IMG/VR virus record: IMGVR_UViG_3300048672_000626 | Location: 1 to 38,290 of that record | Strand: one strand, 5' to 3' | DNA: 38,290 nt | Source of the DNA: a virus | Part shown: positions 1-38,290 of the stretch, in pieces | How positions within the stretch are numbered: position 1 is the stretch's first letter | Layout: every line of letters starts with the position of its first letter | The notes under the pieces: generated by a model | The model's database searches: none | What the model was told of the DNA's origin: nothing | The model's input: the letters and a program-made list of their open reading frames with translations, nothing else | Position numbers and translations under genes: made by a program

Positions 1-346
1 CCCCAGGAATAAGCATAGTCGGAACCGCCGTTGCCACGTTACTTATTAATGATGATATAGGCGCTTTCGCCTCTGCTTCTTTATTTTGTTGCAATACATT
101 TTTTTCAATGTCGCTCAATCCTCCTGGTAATAACTGCTTAGCGCCAAGATACATATTGATTGGCGCAGACGCTATGCCGCCTTTTATTTCATCTAAAAAT
201 GATTCTTGTTGCGGCTGCTCTGTCTTTTGCTTCGTACCATAAACATGCTCATGCACCATTTCTTGCGCTAGCTCAGGAGTAGTCCCTTCTGGAACCTCAA
301 ACCTACCTATACGACCATCTGGAAACTGAAATTTAGCGACTGGCAT
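1..346 (-). CDS. DNA-ejection (internal virion) protein, N-terminal part; gene continues at 37098-38290
   Basis: This ORF starts at ATG 346-344 and is still open at base 1, giving 115 residues. The start reads MPVAKFQFPDGRIGRFEVPE, a style of N-terminus I associate with phage DNA-transfer proteins. The nine bases at 1-9 equal 38282-38290. Merging them joins this reading frame exactly to the open frame at the right end, for 509 residues in total. The segment at the join is Gly/Ala-rich, as expected for a protein that enters or crosses a membrane during ejection. The start overlaps the stop region of the upstream SLT-domain gene. The role in ejection is inferred from position beside two other ejection proteins, not from a recognised domain. 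Confidence 0.75.
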   Translation of the reverse strand, partial: MPVAKFQFPDGRIGRFEVPEGTTPELAQEMVHEHVYGTKQKTEQPQQESFLDEIKGGIASAPINMYLGAKQLLPGGLSDIEKNVLQQNKEAEAKAPISSLISNVATAVPTMLIPG

Positions 347-1863
347 TACTCAAACCCCAAAAATTTAACTTTACCTGATGTACTCGGAATGGCCGCGCCA
401 TTTCCATACATATTTCTTAACCTATTTATTTGACTATTAACTGTGCTTATGTCGGTATTTGGGTCGGTTAGTTGTTTCATAAAGTTTTGCAACTCTGCGT
501 CAGAATTTAATTGACTGCCAGTCATCCCCGTCGCCTTCATAATAGCTGGCATTAATGTCCTTCTTACTGTCTCTATATCGTTGCGCACTGACTTAGACTT
601 AGCACCTACCATTTTGCTTATTGCTAATCCAGGCGTAGAAGTATTTATTTCGGCAAGCAGGTTGGCACCGGCACCTTTAGCATCATTATGAATGCTGTTG
701 CTTTTATCGAGTTCCGAGTAACTCTTTTCCAAATCATTAAGAAGATTTGAAACGTCTGCCTTGGCCTTAATTCTGACAGGGTTATTCTGCTCCATCTCTT
801 GCTTAGCTTTTTCTTTTTTAATTTCTGTTTCTACTTCAAGATTCTTTTTTTCTTGAATCGGCATGCTTTTAATACCGCTCTTCGCCATAACTTTATCGGC
901 ATATTGTGCCGCTTCTGGCTTATCGGCACCTCCTACACCCTGGTTATAAGCTTTTAAAGCCATCTTATAAGCGTCCTTTTCTTCCATTCCTTTGCCGATA
1001 TAATGATCCATAAGACCTAGCAAATAATCAGATCCACCTCTTACTTGGTCACGAATAGACTTTAAATTGATTGGCTTGACACCATATCCAGGATCGGCGG
1101 CAGTGGTTGGCAATATTTGCGTAGCGCCAACTGCACCGGTTGGTGATATGGCATCGGGGTTATAGTCTGATTCAACACCCATCAACCCATGCATAGTATT
1201 AAATGCGGAATCGGAGCCAATAGCATCACCTGCTCGCATTGGTGAAACAGATTCATCAGGATTAGTGACATTAAGGATGCGCTCCTGCTGTTTAGCCGCT
1301 TCTTTATTTCTAGCCAACTCAACATCAGCACCAACAGGCATAGCGGTTTTACCACCAATGGTGATAGGCTGGTATGTGCCGTCTTCTGCATATTGAGCAT
1401 AGCCCAGATTAGTCGGTATTGGGGGATGATAGCCGCCTGCGCCGTCACCAAGACTCATTCCAGCCAATGATCGCAATGCCTTTTCATCCGCTGGATTGGT
1501 TAGCATTTCAGGCTTATTAAACAGCTTTGATAATGTTGGTCGCAGTGGCGCTATAATCTTCTCAAGCGCTTGCTGACGCTCCTGCGACCCTTCCGGTAAT
1601 CCTGACTTATCTAATTGAGATAACGAAGCTTTAGCCATTTGAGACAGCAATGCATGCTTCTCTCTAGTGGCCTTTGTTTCTGTCAAATCTGCATTTGCGC
1701 CATTAATTCTATTTTCAGCCGCAATCTGCTCAGGCATAGCCTGAATTTTCATATCATTAAGCGTTCTTTCTTGCTTTCTGTTTGCTAGGTCTGCATATTG
1801 ATTGGCATATTCAACCATCGATACCGGCTTAACTTCGTCGTAATTAGGTAACTGCATAGCCAT
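346..1863 (-). CDS. DNA-ejection protein with lytic transglycosylase (SLT) domain
   Basis: The protein has 505 residues. The segment around residues 224-315 is an SLT/lysozyme-like fold: GVESDYNP carries the likely catalytic Glu231, followed by GAVGATQILP and, later, the family's AYNQG motif near residue 308. The flanks are long, charged and probably helical. Such proteins are carried in the virion and open the peptidoglycan during DNA entry, in the manner of P22 gp16 or T7 gp16. The start ATG overlaps the previous gene's TAA (TAATG) and is preceded by a GGAGGT ribosome site that lies inside the previous gene's last codons. It is the only muralytic domain I can recognise in the whole genome. 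Confidence 0.85.
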   Translation of the reverse strand: MAMQLPNYDEVKPVSMVEYANQYADLANRKQERTLNDMKIQAMPEQIAAENRINGANADLTETKATREKHALLSQMAKASLSQLDKSGLPEGSQERQQALEKIIAPLRPTLSKLFNKPEMLTNPADEKALRSLAGMSLGDGAGGYHPPIPTNLGYAQYAEDGTYQPITIGGKTAMPVGADVELARNKEAAKQQERILNVTNPDESVSPMRAGDAIGSDSAFNTMHGLMGVESDYNPDAISPTGAVGATQILPTTAADPGYGVKPINLKSIRDQVRGGSDYLLGLMDHYIGKGMEEKDAYKMALKAYNQGVGGADKPEAAQYADKVMAKSGIKSMPIQEKKNLEVETEIKKEKAKQEMEQNNPVRIKAKADVSNLLNDLEKSYSELDKSNSIHNDAKGAGANLLAEINTSTPGLAISKMVGAKSKSVRNDIETVRRTLMPAIMKATGMTGSQLNSDAELQNFMKQLTDPNTDISTVNSQINRLRNMYGNGAAIPSTSGKVKFLGFE

Positions 1864-2843
1864 TAAAAACCTCCCGCATAAGAGCCAATGGCACTATTAA
1901 TTCCATTACCTATGTTTGTATACATATTAGCCTGATTCTTTCCTTCGGCTAGCGACAATGTAGCCTGATTATCACCGTTATTCTGAGCAATACCTGCTAA
2001 ATTTGCACCGCCTGTCATAGCATACCCACCTTGTGCTCCTGCCGCGCTTTGCCCGTTATTAGCCATAGATTGCAACCTGCTAAATGTGTTAGTTTTGTTT
2101 GACGTATCACGCGCAAAGGCATTCTGATACGCTTGCTGCGCACGATCCCATGCCTTTTGATACTCTGTTGATGCTAGTCCTTGCGAATAGTTGGTTAATG
2201 CTTTCAGGTTTCCACCAGACAGTACCCCACCACGAGCCGCCGCGCTGTTATTAACAGTTTGAGTTCCCTGGTCAAGTTGGAATTGATAACCTGGGGTCTT
2301 TTGTAAATCTTCCAGGCTATTAACCATCGGTGTATAGCCTGGATCATTTTTATACTGATCCAGGCCGTATGTTTCTGCTAACTTTCCAGCATTAGGGTTT
2401 GTTGATGTGCCATTAGCGCCTACTTGATTTCTTGAGTTAAGATATTCGCGGCTGGCTTGCTGATAAATCTGTTTCATTTTGCTAGACGAGTTCCAATCCT
2501 TCCCTTTTGGATTGTATTTTTGCAAAATACTTTGCCAAAGCGGATCGGATGTTAGTTTTGATTTTGTATCTGTCGGCACGTCTCCCTGACCATAGCTACC
2601 GCCTAAGCCCATTTGCTGCGATAGCTCATCAAGCGCCGATCGCCCGACCTTGGAATACGGCTGCATCTGCCCTGTTGCTGTTTTTACACCCGTATTTATA
2701 TCTTTACGCGCCTGTGCCGCAGCTGCCGCTTGCTGTGCTGCTGCCGCGCTATTTGCATCTGATTGTGCGCCTGACGAGGCCATTGATGTGCCTATTGATA
2801 CGGCTGCGCCGACGCCTGCTACCGCTACTGCTGCAAAAGTCAT
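1863..2843 (-). CDS. DNA-ejection/transfer protein (P22 gp7/gp20-like)
   Basis: The protein has 326 residues and begins with a Gly/Ala/Val-rich hydrophobic stretch (residues about 3-25), followed by an Ala/Gln-rich helical part. The middle and C-terminus are rich in Gly, Ala, Asn and Gln, for example the run SAAGAQGGYAMTGGANLAGI. This composition and the place between the tail hub genes and the SLT protein fit P22-type ejection proteins, which form a conduit through the cell envelope. The start overlaps the preceding stop by ATGA and has a GGGAGG ribosome site. The exact equivalent (gp7 or gp20) cannot be decided from sequence alone. Confidence 0.7.
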   Translation of the reverse strand: MTFAAVAVAGVGAAVSIGTSMASSGAQSDANSAAAAQQAAAAAQARKDINTGVKTATGQMQPYSKVGRSALDELSQQMGLGGSYGQGDVPTDTKSKLTSDPLWQSILQKYNPKGKDWNSSSKMKQIYQQASREYLNSRNQVGANGTSTNPNAGKLAETYGLDQYKNDPGYTPMVNSLEDLQKTPGYQFQLDQGTQTVNNSAAARGGVLSGGNLKALTNYSQGLASTEYQKAWDRAQQAYQNAFARDTSNKTNTFSRLQSMANNGQSAAGAQGGYAMTGGANLAGIAQNNGDNQATLSLAEGKNQANMYTNIGNGINSAIGSYAGGF

Positions 2844-3322
2844 TTGTCGCCTCCCGGCAATAATAATTGTTTAATCCACGTCAAATCGCTTGCGTGACAT
2901 AGTTCTTTTTCTAAATCTTCAACTTCTGTATGTTCGCTTCTGTGCGTAGTGGTCCAGATAGTATCCTCGTGTACATAGATTAGCCGCTTAGTGCCAGCTT
3001 TTGAAATCCATATATCACCGGCTTGCCTATGCTCAATACCATCCATGGTCATAACAGTAACTCGTCCTTTTATTAATGTACTGGTATGGTCAAAGTTATG
3101 CACCTTCCCAGTTAACAACATTCCTGCCGGAAGCTCTATCTTTCTAACATAAGTTCCGTTACAAATAAAATGCTCAAGCGGGGGGCTTACTGTTGTGGCA
3201 CCTTCCATATTGTTAAGCATGTGATATTCGGCTAATTCTATCTTTTCAGAATTTGTTAGCGTAGCAATATTTTTCCCTAGTTTTTCTTGTATAATCTCAA
3301 AATTAAATGGATTATCACTCAT
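2840..3322 (-). CDS. Cupin-like virion-associated protein
   Basis: The protein has 160 residues. The central region (about residues 45-130) looks like one cupin barrel: GTYVRKIELPAGMLLTGKVH followed by FDHTSTLIKGRVTVMTMDG and GDIWISKAGTKRLIYVHEDT. The His/Glu pattern is only partly like that of metal-binding cupins, so a structural role is as likely as an enzymatic one. Cupin-like proteins occur between tail and ejection genes in many podoviruses. The gene overlaps both neighbours by 4 bp (ATGA), which suggests translational coupling. Confidence 0.6.
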   Translation of the reverse strand: MSDNPFNFEIIQEKLGKNIATLTNSEKIELAEYHMLNNMEGATTVSPPLEHFICNGTYVRKIELPAGMLLTGKVHNFDHTSTLIKGRVTVMTMDGIEHRQAGDIWISKAGTKRLIYVHEDTIWTTTHRSEHTEVEDLEKELCHASDLTWIKQLLLPGGDK

Positions 3323-3537
3323 ACAATACGCTGTTTAATAATTGACCCAGTACGATAATAGCCATATAACGGAAGCCCTGCTAGGCTTGCCGATGTATCG
3401 TCTGCATATTCAGGCAACGCCGTACCACTAGGCGGAAGTTTAGAAGCATAGACAAATAGCGCAGAGAAATAGCTTGCCCATGACAGCGGAAGCGGATCAC
3501 TAAATGCTTCTCTAATCGGTGCTTGAGGGAATTTCAT
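3319..3537 (-). CDS. Small tail-region protein, unknown
   Basis: The protein has 72 residues and begins MKFPQAPIREAFSDPLPLSW. Short proteins with a similar opening commonly sit beside tail and neck genes in podoviruses. It overlaps the gp10-like gene upstream and the cupin gene downstream by 4 bp each. It carries no signal peptide or recognisable catalytic motif. A structural or assembly role is inferred from position only. Confidence 0.6.
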   Translation of the reverse strand: MKFPQAPIREAFSDPLPLSWASYFSALFVYASKLPPSGTALPEYADDTSASLAGLPLYGYYRTGSIIKQRIV

Positions 3538-4970
3538 TTATTTAGCTCCTGGCCTTCAATTATAGCCGCTATGATAACAAACTTCACTGGGTCTGTAACT
3601 CTAATCCTGAATAACCAGTCCCTAGATAGGCCAAGTCTCCGCCATTCTGCCCTACTCATGTATTCGCCAATCTTTCCAAGATTTGTCCATAGTTGAAATC
3701 CCCATGTGTGACCGTTATCCCTTGATACTTGCAACATAATCTTTGGGTCGCTTCCTTGCCCGTCATTAATGCCTACGCCGCCTTCCAGGTCAACGCGAAG
3801 CCTTGAAATAGTCATTTTGTTGCGACTGTTTGCGAAAACATGGCTTCCTGTTATTTCACGTGCTATTGGATTGTCATTATCAGTATAATTTGATGGGTCA
3901 ATAAAATATAAGCTACCATTTCTAAAATCAGAAACGATAAATTTACGCCCAAATGAAACGCCAATATCAGCCAAATGTCTACCATAACCTTCGCTTTGAA
4001 GCTGTGACCAGCCCCTTGATCCTGCCTCATATAGCCATGTTTTTCCTTCGGTTGGAAAGCTTATTTGGTAAAAAAACTTGCCATTTAAGCTATATCCAAA
4101 ACCGACTGCATCATCAATATGAGAATAACTATTAATAATATAATTCATATCATCGTTACTTATTGGCGTAACTTGGTAGCCATCTATCATACAAACAGCC
4201 AGCATGCCTTGCTTATTTCTGAATAGGCCAGTTAATAGCCCTTGGCATTTGCTAATTGACCACCGTGCAGCAAGTCCGCTTTCTGTTGGCGTAGCATTGA
4301 CACGAGAAAATGGGAATAGTACGTCGCCGTTATCTTGCCAGAACTCAACTGATGAACTACCAAATAATACCAATAATCCTTTGTCAGCAATCACAGCCAG
4401 TAAATTATCTGGATTGCTCTCAGCGGTAGCGAAGTCTAGTCCATTCCATGATTGCGCATCATAAATGCCTGAGATATAAAACTGTCCTGTTCCAGGCCTA
4501 TTAATAATGAATCGACCATCTAAAAACGTAACCGTATCGGCTTTTTGTCCATCATAAGGGATTAGTGGCGATATATTAGTTAACATGCCGGTAACCACAT
4601 TATAAGAGACAACATAAGTGCCGGTAGCAATTATCAAGTCAGTGCCATTGTTAGCCATTGACACGCGATTATTAATGTCAGTTCCTATCGCATTGAAACA
4701 GGTAGTAACTACGCCATCCGGCGATATGCTATATAAAGCACCGCCTTGGAACACAAATAACCTGTTAGCTGTTTCGACCCAGTGCATACCATAAGTTTGT
4801 GAAGCGCTTGGTGTAGCAAATAAGGTTAACCCAGGCGTTCCGATAGCTGATACTGTAGTTTTGTCGCCATCTGTTTGCACATCATAAAAACAATTAAGCC
4901 TATGCGCAGCAGTCAGGTTGCTTGACTTGCTTTTAACGCCGATTCCAAATAGGTTAACCTGATTAGTCAT
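3534..4970 (-). CDS. Packaged-DNA stabilization / tail hub protein (P22 gp10-like)
   Basis: The protein has 478 residues, close to the length I know for P22 gp10. The N-terminus (MTNQVNLFGIGVKSKSSN) and the repeated beta-strand blocks through the protein (for example GMHWVETANRLFVFQGGALY and YSLNGKFFYQISFPTEGKTW) fit the beta-propeller-like tail hub family. In P22 gp10 binds below gp4 to close the portal after DNA packaging. Its place directly after the gp4-like gene supports the call. The start codon shares its A with the preceding stop. Confidence 0.85.
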   Translation of the reverse strand: MTNQVNLFGIGVKSKSSNLTAAHRLNCFYDVQTDGDKTTVSAIGTPGLTLFATPSASQTYGMHWVETANRLFVFQGGALYSISPDGVVTTCFNAIGTDINNRVSMANNGTDLIIATGTYVVSYNVVTGMLTNISPLIPYDGQKADTVTFLDGRFIINRPGTGQFYISGIYDAQSWNGLDFATAESNPDNLLAVIADKGLLVLFGSSSVEFWQDNGDVLFPFSRVNATPTESGLAARWSISKCQGLLTGLFRNKQGMLAVCMIDGYQVTPISNDDMNYIINSYSHIDDAVGFGYSLNGKFFYQISFPTEGKTWLYEAGSRGWSQLQSEGYGRHLADIGVSFGRKFIVSDFRNGSLYFIDPSNYTDNDNPIAREITGSHVFANSRNKMTISRLRVDLEGGVGINDGQGSDPKIMLQVSRDNGHTWGFQLWTNLGKIGEYMSRAEWRRLGLSRDWLFRIRVTDPVKFVIIAAIIEGQELNK

Positions 4971-5710
4971 TAACTGCCCCGATAAATGTTAAATCGCTGC
5001 GTTCCTGGCGTAAATAATCCAGGATCAACTTGCGAAGTAATAGCCCTTTTATTAGTGCGCTTGATAGCGGCTTTGGCTTCGGATAGCAAACGCTTAACAT
5101 CATCACCGGCAGTTGTTTGATACTCAGGTGCTAACTCAACCGCTAATTGATACTTTAATGCCCTAACAGCTCCAGGCTGCATAATGACCGTATCAGTCAG
5201 GTTATTAAATGCTGAGAATGGCTTACGGCTATATAGTGTCAGATTAGTTGGTGTTGCTGAGTTCCATATCGGGTAAATATATAGATTCGATAGCGGATAA
5301 GTCTCGTCAACATAGAAATATTCGACATAGCCAGTTGCCAAGCTTTTTAGCCTGACCGCCGCCCAATCATCAAAAGCTAACTGCTGCACGGGGTAATCTG
5401 CGCCACCGATATTGATAGTTGCCATTTCAATAGATATGGGGCGTGATGTATTAAAATCGCCGCCTATGCCAATAGTATATGGATTTTTACCAGAAACTAA
5501 TGGAAATTGCTCTTTAGTGATATGGCTAACCATTAGCGACTCATTAGGCCAAGCGTCTGCCAATATCAAATTAAGACAATCTAAAGCATCATTAGCTTCC
5601 GAATCTGTCAGTACCATGTCACTGGCAAGCACTTGCAATAACCGTAAGCTGCTCTTGATAATATCAAGAGCAGTCGTTGTTTTAGGAGATGAGTCAACAA
5701 TAACCGTCAT
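4970..5710 (-). CDS. Head completion / tail accessory factor (P22 gp4-like)
   Basis: The protein has 246 residues. It opens with a helical region containing DIIKSSLRLLQVLASDMVL and EANDALDCLNLILADAWPNE, the usual layout of the gp4/tail accessory factor family, then VSHITKEQFPLVSGKNPYTI and LSNLYIYPIW. P22 gp4 binds the portal ring after packaging and is the platform for gp10. The call rests on sequence style and the gp4-gp10 gene order. A murein hydrolase activity reported for P22 gp4 cannot be judged here. Confidence 0.8.
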   Translation of the reverse strand: MTVIVDSSPKTTTALDIIKSSLRLLQVLASDMVLTDSEANDALDCLNLILADAWPNESLMVSHITKEQFPLVSGKNPYTIGIGGDFNTSRPISIEMATINIGGADYPVQQLAFDDWAAVRLKSLATGYVEYFYVDETYPLSNLYIYPIWNSATPTNLTLYSRKPFSAFNNLTDTVIMQPGAVRALKYQLAVELAPEYQTTAGDDVKRLLSEAKAAIKRTNKRAITSQVDPGLFTPGTQRFNIYRGS

Positions 5711-5715
5711 GATTT

Positions 5716-7455
5716 TTATGTCCTAGATTTTTCAAACCAGTTCGTCCCGTCACAAATAAGCACCAATGCCTTATTAGCAGTCATAGTGTAATTGCCTGTT
5801 AGTCTTAAATTATTGACATTCAATACGGTGAATGACCCCATAGCAATTAATGTTACCTCGCGGCCATACCATGCTGATTCCGCTGATACCATGCCCATGT
5901 TATCAGTGCCGGACACATTAAACACATTGCTAGTCGGCTCAAATATTACCGAACCAGTGACCGGCGCAGCAGTTATTGCGGGAATTGCTGATGCGCTACC
6001 ATCAACAATACCAGTAAACAATTTTTTCTTTGTTGTTGACCCATCGCTAATTTTTTGCGTGTTTTGCTCAAAATAAGCGCCATTAACAAGAATGCCTGTT
6101 GCCCCGGATTGGATAACGATGCCGATAGGCACAACACGCGCAAAAGCTTTAATGCCGATATTATTAATCTTTACGTCATTGCACAGTGCGCCAATCAATA
6201 TGCCATAGCCATTTCCCGATAAACTCTTATTAACGTCAAGGATATTGGCATTTGATATAGACGTGCTTTCACCTTTGTATAAAGCTATGCCTGTATTAAC
6301 GTCATAAATATTAGCATTAGTGATAGATAGCGAAGCTTTTCGATGATTAAGTCGCACAGATTCATTCATATTGTAGCCAACAAAACCGTTGATGGTGACG
6401 CTGCACTTTCCGGTTGCCGATGACGACCATTCGTTGACGATAAGGCCATATTGCGTAGTCGTGTCGACGTATAGATTATTAATATAAATTCCAGTGCATG
6501 TCGCTGTATTAGACTGTGGAAGCACTGCAAACGCAGAATCGGAGCAGAATCCACAATGCAAATCATTAAACCAAATCCCGTCAACATCATTAATCAAGAC
6601 GGCATATTGCAAATAATTATTGCCCGCATTTCCGCGCCAATCGCAATTTGTAAAATGCAATTCTGAAGGTTGTAGGCTTCCAGATTTCTTGCTGACTTTA
6701 AGCAGGTATGAATTAGCATGCAAAGATGACCATAACTGATCGGCCAACATGTTAATATTCGAAAAATAACAGTGCACGCAGCTTTCAACCCATAAGCCGC
6801 CAAATCGTTCAAGCAGTGCTAAATTTGAAAAGTCGCAGCTTATACAGCGCTCAGCATGTATTGCAGCGCCTGCTGTAGTATTTGAACCAGTGTAAATCGT
6901 CAAGCCTGATACGCTCACGCCTTGTATATTGACCGCTGCACCAGTCGGTCTAATCCAGATAACATCACCAAAGTCGGAAGCTGGCGTAATCCATGCGCTT
7001 GCGCGGTTAATTCCGCTTAATGACACATTGTCTTTTTCAATAAATAATGTTGATGTAGTTTTGTATATACCAGCAGGGAAAAACACGGTTCCACGCGTAA
7101 ATTGCGCTGCTGCCGTTATAGCTGACTGAATGGCGACAGTATCATCAGCTATGTTGTTGCCTACTGCGCCAAAGTCTTTGACATTGAACATTGGAATGTC
7201 GCCAACAATAGGCACATCAGATAAGGTATATGTTGTTAATCCTGATCCGCTAACTGTAATATTGTAGTGTCCTGGCTTAACATAGAAACTGAATTGACCG
7301 GATGAGTCGGTCGTTGTTTGATAGCCTAAGCTGATCGTGCCAGCGGCATCTGCATAGATTGCAGCAGGTGTTGCATTGAGATTTGTTACTGATGCAATAG
7401 CGCCTACGACTCTATTACCTGCTAAATCTGTTACATTGTTTAAGTAATGCTGCAT
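5716..7455 (-). CDS. Tailspike with pectate-lyase-type beta-helix
   Basis: The protein has 579 residues. The N-terminal 90 residues form a small beta adaptor domain, ending in GQFSFYVKPGHYNITVSGSG. At residues about 91-130 comes the signature of the pectate lyase superfamily: NVKDFGAVGNNIADDTVAIQ, then FFPAGIYKTTSTLFI. The rest is a run of short beta rungs typical of a right-handed parallel beta-helix. Such spikes bind and cut surface polysaccharide. It is placed between the gp4-like gene and the capsid block, not with the other tail fibre genes at 33713-37062. Confidence 0.85.
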   Translation of the reverse strand: MQHYLNNVTDLAGNRVVGAIASVTNLNATPAAIYADAAGTISLGYQTTTDSSGQFSFYVKPGHYNITVSGSGLTTYTLSDVPIVGDIPMFNVKDFGAVGNNIADDTVAIQSAITAAAQFTRGTVFFPAGIYKTTSTLFIEKDNVSLSGINRASAWITPASDFGDVIWIRPTGAAVNIQGVSVSGLTIYTGSNTTAGAAIHAERCISCDFSNLALLERFGGLWVESCVHCYFSNINMLADQLWSSLHANSYLLKVSKKSGSLQPSELHFTNCDWRGNAGNNYLQYAVLINDVDGIWFNDLHCGFCSDSAFAVLPQSNTATCTGIYINNLYVDTTTQYGLIVNEWSSSATGKCSVTINGFVGYNMNESVRLNHRKASLSITNANIYDVNTGIALYKGESTSISNANILDVNKSLSGNGYGILIGALCNDVKINNIGIKAFARVVPIGIVIQSGATGILVNGAYFEQNTQKISDGSTTKKKLFTGIVDGSASAIPAITAAPVTGSVIFEPTSNVFNVSGTDNMGMVSAESAWYGREVTLIAMGSFTVLNVNNLRLTGNYTMTANKALVLICDGTNWFEKSRT

Positions 7456-7498
7456 AGTCGCCTTTTAGATAGGGTGGGCATCCTTGCCCTGCGGGAGA

Positions 7499-7840
7499 TT
7501 AGTTGACGCGAAGGAATGGCTTAAAGACTGTTGCAGTCCAGGTTGAAGCGGCAGGCGGAGTGATCGGTTGATCGGTGATATTTTGCCATGTTACCGTGAC
7601 TGTATTAGCGGTAACTACGGCCGACACAAGCTTTAGCCCTTTTGGAACCTCTGCGGCATCTCTCGGGGCAATACCAATATTACCATCAGTAGTTGCTAGT
7701 CCAGTAAAAGTAATTGCAGCTGCGGCAACTACTGCGCCTGCGGCTACGACTGTGCCAGAGTTGATAGCGTATGTCGAACCGGATGTATATGTTGCGATCT
7801 GCATTAGCGGGGTCAAGCCGCCAAAATTTTTATCAGGCAT
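7499..7840 (-). CDS. Small virion protein next to coat (possible head decoration/fibre)
   Basis: The protein has 113 residues and is rich in Ala, Val and Thr beta strands (INSGTVVAAGAVVAAAAITF, then TWQNITDQPITPPAASTWTA). Proteins of this size and composition often sit next to the coat gene in podoviruses and decorate the head or form a head fibre. It ends in KPFLRVN. No enzyme motif is visible. It lies in the late operon between coat and tailspike with its own ribosome site (GGAGG upstream of ATG 7840). Confidence 0.6.
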   Translation of the reverse strand: MPDKNFGGLTPLMQIATYTSGSTYAINSGTVVAAGAVVAAAAITFTGLATTDGNIGIAPRDAAEVPKGLKLVSAVVTANTVTVTWQNITDQPITPPAASTWTATVFKPFLRVN

Positions 7841-7894
7841 GATAGCCTCCTATAATAAGTTAAGTTGCCCTGATTGCTCAGGGCATGAAGCTAT

Positions 7895-9139
7895 TTAGCC
7901 GCCTACGCGCACAGCCAGTTCTGGATAAATGGTTTTCCATCCGTAGAGTACATCAAAACGCACAGGGAACATATCGCTATTAATATCGTATTGACGAACC
8001 ATACGCATTGACATGCCTTTGTAGTTTGCGCGTTCCGCCATATCAACGCCCCCTGGTAACAGCAAGTCTGCTGTTGCCAGAGTGAATGCATTTTTATGGA
8101 ATGCTAAGTTCTGGCTGGTTCCTGCTCCACCTACAGCGCCAGACGTGACAATAGAAACAGCGGCAGTGCCTGCTGGTGTGCCTGCGCAAGTAGCAAATTG
8201 CCCACTTGGGATATAAGCAGGATAGATAGGCAATGTGCCGGTAGTTGTAACAACAGTATCTTGTGTAACAACAAATTGCATTGGTCTACCAGTGCTAATG
8301 CGTGACTGTGGATTAATGGCGCTTACGCCAGTAATTTGCACAATAGTACCTTTAGGCACAGTTCCTGCGGTAGTTGTTACAGCAATAGTTGTTGCGCCAG
8401 ATGCTGGTGCAGATGTTAATGCGGTAACAGAACCGGCTGCCATCGGCAAGAAATTACCAACGTTGGCATCAGCTGCAAAGTCAAAGCCCAAGGTGCTGTT
8501 ACCTAATGAGCCTTTTTCAAAAATGCTTGAGATTTTTGAATTAGGATTGAATAGGTTTGTTAATACACCAGCAATTGATACTTGCGAAACAGGGTCGAGC
8601 ACTAAGCCGCGTGATTCATTAGGAACGCCTGACTCAGTTAGGATTGCCCCTGCTGTTAACACTTGTGCTTGTGCTTGTGCTTGGGTGACAGAGCCGCCAT
8701 TCAGTGTACCTGATGTCCCGTAAGATGTTGCGCCAGCACCAGCATTGACATAGCGGAATACGTCTTTGTAAAGCTGTAAGCCATCATAATCAATCTTGTT
8801 AGCAATAGTCGCCATAGCTGGCTTTAAGAACCGATCGCTAAATTCATCAATGTGTAACGTCAAATCAGTTGAACTGAAAGAAATATCGACGCCGTACTGC
8901 GTATCTAACGTGATTGGCACATAGTTTTCAGTAGATGACTCGACCTGCAATGCTTGGCCTGAGCGACCAACGTAACGAGGCGGCTTACGAGCATTGATTG
9001 TCGCACCGATCTTTGCACCGGCTACGCCGAACTTGTCGTCATATTCACGGTTTACGTTTTTGGAGAAGGTTAATTCATTTTCGAGAATCATCAACGCTTC
9101 TTTCTGGATGATACTCGATGTGAGTAGGGTATTTGGCAT
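7895..9139 (-). CDS. Major capsid (coat) protein, P22 gp5-like
   Basis: The protein has 414 residues. It opens MPNTLLTSSIIQKEALMILE, then GAKIGATINARKPPRYVGRS and VPITLDTQYGVDISFSSTDL, the N-terminal pattern of P22-type coat proteins. The middle (about residues 230-340) is Thr/Ala/Val-rich, as in an inserted beta domain, and the C-terminus returns to the shell fold (RMVRQYDINSDMFPVRFDVL). Gene order scaffold, coat, neck supports the call. It probably has the HK97 fold, and P22 coat also carries an inserted domain. Confidence 0.9.
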   Translation of the reverse strand: MPNTLLTSSIIQKEALMILENELTFSKNVNREYDDKFGVAGAKIGATINARKPPRYVGRSGQALQVESSTENYVPITLDTQYGVDISFSSTDLTLHIDEFSDRFLKPAMATIANKIDYDGLQLYKDVFRYVNAGAGATSYGTSGTLNGGSVTQAQAQAQVLTAGAILTESGVPNESRGLVLDPVSQVSIAGVLTNLFNPNSKISSIFEKGSLGNSTLGFDFAADANVGNFLPMAAGSVTALTSAPASGATTIAVTTTAGTVPKGTIVQITGVSAINPQSRISTGRPMQFVVTQDTVVTTTGTLPIYPAYIPSGQFATCAGTPAGTAAVSIVTSGAVGGAGTSQNLAFHKNAFTLATADLLLPGGVDMAERANYKGMSMRMVRQYDINSDMFPVRFDVLYGWKTIYPELAVRVGG

Positions 9140-9206
9140 GGTAAAAACTCCATCTATTAAGGGATTAAGGCGTCATCACGACGCGGCCCAATCGGGCATT
9201 TAAAAA

Positions 9207-10052
9207 CTATTTTTGTTGAGCTTTTCGCAACCTGATGTACTCTGCCATATCTCTGGCTTCGCTAATATCGGTAACTACGGCTGAACTTTTGGCGCTCCCT
9301 AACGGAGTGATCGGTTTTGGCGCATTAGACACAGTTTTTTTAGGCTGCTCTAAAGATGGTGACGCGGTTATTCTTGCTTCAAGTCTACCAAGGTAACGGA
9401 TAGCTTGCTTATCTGTCATTTCGCCAAGTTTATCCATTTCATCTGGATTTTTTCCTAAAAAATAGGACAGCTCGGCAGGGTTTTCTGCATCTAATATCAG
9501 CTCTTTAAATAAATCGACTGCTGATAATGGATGCTCTAAAAATGATTGTTCCGCAATAGCATAATCTGGATGCGTCTGCTTTGCTGCTTCATGTAATGTT
9601 ATAACATTACGTTGCTTTTCCGCAAGACTAGCATCTTTTTGTTGTTTTGTAAATAATTGCTGTACTTTCCAATCGGTTAATGCTTCCAGGTAATCAGGGT
9701 CATAACGGCCAGCATCAAAATCATCGGGATTAGGCTGGCCTTGGCTTGGTGAATAAGCTTGTTTTGTCTCTTGCTTTCCTGCTTGTAATTCTTGCAATCT
9801 AAGCTCAAGCGCAGCGGCCTTTGCCTGCGCTTCTTGTCGTTCACGCTCTGCTGTTGATCGTGCTACTACAAGCTGGTCAATACGTTTTTTTACCTTTTTT
9901 GAGTATTGCTCATCTTCGTTAGTTTCTGGCAGCTCAGATGGCTGCTCTAATGGCTGCTCTGCTTCCTGTATAACTTCTGGCTGCTCTTGCTCAATTACTG
10001 ACTCATCAGTTATGGTCGCATCAGGGATAATGGTTTCGCTATTTGTGGTCAT
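9207..10052 (-). CDS. Scaffolding protein (P22 gp8-like)
   Basis: The protein has 281 residues. The first 50 are very acidic and rich in Glu, Gln and Pro. A long coiled-coil-like helix follows (KRIDQLVVARSTAERERQEA), and the C-terminus is basic and helical (MAEYIRLRKAQQK), a good candidate for the coat-binding helix-turn-helix of scaffolds. Between portal and coat this composition is characteristic of the internal scaffold that guides procapsid assembly and leaves before DNA entry. The start overlaps the portal stop by 4 bp. Confidence 0.85.
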   Translation of the reverse strand: MTTNSETIIPDATITDESVIEQEQPEVIQEAEQPLEQPSELPETNEDEQYSKKVKKRIDQLVVARSTAERERQEAQAKAAALELRLQELQAGKQETKQAYSPSQGQPNPDDFDAGRYDPDYLEALTDWKVQQLFTKQQKDASLAEKQRNVITLHEAAKQTHPDYAIAEQSFLEHPLSAVDLFKELILDAENPAELSYFLGKNPDEMDKLGEMTDKQAIRYLGRLEARITASPSLEQPKKTVSNAPKPITPLGSAKSSAVVTDISEARDMAEYIRLRKAQQK

Positions 10053-12145
10053 TGCATGCCTCCAGGCAAGTTTTGTGGCGCAGTTGCCTGCGTGGGTTCT
10101 TCGTTTTCTGTTGCATCATCAATATCTTCTGCTTCGCCATCGTTTGGCTCCGCCAGTGTATTTGCTACGGCTGATTCAGCAGCTATTTTGTGGAATAAAT
10201 CTGTGGACTCTAGCGCAATCTTATGCTCAACTTCCAAGCGCTTTGTCTGTGCATTGAACCGCTCAATATCAAGTTTATCCTCTGTGCCATCAGCTTTCTT
10301 TAGCGCTGCTTGCAACTCTTGGCTTAAATGCTCTACTTGGTCTGCCATTTGATTCATTTGTTGCACTACTTGCGGATCGGGAGCTTCTCCACCTTCTTCG
10401 CCTTGTTCTGCCTGCAACACTTGAGGCGGCAGCATGGCTTTCATGCGTTTAGCTATCTCTTGCGCTCCAGGCCAATCCATATTTGATACGATTAAATCTC
10501 CAGCTACTTGTAGGATGGCGGGATCGGCTTGCACGAATTGCATCATTGATTCGGCTGCTTCCATGCGCTTAGTCGCATAGCTTGGGCCAGTCTCAACAAC
10601 TACATCATATTTGCCGATGCCTAGATTATAAATGCTTTGAATCTGACCGTTTTCTCCTTGCACTTCGTTCTTTGCTTGCGGTTGGCTAGGGTCAATAGTG
10701 ACGCTCTTTGGTGTACCATCTTCACCCAGCATCCGCGCAATGCGCTTTGCGTCGTAAATCTTTGGAATCATCTCAATAATAACGCGACCCGCATGCTGTA
10801 TTGAGCGTGATAGATTGTCGGCGAAGTGAAAATTCCCTGTACTGGATTGACGCTGCTGGCTTAATATAGCCTTGCCTGACTGATTCGACTCATGGTTGCC
10901 CATAGCAGCATCAAACATGCCCATTGTTGCTTTTATGTCTAGTTCTGCGCGATTCATAGCGGCCTCAAAACCTGGGTTTGTCGATGGCGGTGCTTCGCGT
11001 CTTGGCGGCCCAACGACATTTCCGCCTAACGTAACTGGGTTATACGTTAATACAGATACATTGATTCGGTTAGCATTTTGCCATTCAGCCTCATAGCCAT
11101 CTAACTGACCTTCGGCGGCGATGTACGGCGCTTTAGGCGCCAGGGCTAATGTTTCTGCATTAGCTGACTGAAAGAAGTTATATAACCGCGCAGGGTCTTT
11201 AGCATGGCGAGTCAAGCCATGTAAGTGCCGCTTTCCCTCTATCCAGACTTCCGAGCCATAGACTGGAAATACTGGAATAAAACTGGTCGGCAACTCGGTC
11301 TCTTCAACAATTTGATTGCCAGCAATTTTGTACCACTTGCAGACTCGCTCTTCGCTCATCCTCTCTTTAACGATAAGCTGCTTAAATTCGTCTGGTATTT
11401 CATCTGACCAAGAGACCGATCCGTCTCTTAATTGAGCTAGCTTGCGCGGTCTAATGTCTATCTCAAAATATTCGGCAACTCTTACCGTGTCATCTGTGTA
11501 CCAGCCGATAGAGTCGCCCTGTGCAGCTTGGTTAAAACTGGTTACGTCTGCATCAGGATAGAGCCGCTCAAATTCGTCACGGCTCCATTCCTCGACAATA
11601 ATACACTTAGTTGCGTCGCTGCCGTCTGCTGCGGTCGACTCTGAGTCAAAATAGACTTTAAACGGGTCAACTACCTGCTTAATTTCAATGTCTTGGTCAA
11701 AGCTATCTGGATCGCAATACTTTGTAATCGCTCTAAAATAGCCTAGCCCTGTATCTACTTGCCATTCTGCGGCGGTATCATAAGCAATGGATGCGTTTGA
11801 TACATCTTGTATATGCCGGATAATGCCTTGCAACACCTCAGCTGTATCAACATCGGCCTTGTCATCAACTGGCCTAACTTTGATTGACGGTCTATTTTGC
11901 CTAATCTCATTAATTACCTGATTTCTAAACTGAAAAAGTCTATTGATTGTCAACATAGGGCGCTCAGCGCCTGGACGCTCACGATCACGCTTTACTGACT
12001 CAGGCCATTGTTCACCTAGTCGCACAAACTTAACGTCATCTAGTCGCTCTCTGCGTCCTGCGCTTTCTACATCAGACACAGTACTGAAAAACTTGTGGAC
12101 TTTAGCGATAAATTTTTCTTGTGACTTGTCTTTAGACTTTGCCAT
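10049..12145 (-). CDS. Portal protein (P22 gp1-like)
   Basis: The protein has 698 residues, close to the length I know for P22 gp1. It shows a stem/wing layout with GERPMLTINRLFQFRNQVIN near residue 70 and RQNRPSIKVRPVDDKADVDT soon after, which is typical of P22-like portals. The C-terminal part is Gln/Glu-rich and helical (VVQQMNQMADQVEHLSQELQ), as in the P22 barrel or crown. It forms the dodecameric ring through which terminase pumps DNA. It lies between terL and scaffold. Confidence 0.9.
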   Translation of the reverse strand: MAKSKDKSQEKFIAKVHKFFSTVSDVESAGRRERLDDVKFVRLGEQWPESVKRDRERPGAERPMLTINRLFQFRNQVINEIRQNRPSIKVRPVDDKADVDTAEVLQGIIRHIQDVSNASIAYDTAAEWQVDTGLGYFRAITKYCDPDSFDQDIEIKQVVDPFKVYFDSESTAADGSDATKCIIVEEWSRDEFERLYPDADVTSFNQAAQGDSIGWYTDDTVRVAEYFEIDIRPRKLAQLRDGSVSWSDEIPDEFKQLIVKERMSEERVCKWYKIAGNQIVEETELPTSFIPVFPVYGSEVWIEGKRHLHGLTRHAKDPARLYNFFQSANAETLALAPKAPYIAAEGQLDGYEAEWQNANRINVSVLTYNPVTLGGNVVGPPRREAPPSTNPGFEAAMNRAELDIKATMGMFDAAMGNHESNQSGKAILSQQRQSSTGNFHFADNLSRSIQHAGRVIIEMIPKIYDAKRIARMLGEDGTPKSVTIDPSQPQAKNEVQGENGQIQSIYNLGIGKYDVVVETGPSYATKRMEAAESMMQFVQADPAILQVAGDLIVSNMDWPGAQEIAKRMKAMLPPQVLQAEQGEEGGEAPDPQVVQQMNQMADQVEHLSQELQAALKKADGTEDKLDIERFNAQTKRLEVEHKIALESTDLFHKIAAESAVANTLAEPNDGEAEDIDDATENEEPTQATAPQNLPGGMQ

Positions 12146-12180
12146 AGTGGTTCCGCGTATTAATTTGATACATTATAACA

Positions 12181-13398
12181 TTACATCCATGAACCGATAG
12201 AAACATTTGCTTTTTGTCGGTCGCGCGGCACTCTCGCTTGCCGTATTCCCTCGCAAGCATAGCGTAGCGCGTCAATGACATGATTATGCTTATCTTCCAG
12301 AATTGGCAATATTGCCATAGTCAATGGATCTGTCTTATAACTATACATCGTTAGCTCTCGAATAGTCTCAGTGCAGCGCGGGTGCACTATAATGTCGAAG
12401 CTCTTTAGAAACTCAACACCATCATCTACTGATCCTTTGCCTTTTTTAGCGTATGTAATCTTTGGATAGCCGTGTTTTTGAAGATGGCTAATTGTCTCTG
12501 GTCTAGCGCTGTCTGCTGTAATAAACCATTTATCTGCATCTGGTATGCGGCGTAATAGGTCAGGCGTATTAACGATCTCACAGCCTACCATCACGGCCTC
12601 ATAGTCTATATAGAGAGCGTTACCATCAAGAGAGCAGCGCACAAAAGCAGTCGGGTCAACTGCAAAACCAAAATCAAGTCCTTGTCTAAATATCGTGCCC
12701 TCTGGTCGCTCAAACTCTTTAACTATCCAGTTCTTAAATACACGCGCCTCGCTGTTTTGTTTATATTCGCCAAGCCATACATGACAATACTTGTCATGGT
12801 CGCGTATCTTATCATACTCCATTTCGTCGCGTAGTACGCCAGGAAGCCATGGATTGTCCATGTAGTTGGCTTGCACTACAATAGCATCAGGTGGCGGAGT
12901 TTCACCGCGCAATAGTACATCAATCGGATCTGATTCAAGTGATGGATTCCAAGTGAACCATAGCTCTGATCCAGGCTTACGGATGGTAGGACGAAGTAAG
13001 TCTAGGCTTCGCTGGCTTAGGCTTTGCGCTTCTTCGACCCAAGCTATGTCATATCCTTCCAGAGACTTTATTGAGTCAGCAGTGTGATTTTGCATACCTT
13101 GAAACAATATTAAACCGCCATTTTTGCATTTAATGACAGACTCTTGTATTTCAAATAGATGACTAACGTTGAGTGCTTCGATCTTTATCTCAAGCAGCTT
13201 TTTTACAGATTGGCTCAGTGATTTTTGAATCTCGCGCACACAGACCGCATTAGTTTTTTGCATAATGCATCGCTCTATAAGCATTTCGGCAAAAAAATGT
13301 GACTTACCTGAGCCTCGGCCTCCGTGTGCGCCCTTGTATCGACTTGCGCACAATAATGGCTTAAACGCCCGTGGAGTCTGTATCGTGAGCTGGGTCAA
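12181..13398 (-). CDS. terL: Terminase large subunit
   Basis: The protein has 405 residues. Walker A is GGRGSGKS at residues 26-33, and the Walker B/catalytic Glu region is DIAWVEEA at 117-124. A coupling motif follows in LWFTWNPS. The C-terminal RNase H-like nuclease shows GLDFGFAVDPTAF, then FITADSARPE and HNHVIDALRYA, which supply the usual metal-binding Asp residues. The length and motifs fit the PBSX/Terminase_3 type. It cuts and pumps concatemeric DNA into the procapsid through the portal. The start overlaps the small subunit gene by 38 bp. Confidence 0.95.
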   Translation of the reverse strand: MTQLTIQTPRAFKPLLCASRYKGAHGGRGSGKSHFFAEMLIERCIMQKTNAVCVREIQKSLSQSVKKLLEIKIEALNVSHLFEIQESVIKCKNGGLILFQGMQNHTADSIKSLEGYDIAWVEEAQSLSQRSLDLLRPTIRKPGSELWFTWNPSLESDPIDVLLRGETPPPDAIVVQANYMDNPWLPGVLRDEMEYDKIRDHDKYCHVWLGEYKQNSEARVFKNWIVKEFERPEGTIFRQGLDFGFAVDPTAFVRCSLDGNALYIDYEAVMVGCEIVNTPDLLRRIPDADKWFITADSARPETISHLQKHGYPKITYAKKGKGSVDDGVEFLKSFDIIVHPRCTETIRELTMYSYKTDPLTMAILPILEDKHNHVIDALRYACEGIRQARVPRDRQKANVSIGSWM

Positions 13399-13627
13399 TG
13401 ATGACTCGATTGATGGTTGTGATTGCTAATTCGCCATCGATATTTGCATCAATTTCAACGGGCGCATTGGAAATTACTTTATTAAGTAGAAACTTAGCTG
13501 CGTCTACCTGAGTGCTGCTCATTTCAATTTCTCCATTTGCATGATTTTGCAAACGATTTATTAGCTGACTGGCCTGGATTTTATCTTTGACCATTTGCTG
13601 ATGCCTATTATTTAATCTTGCTGCCAT
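13361..13627 (-). CDS. terS: Probable terminase small subunit
   Basis: The protein has 88 residues. It has a basic helical N-terminus (MAARLNNRHQQMVKDKIQAS), a helical middle (SSTQVDAAKFLLNKVISNAP) and a short C-terminal tail. Its size, its place directly before terL with a 38-bp overlap, and its helical, DNA-binding character point to a small terminase subunit, which recognises the packaging site. It is shorter than many TerS proteins, so the call relies mainly on context. The gene starts right beside a set of AATTGTAA-type repeats that could be its own binding site. Confidence 0.65.
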   Translation of the reverse strand: MAARLNNRHQQMVKDKIQASQLINRLQNHANGEIEMSSTQVDAAKFLLNKVISNAPVEIDANIDGELAITTINRVIIDPAHDTDSTGV

Positions 13628-13681
13628 AATTGTAATGGTTTAGTTGTTAATTGTAACGGTTATATAGCACAATTGTAATGC
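13628..13681. repeat. Three 11-bp direct repeats over the late promoter
   Basis: AATTGTAATGG (13628-13638), AATTGTAACGG (13649-13659) and AATTGTAATGC (13671-13681) recur at spacings of 21 and 22 bp, about two helical turns. They cover the spacer, start and leader of the predicted late promoter and touch the terS start codon. This is the layout of an operator or activator array, or of a terminase recognition site. The binding protein is unknown. Confidence 0.75.
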
Positions 13682-13689
13682 TTTTGCAA
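13661..13689 (-). promoter_or_regulatory. Predicted late promoter upstream of terS
   Basis: Read on the minus strand there is TTGCAA at 13689-13684, a 17-bp spacer and TATATA at 13666-13661, preceded by TGC as in an extended -10. It faces terS and the whole late operon. One of the three direct repeats lies inside its spacer and another near the expected transcription start. Confidence 0.5.
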
Positions 13690-13725
13690 ATAACGAAATA
13701 TTTATAAAATAATAAAATAAAGTTA

Positions 13726-13755
13726 TTGACGCAATAATAATTTTATTATTATACT
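13726..13755 (+). promoter_or_regulatory. Predicted sigma70-type promoter for the 13818-15024 operon
   Basis: TTGACG (13726-13731) and TATACT (13750-13755) are separated by 18 bp in a very AT-rich context. It faces the small plus-strand operon and is back to back with the predicted late promoter. The segment TATTGAC is shared with the promoter at 21528. Confidence 0.6.
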
Positions 13756-13817
13756 ATGCCCAACTTGAAGAGAAAGACTTTTTTTTTAATTAAATCCCTA
13801 CGGGCAAGGCGGATAAA

Positions 13818-14054
13818 ATGAAAAATAAAATGAGAACACGAGAAGTGTTGAATTCTTTGGGTGACTCCCAAAGGATGACAGAAGTGTTCAGCAATGGATG
13901 CTGGCAAGAGGTTGGCTTTAGGTCAACCCAAAAGAGCGATGGAACTTGGTTCCACGCCGTTGGGAAACCTGGACATGGTTTTCAAGACTGGGAAGTAGAT
14001 TTCTTTCCAGGAATGAATAAAGAACACGAAACACTAGGAGAATTCATGAAATAA
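13818..14054 (+). CDS. Hypothetical protein, 78 residues
   Basis: The ORF starts at ATG 13818 after AAGGCGGATAAA, an acceptable ribosome site. The protein (MKNKMRTREVLNSLGDSQRM...) is polar, with a central WQEVGFRSTQKSDGTWFHAV segment. I do not recognise a family. It is the first gene after the plus-strand promoter at 13726 and is followed by a structured intergenic region. No membrane segment or cysteine motif suggests a function. Confidence 0.6.
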   Translation: MKNKMRTREVLNSLGDSQRMTEVFSNGCWQEVGFRSTQKSDGTWFHAVGKPGHGFQDWEVDFFPGMNKEHETLGEFMK

Positions 14055-14056
14055 CA

Positions 14057-14199
14057 GCTCAAACTAGGTGCGGGAAGCCTAGCAAAATAAATGCCCTATC
14101 AGGCCTAATGCGCGGCAGAGCGTTATAATTGGGCAACCTAAATCATCTGCAAAACCGGGACAGCTCTACCGGGCAGAACAGCGACTGCAACAATTGAGC
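14057..14199 (+). ncRNA. Candidate structured RNA between two small genes
   Basis: GCTCAA (14057-14062) can pair with TTGAGC (14194-14199) to close the region. Inside lie CTAGG/CCTAG (14064-14068 with 14078-14082), TGCCC/GGGCA (14092-14096 with 14131-14135) and a TAA-CGC/GCG-TTA hairpin. The region is clearly more GC-rich than its surroundings and has no good ORF. It could be a leader for the interrupted gene at 14235 or a processed small RNA. The helices are short, so chance is not excluded. Confidence 0.4.
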
Positions 14200-14234
14200 A
14201 TACAAAATAATTTTAAATTAAACTGGAGATAAAA

Positions 14235-14492
14235 ATGAACGCACTAACTATCAAATACAACTCATCTGTTTTAGTTGGCGCCGGATGGAGATCGGTTTAA
14301 ATAACCGCAATCGCTGAAAAAATAAGCGAAAAAAGGGCTGTCGTCAAAGAAGTTATCGCTATTGATGGTGAAAAACCAAGCGGGTATACATCGCGTACAG
14401 GTGCTAATCGTCAAAAATACAATGCCAGCGCGATTGCGCTGCGTGAAATTGGAAATGTAAAAATATTGTCAAAATGCGAAGCGGTGGCGTAA
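14235..14492 (+). pseudogene. Small phage gene interrupted by one in-frame TAA
   Basis: The ORF starts at ATG 14235 with a GGAGAT ribosome site. It reads MNALTIKYNSSVLVGAGWRS, then a TAA at 14298-14300 (codon 22), and continues in the same frame to 14492 with convincing coding character (GYTSRTGANRQKYNASAIAL). I recall similar small proteins of lambdoid-type phages in which the residue at the stop is Glu or another non-stop codon. A single substitution from GAA, CAA or AAA would explain it. The 3' end overlaps the next gene by TAATG, so the operon layout is intact. It could be a true null allele, a sequencing error or readthrough. Confidence 0.7.
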
Positions 14493-14593
14493 TGGAAAGG
14501 TTTTTATTTGAACTATTTTATTTGGTCTGGACAACTGCAACAGTTGGTTTTGTCCTGGTGGCAATCAAATTATTTATTAGGATTAAAAGATGA
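14492..14593 (+). CDS. Small single-pass membrane protein, 33 residues
   Basis: The ORF starts MERFLFELFYLVWTTATVGF and has one hydrophobic helix over most of its length, ending in the basic tail RIKR. It overlaps the stop of the previous ORF (TAATG) and the start of the next (ATGA), which is typical of a translationally coupled operon. No known function is recognised. Confidence 0.5.
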   Translation: MERFLFELFYLVWTTATVGFVLVAIKLFIRIKR

Positions 14594-14733
14594 GTGATAG
14601 GCGATCAAAAGAATATCAGAACCGGATAATACCGGCAATGAACTGGGAAGATGAGAAGTTGTTAGTATTGTCTATGAAAAAAATGAATCAACTTTATCGG
14701 AGCCAAGCTCATGTACAAAATAACAAGAAATAA
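14590..14733 (+). CDS. Hypothetical protein, 47 residues
   Basis: The ORF overlaps the previous gene by ATGA and encodes a polar, basic protein (MSDRRSKEYQNRIIPAMNWE...). A helical middle (DEKLLVLSMKKMNQLYR) could bind nucleic acid or another protein, but nothing specific is visible. Coupled overlaps on both sides support it as a real gene. Confidence 0.5.
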   Translation: MSDRRSKEYQNRIIPAMNWEDEKLLVLSMKKMNQLYRSQAHVQNNKK

Positions 14734-14821
14734 AAAAGTCGTGGCAACTATTAAGCAAGAGCTTTGTACGCTTGATGTTATTAAGCAGTTGATTGCTGGC
14801 GGCTGGGGGATTGAATTATGA
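14711..14821 (+). CDS. Hypothetical protein, 36 residues
   Basis: This short ORF (MYKITRNKKVVATIKQELCT...) overlaps the previous gene by 23 bp and the next by 4 bp (ATGA). It has a basic N-terminus and an amphipathic helix. I do not recognise it. Its reality rests on the tight coupling with the following gene. Confidence 0.4.
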   Translation: MYKITRNKKVVATIKQELCTLDVIKQLIAGGWGIEL

Positions 14822-15024
14822 AACTTTATCAGATGCAGTACATTGATACTATGCATGATGGAATATGCCTATCTACTGCATTCAGCATGGTTGATGGTGA
14901 AGTTGCTTTTGAACGAATAATGCTATGCAGCCATGATGTATGGCCTATTTTATCTCATGAAGTGCTTGATGAAATAGAAAATGAGATTTATAAAAAGATG
15001 AACGAAAAACACGATTTTCTCTAA
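14818..15024 (+). CDS. Hypothetical acidic protein, 68 residues
   Basis: The ORF starts at ATG 14818, overlapping the previous stop. The protein (MKLYQMQYIDTMHDGICLST...) is acidic, with a C-terminal helix LSHEVLDEIENEIYKKMNEK. No family is recognised. It is the last gene of the plus-strand operon and is followed within 5 bp by an intrinsic terminator. Confidence 0.6.
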   Translation: MKLYQMQYIDTMHDGICLSTAFSMVDGEVAFERIMLCSHDVWPILSHEVLDEIENEIYKKMNEKHDFL

Positions 15025-15028
15025 AACT

Positions 15029-15052
15029 AAGCCCGGTTAAACCGGGCTTTTT
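15029..15052. terminator. Intrinsic terminator, end of the small plus-strand operon
   Basis: AAGCCCGG, a short loop and CCGGGCTT are followed by a run of T on the plus strand. On the minus strand the stem is followed by a weaker TAGTTTT, so it may also stop transcription of the converging gene ending at 15058. Confidence 0.85.
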
Positions 15053-15057
15053 ATTGT

Positions 15058-15414
15058 TTAATTACTTTCAAATAGCTTTTGTTTTAACAAATAGCCTTCA
15101 AGCTTCCATATTTTATTAACCGCATTTTCACGGGCAAGCTTTCTGCCTAGCTCTGCATCAAAATTTTCAGGACTGGCGCAAGCTGATTCGCCGGTGACAG
15201 TAAACCCGTCAACTAAGACCAGCACACAAAATGTTAGCGTTGTAAGTGATGGATGCGTAAAAGTCATACAAGGAGAATCGCTATCATTAATAGCTTTTTG
15301 CGCGCCCTGACTGGCAGTAAAATAATATTCAAAATTAATAACATCTTCAATCTTTCGTTGCGTAATGTGCGGAGCCGTCAAGCCTTTATCTATGATTTCT
15401 TGTTCAATATTCAT
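15058..15414 (-). CDS. N4 Gp49 / Sf6 Gp66 family protein
   Basis: The protein has 118 residues. The core TLTFCVLVLVDGFTVTGESA, followed by CASPENFDAELGRKLARENA and NKIWKLEGYLLKQ, matches the family of phage N4 gp49 and Sf6 gp66, whose signature is SPENFDxExGRKxAxENA. The family is widespread in phage early regions and I know no firm biochemical role for it. It is the last gene of the minus-strand accessory cluster. Confidence 0.9.
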   Translation of the reverse strand: MNIEQEIIDKGLTAPHITQRKIEDVINFEYYFTASQGAQKAINDSDSPCMTFTHPSLTTLTFCVLVLVDGFTVTGESACASPENFDAELGRKLARENAVNKIWKLEGYLLKQKLFESN

Positions 15415-15430
15415 AATGCTAGTTCCTATT

Positions 15431-15583
15431 TTATGTTGTTGTTAAAAGTTTAATCCAATTTTTAAACGCATCGATAGGGCTTCGCCCTTTCACATATCGG
15501 CCCAGTGGATCAATCAATGACCAATAAAATTTACCTTCGTGCAATGTTGCGAATAAATGAGGTTTATGCTTGTTAATCGACAT
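15431..15583 (-). CDS. Hypothetical protein, 50 residues
   Basis: The start ATG at 15583 overlaps the end of the upstream gene by 11 bp. The product (MSINKHKPHLFATLHEGKFY...) contains FYWSLIDPLGRYVKGRSPID and a helical end, the look of a small beta-strand plus helix phage protein. I do not recognise a named family. Position and overlap support it. Confidence 0.5.
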   Translation of the reverse strand: MSINKHKPHLFATLHEGKFYWSLIDPLGRYVKGRSPIDAFKNWIKLLTTT

Positions 15584-15908
15584 CTATTAATCTTCCATTT
15601 TTAACAATCTGATAAGCAATTTTTACATCAGTAGCCCCTTCTGTTTTATGCAAATCATTAACTATTAATGTTGCATAGCCAGATATATTACGCCAACTTT
15701 CTGCATATTGCGGGTCTCCATTTACAATTCTGGCTAAGTTATGGCATATCATTTCTAATGCCTCTTGCTGCGCAATTGTAAAAATTGCCGGATTATTATC
15801 ATGCGCTGCTATTAATATATCTTTTAACTGCCTAGATACTTTTGCATTTTTATTAAAATCGCCATGACAAAACTCACGATCAAGCAGTGTTTTATTTATA
15901 TCATTCAT
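15573..15908 (-). CDS. DUF6378-like phage protein
   Basis: The protein has 111 residues. The pattern HGDFNKNAKVSRQLKDIL, then QQEALEMICHNLARIVNGD and ESWRNISGYATLIVNDL, matches what I remember of the DUF6378 family, common in phage accessory regions (HGDFxxNAxxSxxLK, then EALxMIxHKxARIxxG and DIAGYAxL). The all-helical design with conserved His and Asp recalls MazG-like nucleotide pyrophosphatases, but this is only a suggestion. ATGA overlap with the zinc-ribbon gene upstream. Confidence 0.7.
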   Translation of the reverse strand: MNDINKTLLDREFCHGDFNKNAKVSRQLKDILIAAHDNNPAIFTIAQQEALEMICHNLARIVNGDPQYAESWRNISGYATLIVNDLHKTEGATDVKIAYQIVKNGRLIDVD

Positions 15909-16036
15909 CGTTGATGCTCTATTTTAGTGTCGTTTATTAGTTCAAATTCAGGTGCATTGCAATCAGTGCATTGGCACTTTTTGCGACTGTAGTAAATTAA
16001 TATTGCATTTGATTTGCAATGTGGGCATTTAATCAT
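15905..16036 (-). CDS. Zinc-ribbon micro-protein, 43 residues
   Basis: The ORF reads MIKCPHCKSNAILIYYSRKK followed by CQCTDC. The CPHC and CxCxxC pairs, about 16 residues apart, form a likely zinc ribbon. Such small proteins are common in phage accessory operons and may touch nucleic acid or host proteins. It overlaps the upstream stop by TAATG and the downstream start by ATGA, which strongly supports it as a coupled gene. Confidence 0.6.
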   Translation of the reverse strand: MIKCPHCKSNAILIYYSRKKCQCTDCNAPEFELINDTKIEHQR

Positions 16037-16245
16037 TATATTTTTAAGACGTCGTGGACAAAGTACACCTCTTTACCTGATTCGGCGATGCGCTCAAAAT
16101 CATCATTACTGCATCCAGATGTACCTATTTTTCTATGCCAAAAGCTAAAGTCACAAAATTCCTCACCAAGTCCATCACTCATTTGCATGCAAAATTCATC
16201 GGCTAATTCTTTATTAGGAAATCTAACTATAATATCGTAACTCAT
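16036..16245 (-). CDS. Hypothetical protein, 69 residues
   Basis: The protein begins MSYDIIVRFPNKELADEFCM and continues with a compact alternation of strands and helices. This opening resembles small ferredoxin-like phage proteins, but no named family is clear. It is coupled by ATGA to the 44-residue gene upstream and by TAATG to the zinc-ribbon gene downstream. Confidence 0.6.
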   Translation of the reverse strand: MSYDIIVRFPNKELADEFCMQMSDGLGEEFCDFSFWHRKIGTSGCSNDDFERIAESGKEVYFVHDVLKI

Positions 16246-16376
16246 ATATCACCAAATATTTTATTTATTTCATCAATTTCTTTTTTAATTCTAGATATGA
16301 CCAATACTTCACCAGCTAGCTGGAACACAAAAACACTCAAGGCGTTGCCCATTTCCCATGCTCCACTCGGTTCCAT
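16242..16376 (-). CDS. Hypothetical protein, 44 residues
   Basis: The ORF starts at ATG 16376 (MEPSGAWEMGNALSVFVFQL...) and ends in a charged helix (RIKKEIDEINKIFGDI). The first half is mildly hydrophobic. It lies between the 103-residue gene and the 69-residue gene, overlapping the latter by ATGA. I cannot assign a function. Confidence 0.5.
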   Translation of the reverse strand: MEPSGAWEMGNALSVFVFQLAGEVLVISRIKKEIDEINKIFGDI

Positions 16377-16385
16377 GCAAATAAT

Positions 16386-16697
16386 TTATTGCTTCTGCGT
16401 TGTCTTTAATTTTGGATAGCTACCTGTGTTGCAAAAATTAATAAAATCATACATTTTTTTAATCTTATTAAGATTTTCAATTCTGTGCATCAGCTTTATT
16501 TCTTCGCGCTGAAGGTAATTATACCTTTTCGCTGCAATAGTGTGCAGGGTGTCGGCAATGCTTTTTTCACGGCGGGTATATTCGAGACGGCTATTGCTAT
16601 CTGCTATATCCTGGTCATAGTCGTAGCTATATAAATAAGATTTCTTAGGTACACTCCACAAATTAATAGGTGGTAGTTTAAAATCAGGCCATTTCAT
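16386..16697 (-). CDS. Hypothetical protein, 103 residues
   Basis: The protein begins MKWPDFKLPPINLWSVPKKS and then forms a long, charged, coiled-coil-like region (RLEYTRREKSIADTLHTIAA and LQREEIKLMHRIENLNKIKK). No domain is recognised. It starts 4 bp after the stop of an interrupted ORF (16701-16883), so it probably belongs to the same operon. Confidence 0.6.
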   Translation of the reverse strand: MKWPDFKLPPINLWSVPKKSYLYSYDYDQDIADSNSRLEYTRREKSIADTLHTIAAKRYNYLQREEIKLMHRIENLNKIKKMYDFINFCNTGSYPKLKTTQKQ

Positions 16698-16700
16698 TAT

Positions 16701-16883
16701 TTATTTTCCATAAGTAAGTTGTTTTTTTTTTAAAATTGGCAATAAGTTACGCTCAATAACGGCGCTGCATGCCTGACCTGTAACGTCTTGCTTTCCTTCT
16801 CACAAGGTTAGTCCGTCCTTGAGCAAATTTCCAGCCAATATACGGTTTGTAATTGGGCTTGTCCAAATATGTATTTTTCTCAT
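16701..16883 (-). pseudogene. Small phage gene interrupted by one in-frame TGA
   Basis: From ATG 16883 the frame reads MRKIHIWTSPITNRILAGNL and LKDGLTL, then TGA at 16802-16800 (codon 28). It continues with EGKQDVTGQACSAVIERNLL to TAA at 16701. The two halves read as one protein of a type I recall from proteobacterial phages (WTSP..., then KQDVTGxAC). The stop may replace Trp or Arg. No good ribosome site is visible before the ATG, which fits decay. The ORF ends 4 bp before the 103-residue gene. Confidence 0.6.
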
Positions 16884-16899
16884 TTTTTTAAAAAAATTG

Positions 16900-17007
16900 C
16901 TAATAGTGATTAGTTTGTCCAGTTAGCTGGATCAATAGTAATAAAAGCAGCGCCCATACTGCTGAAATTAGTAGCAACACTAATATCTCTTTTATTTTAT
17001 CTTTCAT
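16900..17007 (-). CDS. Small membrane protein, 35 residues
   Basis: I chose ATG 17007 because GGAG lies 7 bases upstream (GGAGCAAAGAAAATG). The product MKDKIKEILVLLLISAVWAL is a single hydrophobic helix followed by QLTGQTNHY. A longer in-frame reading to 17160 exists but crosses a structured RNA-like region and looks accidental. The start lies within a 27-bp repeat shared with the end of the zinc-finger gene at 17653, so the gene sits on a recombination joint. Confidence 0.5.
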   Translation of the reverse strand: MKDKIKEILVLLLISAVWALLLLLLIQLTGQTNHY

Positions 17008-17027
17008 TTTCTTTGCTCCATTGTGCT
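17001..17027. repeat. 27-bp direct repeat, copy 1
   Basis: The 27 bases at 17001-17027 are identical to 17657-17683. In copy 2 they encode the end of the zinc-finger protein (QWSKENES). In copy 1 the same frame would read QWSKENER and then a stop, a relic of that gene's tail, and the bases now serve as ribosome site and start of the 35-residue membrane gene. Confidence 0.85.
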
Positions 17028-17066
17028 TGTGCTGCTCAGTCATGGAATTTATATAATTTATAGAGA

Positions 17067-17202
17067 AATGCTCTGGTACTTTCCTCTCCTCAGAGTCGCG
17101 CGCCCCCGGTTCATGGCTCGATTCTTTCCGCTTCTGGCTTCTGCAAGACCACCAGAACATTGGCTATCTTAGCGCTTGCATCGCTAGATATTGCGCGGCC
17201 AA
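17067..17202 (-). ncRNA. Candidate structured RNA on the minus strand
   Basis: On the minus strand the complement of 17151-17161 can pair with the complement of 17067-17077 over 11 bp with one U-G wobble. The plus strand would have a C-A mismatch there, so the minus-strand RNA is favoured. The enclosed region is strikingly GC-rich. Just 5' is TTGGC/GCCAA (17198-17202 with 17160-17164) around a 9-bp hairpin (17165-17169 and 17171-17174 with 17182-17190). The first family I would compare is the phage C4-type antisense RNA, from the general layout only. It overlaps the 3' end of an interrupted ORF. Confidence 0.45.
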
Positions 17203-17322
17203 CCTACTTTTCCAAAGCACTTCTTTATAAATTCTAACATTTGTCACAGCATAATCTATATTTAATTTTAACCAATTTTATACTAGATATTGATTAATAA
17301 TGTCGTGACCCTGATTCGACAT
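17164..17322 (-). pseudogene. Small ORF interrupted by one in-frame TAA
   Basis: From ATG 17322 the frame reads MSNQGHDIINQYLV, then TAA at 17280-17278 (codon 15). It continues with NWLKLNIDYAVTNVRIYKEV and a helical end (LWKSRLAAQYLAMQALR) to TAG at 17164. The continuation looks like a natural helical protein. The ribosome site is weak. The last 13 codons overlap the start of the structured RNA candidate, so part of the apparent coding may be coincidence. Confidence 0.4.
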
Positions 17323-17331
17323 CAGACTATA

Positions 17332-17613
17332 TTATATATAATTTTCATTGATTTTTATTGATTTATAAAAAGCACGGTCAAAATCCATCATAGCCAGGTG
17401 CGGCGAATTGCCAAATCCGCAAACGCCATCTTGAATATTATCACCATAAAGGCAGCACCACATGTCTCCATCAATAAATAACTTTGTCCTTAGCATGACG
17501 GAATACCGCTCATACTGTAAAATAGCTGCACGAAGGTTTTCTGTCGTTATAAATGCAGAATTAGCTACTTCTTTCCAGATTAATTGCTGATGTTCTCTGT
17601 CTATAATTTCCAT
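17332..17613 (-). CDS. Hypothetical protein, 93 residues
   Basis: I prefer ATG 17613 (MEIIDREHQQLIWKEVANSA), with GGAGA upstream. A TTG 18 bases further upstream is possible. The protein is mixed alpha/beta and ends with FGNSPHLAMMDFDRAFYKSI. That ending recalls small phage proteins annotated only as hypothetical. No catalytic motif is visible. It is followed by an interrupted small ORF and the GC-rich RNA-like region. Confidence 0.55.
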   Translation of the reverse strand: MEIIDREHQQLIWKEVANSAFITTENLRAAILQYERYSVMLRTKLFIDGDMWCCLYGDNIQDGVCGFGNSPHLAMMDFDRAFYKSIKINENYI

Positions 17614-17652
17614 AATTATAAATATCTCCAAGTACTAAAGCTGATAGCACAG

Positions 17653-17865
17653 TCAACTTTCATTTTCTTTGCTCCATTGTGCTGCGCATTCTTTATTGCA
17701 AAAACGGCGTTCATCGCCTATATAGGCGTTACATTGCCAACATGTACCGTAAGTATTACTTGTGTCAATTCGTGCCGCCACAGCCCTTATTCTGCCAATT
17801 ACGATGCTTCGCGCATCTTCTTCTAGCGACGAAGCTGCATCTATCTGGCAACTATGCTTTTCCAT
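17653..17865 (-). CDS. DksA/TraR-like C4 zinc-finger protein
   Basis: The protein has 70 residues. The N-terminus carries a DAASSLEEDARSIVIGRIRA helix and the C-terminus a four-cysteine finger, CWQC then ERRFCNKEC. The order of a D.AS.xEE helix and C4 finger is that of the short TraR/DksA-like proteins common in phages, which bind in the RNA polymerase secondary channel. The acidic coiled-coil tip of true DksA is not clear here. The last 27 coding bases are repeated at 17001. Confidence 0.6.
   Translation of the reverse strand: MEKHSCQIDAASSLEEDARSIVIGRIRAVAARIDTSNTYGTCWQCNAYIGDERRFCNKECAAQWSKENES
17657..17683. repeat. 27-bp direct repeat, copy 2
   Basis: This is the exact second copy of 17001-17027, inside the 3' end of the zinc-finger gene. 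Recombination between the copies would remove about 656 bp, including the 93-residue gene and the RNA-like region. Confidence 0.85.
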
Positions 17866-18073
17866 TGCTAAACTTATAAATTAATTTATCAAGATGAGTC
17901 ATTATTTTATGCTTATCAATCATTCCCCATTCTACACGCTTTTCAGCGCCAATTTTGTAGCCTTTTAAATAATCCAACATTGTCTTTCCGTTGACCGGAT
18001 AGCTTTCGCCAATGCTGTTTAAATAGCTTATTTCAGTGCCAGTTGTACCGGCCTTGTATTCAAGTTTTGTCAT
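17852..18073 (-). CDS. Hypothetical protein, 73 residues
   Basis: The protein begins MTKLEYKAGTTGTEISYLNS and ends with a basic helix (MIDKHKIMTHLDKLIYKFSN). No domain is recognised. It overlaps the zinc-finger gene start by 14 bp, which supports it as part of the accessory operon. An AAGGGGATTAAAG stretch before ATG 18073 is a good ribosome site. Confidence 0.55.
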   Translation of the reverse strand: MTKLEYKAGTTGTEISYLNSIGESYPVNGKTMLDYLKGYKIGAEKRVEWGMIDKHKIMTHLDKLIYKFSNGKA

Positions 18074-18089
18074 CTTTAATCCCCTTTTA

Positions 18090-18338
18090 TTATTTTTTTA
18101 TAAAATTTCTGCCGTGGCAAAGCAAATCTCTTTCAAGAGATAGTCTCTCTTTTTTATGCATTACAGCGTTTCCAGTTACCGGATCATACCCGTTAATTTC
18201 TTGTTCTTTATGTGTGCAATAGAGTTCTTTATCTGCAAATAAAAAACCTACTCGTTCTTCTTTGTAAAAAACGCATTCAATACATGGAGCGGTTACTTTT
18301 TCTTTTACCAATGATGGTTTGTCAAAATATGTAGTCAT
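18090..18338 (-). CDS. Cysteine-containing hypothetical protein, 82 residues
   Basis: I chose ATG 18338, which has AGGA ten bases upstream. An in-frame ATG three codons earlier is too close to that site. The protein (MTTYFDKPSLVKEKVTAPCI) has CIEC, then YCTH and LLCHGR, which could make one zinc site. It is the first gene after the terminator at 18359-18397, so its transcription needs readthrough or a promoter I cannot see. Confidence 0.55.
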   Translation of the reverse strand: MTTYFDKPSLVKEKVTAPCIECVFYKEERVGFLFADKELYCTHKEQEINGYDPVTGNAVMHKKERLSLERDLLCHGRNFIKK

Positions 18339-18358
18339 TATTTCCATATCCTATATGT

Positions 18359-18397
18359 AAAAAAACCGCTTCTACAAGGTGGAGCTTGTAGGGCGGC
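18359..18397 (-). terminator. Intrinsic terminator on the minus strand
   Basis: On the minus strand GCCGC-C-CTACAAG, a six-base loop CTCCAC and CTTGTAG-AA-GCGG are followed by seven T. It would end transcripts from the replication operon or from the tiny gene at 18408-18527. Its loop is exactly complementary to GTGGAG in the loop of the neighbouring hairpin at 18413-18451. Confidence 0.8.
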
Positions 18398-18407
18398 TTG
18401 AGTTGAT

Positions 18408-18527
18408 TTAGAAGCTTAAAAAAATTAACCCTCCACGGAATTTTTTAAGCTGCGTGTATTTTAGCATAGCCAACAATAAAAACAATATTAATATTAAAAA
18501 CAATAAAAAAATACCCGCCTGTGACAT
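18408..18527 (-). CDS. Tiny membrane protein, 39 residues, with hairpin-buried ribosome site
   Basis: ATG 18527 is preceded by GAGGGGGG five bases upstream, an unusually strong ribosome site. The product starts MSQAGIFLLFLILILFLLLA, a single hydrophobic helix, followed by a basic tail (KYTQLKKFRGG). The ribosome site is one arm of a 14-bp perfect hairpin (18526-18556), so translation could be controlled by melting it. The AT-rich DNA here could also create such an ORF by chance. Confidence 0.4.
   Translation of the reverse strand: MSQAGIFLLFLILILFLLLAMLKYTQLKKFRGGLIFLSF
18413..18451 (-). other. Hairpin with loop complementary to the terminator loop
   Basis: The arms 18414-18426 and 18439-18451 pair over about 12 bp with one bulged base. 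The 12-base loop carries GTGGAG on the minus strand. This equals the complement of the six-base terminator loop CTCCAC at 18379-18384, so the two hairpins could form a kissing complex. GTGGAGGG is also ribosome-site-like and contains GGA, as CsrA sites do. Confidence 0.5.
18458..18485 (-). promoter_or_regulatory. Possible minus-strand promoter in the origin region
   Basis: Read on the minus strand there is TTGTTT (18485-18480), a 16-bp spacer and TGC-TAAAAT (-10 at 18463-18458), an extended -10. It would start an RNA of about 90 bases at about 18451 that contains the two kissing-type hairpins and ends at the terminator 18359. It lies inside the tiny membrane-protein ORF, so at most one of the two readings may be functional. 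Confidence 0.35.
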
Positions 18528-18712
18528 ATACCCCCCTCTTATAGAGGGGGGTATATATTGAACGGGTTGTGACATAATGTCACAGTGGTCTAAAATAATT
18601 ATGTCACACATAAAATATCAACAAAATCAATAACTTAAAATATGCTGTGACAACGTGTGACATAATTACAAAATTAATTATGTCACAGGCGTTATTTTTG
18701 CATTATGTCACA
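18480..18712. other. Candidate replication origin with TGTGACATAAT iterons
   Basis: Copies of TGTGACATAAT lie at 18568-18578 and 18656-18666 (plus) and 18598-18608, 18677-18687 and 18702-18712 (minus). Partial copies lie at 18520 and 18646. At 18568-18584 two copies merge into the perfect palindrome TGTGACATAATGTCACA. At 18656-18687 two 12-bp arms face each other across 8 bp. An AT-rich tract (18473-18513) adjoins. The array abuts the 3' end of the primase/helicase gene, a usual place for a phage origin. The binding protein is not identified. Confidence 0.65.
18526..18556. repeat. Perfect 14-bp inverted repeat (C6/G6 hairpin)
   Basis: ATATACCCCCCTCT (18526-18539) and AGAGGGGGGTATAT (18543-18556) are perfect complements around a three-base TAT loop. 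Further out, ACCCG (18513-18517) can pair with CGGGT (18563-18567). In an AT-rich genome this is a very strong extrudable hairpin, lying among the iterons. Confidence 0.9.
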
Positions 18713-18716
18713 CCGA

Positions 18717-20462
18717 TTACTTCAATATAAATAAAAACTCATTATCTATCAATAATTTATGTCTTTCTTCGTATTTTTTGTAAAAACGACTTAATGCCTG
18801 CCTAACAGCGTCATTCTTTAATAAAGACCGCTCTTTAAAAATAGTAGCAACATACGATTTTCTGCATCCAATGCCATTTTTAGTTGTGATTGGGTCATCA
18901 TCAATCGCTAAATTAATACAATCCCATATCAACGCATCATGCTCATTCGGCCTTCCTATAGGATTATAATCAATATCATCCATGACTAAGCTAGTAGACT
19001 CCGAGCCGTCCTGATTTAACATACCTAGTTCAACAACCCTGGCAATAGCGGTAATTTCTTCAAAATCATCACCATCCTTACTTTTAATGCTAGCTAGTGA
19101 GGTTTCTTTAGATTCTCTATTTTTTCTAGTCAATGTCATAATAAAATCGCTGTTATCTTTAAATGCACTCGCCCCACGTACGCCTTTTTCTGAGTCTTTA
19201 CCAAAATGATGCACAATAATTGAACTGGTATAGCCATTTGATAGATGCGATTTTAAAAAAGACAGCGCACTAGCCACATCGCTATTATCATTCTCATTGG
19301 TATTGCTATTCATACTGCTAAACGTGTCAAAAATAACCAAGGCTGGTCGTAATTCTTGTAGTTGTATTGCCAGGTCTTTTATGTCGTTTTCATTGTCTAT
19401 GCTTATTTTTTGGTCAAGGACAAGCAACCTGCCATCAAACCCTCCTTTAACTAACGACAGAGCCTTAATGCGGCGACTAAGCGCCGTCTTGCCTTCCCCG
19501 CACACATAAACAACTAACCCTGTTTCAAAACATTTCTTTTTAAAAAAATCAGAACCAGTGCAAATGCTATGTGCCATCCTCAAAATCATGAATGACTTGT
19601 ATGCACCGGATGCGCCTGCCAACATGCCATGGCTATCACGCTCTAATACGTGATTGATTAGATAATCAGCTGGCTTAGCAATCATTGCCAAGTCATCGGC
19701 GCTACTGAATGATAAGCGGGAATTTGGCTTATTCAATACCAACCTATCGAAATCTTCCTTGCTTCCCGCCCAATCTGAAACGTCCTTTCCGCTTGGTATT
19801 GTTATAGTTTCGATCGAACGTGCGATGCCAGACAACCCAGTGCGAACCTTATTAGCAAATAAGCGCCCTGGATCATCGTTATCGGGACAAATATAAACAT
19901 CAGCCCCGTGAAAAATGCTATTGAACTCAGCAGGCCAAGAACCGGAGCCATTAGGTGGTGACGTGCAAATGTAGCCATAGTTTTTAATGATAAAATCACA
20001 ATCTTTTTCACCTTCGGTAATGATTACCGTCTTGTTTTTAATATCGTTGAGCGTATGGCGCATATAAAGCGGCGATTCAGCGCCATTTTTACCTGGAACG
20101 CGCCGCCCATCCACGTCATGGAATAGGCTGAAAAACTTAGGTTCATAGCGCACTTTTTCAAACAATACTTCGCCGTCTACATCCGTGTAAAAATAACTGC
20201 ACACTTCTTGGCGCGGCCTATTGTCTTTATGTCTTGGTTCTTCTTTTTTTAGCTCAGGCAAATAACCTGCGTCTTTAATATAGTTAAACAGATCTTTCTG
20301 GTCGCACCCAGCTTTGCAGTGAAATATTAGTGATTGTTTATCGCCATATGCTATGTCCAACGACGGGTTAGTATCTGGATGTAACGGGCAAAGGCATTTC
20401 CATCCTTTCCCGCATTTTTTGGCGCCCCCTAGTTTTGAGGCGACTTGATAAGCTAAGTCCAT
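18717..20462 (-). CDS. Replicative primase/helicase (CHC2 zinc finger, TOPRIM, RepA-like ATPase)
   Basis: The protein has 581 residues. A zinc finger of the CHC2 type is formed by C25, H28 and the HCKAGC pair (C49, C53). A TOPRIM domain follows with VIITEGEKD (Glu150) and CPDNDD (Asp194, Asp196). A RecA-like helicase domain has a Walker A, GASGAYKS, at 283-290 with Tyr in place of the usual second Gly, a variant I also know from RepA-like phage proteins. Walker B is LVIFDTFSS. The C-terminus is probably a winged helix. It starts 4 bp after the methylase gene. With no phage DNA polymerase found, it probably loads host replication proteins at the adjoining origin. Confidence 0.9.
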   Translation of the reverse strand: MDLAYQVASKLGGAKKCGKGWKCLCPLHPDTNPSLDIAYGDKQSLIFHCKAGCDQKDLFNYIKDAGYLPELKKEEPRHKDNRPRQEVCSYFYTDVDGEVLFEKVRYEPKFFSLFHDVDGRRVPGKNGAESPLYMRHTLNDIKNKTVIITEGEKDCDFIIKNYGYICTSPPNGSGSWPAEFNSIFHGADVYICPDNDDPGRLFANKVRTGLSGIARSIETITIPSGKDVSDWAGSKEDFDRLVLNKPNSRLSFSSADDLAMIAKPADYLINHVLERDSHGMLAGASGAYKSFMILRMAHSICTGSDFFKKKCFETGLVVYVCGEGKTALSRRIKALSLVKGGFDGRLLVLDQKISIDNENDIKDLAIQLQELRPALVIFDTFSSMNSNTNENDNSDVASALSFLKSHLSNGYTSSIIVHHFGKDSEKGVRGASAFKDNSDFIMTLTRKNRESKETSLASIKSKDGDDFEEITAIARVVELGMLNQDGSESTSLVMDDIDYNPIGRPNEHDALIWDCINLAIDDDPITTKNGIGCRKSYVATIFKERSLLKNDAVRQALSRFYKKYEERHKLLIDNEFLFILK

Positions 20463-20465
20463 AGA

Positions 20466-21359
20466 TTAATCTCTGTTGCAAAACAGCTTTTCAACTACTT
20501 TTTTATTGTTATTTGTTGACGATAAAGTGCCTCTATGCTCTATTCCATAAACGCACTTAAGCGGCGATTCATAACTGCTCAGATAGATTTTATAAGGACT
20601 TTTTTCTATGTAGTCATGCAGCGCATCATGACAAATATTGTTATTGTATTTTGCTGTATTAAAATACGGCGGATCAAGATATATAATTGTTTCGTCGATT
20701 GGCGTTGTTATTTCAACACAGGCATAACTTTTGTTTGATAGGCTAAAATTTACTTTTGTTTTTAATTGCTCCAGCCGCTCCAACCGCTCCAACTGCTCCA
20801 ACTGCTGCAAATTGATACGCTTAATCGACTTAATATATTTCATAACAGATAGACGGCGCTCATTGATGCTTTCGCTACTAAGCAAGCTATCATTAATTAT
20901 TATTCCGGTAATGTCTGTAAAATGGCATCGAGCATCAAATGATTTATAAACAATAATGTCGTGCAATATTCGTTTTTTTTCTTCTATTGATTTTGCAAAA
21001 ATATAAGATTTACCAATATTTCCAAAGCTCCAGCATGTTTTAGCAAAGCCAGAACGCCATCCGTTTCCCTGTTTTAATTCAAAGAATTCTTCTCTGCTTA
21101 TCCATTTGTAAAACTCATGCGTAATTCCATCTGATTGTATTTTTTGTAGCAAATTAACAATACTTTCATCTATTTCATTGTAAAAAACCTGCTTAATCCG
21201 TTCGTGCTGCGAAAATTCAAAACTCATTGCACCGCCGCCACCGAATAGGTCATAAACGTATTTGCAATTTGGATTTTCATTAAGCATAAAATTAACTAAT
21301 TTTTCTGATAATTGACGCTTCCCGCCCATATAGGGTAAGCCTAGTTTTTTTAATTTCAT
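20466..21359 (-). CDS. DNA N6-adenine methyltransferase (D12/Dam class)
   Basis: The protein has 297 residues. The AdoMet-binding region shows PYMGGKRQL at residues 9-17 and DLFGGGG at 37-43. The catalytic motif is DPPY at 229-232. The order matches Dam/D12 class adenine methylases. A Leu/Glu/Arg/Gln repeat (residues 185-199) lies before the catalytic motif. It is translated together with the ribbon-helix-helix protein (ATGA overlap) and the primase. Possible jobs are protection from host restriction or control of origin use; the target sequence cannot be read here. Confidence 0.9.
   Translation of the reverse strand: MKLKKLGLPYMGGKRQLSEKLVNFMLNENPNCKYVYDLFGGGGAMSFEFSQHERIKQVFYNEIDESIVNLLQKIQSDGITHEFYKWISREEFFELKQGNGWRSGFAKTCWSFGNIGKSYIFAKSIEEKKRILHDIIVYKSFDARCHFTDITGIIINDSLLSSESINERRLSVMKYIKSIKRINLQQLEQLERLERLEQLKTKVNFSLSNKSYACVEITTPIDETIIYLDPPYFNTAKYNNNICHDALHDYIEKSPYKIYLSSYESPLKCVYGIEHRGTLSSTNNNKKVVEKLFCNRD
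20768..20809. repeat. 9-bp tandem repeat inside the methylase gene
   Basis: GCTCCAGCC, GCTCCAACC and two copies of GCTCCAACT run in series at 20768-20803, with a degenerate fifth copy starting GCTGCA. On the coding strand they give LEQLERLERLEQL. Each unit is three codons, so changes in copy number keep the frame. Confidence 0.85.
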
Positions 21360-21511
21360 TTCATATCATCCCGTTCAGCATAAAAATTTGTTACTATATA
21401 GGTTAGCAGCTCCGACACAGATAATTGTTGTCTATCCGCTTCTTTTTTTACTAGCGCCATTAGCGGCACTGGCAATAATACATGCACCCTGTCTTTTTTA
21501 GTTCGCTTCAT
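21356..21511 (-). CDS. Small ribbon-helix-helix-like protein, 51 residues
   Basis: The ORF starts at ATG 21511 (MKRTKKDRVHVLLPVPLMAL) with AGGAT upstream. It has a basic N-terminus, a strand-like VHVLLPVP segment, then helices VKKEADRQQLSVSELLTYIV, the layout of a ribbon-helix-helix DNA-binding protein. Its stop overlaps the methylase start by ATGA. It is the first gene of the replication operon and faces a divergent early promoter, so it may be an autoregulator or a binder of the origin boxes. Confidence 0.65.
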   Translation of the reverse strand: MKRTKKDRVHVLLPVPLMALVKKEADRQQLSVSELLTYIVTNFYAERDDMK

Positions 21512-21527
21512 AATTTTATTTATCCTA

Positions 21528-21557
21528 TTGACATTATTTTAAATTCGTGGGCATAAT
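21528..21557 (+). promoter_or_regulatory. Predicted early promoter for the plus-strand operon
   Basis: TTGACA (21528-21533) and CATAAT (21552-21557) are separated by 18 bp. It lies in the divergent gap between the ribbon-helix-helix gene and the gene at 21591. A strong ribosome site (AGGAG) follows before ATG 21591. Confidence 0.65.
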
Positions 21558-21590
21558 AGCACATAATTTTTAAGCAGGAGATAAAAAAAC

Positions 21591-21851
21591 ATGATTACTA
21601 TTTATAAATACCAATTAGAGAAGCGCGGAACAACAAAAATAATAGCGCGCGAAAATGCCAAAATACTGGGAATTAAATCACAGTTCAATAGGCCAATACT
21701 TTTTTTAAAAGTAGACGACAAATATGATATGGCTAATTATGAGTTTTTGTGCGCTGATTGCTATATGGACATATCTTCTATAGATTGCGAATATATAGAG
21801 TCAGTTATCATTGATAATTTTGACTTACATTATTTTGAGGTAAAAAAATGA
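21591..21851 (+). CDS. Hypothetical protein, 86 residues, first early gene
   Basis: The protein begins MITIYKYQLEKRGTTKIIAR and continues with a beta-rich region (FNRPILFLKVDDKYDM) and an acidic end. It contains CADC. I do not recognise a family. It is directly downstream of the predicted early promoter with an AGGAG ribosome site, so it is probably among the first phage proteins made. It overlaps the next gene by ATGA. Confidence 0.65.
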   Translation: MITIYKYQLEKRGTTKIIARENAKILGIKSQFNRPILFLKVDDKYDMANYEFLCADCYMDISSIDCEYIESVIIDNFDLHYFEVKK

Positions 21852-22249
21852 GTGACTACAAACCAACCGAATTAGACATTTTTAAGGCAGAATATTATGC
21901 TGAAAAGCTTAAGCGACCTGATCCTTGGCGTGATGTTGAATACCGACACGCAGACTATCGAAAAAATACATGGTGCCAAATAAGCGGCGACCCGATGTTC
22001 AGCTCTGGATGTACATACCGATGGAAAATGCCAACAATCAAAGTAAACGGCGCTAATGTGCCGGCACCTGTTATAGAGAAAAGAAATAATGAATCACGGT
22101 GGAGGCTATGTCTTGAAGATGTCAGCAGGAATAAATCATATTGCCATAGAGAAAATGAGCCATTATTTACAAAATTTGATGATGCAAAAGAATATTTGAA
22201 AGAAGCAATAAAGCCAGCAATTGACTACATAAACAAAAATAAATATTGA
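21848..22249 (+). CDS. Hypothetical protein, 133 residues
   Basis: The protein (MSDYKPTELDIFKAEYYAEK...) is polar, with RPDPWRDVEYRHADYRKNTW and WCQISGDPMFSSGCTYRWKM. That recalls a motif common in phage hypothetical proteins in which a Trp/Arg-rich core surrounds paired Cys residues. No function is known to me. It is coupled to the previous gene and precedes the long structured non-coding region. Confidence 0.6.
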   Translation: MSDYKPTELDIFKAEYYAEKLKRPDPWRDVEYRHADYRKNTWCQISGDPMFSSGCTYRWKMPTIKVNGANVPAPVIEKRNNESRWRLCLEDVSRNKSYCHRENEPLFTKFDDAKEYLKEAIKPAIDYINKNKY

Positions 22250-22273
22250 TAAAATTATTATATTAAGTATAAT
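22246..22273 (+). promoter_or_regulatory. Predicted promoter for the 22280 RNA
   Basis: TTGATA (22246-22251), a 16-bp spacer and a consensus TATAAT (22268-22273). The -35 overlaps the end of the upstream gene. Transcription would start near 22280, just where the paired region begins. Confidence 0.6.
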
Positions 22274-22279
22274 ATCTAA

Positions 22280-22450
22280 AAAGGTGGAGAGTAGCTGACT
22301 TAAACAGCCTGGTTATCGGATTGTTGCCGTGGTGCGTATACGCAAAATCATTACCACAAAACACCGAGGATATAGATAGAGCGCTCCTTATAACCTTACT
22401 CTAGGCTATATCAAAACCGTGCCAATCCGGTATATGATTGGCATTTTTTT
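22280..22450 (+). ncRNA. Candidate stand-alone structured RNA with competing helices
   Basis: No ORF of note is present. Helices that can form are AGAGTA/TACTCT (22288-22293 with 22397-22402), GGTTAT/ATAACC (22311-22316 with 22390-22395) and GTGGT/ACCAC (22329-22333 with 22353-22357) around the palindrome GCGTATACGC. GATATAG/CTATATC (22369-22375 with 22406-22412) crosses two of these. CGGATTG (22317-22323) can pair with CAATCCG (22423-22429), which overlaps the terminator stem. A promoter precedes it and an intrinsic terminator ends it. It could be a small RNA, an attenuator or a ligand-sensing element. Confidence 0.6.
22420..22450 (+). terminator. Intrinsic terminator ending the 22280 RNA
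   Basis: TGCCAAT (22420-22426) and ATTGGCA (22437-22443) pair around a 10-base loop and are followed by seven T (22444-22450). The 5' arm can instead pair with CGGATTG upstream, so it could be switched. Confidence 0.85.
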
Positions 22451-22477
22451 AATTGTTTTAATAAATAGAATTATTAA

Positions 22478-22656
22478 TAAAACACACTGGACGATCCGGG
22501 GCTCGCTCGGATATGGAATAAGAAATATACGGTAAACGCGATAATCCCGGTGATCTAAAGATGGCTGAATGCTGGAGTCATGACCAGAAGAAAGCCTGAA
22601 GATAGGTGTATTCCTATCTCCGATGTAGTATTCGTCTACGAAAACAGTGTGTTTTA
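22478..22656 (+). ncRNA. Candidate structured RNA closed by a 12-bp helix
   Basis: TAAAACACACTG (22478-22489) and CAGTGTGTTTTA (22645-22656) are perfect complements 155 bases apart. Inside, GATCCGGG (22493-22500) pairs with CCCGG..ATC downstream with a two-base bulge. Three local hairpins follow: GGC/GCC with CTGG/CCAG, GATAGG/CCTATC and GTAG/CTAC. It lies after a terminator and 38 bases before the start of the 54-residue gene at 22695, so it may be that gene's leader. It matches no riboswitch or ribozyme consensus I know. Confidence 0.6.
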
Positions 22657-22694
22657 CTAATATACTAGCAGATTAAATATAAGTAGGAAAAATT

Positions 22695-22859
22695 ATGCAA
22701 ACAAGAAAAGGTCAGCCAGTTTTGCTATATACCGAAACATGGTATCGATTAAAACGGTATTTAATAGAAAATATTGAGCATAAATTAAAGATGCAAGATG
22801 TAGTTGCCGATGCGGTTAATAATTACCTGGATAATAAAAATGCAAACAAAAATAGATAG
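22695..22859 (+). CDS. Small protein, 54 residues, possible DNA-binding
   Basis: The ORF starts MQTRKGQPVLLYTETWYRLK after the ribosome site AGGA. It has a strand-like PVLLYTE segment and helices (RLKRYLIENIEHK and MQDVVADAVNNYLDN), like a short ribbon-helix-helix protein. It is the first gene after the two RNA-like elements and overlaps the next gene by 20 bp. The function is not known. Confidence 0.55.
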   Translation: MQTRKGQPVLLYTETWYRLKRYLIENIEHKLKMQDVVADAVNNYLDNKNANKNR

Positions 22860-23004
22860 GCTATCAAATTTTGCGAAGTGGATTGCATGCGTGTCAACAA
22901 TGATTTTATTAATTATCGGCATATGGTCAGACAATATAATAACGATATTGCAATCATTAATTGCATATTGTTTTTATAGAATCTGCTGCGTTGATGGGAG
23001 GTAA
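22840..23004 (+). CDS. Small membrane protein, 54 residues
   Basis: I chose ATG 22840 (MQTKIDRLSNFAKWIACVST). Two hydrophobic helices follow (MILLIIGIWS and IITILQSLIAYCFY). It overlaps the previous gene and ends 3 bp before the GTG of the ATPase gene. It recalls the small membrane proteins common in phage early regions, such as exclusion or host-takeover factors, but no specific function can be given. Confidence 0.5.
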   Translation: MQTKIDRLSNFAKWIACVSTMILLIIGIWSDNIITILQSLIAYCFYRICCVDGR

Positions 23005-23007
23005 TAA

Positions 23008-23934
23008 GTGGCGCTACCCAAAACACCAACTAGCATTAACATATCTAGTCTTAATATTAAATCACTAATAAAAACAGAGCCAGCTAAGCATGCTGGTATT
23101 TATTGCTTAGTTGGTTATCCTGGCTCATGCAAGACAACAATCTGTGCCAATTTACCAAAGGTAGCCATGGTACAAATAGGTGATGAAACAGGCGCAGATG
23201 GCATGCCAGCGCATGTCTATAAAATGCCTGGATATGACGAATTAGGGTTAAATTCTTCTGACCACGTATTTGCTATGCTGCAATTTTTTCTTTATGAAGA
23301 TCACAAATTTGAAAACATCGTTCTGGATAATTGCAGCACTATACAAACTGCATTTTATAATGATGTAGAGCGCGACTACACCGGCAAAGACGACCTAAGC
23401 GAAAAAGGCAAAGGCGCTGGCATGACTAAGGCTTACTGGACTCGCGTGATGAGCTTTTGTAGCCAGATCGTTAAGAAAAGAAACTGCAATGTATGGTTAT
23501 TGGGTCATCCAATGGATTACACAGTTAATCTAAAAAATGGCAATTACTATACGAAGCTATCATTAAATTTGCCAAGCTCACCATCGGTCGGAATTAGGCA
23601 GATGGTGCTAGGCATGTGTGAAGGCGCATTTTTTATTGTTAGTGACTACATGACACGAATGGATAAGCGTGGCCTTGGTGCAGCTCTTGCCGCCAATTCA
23701 GACCACAAAAAAATGGATGCCATCGGAGAACGACGGTTAACTATATTAACTGCTGAACGAGACGGTATAGAAGCAAAGAACCGCTCATTTACAATGGAAG
23801 ATAGCTACGATATAGAAATCAGTGAAAACAAAATAGATTCAGTTACCGGAAAAAATAAATCAATCATGGATTTTATTCATGCGGTGATTGGTAAACCAGC
23901 TAACAAACAACAAAAGGTAAAAACAGATGAGTAG
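23008..23934 (+). CDS. Sak4-like RecA-fold ATPase (phage recombinase)
   Basis: The protein has 308 residues. The GTG start at 23008 is preceded by GGGAGG. The P-loop reads GYPGSCKTT at residues 36-44, with Cys41 in place of the invariant Gly of GxxxxGKT. Walker B is NIVLDN (Asp107). Further family features are QIGDETG and NVWLLGHP. The layout fits the AAA_24/Sak4 group of phage single-strand annealing ATPases. Its neighbour is an SSB, the known partner of Sak4 proteins. The unusual P-loop may lower ATP use. Confidence 0.8.
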   Translation: MALPKTPTSINISSLNIKSLIKTEPAKHAGIYCLVGYPGSCKTTICANLPKVAMVQIGDETGADGMPAHVYKMPGYDELGLNSSDHVFAMLQFFLYEDHKFENIVLDNCSTIQTAFYNDVERDYTGKDDLSEKGKGAGMTKAYWTRVMSFCSQIVKKRNCNVWLLGHPMDYTVNLKNGNYYTKLSLNLPSSPSVGIRQMVLGMCEGAFFIVSDYMTRMDKRGLGAALAANSDHKKMDAIGERRLTILTAERDGIEAKNRSFTMEDSYDIEISENKIDSVTGKNKSIMDFIHAVIGKPANKQQKVKTDE

Positions 23935-24577
23935 TTTATTTACAAAATCAACAGGAGAACAGGCTGAATTTAAAACGACATACAAAGCGCCTGATCCTGA
24001 ACAAAAAAAATATATACCAGATAATACAAAAATTAAAGCGCAAATCATTAGTGCCGTATGGAAAGATGTAACAGATTTTAATGATAAGCCTCAGCCGGTC
24101 ATCGAATACATGGTGATTGAAAAAGGCGATTTTGAAGGAATAGTCATTAAGCAGCAAATTCATCTTGGCGCTCTGACTGGGAAAGGCGGGGAGCCTAATT
24201 TTAAAAAACGTGATAAAGCCATCGACTTCTTTGCATCATTATTAGCAATTGGCGGCAAAGGACTGATTCAAAAGTTTGAAAAAGCAGGTAAGCCGGTAGA
24301 AATGAATAACGAGCTGTTGTCTAAAGAATTATTCGATTTAAAATTGATAATCAATGCGCGTCTAATGGAGCAACCAATGGTTGATTTCAAAACAGGAGAG
24401 CCAATGATTGATAGTGCTACTGGCAAGCAGCGCATTAGCTATACCCAGTATATTGACGGATGCCAAAAAATACCGGCTTTCATAGATCCTGAGACGGTAG
24501 AGGAAGATGATGAATTTTTTGATAAAACGGAAGAAGAACCGGAAGAAGAATTGGATGACTCCGACTTACCTTTTTAA
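23927..24577 (+). CDS. Single-stranded DNA-binding protein with acidic tail
   Basis: The protein has 216 residues. The first 160 form a beta-rich domain, probably an OB fold of the DUF669 type (KIKAQIISAVWKDVTDFNDK, then IEYMVIEKGDFEGIVIKQQI). The C-terminus is a strongly acidic tail ending DDSDLPF, the hallmark of SSB proteins that recruit partners. It overlaps the Sak4-like gene by 8 bp, so the two are made together. It probably coats ssDNA in replication and annealing. Confidence 0.8.
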   Translation: MSSLFTKSTGEQAEFKTTYKAPDPEQKKYIPDNTKIKAQIISAVWKDVTDFNDKPQPVIEYMVIEKGDFEGIVIKQQIHLGALTGKGGEPNFKKRDKAIDFFASLLAIGGKGLIQKFEKAGKPVEMNNELLSKELFDLKLIINARLMEQPMVDFKTGEPMIDSATGKQRISYTQYIDGCQKIPAFIDPETVEEDDEFFDKTEEEPEEELDDSDLPF

Positions 24578-24596
24578 ATAATTTTAACTTTTTTAC

Positions 24597-24620
24597 ATAC
24601 CCGCTAAGGCGGGTATTTTT
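24597..24620 (+). terminator. Intrinsic terminator/attenuator inside the early operon
   Basis: ATACCCGC (24597-24604), loop TAAG, GCGGGTAT (24609-24616) and then T bases (the last stem T plus four). It stands between the SSB gene and the Gp157 gene, so downstream genes need partial readthrough, antitermination or another promoter. A T-run on the other side makes it potentially bidirectional. Confidence 0.8.
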
Positions 24621-24634
24621 GGCGGGAAAATAAC

Positions 24635-25135
24635 ATGGCAACAATATACGAATTAACAGAACAGGCAAAAATATTACTTGACCATCTTTTGTTTGAAGAA
24701 GATGACCAGGAAGCATTAAAGATGCTCGATACAGTTTATGGCACGGTTGAAAACAAACTAAAATTTGTCAGCACACTATATGCCGAATCATTGGCACTTG
24801 ATGCGGGTTATGATGCGGCATTAAAGCAATTGCAAGAGCGAAAAAAAGCATCTGACCGAACAATTAAGCGATTTAAAGACTATCTGACATTCGGAATGAC
24901 TGAAAATAATATTAAACGTATTGATGGCGAATATATAAGTCTGCGTTTACAAGCTAATCCGCCAAGCGTTAAGTATGCAGAAAATTTTGACGCAACAAAG
25001 CTGCAAGATAAATTTATAAAAATTATTCCGGCTGAATATAAGCCGGTAGCCTCTGCAATAAAAGAAGCTATAAAGAACGGTGAAGATGTGCCGGGATGCT
25101 GGATAGAGCAAGCGGTTGGCATTAGGGTTTATTAA
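24635..25135 (+). CDS. Siphovirus Gp157-family protein
   Basis: The protein has 166 residues. It begins MATIYELTEQAKILLDHLLF, has a coiled-coil middle (AALKQLQERKKASDRTIKRF) and then the beta part ISLRLQANPPSVKYAENF. This is the layout of the Gp157 family first named from Streptococcus phage Sfi11. It is commonly found beside recombination ATPases and SSBs, as here. A role in DNA metabolism is inferred from the neighbourhood. Confidence 0.8.
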   Translation: MATIYELTEQAKILLDHLLFEEDDQEALKMLDTVYGTVENKLKFVSTLYAESLALDAGYDAALKQLQERKKASDRTIKRFKDYLTFGMTENNIKRIDGEYISLRLQANPPSVKYAENFDATKLQDKFIKIIPAEYKPVASAIKEAIKNGEDVPGCWIEQAVGIRVY

Positions 25136-25147
25136 AAACAAAATCAG

Positions 25148-25156
25148 TGCTATAAT
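25148..25156 (+). promoter_or_regulatory. Extended -10 promoter for the 25163 RNA
   Basis: TGCTATAAT (25148-25156) is a perfect extended -10. The -35 is poor (TTTATT at 25128-25133 with a 17-bp spacer), as is usual for extended -10 promoters. It lies 13 bp after the Gp157 stop and faces the structured RNA. Confidence 0.55.
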
Positions 25157-25162
25157 AATAAT

Positions 25163-25264
25163 GCGGTCGGAAGCCGTTTAAGGATTTATTAAACAAAAGC
25201 TGTCTTGTCTTGCAGGGGCCTATAAATCGCCCACTTCCGATGCTTGATGATACGGCTTTTTTTT
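25163..25264 (+). ncRNA. Candidate ~100-base small RNA with own promoter and terminator
   Basis: TCGGAAG (25167-25173) pairs with CTTCCGA (25234-25240). AGCCGT (25172-25177) pairs with ACGGCT (25252-25257), which runs into eight T (25257-25264). These two helices overlap by two bases and cross, so they form a pseudoknot or compete. Between them lie GTTTAA/TTAAAC (25176-25181 with 25189-25194) and GGGC/GCCC (25216-25219 with 25229-25232). There is no ORF. It separates the Gp157 gene from the HNH endonuclease gene. Confidence 0.6.
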
Positions 25265-25277
25265 ATTGGCATATTTT

Positions 25278-25784
25278 ATGAAACAAGAATTAACACAAGA
25301 AAGATTGAAAGAACTACTTTACTACGACCCTGATACAGGTATTTTTACTTGGAAGGAAAGAGGCATAAAGAACGTTGATAATAGACTTTATGGAAAGGAG
25401 GCAGGTGCTAAATCTAGGGGGTATTTGGTAACACGGTTAGATGATATATTATACTTTAATCACAGATTAGCATGGTTATATATGACTGGTAAATTACCAA
25501 AAAACAAAATTGATCACATAAATAATATAAGAAATGACAATAGTTTTTTTAATTTAAGAGAGGCAGACCAGAGCCAAAATAGCCAAAATCTAAAATCAGC
25601 TAAAATAAATAATAAAAGTACAGGATTACTAGGTGCTTTTTACTGCGAAAAAAGAAAATTATTTTATTCAAGAATAAGAATTAATAATAAAGTAATTAGG
25701 CTTGGATATTTTCATTCTGCTGTTAATGCACATAGCGCATATATTAACGCAAAACGGAAGTACCACGAATTTAATACATTATGA
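25278..25784 (+). CDS. HNH homing endonuclease with AP2-like domain
   Basis: I chose ATG 25278 (MKQELTQERLKELLYYDPDT), giving 168 residues. A TTG four codons upstream lies close to the terminator. The HNH core is HRLAWLYMTGKLPKNKIDHI, followed by the NNSFFNLR-type Asn/His pattern. The C-terminus (GAFYCEKRKLFYSRIRINNK) is an AP2-like DNA-binding domain. Such free-standing endonucleases spread by cutting related genomes. No good ribosome site is visible and it looks more AT-rich than its neighbours. The stop overlaps the helicase start (ATGA). Confidence 0.85.
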   Translation: MKQELTQERLKELLYYDPDTGIFTWKERGIKNVDNRLYGKEAGAKSRGYLVTRLDDILYFNHRLAWLYMTGKLPKNKIDHINNIRNDNSFFNLREADQSQNSQNLKSAKINNKSTGLLGAFYCEKRKLFYSRIRINNKVIRLGYFHSAVNAHSAYINAKRKYHEFNTL

Positions 25785-27430
25785 AAAAGCGTAATGAACT
25801 CAGGAACTATCAAAAGTCCGCTTGCCGTGCAATAGTCTCAGACCTGATGGCTGGTAAAAGGCCATGCATTAGTTTATTTACCGCATTAGGAAAGTCGTTA
25901 GTTGCTGCGGCATTAGTAGAATGGGGGATAAAAAAAGGCTATCGTGTTTTGATGACAGTGCCAAACAAAACACTGGTTCAGCAAAATTATGACGAGTGCA
26001 AAGCGTTTATATCAAAGCCTGAAGCAATAGGAATTGTATGCAAGAAGTTAAACAAGATGGAAAATAGATCTCAAGTTGTTATTGCCATGTATCAAAGCTT
26101 TGAGAGCGTTAGAGCAATATCTGGCGCGTTCCAGTTGGTTATAACTGACGAAGCACACGAAGTATCAAACAATCCGGAAAGCCGTTATAGGCGAATATTT
26201 AGAAGCTTATACAGATTAAATCCTGATACTTATTTTTGCGGAATGTCAGCCACTGTATATAGAATGGGGCAGGGGCTATTGATTAATAATTGTTTAAAAG
26301 GCGAAGCTTTTTATAATTCTATCCCATATGATAGCTCTATTGATCCTGGAATCCCTGCGCTGATAGAGCAAGGCTATTTAGCTAGACTAGAAGTTGCTAA
26401 CACGGTTAATTCTGTAAATCTTGCTGGCATTAAGATGAGCGGTTTAGAGTTTAATCAATCAGATGCTGGTGTTAGATTTGATGCCATTATTGACGATGCC
26501 GTGTCAGAATTAGAGCGAGGATTTAAAGAGCGCGGAATCGAGTCCGCATTGATATTTGTGTCAAATATTGCGAATGGAAAACATGTTATTGATCGATGGA
26601 CGAATAAAGATGAAATAGCATTAATTAGCAGCAAAGAACCAGATTCGCATAATAGAAACATTATAAACTGGTTAAAAAATGGCACTGGCAATCGTTACGT
26701 TGTAAACGTTGATATGCTAACAACCGGATACAATCAGACAGATTTGCAAGCAATTGTTTTATTAAGAGCAACAACGTCTCCAGGATTATTAATACAGATG
26801 ATAGGCCGTCTAATTAGGCCATATGGCGATAAGGTTGGAGTTGTTTATGACCTTGGCACCAACATTGAACGGCTAGGCGGCATTGATAGTATAAAGATTC
26901 CGAAAACACGCACTAAAAAAGAAGAGCCGTTAAAAAAGTATTGCAAAATAGAGCTATGCGGCGCACATAATCATATTAGTGCAAAATACTGCAAAGAGTG
27001 TGACGCACTGTTTATCAGTGATGATAACAGTGGCAATTACTCAATGAAAACTAAAGCGCAATTGCTTATTGAAAAGCGCGAAGATAGCCGAAAGACTCAT
27101 GAAATAAGTACGATTGTACCAACATTGACCTATGATCGATTTGGGAAACGATATATAAAACTCGGCTTTCATTCTGACTATGAATTGGTTTACACGCATA
27201 ACCTAATGCCAGAGCATTATGGCGAAGTGGGCAGTGAAGCAAGATTATTCTTGATGAACTGGCTAAAAGAACTAAGTTATTACAGCCAACTGGCAACCAT
27301 AAATTTTAACTGTGAATCTATTTATAAACTAATTACTGAGCATGATTATCTGTTTAAAAAAATTAACAAAATAACAACGATACAGAATGGCAAGTATCGT
27401 AATTTAGAAAACTGGGAGAGTGAAGAGTGA
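25781..27430 (+). CDS. Superfamily 2 DEAH-box helicase
   Basis: The protein has 549 residues. It begins with a Q-like region (ELRNYQKSACRAIVSDLM). Motif I is FTALGKS (residues 33-39, Ala in place of Gly), motif II DEAH (123-126), motif III SAT (156-158), and motif VI GRLIRP. A short cysteine motif near residue 390 (CKIELCG, then YCKECDALF) may bind zinc. It resembles the UvsW/RAD25-like helicases that phages use in recombination or restart. It overlaps the next gene by 4 bp. Confidence 0.85.
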   Translation: MKKRNELRNYQKSACRAIVSDLMAGKRPCISLFTALGKSLVAAALVEWGIKKGYRVLMTVPNKTLVQQNYDECKAFISKPEAIGIVCKKLNKMENRSQVVIAMYQSFESVRAISGAFQLVITDEAHEVSNNPESRYRRIFRSLYRLNPDTYFCGMSATVYRMGQGLLINNCLKGEAFYNSIPYDSSIDPGIPALIEQGYLARLEVANTVNSVNLAGIKMSGLEFNQSDAGVRFDAIIDDAVSELERGFKERGIESALIFVSNIANGKHVIDRWTNKDEIALISSKEPDSHNRNIINWLKNGTGNRYVVNVDMLTTGYNQTDLQAIVLLRATTSPGLLIQMIGRLIRPYGDKVGVVYDLGTNIERLGGIDSIKIPKTRTKKEEPLKKYCKIELCGAHNHISAKYCKECDALFISDDNSGNYSMKTKAQLLIEKREDSRKTHEISTIVPTLTYDRFGKRYIKLGFHSDYELVYTHNLMPEHYGEVGSEARLFLMNWLKELSYYSQLATINFNCESIYKLITEHDYLFKKINKITTIQNGKYRNLENWESEE

Positions 27431-27702
27431 ATAGTAATAAAGGCGTGGGAATAAAATTAAGACCCGAAGAAGTGGCTTATTTGTTTTGGGAAATGTCAAG
27501 CGAAGAACAAGCAAAGTTTTTTAACTATTTAGACAAAGTGGCAGATTTCCATTTCCCATTTCAATTGCAAGCTATAACAGATGAGCATGGGCTAACACTA
27601 GGAGGTCGTCGCGTTATGGGATCTATTGGTGAGTATTCGCACTGGGGGTTGGTTCCACATTTAAAAATAAACCCAACTACCGGAGCATGGTCAGTAGAAT
27701 GA
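27427..27702 (+). CDS. Hypothetical protein, 91 residues
   Basis: The protein (MNSNKGVGIKLRPEEVAYLF...) has SSEEQAKFFNYLDKVADFHF and then GRRVMGSIGEYSHWG. This pattern recalls small phage proteins found beside helicases, where MxxIGEYS is recurrent, but I know no function. It starts inside the helicase stop (ATGA overlap) and overlaps the next gene. Confidence 0.65.
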   Translation: MNSNKGVGIKLRPEEVAYLFWEMSSEEQAKFFNYLDKVADFHFPFQLQAITDEHGLTLGGRRVMGSIGEYSHWGLVPHLKINPTTGAWSVE

Positions 27703-28067
27703 TAGAAAATATACTAAATATACTTGAATTAATAAATAAAGTACTCGAAAAGCCTGAGTTGGATAAGGTCGTTTTCAAAAATACGCTTAAAGAACTCGAT
27801 CTTGATGATGAAACGATTAATGAGTGTTTAGCTATGCCGTCAGATTCATGGGAATGGTTACTAAATTATTTAAAAAATAAAAGAATTGATAATTTTAAAT
27901 CACATGTATTAGAAACAGCAGAAACATGTGGATGCAATAAAGAATTAAACAAAGATTGTCCTATCTGCGCTGGGTATTTACATGGCTGTCGCGTATGCGG
28001 ATGTTATGAAATAGACCTGTATAAATATAGTTGTGAACAATACAAGGAAAAAAGAAAAAATGATTAG
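27699..28067 (+). CDS. Cysteine-rich protein, 122 residues
   Basis: I chose ATG 27699, which overlaps the previous stop by ATGA. An ATG 12 bases upstream is possible. The first 70 residues are helical and acidic (LNILELINKVLEKPELDKVV). The second part is a zinc-binding candidate with CGC, CPIC, and CRVCGC, and a final YSC. It may bind nucleic acid. It overlaps the VRR-NUC gene by 8 bp, which suggests the two work together. Confidence 0.6.
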   Translation: MIENILNILELINKVLEKPELDKVVFKNTLKELDLDDETINECLAMPSDSWEWLLNYLKNKRIDNFKSHVLETAETCGCNKELNKDCPICAGYLHGCRVCGCYEIDLYKYSCEQYKEKRKND

Positions 28068-28593
28068 TGATGAAGTATATATAAGTGAAATGCACAGGCT
28101 GCTTAAAGCTCGTGATTATCTTAAAAATGATAGATTGATGCTAATAAAACTTGCTATGGAGTCTATTAGTATCGACGAGCGTGATGCGCATTTGGAAACA
28201 ATTGAACGTGAAGCTCGTGATTATCAATCATTAAAAAAACAGCATGCAATAGTGCCAACCGAATCTTATGAGCAAAAAAAACTTGTTAGCTGGTTTAAGC
28301 AAGAATTTCCGCTCTACCGGATAGGTATGGTACGAAACGATGGGACTCGTACAGAAAGAGAAAAGGTGGAGCAAATAGCGCTTGGTTTATGGCCTGGTAT
28401 GGCTGATTTGTATATGCCGCATATCCATACATGGGTTGAGATGAAGCGAGTTAAAAAGAGCGTTGTTAGTCAGGAACAGATTGATTTTGCACAATATGTT
28501 ACTGAGGTTTGCGGAGATATTTATCTTCTTTGCTATGGCTTCGAAGATGCAAAAAAACAAATTTTAGAAGTTATTAAAAATAAAGCTTTATAA
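28060..28593 (+). CDS. VRR-NUC domain nuclease
   Basis: With ATG 28060 the protein has 177 residues. A helical N-terminus is followed by the VRR-NUC core (about residues 75-160): ESYEQKKLVSWFKQEFP with the acidic Glu, RNDGTRTEREK, then WPGMADLYMPHIHTWVEMKR, which gives the Asp and E-x-K catalytic set, then SQEQIDFAQYV. Small VRR-NUC proteins of phages are Holliday junction-resolvase-like nucleases. It fits the recombination module. The ORF could extend further upstream, but the chosen start has purine-rich AAGGAAAAAAG before it. Confidence 0.85.
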   Translation: MISDEVYISEMHRLLKARDYLKNDRLMLIKLAMESISIDERDAHLETIEREARDYQSLKKQHAIVPTESYEQKKLVSWFKQEFPLYRIGMVRNDGTRTEREKVEQIALGLWPGMADLYMPHIHTWVEMKRVKKSVVSQEQIDFAQYVTEVCGDIYLLCYGFEDAKKQILEVIKNKAL

Positions 28594-28658
28594 TTATTTA
28601 AAATAATTTTATTATTAATACACCTTGATAGAGAGGCGTTTTTTTTTGGAGATAATTA

Positions 28659-28859
28659 ATGAATACATGGCCTGGAAATATACGGAAACCAATGACACAA
28701 GCAGAGCATGCCAAATGGAATAGCTTAAATTATCCAGGTACACTGCAATTATGCACTACTTGTGGAGAGCCAACAGATAGATGCGAGGAAGATGGTATTT
28801 TTGATGATGATGGTAATCCTTATTGTACTGAACATGCAGCTAATGTAGAGGAAATCTAA
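28659..28859 (+). CDS. Zinc-finger-like protein, 66 residues
   Basis: The ORF begins MNTWPGNIRKPMTQAEHAKW with a ribosome site GGAG ten bases upstream. CTTCGEPTDRC and later YCTEH could bind zinc. Two hairpin-forming AT stretches and a weak terminator-like CACCT/AGGCG followed by T lie in the 65-bp gap before it. The function is unknown. The next gene follows directly with no gap. Confidence 0.55.
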   Translation: MNTWPGNIRKPMTQAEHAKWNSLNYPGTLQLCTTCGEPTDRCEEDGIFDDDGNPYCTEHAANVEEI

Positions 28860-29123
28860 ATGAAAATAGCATTATATAAAACAGAATATTGCACCTCAGC
28901 GGTATTTGAGGCATCAGACTGGATGGATAATGAAGGCAGCTATATAAGGATCAGCGAAATTATCGAAGTTGAGTTTGTTATGCTGACAAAAGCAGAAACA
29001 TTATCAAAAGAAATATCATTAATTGATGCGCAAATAGAAGATCTACAAATGGATTACGGATCAAGAATTAGCAAACTTAAGGAAAAAAAGCAAGAATTAT
29101 TAGCCATAGGTGTAGATCAGTGA
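28860..29123 (+). CDS. Hypothetical coiled-coil protein, 87 residues
   Basis: The first half is a beta-rich domain (MKIALYKTEYCTSAVFEASD and YIRISEIIEVEF). The second half is a coiled coil (AETLSKEISLIDAQIEDLQM then SKLKEKKQELLAI). The style is familiar from phage accessory proteins, but I know no function. It overlaps the following 29-residue ORF by 4 bp (GTGA). Confidence 0.6.
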   Translation: MKIALYKTEYCTSAVFEASDWMDNEGSYIRISEIIEVEFVMLTKAETLSKEISLIDAQIEDLQMDYGSRISKLKEKKQELLAIGVDQ

Positions 29124-29209
29124 AAGATGATGCACCAGCATGGTTAAAAGATACGTTGTTAATTGCATTAACAGCACTAATTGTTATTTTATTAAATTGG
29201 AGTAATTGA
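29120..29209 (+). CDS. Single-helix membrane micro-protein, 29 residues
   Basis: The GTG start at 29120 overlaps the previous TGA. The product VKDDAPAWLKDTLLIALTAL (first residue read as Met) is a charged head and one hydrophobic helix ending LLNWSN. The coupling with the upstream gene supports expression. No function can be assigned. Confidence 0.45.
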   Translation: MKDDAPAWLKDTLLIALTALIVILLNWSN

Positions 29210-29210
29210 A

Positions 29211-29633
29211 ATGAATATTCAAATAACAAAATAAAAGCTTTTAGCACTTGGAGCTTGCTCCGATGGGATAAAATGGTTTGAACAAAAATTTCCAAATGGT
29301 GGCGAATATAATGATGTGTTAAATATATCTGCAAATGATTTGCATATTAATTATGCAAACTGGCTTTTCCGTAAAATAGGAAAAACAGACGATATTCTTG
29401 AACTAGAAAATATAGTAGCAGATAACATTTATTTTTCTGGCTCCATAGTTGTATTAAAAAGTATAAATGTTAATTTTTTATTAAAAGCTGGCAGGGGAAT
29501 CAATGCAGGCGAGGGATTTTGCATATTTGCAGGACTATCTATTAAATTAGAATATTGGAAAATTAGTGCAAAAGTAATTGCAAAAGAAAAGCCAATAAAT
29601 TTAATTTCAGGGCATTTTGAAAAATTACAATAG
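29211..29633 (+). pseudogene. Phage accessory gene interrupted by one in-frame TAA
   Basis: ATG 29211 has GGAG upstream. The frame reads MNIQITK, then TAA at 29232-29234 (codon 8), then KLLALGACSDGIKWFEQKFP and onward to TAG at 29631. The LxALGACxxGxxWF block is the usual N-terminus of a common lambdoid-type phage protein, so the stop is inside a once intact gene, probably from GAA, CAA or AAA. A GTG at 29316 could restart the last 105 codons, but no ribosome site precedes it. Frame and sequence after the stop are otherwise undamaged. Confidence 0.75.
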
Positions 29634-29643
29634 GAATATAAAA

Positions 29644-29751
29644 ATGATAATTACATTTATAAAATCTTTGGTATCTGTGATGATAGCTATATATGGAATT
29701 ATTGGCATAATTGGCATATTGCTATATATTCGCAGATTAATAAGAAGGTGA
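29644..29751 (+). CDS. Single-helix membrane micro-protein, 35 residues
   Basis: The ORF (MIITFIKSLVSVMIAIYGII...) is a single long hydrophobic helix ending in the basic RRLIRR. A GGAAT stretch upstream is a weak ribosome site. It is the third such tiny membrane protein in the plus-strand early operon. No function is known. Confidence 0.45.
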   Translation: MIITFIKSLVSVMIAIYGIIGIIGILLYIRRLIRR

Positions 29752-29754
29752 TTT

Positions 29755-30012
29755 ATGGAAACTAAAAAGATACCTAGTGGCGATGAGTTATATGCACCGC
29801 AACAAGTAGAAGCCCAACAAAGCGTATCATTGGAAATGAATTTTGATGCGTTTTATGAATTTAGCATTGATGAATCAGGTGTTCATCTTATTATTTATGA
29901 TGATGTTACTCCCGATGTGCTTAACTATTTTAATGTCGATGCGGAATCTTATGAAAATTACTTAAATAATGATAATGTTAACAACATAGTTATAATAGGT
30001 TATTCGCTATGA
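29755..30012 (+). CDS. Hypothetical acidic protein, 85 residues
   Basis: The protein (METKKIPSGDELYAPQQVEA...) is strongly acidic, with FEFSIDESGVHLIIYDDVTP-like beta segments and an Asn/Asp-rich end. Its charge suggests DNA mimicry as one possibility, but there is no direct evidence. AGAAGG before the ATG is a good ribosome site. It overlaps the next gene by 4 bp. Confidence 0.55.
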   Translation: METKKIPSGDELYAPQQVEAQQSVSLEMNFDAFYEFSIDESGVHLIIYDDVTPDVLNYFNVDAESYENYLNNDNVNNIVIIGYSL

Positions 30013-30575
30013 ATAAAATAATAATGCCTGATTCACTAGAAGCAAAACCAGAATTAGTTACATTGCAATTGTATAAAACCAAAGATGGTCAGCTTTATCC
30101 TAATGATCTTGAAGGCTTAAGGTGCGCTATCTACCAAAACTGCACACATCGACCTTGTGAATGTTGCGGAGAACCCATTGAAAAAATGTATGCGCATTGC
30201 CAGGAATGCAGGGAAAAACGAGACATGGAGCAGTATTTAAAAAGGAATTTTATAGATTGGGACAGAGAAATACCTCTGTATTCGGAAGCTAATGATATAT
30301 TCTTTTTTGATATTGACGATCTTCGCGATTATTGTGCCGAGCATGACAAAGATCCGCTGAGTTTACGACTCCTACTGTGTGAGCCGATACTTGCGAAAAG
30401 CCATTCGCTAGACTATGACCACTTCGCGGATTCGTTGAGTGAAGATATGGACACTCCCGATGAATTGTTGGATACCCTGGATGCCTTTAACTTAGGCCTT
30501 GAAAACTATAAAGCACCGTTGTCCTGGGAACCCGGTAAGTATAGGGTTACTGTTTATCCAGAGAATTTAGAATGA
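30009..30575 (+). CDS. Zinc-finger-containing hypothetical protein, 188 residues
   Basis: A cysteine cluster lies at residues about 44-70: CTHRPCECCGEPIEKMYAHC followed by QEC. The rest is strongly acidic (FFFDIDDLRDYCAEHDKDPL and LSEDMDTPDELLDTLDAF) and ends in KYRVTVYPENLE. Proteins with this layout are seen in lambdoid-type phage early regions and are annotated only as hypothetical. It is coupled with both neighbours by ATGA overlaps. Confidence 0.6.
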   Translation: MNKIIMPDSLEAKPELVTLQLYKTKDGQLYPNDLEGLRCAIYQNCTHRPCECCGEPIEKMYAHCQECREKRDMEQYLKRNFIDWDREIPLYSEANDIFFFDIDDLRDYCAEHDKDPLSLRLLLCEPILAKSHSLDYDHFADSLSEDMDTPDELLDTLDAFNLGLENYKAPLSWEPGKYRVTVYPENLE

Positions 30576-31036
30576 AACTAGTTAGCACTGAGCAAGCTGC
30601 TATTGTATTAGGCATTCATAGTAAAACAGCAGCAAGAAAATATATAGCTTTGCTTAAAAAATATTATCCTGACTTTCCTAAGCCAAAAAAAATAGATGAC
30701 CATATAAAACTGTATTGCGTTAAAGAACTTAAAGAATTTAGCAATCGATATGTAAGTGGATATGAAGCAGCTAAAATTTGTTTTAGACGTTACTATGCAG
30801 AAATGAAAAGCAGTAGAGAACGTGTTGACTATACCAGCTTTGAATATTCAGAAAATATAGTAACGCCGGCTATACAGATAGCTAAAAATGTAAAAGGAAT
30901 TAAATCTCTAAATAAGAATTTCTTAGCCGGTAATTATGGCCCAAGGCCATTAAGAAGAACTAATGCGATTAAGAAACTGACTGCAAAGCACTTTAAGAGT
31001 GAAACTAAATGTATTCGAGTGACAGGGTGGAATTAA
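30572..31036 (+). CDS. Probable helix-turn-helix protein, 154 residues
   Basis: The N-terminus reads MKLVSTEQAAIVLGIHSKTA then ARKYIALLKK, a MerR/excisionase-like helix-turn-helix in which STEQAAIVLGI is the first part. The rest is basic and helical and ends with KCIRVTGWN. It is near the end of the early operon, where phages often place late-gene regulators, so it is a candidate activator of the late promoter. This is inference from position only. Confidence 0.5.
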   Translation: MKLVSTEQAAIVLGIHSKTAARKYIALLKKYYPDFPKPKKIDDHIKLYCVKELKEFSNRYVSGYEAAKICFRRYYAEMKSSRERVDYTSFEYSENIVTPAIQIAKNVKGIKSLNKNFLAGNYGPRPLRRTNAIKKLTAKHFKSETKCIRVTGWN

Positions 31037-31476
31037 TGGATAATCAATTTAAATGGGACATGTTATTAATAACTACATTCTTCAACCATCCTGATTATAA
31101 AATGGGTTATTTGCGCCATAAGTTTGAAGAAAGAAACGGTATTGACTTCAATAGATTATTACGTGCTCCAGTCGATAACAGGCAATGGTTTTGTTCGGTC
31201 GCGGTATTTATATCTAACTATTTACCAAAGCTTGGCAAAAAACTATATGAATCTGATGTGCTTGATTCATTCGATATAGCAGAAAAGTTAAAAGATTCAA
31301 AAATGGACACTCTATCTATTCGCAATTATGGTATTCTTAATAGAAGAGATAGAAAAGAAATTAATGCTAGCAAGAAAATGTACAAAGAATTTTATAGTGA
31401 AGTCCATAAAATATGCGAAGAACGAACTAAAGATTCGGCTAGAAGCTGGTCAACTGTTAAGAAAGTTGGTCGGTAA
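31036..31476 (+). CDS. Hypothetical protein, 146 residues, last early gene
   Basis: I chose ATG 31036, which shares its A with the previous stop (TAATG). The protein (MDNQFKWDMLLITTFFNHPD...) is basic and mostly helical, ending KDSARSWSTVKKVGR. No domain is recognised. Its place at the end of the early operon, just before the terminator and after a helix-turn-helix protein, fits a regulator or antiterminator, but there is no direct support. Confidence 0.55.
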   Translation: MDNQFKWDMLLITTFFNHPDYKMGYLRHKFEERNGIDFNRLLRAPVDNRQWFCSVAVFISNYLPKLGKKLYESDVLDSFDIAEKLKDSKMDTLSIRNYGILNRRDRKEINASKKMYKEFYSEVHKICEERTKDSARSWSTVKKVGR

Positions 31477-31497
31477 TAATTAACAGATAAATACTAA

Positions 31498-31532
31498 AAA
31501 ACCTGCTTAAATGTTTTTATTTAGCAGGTTTT
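31498..31532. terminator. Bidirectional intrinsic terminator between early and late operons
   Basis: AAAACCTGCT (31498-31507) and AGCAGGTTTT (31523-31532) pair over 10 bp and can be extended by AAA/TTT past a bulge. T-rich tracts flank it on both strands. It closes the plus-strand early operon and probably also stops the late minus-strand transcript that comes from the other side. Confidence 0.85.
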
Positions 31533-31535
31533 ATT

Positions 31536-31637
31536 ATGATAGAAATTATACTTACCGCAACAATTATCAATCTGCTGCTTACAATACTATCTATGTGGGC
31601 CAATGTCCGTGGGTCGCGTAATAGACGCAAGCACTAA
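31536..31637 (+). CDS. Doubtful single-helix micro-protein, 33 residues
   Basis: The ORF (MIEIILTATIINLLLTILSM...) has one hydrophobic helix and a basic end (GSRNRRKH), and an AGCAGG stretch upstream that belongs to the terminator stem. It overlaps the 3' end of the minus-strand gene 31591-31806. It might be expressed by readthrough of the early operon, but chance is quite possible. Confidence 0.25.
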   Translation: MIEIILTATIINLLLTILSMWANVRGSRNRRKH

Positions 31638-31806
31638 GAACGCCTATCACTGACCATTGTGCAACTGTTTTGGCGATCTCATAATACATAGATTTACGTG
31701 CTTTTTCGGCTTCTATAGCTTCTTCTATCCAGCGGTGATGCTCTTCATGCTTCACATCATATTCACGCCGCTGCCGAGATCTTCTATCTATATCATGCGC
31801 AGTCAT
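31591..31806 (-). CDS. Small membrane protein of the lysis block, 71 residues
   Basis: I chose ATG 31806, which overlaps the Rz stop (ATGA). The protein has a charged, His-rich helical head (YDVKHEEHHRWIEEAIEAEK) and a C-terminal membrane helix (WSVIGVLSACVYYATHG). Similar proteins with a soluble helix and one transmembrane segment occur near holin genes. It may be a second holin or an antiholin, or unrelated. It is the last gene of the late operon. Confidence 0.6.
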   Translation of the reverse strand: MTAHDIDRRSRQRREYDVKHEEHHRWIEEAIEAEKARKSMYYEIAKTVAQWSVIGVLSACVYYATHGHWPT

Positions 31807-32279
31807 TTCACACCGCACTGAGCACTTACAAATTTATAGCATGTATTGGCATACGCTGCTAATTCATCGGCTCGGTAGCTTTCTGATTGAAGAAATCTTG
31901 TAAGTTCTTCTGAAAGTTCGGTTCCGCTGGCTTGCTCTTTAGTGATTCCGGTATTACTGGTTTTTGACATGGAGCAATCACTACTTTGCCTGCGCTTTCC
32001 TGGGTCGCGCAAGCGCATAGGTTTAATGCTATCACGCAGAGAATTAATCGAATTAATAGCTGATTCATGAGATAAGTTAAGCTCTGTATTTAAGTCAAGT
32101 GCCTGAGTTTCTTTGATAGCAAGCTGTTTTGCCAATTTGTCTTGAATAGATTCTGCTTCTTTTTTTTGAGATAAAATAGACTGATTTAATAGCGCTATTG
32201 TCTGCTTATCATTATGCCAAGCTACGCCAAATCCTGAGCAAAAAGAAGTAATTAGCGCGCCAATGACTATATAAAACAT
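31803..32279 (-). CDS. Rz: i-spanin (Rz-like)
   Basis: I chose ATG 32279, which starts with a signal-anchor helix (MFYIVIGALITSFCSGFGVA), giving 158 residues. A long coiled coil follows (LSQKKEAESIQDKLAKQLAI and so on), the standard layout of an inner-membrane spanin. A longer frame upstream would overlap the holin gene and lacks spanin features. Within it, in another frame, lies the Rz1 gene. Together they bridge and fuse the two membranes at lysis. Confidence 0.85.
   Translation of the reverse strand: MFYIVIGALITSFCSGFGVAWHNDKQTIALLNQSILSQKKEAESIQDKLAKQLAIKETQALDLNTELNLSHESAINSINSLRDSIKPMRLRDPGKRRQSSDCSMSKTSNTGITKEQASGTELSEELTRFLQSESYRADELAAYANTCYKFVSAQCGVK
31859..32068 (-). CDS. Rz1: o-spanin lipoprotein (Rz1-like), nested in Rz
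   Basis: The ORF has 69 residues in a different frame inside the Rz gene. It begins MNQLLIRLILCVIALNLCAC, a lipoprotein signal with lipobox L17-C18-A19-C20. The mature part has several Pro residues (PCQKPVIPESLKSKPAEPNF), as expected for Rz1. Complete nesting within Rz is the lambda-type arrangement and shows that the host has an outer membrane. Confidence 0.85.
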   Translation of the reverse strand: MNQLLIRLILCVIALNLCACATQESAGKVVIAPCQKPVIPESLKSKPAEPNFQKNLQDFFNQKATEPMN

Positions 32280-32281
32280 AG

Positions 32282-32449
32282 TTAATCTTTTGTCGCTACG
32301 CCAATAGCACCGGCTACACCAGTACCAAGCAATATTAATGCTGTCGGGTCTTTCCCCATCCACCAGCCAACTGTGCCAGCGATAAATACGATTACCCATA
32401 CTGACCCGCGCTGTGTAGATGGCTGACTAAAATCTATTCCTAGTTTCAT
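32282..32449 (-). CDS. Holin, two membrane segments, 55 residues
   Basis: The ORF starts at ATG 32449 (MKLGIDFSQPSTQRGSVWVI) and has two hydrophobic segments, WVIVFIAGTVGWWMG and ALILLGTGVAGAIGVA, separated by KDPT. It ends 2 bp before the Rz start. Its size, topology and place directly before Rz/Rz1 fit a small class II holin. The gene overlaps the upstream 97-residue gene by ATGA. Confidence 0.75.
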   Translation of the reverse strand: MKLGIDFSQPSTQRGSVWVIVFIAGTVGWWMGKDPTALILLGTGVAGAIGVATKD

Positions 32450-32739
32450 AGTTTTCTCTTTGGTAAATAACGCATTTCATCACGATGAAGCCATTTTATA
32501 CCGCGTACATCAACAAATAAATTCTTCGCTGTAATTAATATTGACTTAAAATCGTGTAATCTTATATCTGTATTATTGCCGCCTTTTAGTTCGCAATAGC
32601 CATCTATAGGCGGCAATATTACTGTAAAAAATTTATAGGGCGCTGGTGAACAGCATTTATCTTCTGGTAATCCGTTATAAATACGTAACAATACTGAACC
32701 AGATGGCAATGATTCGTGCGTTGTTACTGAATTATACAT
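32446..32739 (-). CDS. Hypothetical protein, 97 residues
   Basis: The protein (MYNSVTTHESLPSGSVLLRI...) is beta-rich with a CC pair and ends in a basic tail (RDEMRYLPKRKL). It has no signal peptide, membrane helix or lysozyme motif. It lies between a secreted protein and the holin, where an endolysin would often be, but nothing supports that function. Confidence 0.55.
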   Translation of the reverse strand: MYNSVTTHESLPSGSVLLRIYNGLPEDKCCSPAPYKFFTVILPPIDGYCELKGGNNTDIRLHDFKSILITAKNLFVDVRGIKWLHRDEMRYLPKRKL

Positions 32740-32766
32740 GATAATTTAGTTTGCACAACAGCCTAT

Positions 32767-33702
32767 TTACCAAGAGCAAATTGGCGATTGAGGGAATTTT
32801 GTTGCGTCTACCCAAGGAGTAGGATTCGCTGGCAATGTTAACAGGCTATGCAGGTCTCCATATTCCCTGAATTGCACATCTGGCGTATATTCGACACCAT
32901 CATAAGTTGAATTATTAGGGTCAGTTACATAATAGCCTAGAACATCAGTTTTTCTCCATTGCCATTGCGGATATGTCAACGGCGGATCGTCATAACGAAG
33001 CTCTTTTGATACAAATAGAGGCAATATAGAATTAGTTGTCAGACTAGACGCATAAACCTCAATAGGATTTCTGTGGGCATGAGCCTTTATTGATGTTCCG
33101 CCGAATAGGTAATTATTAGGATCAGGCGTTATATCTTGCCATTTGTAATATGATCCGCTGCATAATCCAAGCGGATTGCCGCCTTCGCATTGATATACGT
33201 AGCTTATTGGCACTGTTTCTGTCTCTCCATGCGTAAATACATCAAGAGGAAACGCAGTATAATACGGGTATTGATTATGCACTTCGGCAAGCGGAGATAT
33301 ATAACGCCGCAATGTTTTCTGCTCTTTGCCCTGCACTAACTGAGCCATTGATCCATTAAGCTTTTGACAAAATTTCTTCACCTCAGCCCTGTTCGGCATT
33401 GGCGTATAAAAAGCTTGGTAGTAATAGCCGTTCCATTCTGAGACAACTGGCGAGTACAAAGCACCTGGAGCTGGTGTATGCGCCTTCATATACGCAGCAA
33501 ATGCTCCAGTATTGGCGTCGATGTCATTATATGACTTCGTTGGCGGAGCGCCTAGATAGCCATTTTGACCATTCGGAATACCTAGAATTACCAGCCATTC
33601 GTCGGCGGTATGTGTTGGTGATGGTGAAAATTCAGACGCAGAATTAGCATTAAAGCTAAATAAAGCGACTATTGCTATCAAAATAATTTTCATAATTTTC
33701 AT
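32767..33702 (-). CDS. Secreted protein of unknown function, 311 residues
   Basis: The N-terminus is a Sec signal peptide: MKIMKIILIAIVALFSFNAN then SASEF, with likely cleavage after NSA. An internal ATG 9 bases later is an alternative start. The mature part is rich in Tyr, Pro and Trp, with few cysteines (CQKLNG, then CEGG and CSGS). No catalytic motif known to me is visible. It is a late gene placed between the tail genes and the holin. It could act in the periplasm, on the cell surface (superinfection exclusion) or as an unrecognised lysin. Confidence 0.65.
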   Translation of the reverse strand: MKIMKIILIAIVALFSFNANSASEFSPSPTHTADEWLVILGIPNGQNGYLGAPPTKSYNDIDANTGAFAAYMKAHTPAPGALYSPVVSEWNGYYYQAFYTPMPNRAEVKKFCQKLNGSMAQLVQGKEQKTLRRYISPLAEVHNQYPYYTAFPLDVFTHGETETVPISYVYQCEGGNPLGLCSGSYYKWQDITPDPNNYLFGGTSIKAHAHRNPIEVYASSLTTNSILPLFVSKELRYDDPPLTYPQWQWRKTDVLGYYVTDPNNSTYDGVEYTPDVQFREYGDLHSLLTLPANPTPWVDATKFPQSPICSW

Positions 33703-33712
33703 AAATTAATAG

Positions 33713-35548
33713 TTATATTAAATTCATTAGCCAAGCAAAGCATGCATCGGCTATTTGGTAATAGCCTGATGATGCAGGATGCACACCATTTGATTGTCTT
33801 ATTACATTCGTACTATTTCTGCTATTAACAGCTACAGTTTGAGTCAGCATATTATTTTCTGAGTCTATTGCAGTATTGTATGGTAGAAGATAAATGCCAT
33901 TAGCTGCTTGATTGCCAAAAATGCTTATTAGTGTTTCTAACAAAATAGACCAGTTCCTTCTGTATCTAAATTCCGACTGATCGCAATTATAATTTGAGCC
34001 AAATGCGTCTTGGTCAATACTTGGGGCAGTTGTCAAGGCCATGCCAAATTTTATAGTTGAACTTGTTGCATACCAGCCATTAATAAATATTTGCATATTA
34101 CTGCAAAAAGTCTGTGCAGCGGCATATGCCTCTGCATCTGTAGTGATAGAAAAAATATCATTAATCCCTAGATTAATGATAATCGTGGACGGCGTAGGCA
34201 AAGAGTTTGTTGATAAATAAAAAGATGGATTATATGTTGTTCCATCCCAAAATGGCGAACCTGAATTTGTTAAAAATGTCGATAAAGCCCAACCAGATAT
34301 TCCCTCGTGCTTATTTGCGCCAGTACCCTTAGTGCCAATTGTGCTAAGCGTTAATCCGGCATATCCAGCTTTTATCGCATTGACCTCTGTTACAACTTCA
34401 CCGCCTGCCGTAGTACTATCACCAATAAATAATGCCGTAATTGTACCAGTATGTGTAGTATCTGCTGATACTATAGTAGTACTTGCTGTAGCTATCTGTG
34501 CTGCTGTAACTTTATCATAGGTTGATATAGTTAAAGTATTCGACCCCGCAATGCTGGGAATAAATGTAAACCTCTCGTTTTGCTGCTTTCCTAGTCCTGC
34601 CGCAAAAGATAAATCCCACTCTACATTGTCTCGTTTTACATTAGACAGCCCGTTAAAATAAATATTACATTCTCTTGTTGGTACAGCCCAAATAGTAGGT
34701 GCTAAATTTAAAACAGGGCGCGGTGCAGGAACGACAGGCATATAATCAGATGAGTCATATATTAAAAACTCAATGCCCATGTTATACAGCGACCCGCCAG
34801 CAGTAGCTGTCCACACCCCGTTCACTTGTAGAATATAATATACTGACCCAGCCACCGAAGAAATTTGCTGCGGGTTTTTTGTACATGAGCTAAATGCTAA
34901 TCCACAATAAACATCGTCAAATGTTTTTGCATAATACTCGACCCAAAATCCTGATGATAATTCTGAATTTAACGTGATCGGCGCTGTCTTTGATGGGTTT
35001 AATAACCTGACTACAATATCATTGTAATTAGTTACCCCAGCTTTTAAAGGGTATGATCCAGTCGCTATAATTGTCCCATTTCTTGAGGTACGTACATTTA
35101 CGGTAAGTACGGCCCATTTATTTGCATCGCCAGCAGTGGTGGTTACTCTTGCAATACTAATTGCAGATATTCCAGATAACCCGGCATTTGTAAAAGTAGT
35201 TCCCCAGCCAGAAATGCTGCTGGCATTTGTGCTTATAGATTTTCCAGTTAAATTACTTTGGTTTATAAAAGAAGTTTTATTTAATTCTATGCCGTCAATT
35301 ACAACATTTCCAGTATTCCCGTTAATGGAATTAACCTGTAACACAGGTGTGAACTTAATGCCGTTGCTTGCATATTTAATGCCATCAACCCATATTGGGG
35401 CAGAACCATTTTTTCCGTACCATATCACTGGATCAGGTGCGCTTAATATGCTATCAAAATAAGCGTTTACTAAGCCGCTGTCTTGCGGGTTAGCAGCTTC
35501 CTCTATTAAGCCCTGATATTGCGTAGAAACTTGTTTATTAATAGCCAT
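33713..35548 (-). CDS. Tail protein with SGNH-hydrolase (esterase) domain
   Basis: The protein has 611 residues. The first 370 are beta-rich and probably structural. From about residue 375 an SGNH fold is seen: ALFIGDSTTAGGEV with the nucleophile Ser in GDST, the Asn motif INLGINDIF, and near the C-terminus NGVHPASSGYY, the usual x-H-P with catalytic His. Such esterases in tail proteins remove acetyl or other esters from surface polysaccharide. It overlaps nothing but ends close to its neighbours in the late operon. Confidence 0.8.
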   Translation of the reverse strand: MAINKQVSTQYQGLIEEAANPQDSGLVNAYFDSILSAPDPVIWYGKNGSAPIWVDGIKYASNGIKFTPVLQVNSINGNTGNVVIDGIELNKTSFINQSNLTGKSISTNASSISGWGTTFTNAGLSGISAISIARVTTTAGDANKWAVLTVNVRTSRNGTIIATGSYPLKAGVTNYNDIVVRLLNPSKTAPITLNSELSSGFWVEYYAKTFDDVYCGLAFSSCTKNPQQISSVAGSVYYILQVNGVWTATAGGSLYNMGIEFLIYDSSDYMPVVPAPRPVLNLAPTIWAVPTRECNIYFNGLSNVKRDNVEWDLSFAAGLGKQQNERFTFIPSIAGSNTLTISTYDKVTAAQIATASTTIVSADTTHTGTITALFIGDSTTAGGEVVTEVNAIKAGYAGLTLSTIGTKGTGANKHEGISGWALSTFLTNSGSPFWDGTTYNPSFYLSTNSLPTPSTIIINLGINDIFSITTDAEAYAAAQTFCSNMQIFINGWYATSSTIKFGMALTTAPSIDQDAFGSNYNCDQSEFRYRRNWSILLETLISIFGNQAANGIYLLPYNTAIDSENNMLTQTVAVNSRNSTNVIRQSNGVHPASSGYYQIADACFAWLMNLI

Positions 35549-35550
35549 TC

Positions 35551-37062
35551 TTACCGTCCAAAAAATTGAATAGAAACTTCTTTATAGTTTGATTTTGTTG
35601 CTGTAGTTGAATCAGCAGTTGAAAAATTACATTGAGTAATTGTTTTCAATGTTGCACCACCAACACCTGTTCCTGCAAATGTAACTACGCCGCCATTGGA
35701 TGCTACTGTGCCTGACATTGTGTAAAAAGGAGATGTAAACGGCGCTGCGAAATCTAATGTAAAATCACCTGTTCCATTTTTATTAATGGCAGCTATGTTA
35801 AAATGTTCTTTAATCCACATGGGAATAGTAAGCGTTCCTGATCCATCTGCTACTGCCGCCGCTACCGTATAGCTTCCTGCTGCAATAGTTGTTACGACAT
35901 AATTACCTGCTGTCAATACACCTGTAGAAGGGTTTAATTGTACTATTGATCCTATCTTTTTAATGTGTGCGGCTTCGGTAACTGTGCAAACGCCAGATGT
36001 TACAGTGTAACTTAAAGACCCTGAGACAATACAATCAATACATGCCCATGCTTTACACATGTTTGCTGCTTTAGGCTCATAGCCGTTATTAAATGTCTTT
36101 ACTGATGTAATCGTCTCATCAGTTGCCTTCGTGACAAATATATTTGTATTTAATGGCAACGGGTCAGTCATCAAAAATAAATTATATGAACTGATATACT
36201 CTAAATCACAATATTGATTAGCGGCGATGAGAACTGGATCGACAAAAGCTCCTGTAGAAGAATACTGCTTAAGAGGTATGGCACCTAACCCATTTATGTT
36301 TATAGTATTTGTTGTTGAGCCAGCGCTTACGAATTGGCATCTCAGGCGCAAACCAGCTGTGTATTCAGTTATGGCTGGCGTTGCGGTTGCTACATATACT
36401 CCCGTACCAATTACTCCATACCCTACTATCTTTGTATATTCCTGATATTGTATGTTCTTTTTCAATAAGTTAGGAATGTAATCAGGGTTAGAGCTAGGGT
36501 AAAGCGGGTTAGTTAGGCCATAGTAAACTGTGGATATTGAACCATCTAGTACAGTGCTATCTGGCGTTATCGTAACTGTAGTTAGGTGCGTAAAGCCATC
36601 GTATGCTGATGAGAAAATGGTTGCATAGCACGTCCCTGCTGATACTGGTATCTTTACACGGCGGCTAGCAGTAAATATCGTAGTCTGATCGTTGGCTACG
36701 GTAAAGTGAGTATTATCAACAAAAGATGCTGATGCGCCATATAACAGCCATTCGCTTGATTGTTGCAATGGTACGTCATTAACTCCTGATATATCATTAA
36801 TAATTCTAATGACATTATCAACAGAGTCAGTCAAAACAGCTTTATATGATATGCCGCTTGCTAACCAAATTGGATAAGTTGGCTCGCCACGAACATTAAG
36901 CAAGATAGGATTAGATTGATTAGCAGAGCCGAGGTTATCGGTGTAGGTAGGTGTAGGCGTAGTAGTATTGGTTAAATACCAATATATCTTCCCTCCTGAT
37001 AGTGGGTTGCCATTGTTGTCTAATTGCGCATCATTAAACAGAGGCGATAAAAAATAGGCCAT
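35551..37062 (-). CDS. Tail fibre / tailspike protein
   Basis: The protein has 503 residues. The first 100 form a virion-attachment head of a common type: FLSPLFNDAQLDNNGNPLSG then GKIYWYLTNTTTPTPTYTDN, NPILLNVRGEPTYPIWLASG and YKAVLTDSVDNVIR. The C-terminal part is beta-rich (GTGDFTLDFAAPFTSPFYTM). It probably binds the receptor. A GGAGG ribosome site precedes ATG 37062. It is followed within 3 bp by the SGNH tail protein, so the two may form a composite adhesin. Confidence 0.8.
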   Translation of the reverse strand: MAYFLSPLFNDAQLDNNGNPLSGGKIYWYLTNTTTPTPTYTDNLGSANQSNPILLNVRGEPTYPIWLASGISYKAVLTDSVDNVIRIINDISGVNDVPLQQSSEWLLYGASASFVDNTHFTVANDQTTIFTASRRVKIPVSAGTCYATIFSSAYDGFTHLTTVTITPDSTVLDGSISTVYYGLTNPLYPSSNPDYIPNLLKKNIQYQEYTKIVGYGVIGTGVYVATATPAITEYTAGLRLRCQFVSAGSTTNTININGLGAIPLKQYSSTGAFVDPVLIAANQYCDLEYISSYNLFLMTDPLPLNTNIFVTKATDETITSVKTFNNGYEPKAANMCKAWACIDCIVSGSLSYTVTSGVCTVTEAAHIKKIGSIVQLNPSTGVLTAGNYVVTTIAAGSYTVAAAVADGSGTLTIPMWIKEHFNIAAINKNGTGDFTLDFAAPFTSPFYTMSGTVASNGGVVTFAGTGVGGATLKTITQCNFSTADSTTATKSNYKEVSIQFFGR

Positions 37063-37097
37063 ATTGTCGCCTCCAGGCGTATGTTTTTTGGATTATA

Positions 37098-38290
37098 TCA
37101 CTGTTTATCGTTATTTAAAAGATATGTTGCAAGGTCGCTGGATAGAGCCGGAGTCATGCCTTTTATTTTTTGGCTATTAATCAGCTTTGTTAAGGCTTTT
37201 AATGTCGCCGGTGCTTGCTTATCTGGATAATTTACTATCAGCTTTTGATAAGGCTTTGAAAGCAATAATGCACGCACAGGCGTAGAAATTAAAGGAATAC
37301 CCATTGACGCTACGCCACCAGTTGAGCCTAGCAATGCGCTCATACCGGCTTCTACCTTGCTTACTCCAGGCGTTCTGATATTCTCGCCTTCGCGCATATA
37401 TGGCCTGAATGTATTAGCCATATCTCCGATAAGCTTTAAATTTCCAGTGCGAACTTTAGGGGCTTTATCATGCGCCCTGCCAATTATCGGAGCAGATACA
37501 TCACCTGTTGATACATTGGCAGCCTTTTCTATATCATAGGTTTTTGCTATTTCTCTACGCGCATTATATAACTCATCCATTAATTCTGGATTTCCAGCGG
37601 CTTGTGCTTTCTGCGTCAACTTAGCATCAAGACTTTCTGCTAATCTTTCTGCTGATTTTGCCTTGGCCAGATCATCAGGACTAGCTGATCTTTCTGCGGC
37701 TTTATACCATGCTTGCGCATCGTTCCTTGCCTGTTTCATCTGCTCTAATTCATGCTTGGCAGTCTGGATGGAATTATTCCCTACGCCAGAATATCCTGCT
37801 GTATTGCTAGGCAAGTTCGCTATATCTTCATAGGGCTTATAGTTAGATGCTCTCGAACGCTCAATAGTACCAGGTAACAATGGCCCATCAACATTTATAG
37901 CATCACCTGCAAGCTTGTTTGTCACATCTTGATTTTTTAGCGCAGATGCTTGTGTTAGCGCATCCTTACCGGCAATGCTTTCTAGCCTATTACCTAAAAA
38001 TGTTGGATTGACAGCACTAGGAGGAACGACATAGCCAGCTTGTTGCCCTGCTTCTAATATGGCTTTTTTAGGAGCTATCATGGCATTTTTTGCCGCGGCT
38101 TCTGACCCTTTGCTGGCTAGCATAGATGATAGCTTGCCGCCAGCAATATTTAACAGTTTAGTACCAGCAGCGCCAGCTGCGCCGCCTACTCCTGCATTTA
38201 TTAACTTTTCTCCCATGCTATCGGATGGCTGCAATAATCCTTGCGCAGCGCCAATTGCACCGGCACCAGCAACAGTGCCAGCCCCAGGAA
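37098..38290 (-). CDS. DNA-ejection (internal virion) protein, main C-terminal part; gene begins at 346
   Basis: The reading frame is open at the right end of the window and runs to TGA-free coding until the stop at 37098. After merging the nine terminal bases it continues the ORF that starts at 346, giving 509 residues. The segment entering the window is Gly/Ala-rich (AGTVAGAGAIGAAQGLLQPS and GVGGAAGAAGTKLLNIAGGK), which suits membrane passage, and a charged helical region follows (AWYKAAERSASPDDLAKAKS). It resembles P22 gp16-type ejection proteins in place and composition. A TTG at 38234 is not the true start. Confidence 0.75.
   Translation of the reverse strand, partial: PGAGTVAGAGAIGAAQGLLQPSDSMGEKLINAGVGGAAGAAGTKLLNIAGGKLSSMLASKGSEAAAKNAMIAPKKAILEAGQQAGYVVPPSAVNPTFLGNRLESIAGKDALTQASALKNQDVTNKLAGDAINVDGPLLPGTIERSRASNYKPYEDIANLPSNTAGYSGVGNNSIQTAKHELEQMKQARNDAQAWYKAAERSASPDDLAKAKSAERLAESLDAKLTQKAQAAGNPELMDELYNARREIAKTYDIEKAANVSTGDVSAPIIGRAHDKAPKVRTGNLKLIGDMANTFRPYMREGENIRTPGVSKVEAGMSALLGSTGGVASMGIPLISTPVRALLLSKPYQKLIVNYPDKQAPATLKALTKLINSQKIKGMTPALSSDLATYLLNNDKQ

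Follow-up and report, generated by a model that had tools for sequence, protein, structure and literature searches.

What is the structured segment that separates the early leader promoter from the first gene of the recombination and replication operon in this phage, and what might it do? The window, that is, the whole stretch of DNA analysed here, is a virus record of 38,290 bases that encodes a P22-like podovirus. Its structural genes include those for TerL, the portal and an Hc3 head-closure protein, and its replication/recombination region carries primase-helicase, DNA methyltransferase, Sak4-like, SSB-like, Gam-like, HNH and helicase genes; the window as a whole has no tRNA or tmRNA gene. 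The leader lies in a noncoding gap of 445 nt, which extends from the end of a 133-aa ORF (22249) to the start of a 54-aa gene (22695). This gap houses two structured elements, designated RNA1 and RNA2, of which RNA2 stands just 5' of the first gene of the operon. The features of the locus are the following.

22246 to 22273, plus strand: sigma70-type promoter of the leader, TTGATA-16-TATAAT, a consensus match only (11 of 12 positions); hexamers and spacing are identical in the related phage G022 (L218:615-642)
22276 to 22452, plus strand: RNA1, a conserved, structured leader RNA with an intrinsic terminator at its end (22419-22451); 78% identity in G022, 5' domain also in G021, two compensatory pairs
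22472 to 22489, plus strand: 5' arm of the RNA2 closing helix, with a 12-bp perfect core at 22478-22489 (inverted repeat)
22493 to 22555, plus strand: RNA2 helix P2 (GAU/AUC, CCGGGG/UCCCGG, UCGC/GCGA), pair probabilities 0.41-0.97
22563 to 22596, plus strand: RNA2 hairpin P3 (GGCU/AGCC and CUGG/CCAG, with a purine-rich internal loop), pair probabilities 0.98-1.0
22600 to 22619, plus strand: RNA2 hairpin P4 (AGAUAGG/CCUAUCU), pair probabilities 0.88-1.0
22625 to 22639, plus strand: RNA2 hairpin P5 (GUAG/CUAC), pair probability 0.65
22645 to 22662, plus strand: 3' arm of the RNA2 closing helix, core at 22645-22656 (inverted repeat)
22663 to 22694, plus strand: AT-rich spacer with the ribosome-binding site (AAGTAGGA); relatives keep a helix-to-start distance of 28-38 nt
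22695 to 22859, plus strand: first gene of the operon, 54 aa, ribbon-helix-helix-like by eye, 81% identical in G022, no PHROG match

The product of this first gene and that of a second small gene (21356-21511, minus strand), also ribbon-helix-helix-like by eye, flank the divergent early promoter region; both are possible regulators.

RNA2 had been described as a multi-stem RNA-like element closed by a perfect 12-bp helix. The two arms of this helix, TAAAACACACTG (22478-22489) and CAGTGTGTTTTA (22645-22656), are indeed present and fully complementary, with 155 nt between them. Beyond a single A.C mismatch the repeat runs on to TATTAATAAAACACACTG/CAGTGTGTTTTACTAATA (22472-22489/22645-22662), which brings it to 17 pairs out of 18. 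The claim that a 12-bp match is unlikely by chance holds within the gap, where 14 of 2000 dinucleotide shuffles attain it, but not over the 38-kb window, in which about 1.0 such repeat is expected, so that on its own the 12-mer is no more than moderately unusual. The extended 17/18-bp repeat is reached by none of 1000 gap shuffles, and the case is firmer than first described. A second perfect 12-bp inverted repeat (GCAATTTTTACA), of which about one is expected by chance, is found at 15616-15627/15777-15788, within a minus-strand ORF (15573-15908).

Folding of the whole element surpasses that of all 200 shuffles on each strand (z of -4.0 on the plus and -5.4 on the minus strand), most of the excess being supplied by the closing helix. 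Without it, the interior has a z of -1.66 on the plus strand (55 of 1000 shuffles are as good, p ~0.055) and of -2.57 on the minus strand (11 of 1000). The interior hairpins by themselves are therefore weakly significant on the plus strand. The 8-bp helix and three hairpins that were said to fit inside without clash are mutually compatible, the two central ones being firm (pair probability ~1.0); the 3'-most hairpin is weaker (0.65), as are the three outermost pairs of the first helix (~0.45). An alternative pairing of P2, AUCCG/CGGAU, was rejected, its probability as a nested fold being <0.01. RNA1 and RNA2 have a GC content of 43-44% (44% for RNA2 itself), against 6-7% in the upstream flanks (6% for that of RNA2) and 21% downstream. 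The placement given by the original prediction is also borne out: RNA2 begins 20-30 nt past the RNA1 terminator and leaves 38 nt between its end and the ATG at 22695, or 32 nt if measured from the extended helix. The fold statistics, the GC contrast, the leader position and the occurrence of independent elements of the same build in the equivalent place of four relatives (see below) all support a structured multi-stem element.

The plus strand is favoured as the functional one by the location of RNA2 in a plus-strand operon, by the richness of its unpaired positions in A and G (A38 G20 U24 C9; the A-skew of this strand is general in the region) and by better plus-strand folding in five of the six elements found in this phage and its relatives. 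RNA2 is the one that prefers the minus strand, because its lone A.C mismatch turns into G.U there.

Does RNA2 belong to a known family? No match to Rfam 15, with its riboswitches, self-cleaving ribozymes and phage RNAs, was found anywhere in the window at the gathering score, and all matches at E up to 10 lie far below that score; the equivalents of RNA2 in G022 and G032 are likewise without an Rfam match. Blastn against phage and plasmid records detects no sequence homologue. Exact patterns derived from RNA2 give no credible match in IMG/VR viral and GTDB genome contigs (six genome matches were set aside as chance coding matches), and neither does an RNA2 covariance model run over the related phage loci, their whole records, the loci of the pattern hits and 369 genomes of one class. 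The original prediction took a conserved protein-coding frame as the outcome that would speak against an RNA; the slot carries no conserved ORF. It also suggested assays for self-cleavage or ligand binding, a lead that gains nothing from Rfam or from the equivalent slots of relatives, which share no common core. There is thus no evidence for a ribozyme or riboswitch identity.

The relatives were recovered by means of a portal-gene search, searches with Sak4, helicase and TerL having yielded no near relatives. G022 (L217/L218) is syntenic with the window, with homologues of the 133-aa ORF, of RNA1 (78%), of the 54-aa gene (81%) and of Sak4 (76% identity). In the slot of RNA2 it carries an unrelated segment of 137 nt, Y (L218:920-1056), with a perfect 20-bp closing helix, four internal hairpins and a fold z of about -8 to -9. 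The sequence of the slot is thus wholly replaced, although the adjoining sequence on both sides is 78-81% conserved. In G021 an element of 15 perfect closing pairs, X (L215:998-1076), lies 32 nt 5' of the first gene. This gene differs from that of the window, indicating that the element tracks the position of the first gene rather than one particular gene. X recurs in G022 (L218:849-911), 5' of Y, with a helix that is partly decayed and includes G.U pairs. Comparison of the two copies of X shows strong conservation of the interior (the CAGTTATTTATCCATGACTG hairpin) and divergence of the closing arms. Further along in G021 (L215:1378-1665), about 45 tandem GGTCTN-type hexamers encode a (Leu-Gly)n run in frame with the small gene ahead of Sak4.

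The more distant G023 and G032 have a leader of ~600 nt with terminators and two helix-closed elements, E4 and E6. E6 ends ~34 nt 5' of the first gene, and in G023 it is closed by a 20-bp helix with one G.U. Its interior is identical in G032, and five of the 20 arm pairs differ: one change is compensatory (G-C to A-U), one turns G.U into A-U and three break the pairing, which leaves G032 with a decayed helix. This amounts to modest covariation between two sequences only. E4 carries CAGGTTATCGG, which resembles a motif of RNA1. In G032 a structured segment ending in a T-run lies 5' of E4 (L224:11359-11442, with an equivalent on the minus strand of L220), preceded by a second promoter-like site (11325-11352). 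No sequence similarity is seen between RNA2 and any of X, Y, E4 and E6. The architecture is shared: a structured leader with one or more terminators is followed by a multi-hairpin segment, richer in GC and closed off by a long helix, and ~30-38 nt further on by the first start codon. Since the slot is kept with entirely different sequence, its shape and position would seem to matter rather than its letters.

This pattern was put to statistical tests. The longest helix that ends at most 60 nt from the first start codon beats 150 of 150 shuffles in each of four genomes (the window, G021, G022 and G023), in which 28-38 nt separate the end of the helix from the start codon; the result for G032 is borderline. 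A genome-wide scan of six phage genomes (the window and five relatives) for inverted repeats with arms of 16 bp or longer, no more than one mismatch and 25-200 nt between the arms yields two kinds of structure only: iteron-like arrays with AT-rich interiors, and leader elements with interiors of 44-57% GC. Leader elements are found in four of the six genomes. The scan detects no such repeat in G030, in which the early leader was not located either. A looser scan for helix-closed elements in intergenic gaps does not separate real from shuffled sequence (9 of 84 against 38 of 420), because its criteria are loose and, in the relatives, the gaps of interest were masked by the ORF caller; the stricter inverted-repeat tests do separate them. 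We infer selection on the presence of a long helix shortly 5' of the first ribosome-binding site and not on its letters.

The iteron-like repeats of the window (18511-18720) lie beside the primase-helicase gene, comprise several direct and inverted copies of TTATGTCACA/TGTGACATAA and a strong hairpin, CCCCCCTCTTATAGAGGGGGG, and make up its strongest local fold. They are a candidate replication origin. G022, G023 and G032 carry repeat arrays of their own.

The element that precedes RNA2 was also part of the original prediction and is well supported by its promoter-like site, its terminator, its conservation in three phages and two compensatory pairs. RNA1 spans 22276-22452 in the window, L218:646-840 in G022 and L215:748-1000 in G021. 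It has no Rfam match, nor any further homologue in the related phage loci or the 369 genomes. The loop of its terminator, CCGGUA, is complementary by eye to the conserved UAUCGG of the 5' domain (UACCGG/CCGGUU in the G021 version), and the two could form a long-range contact.

What, then, might RNA2 do? It stands 3' of the RNA1 terminator, with the leader's sole strong promoter-like site on one side and the first gene on the other, so that its transcription as part of the early mRNA is to be expected. We tentatively favour, at somewhat less than even confidence, a cis-acting element in the 5' leader of the early recombination/replication mRNA, and we infer that it would most likely serve as a domain for RNase III-type processing or for insulation. 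The helix would fold during synthesis of the leader, and a double-strand-specific RNase of the host would bind or cut it. This would detach the bulky RNA1 leader from the early mRNA, which would keep a short 5' UTR with its ribosome site accessible; the RNA inside the helix would be excised. For an element of this type one would look for a helix of some 12 bp or longer within the leader of an mRNA, close to the gene start and with the ribosome site free; RNA2 offers 12 perfect pairs (17/18 when extended), 32-38 nt from the ATG (28-34 nt in G022, G021 and G023). For RNase III of E. coli, a stem of 12 bp is sufficient (PMC8708148). Counting against this leader-processing function are the minus-strand preference of RNA2 itself, its marginal interior fold, the decayed helix of G032 and the failure to detect the repeat in G030, where the early leader itself was not located.

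Two known systems offer parallels. The RNase III sites of T7 early mRNA (R1.1 and others) are double-stranded segments that lie between early RNA regions and define mRNA ends (PMC8708148). RNA2 would likewise be a double-stranded segment in a phage early RNA. However, the T7 sites are single irregular hairpins, whereas RNA2 is a long helix around several hairpins. In lambda, RNase III reportedly controls the nutL-N segment (work ascribed to Wilson et al., 2002). The interval from nutL to N is highly structured (PMC5725501). The lambda N leader shares with that of the window the order of its parts: a promoter comes first, a conserved regulatory RNA makes up the 5' end, and a long structured segment leads to the first gene. 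Unlike it, RNA2 is multi-branched, closed by a long helix and turns over in sequence among relatives; the parallel is one of layout, and any tie to N, boxA or boxB, like the action of RNase III on RNA2, is hypothetical.

An alternative, which we consider unlikely, though the foremost of the rivals, sees the product in the RNA within the helix, which would be a stable small RNA of the phage, acting as regulator, decoy or inhibitor and cut out by way of the closing helix; the slot would then be a cassette position that gives each phage a small RNA of its own. It would fit interiors that are wholly different among relatives between conserved neighbours, and the two elements that G022 retains in tandem. 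P22 expresses six small RNAs that sit just 5' of genes on the same strand (PMC13397905), a position that RNA2 shares in a P22-type phage. The P22 small RNAs P22A-J are, however, reported to be identically maintained in further phages (PMC13397905), whereas RNA2 has no sequence relative here; the two are set apart by description and not by sequence comparison. Moreover, RNA2 is flanked on the plus strand by neither a promoter-like site nor a terminator of its own, and no conserved core that could carry a function is seen.

The structure may also operate in DNA, as a palindromic, MITE-like cassette bounded by terminal inverted repeats or as paired operator or replication sites, RNA folding being incidental. 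RNA2 does have terminal inverted repeats, and the presence/absence pattern, the perfect repeats, the complete turnover of sequence in one slot and the mismatch that is A.C on the plus and G.U on the minus strand would all agree with such an element. Nevertheless, we regard it as rather improbable. The arms have no extra copies in the window beyond chance, and no multiple copies are found in phages, plasmids, IMG/VR patterns or the 369 sampled genomes, a survey that is not exhaustive. No target-site duplication is seen by eye in the flanks, for which there is no true empty site to compare. Multi-hairpin, GC-richer interiors at a fixed distance from the start codon would be unexpected. In addition, both X in G022 and E6 in G023 contain G.U pairs.

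Marginally less probable still is a transcription element, a put-like or Rho-blocking RNA that together with RNA1 would let polymerase past the leader terminator(s). A terminator does stand between the sole strong promoter-like site of the leader and the genes, no later promoter-like site is found on the plus strand, and the G032 and G023 leaders have several terminators. Antiterminators of the put type suppress termination through the beta' zinc-binding domain of RNA polymerase. That of HK022, also a structured RNA within an early-operon leader, is ~70 nt long with two stem-loops (PMC9378689). RNA2 is unlike it, being 179-191 nt long with a closing helix of 12-18 bp and four internal hairpins; moreover, HK022 put has shared sequence, whereas the sequence of RNA2 is not conserved. 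Located downstream of the RNA1 terminator, RNA2 cannot act on that terminator, and no strong intergenic terminators are found further downstream on the plus strand. A role of this kind would better suit RNA1, which is conserved and opens the leader.

A chance inverted repeat in an AT-rich spacer is very improbable: although about one 12-bp repeat is expected per window and the interior is marginal on the plus strand, the 17/18-bp extension missing from 1000 shuffles and the GC contrast with the flanks speak against it, and the equivalent architecture at the equivalent place in relatives has largely refuted it.

Structured phage RNAs are usually found by conserved sequence or covariation, and structured, processed early leaders are known in phages. 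To our knowledge, no slot has been described that keeps a helix-closed, multi-hairpin architecture despite wholesale replacement of its sequence. A broader conjecture, to which we give a low probability, is that the phages of this group share, in their early leaders, a slot in which helix-closed RNA cassettes are interchangeable. Each phage would place there a different multi-hairpin RNA, excised by cleavage of the closing helix and having a phage-specific job, and only architecture and position would be conserved. If this is true, this class of phage noncoding RNA escapes searches that are based on sequence or covariation. RNA1, present in three phages and without an Rfam family, is open to covariation testing as relatives accumulate. 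If confirmed, elements conserved in architecture only would be a blind spot of RNA family databases, and they would offer a simple handle on the processing of phage early leaders.
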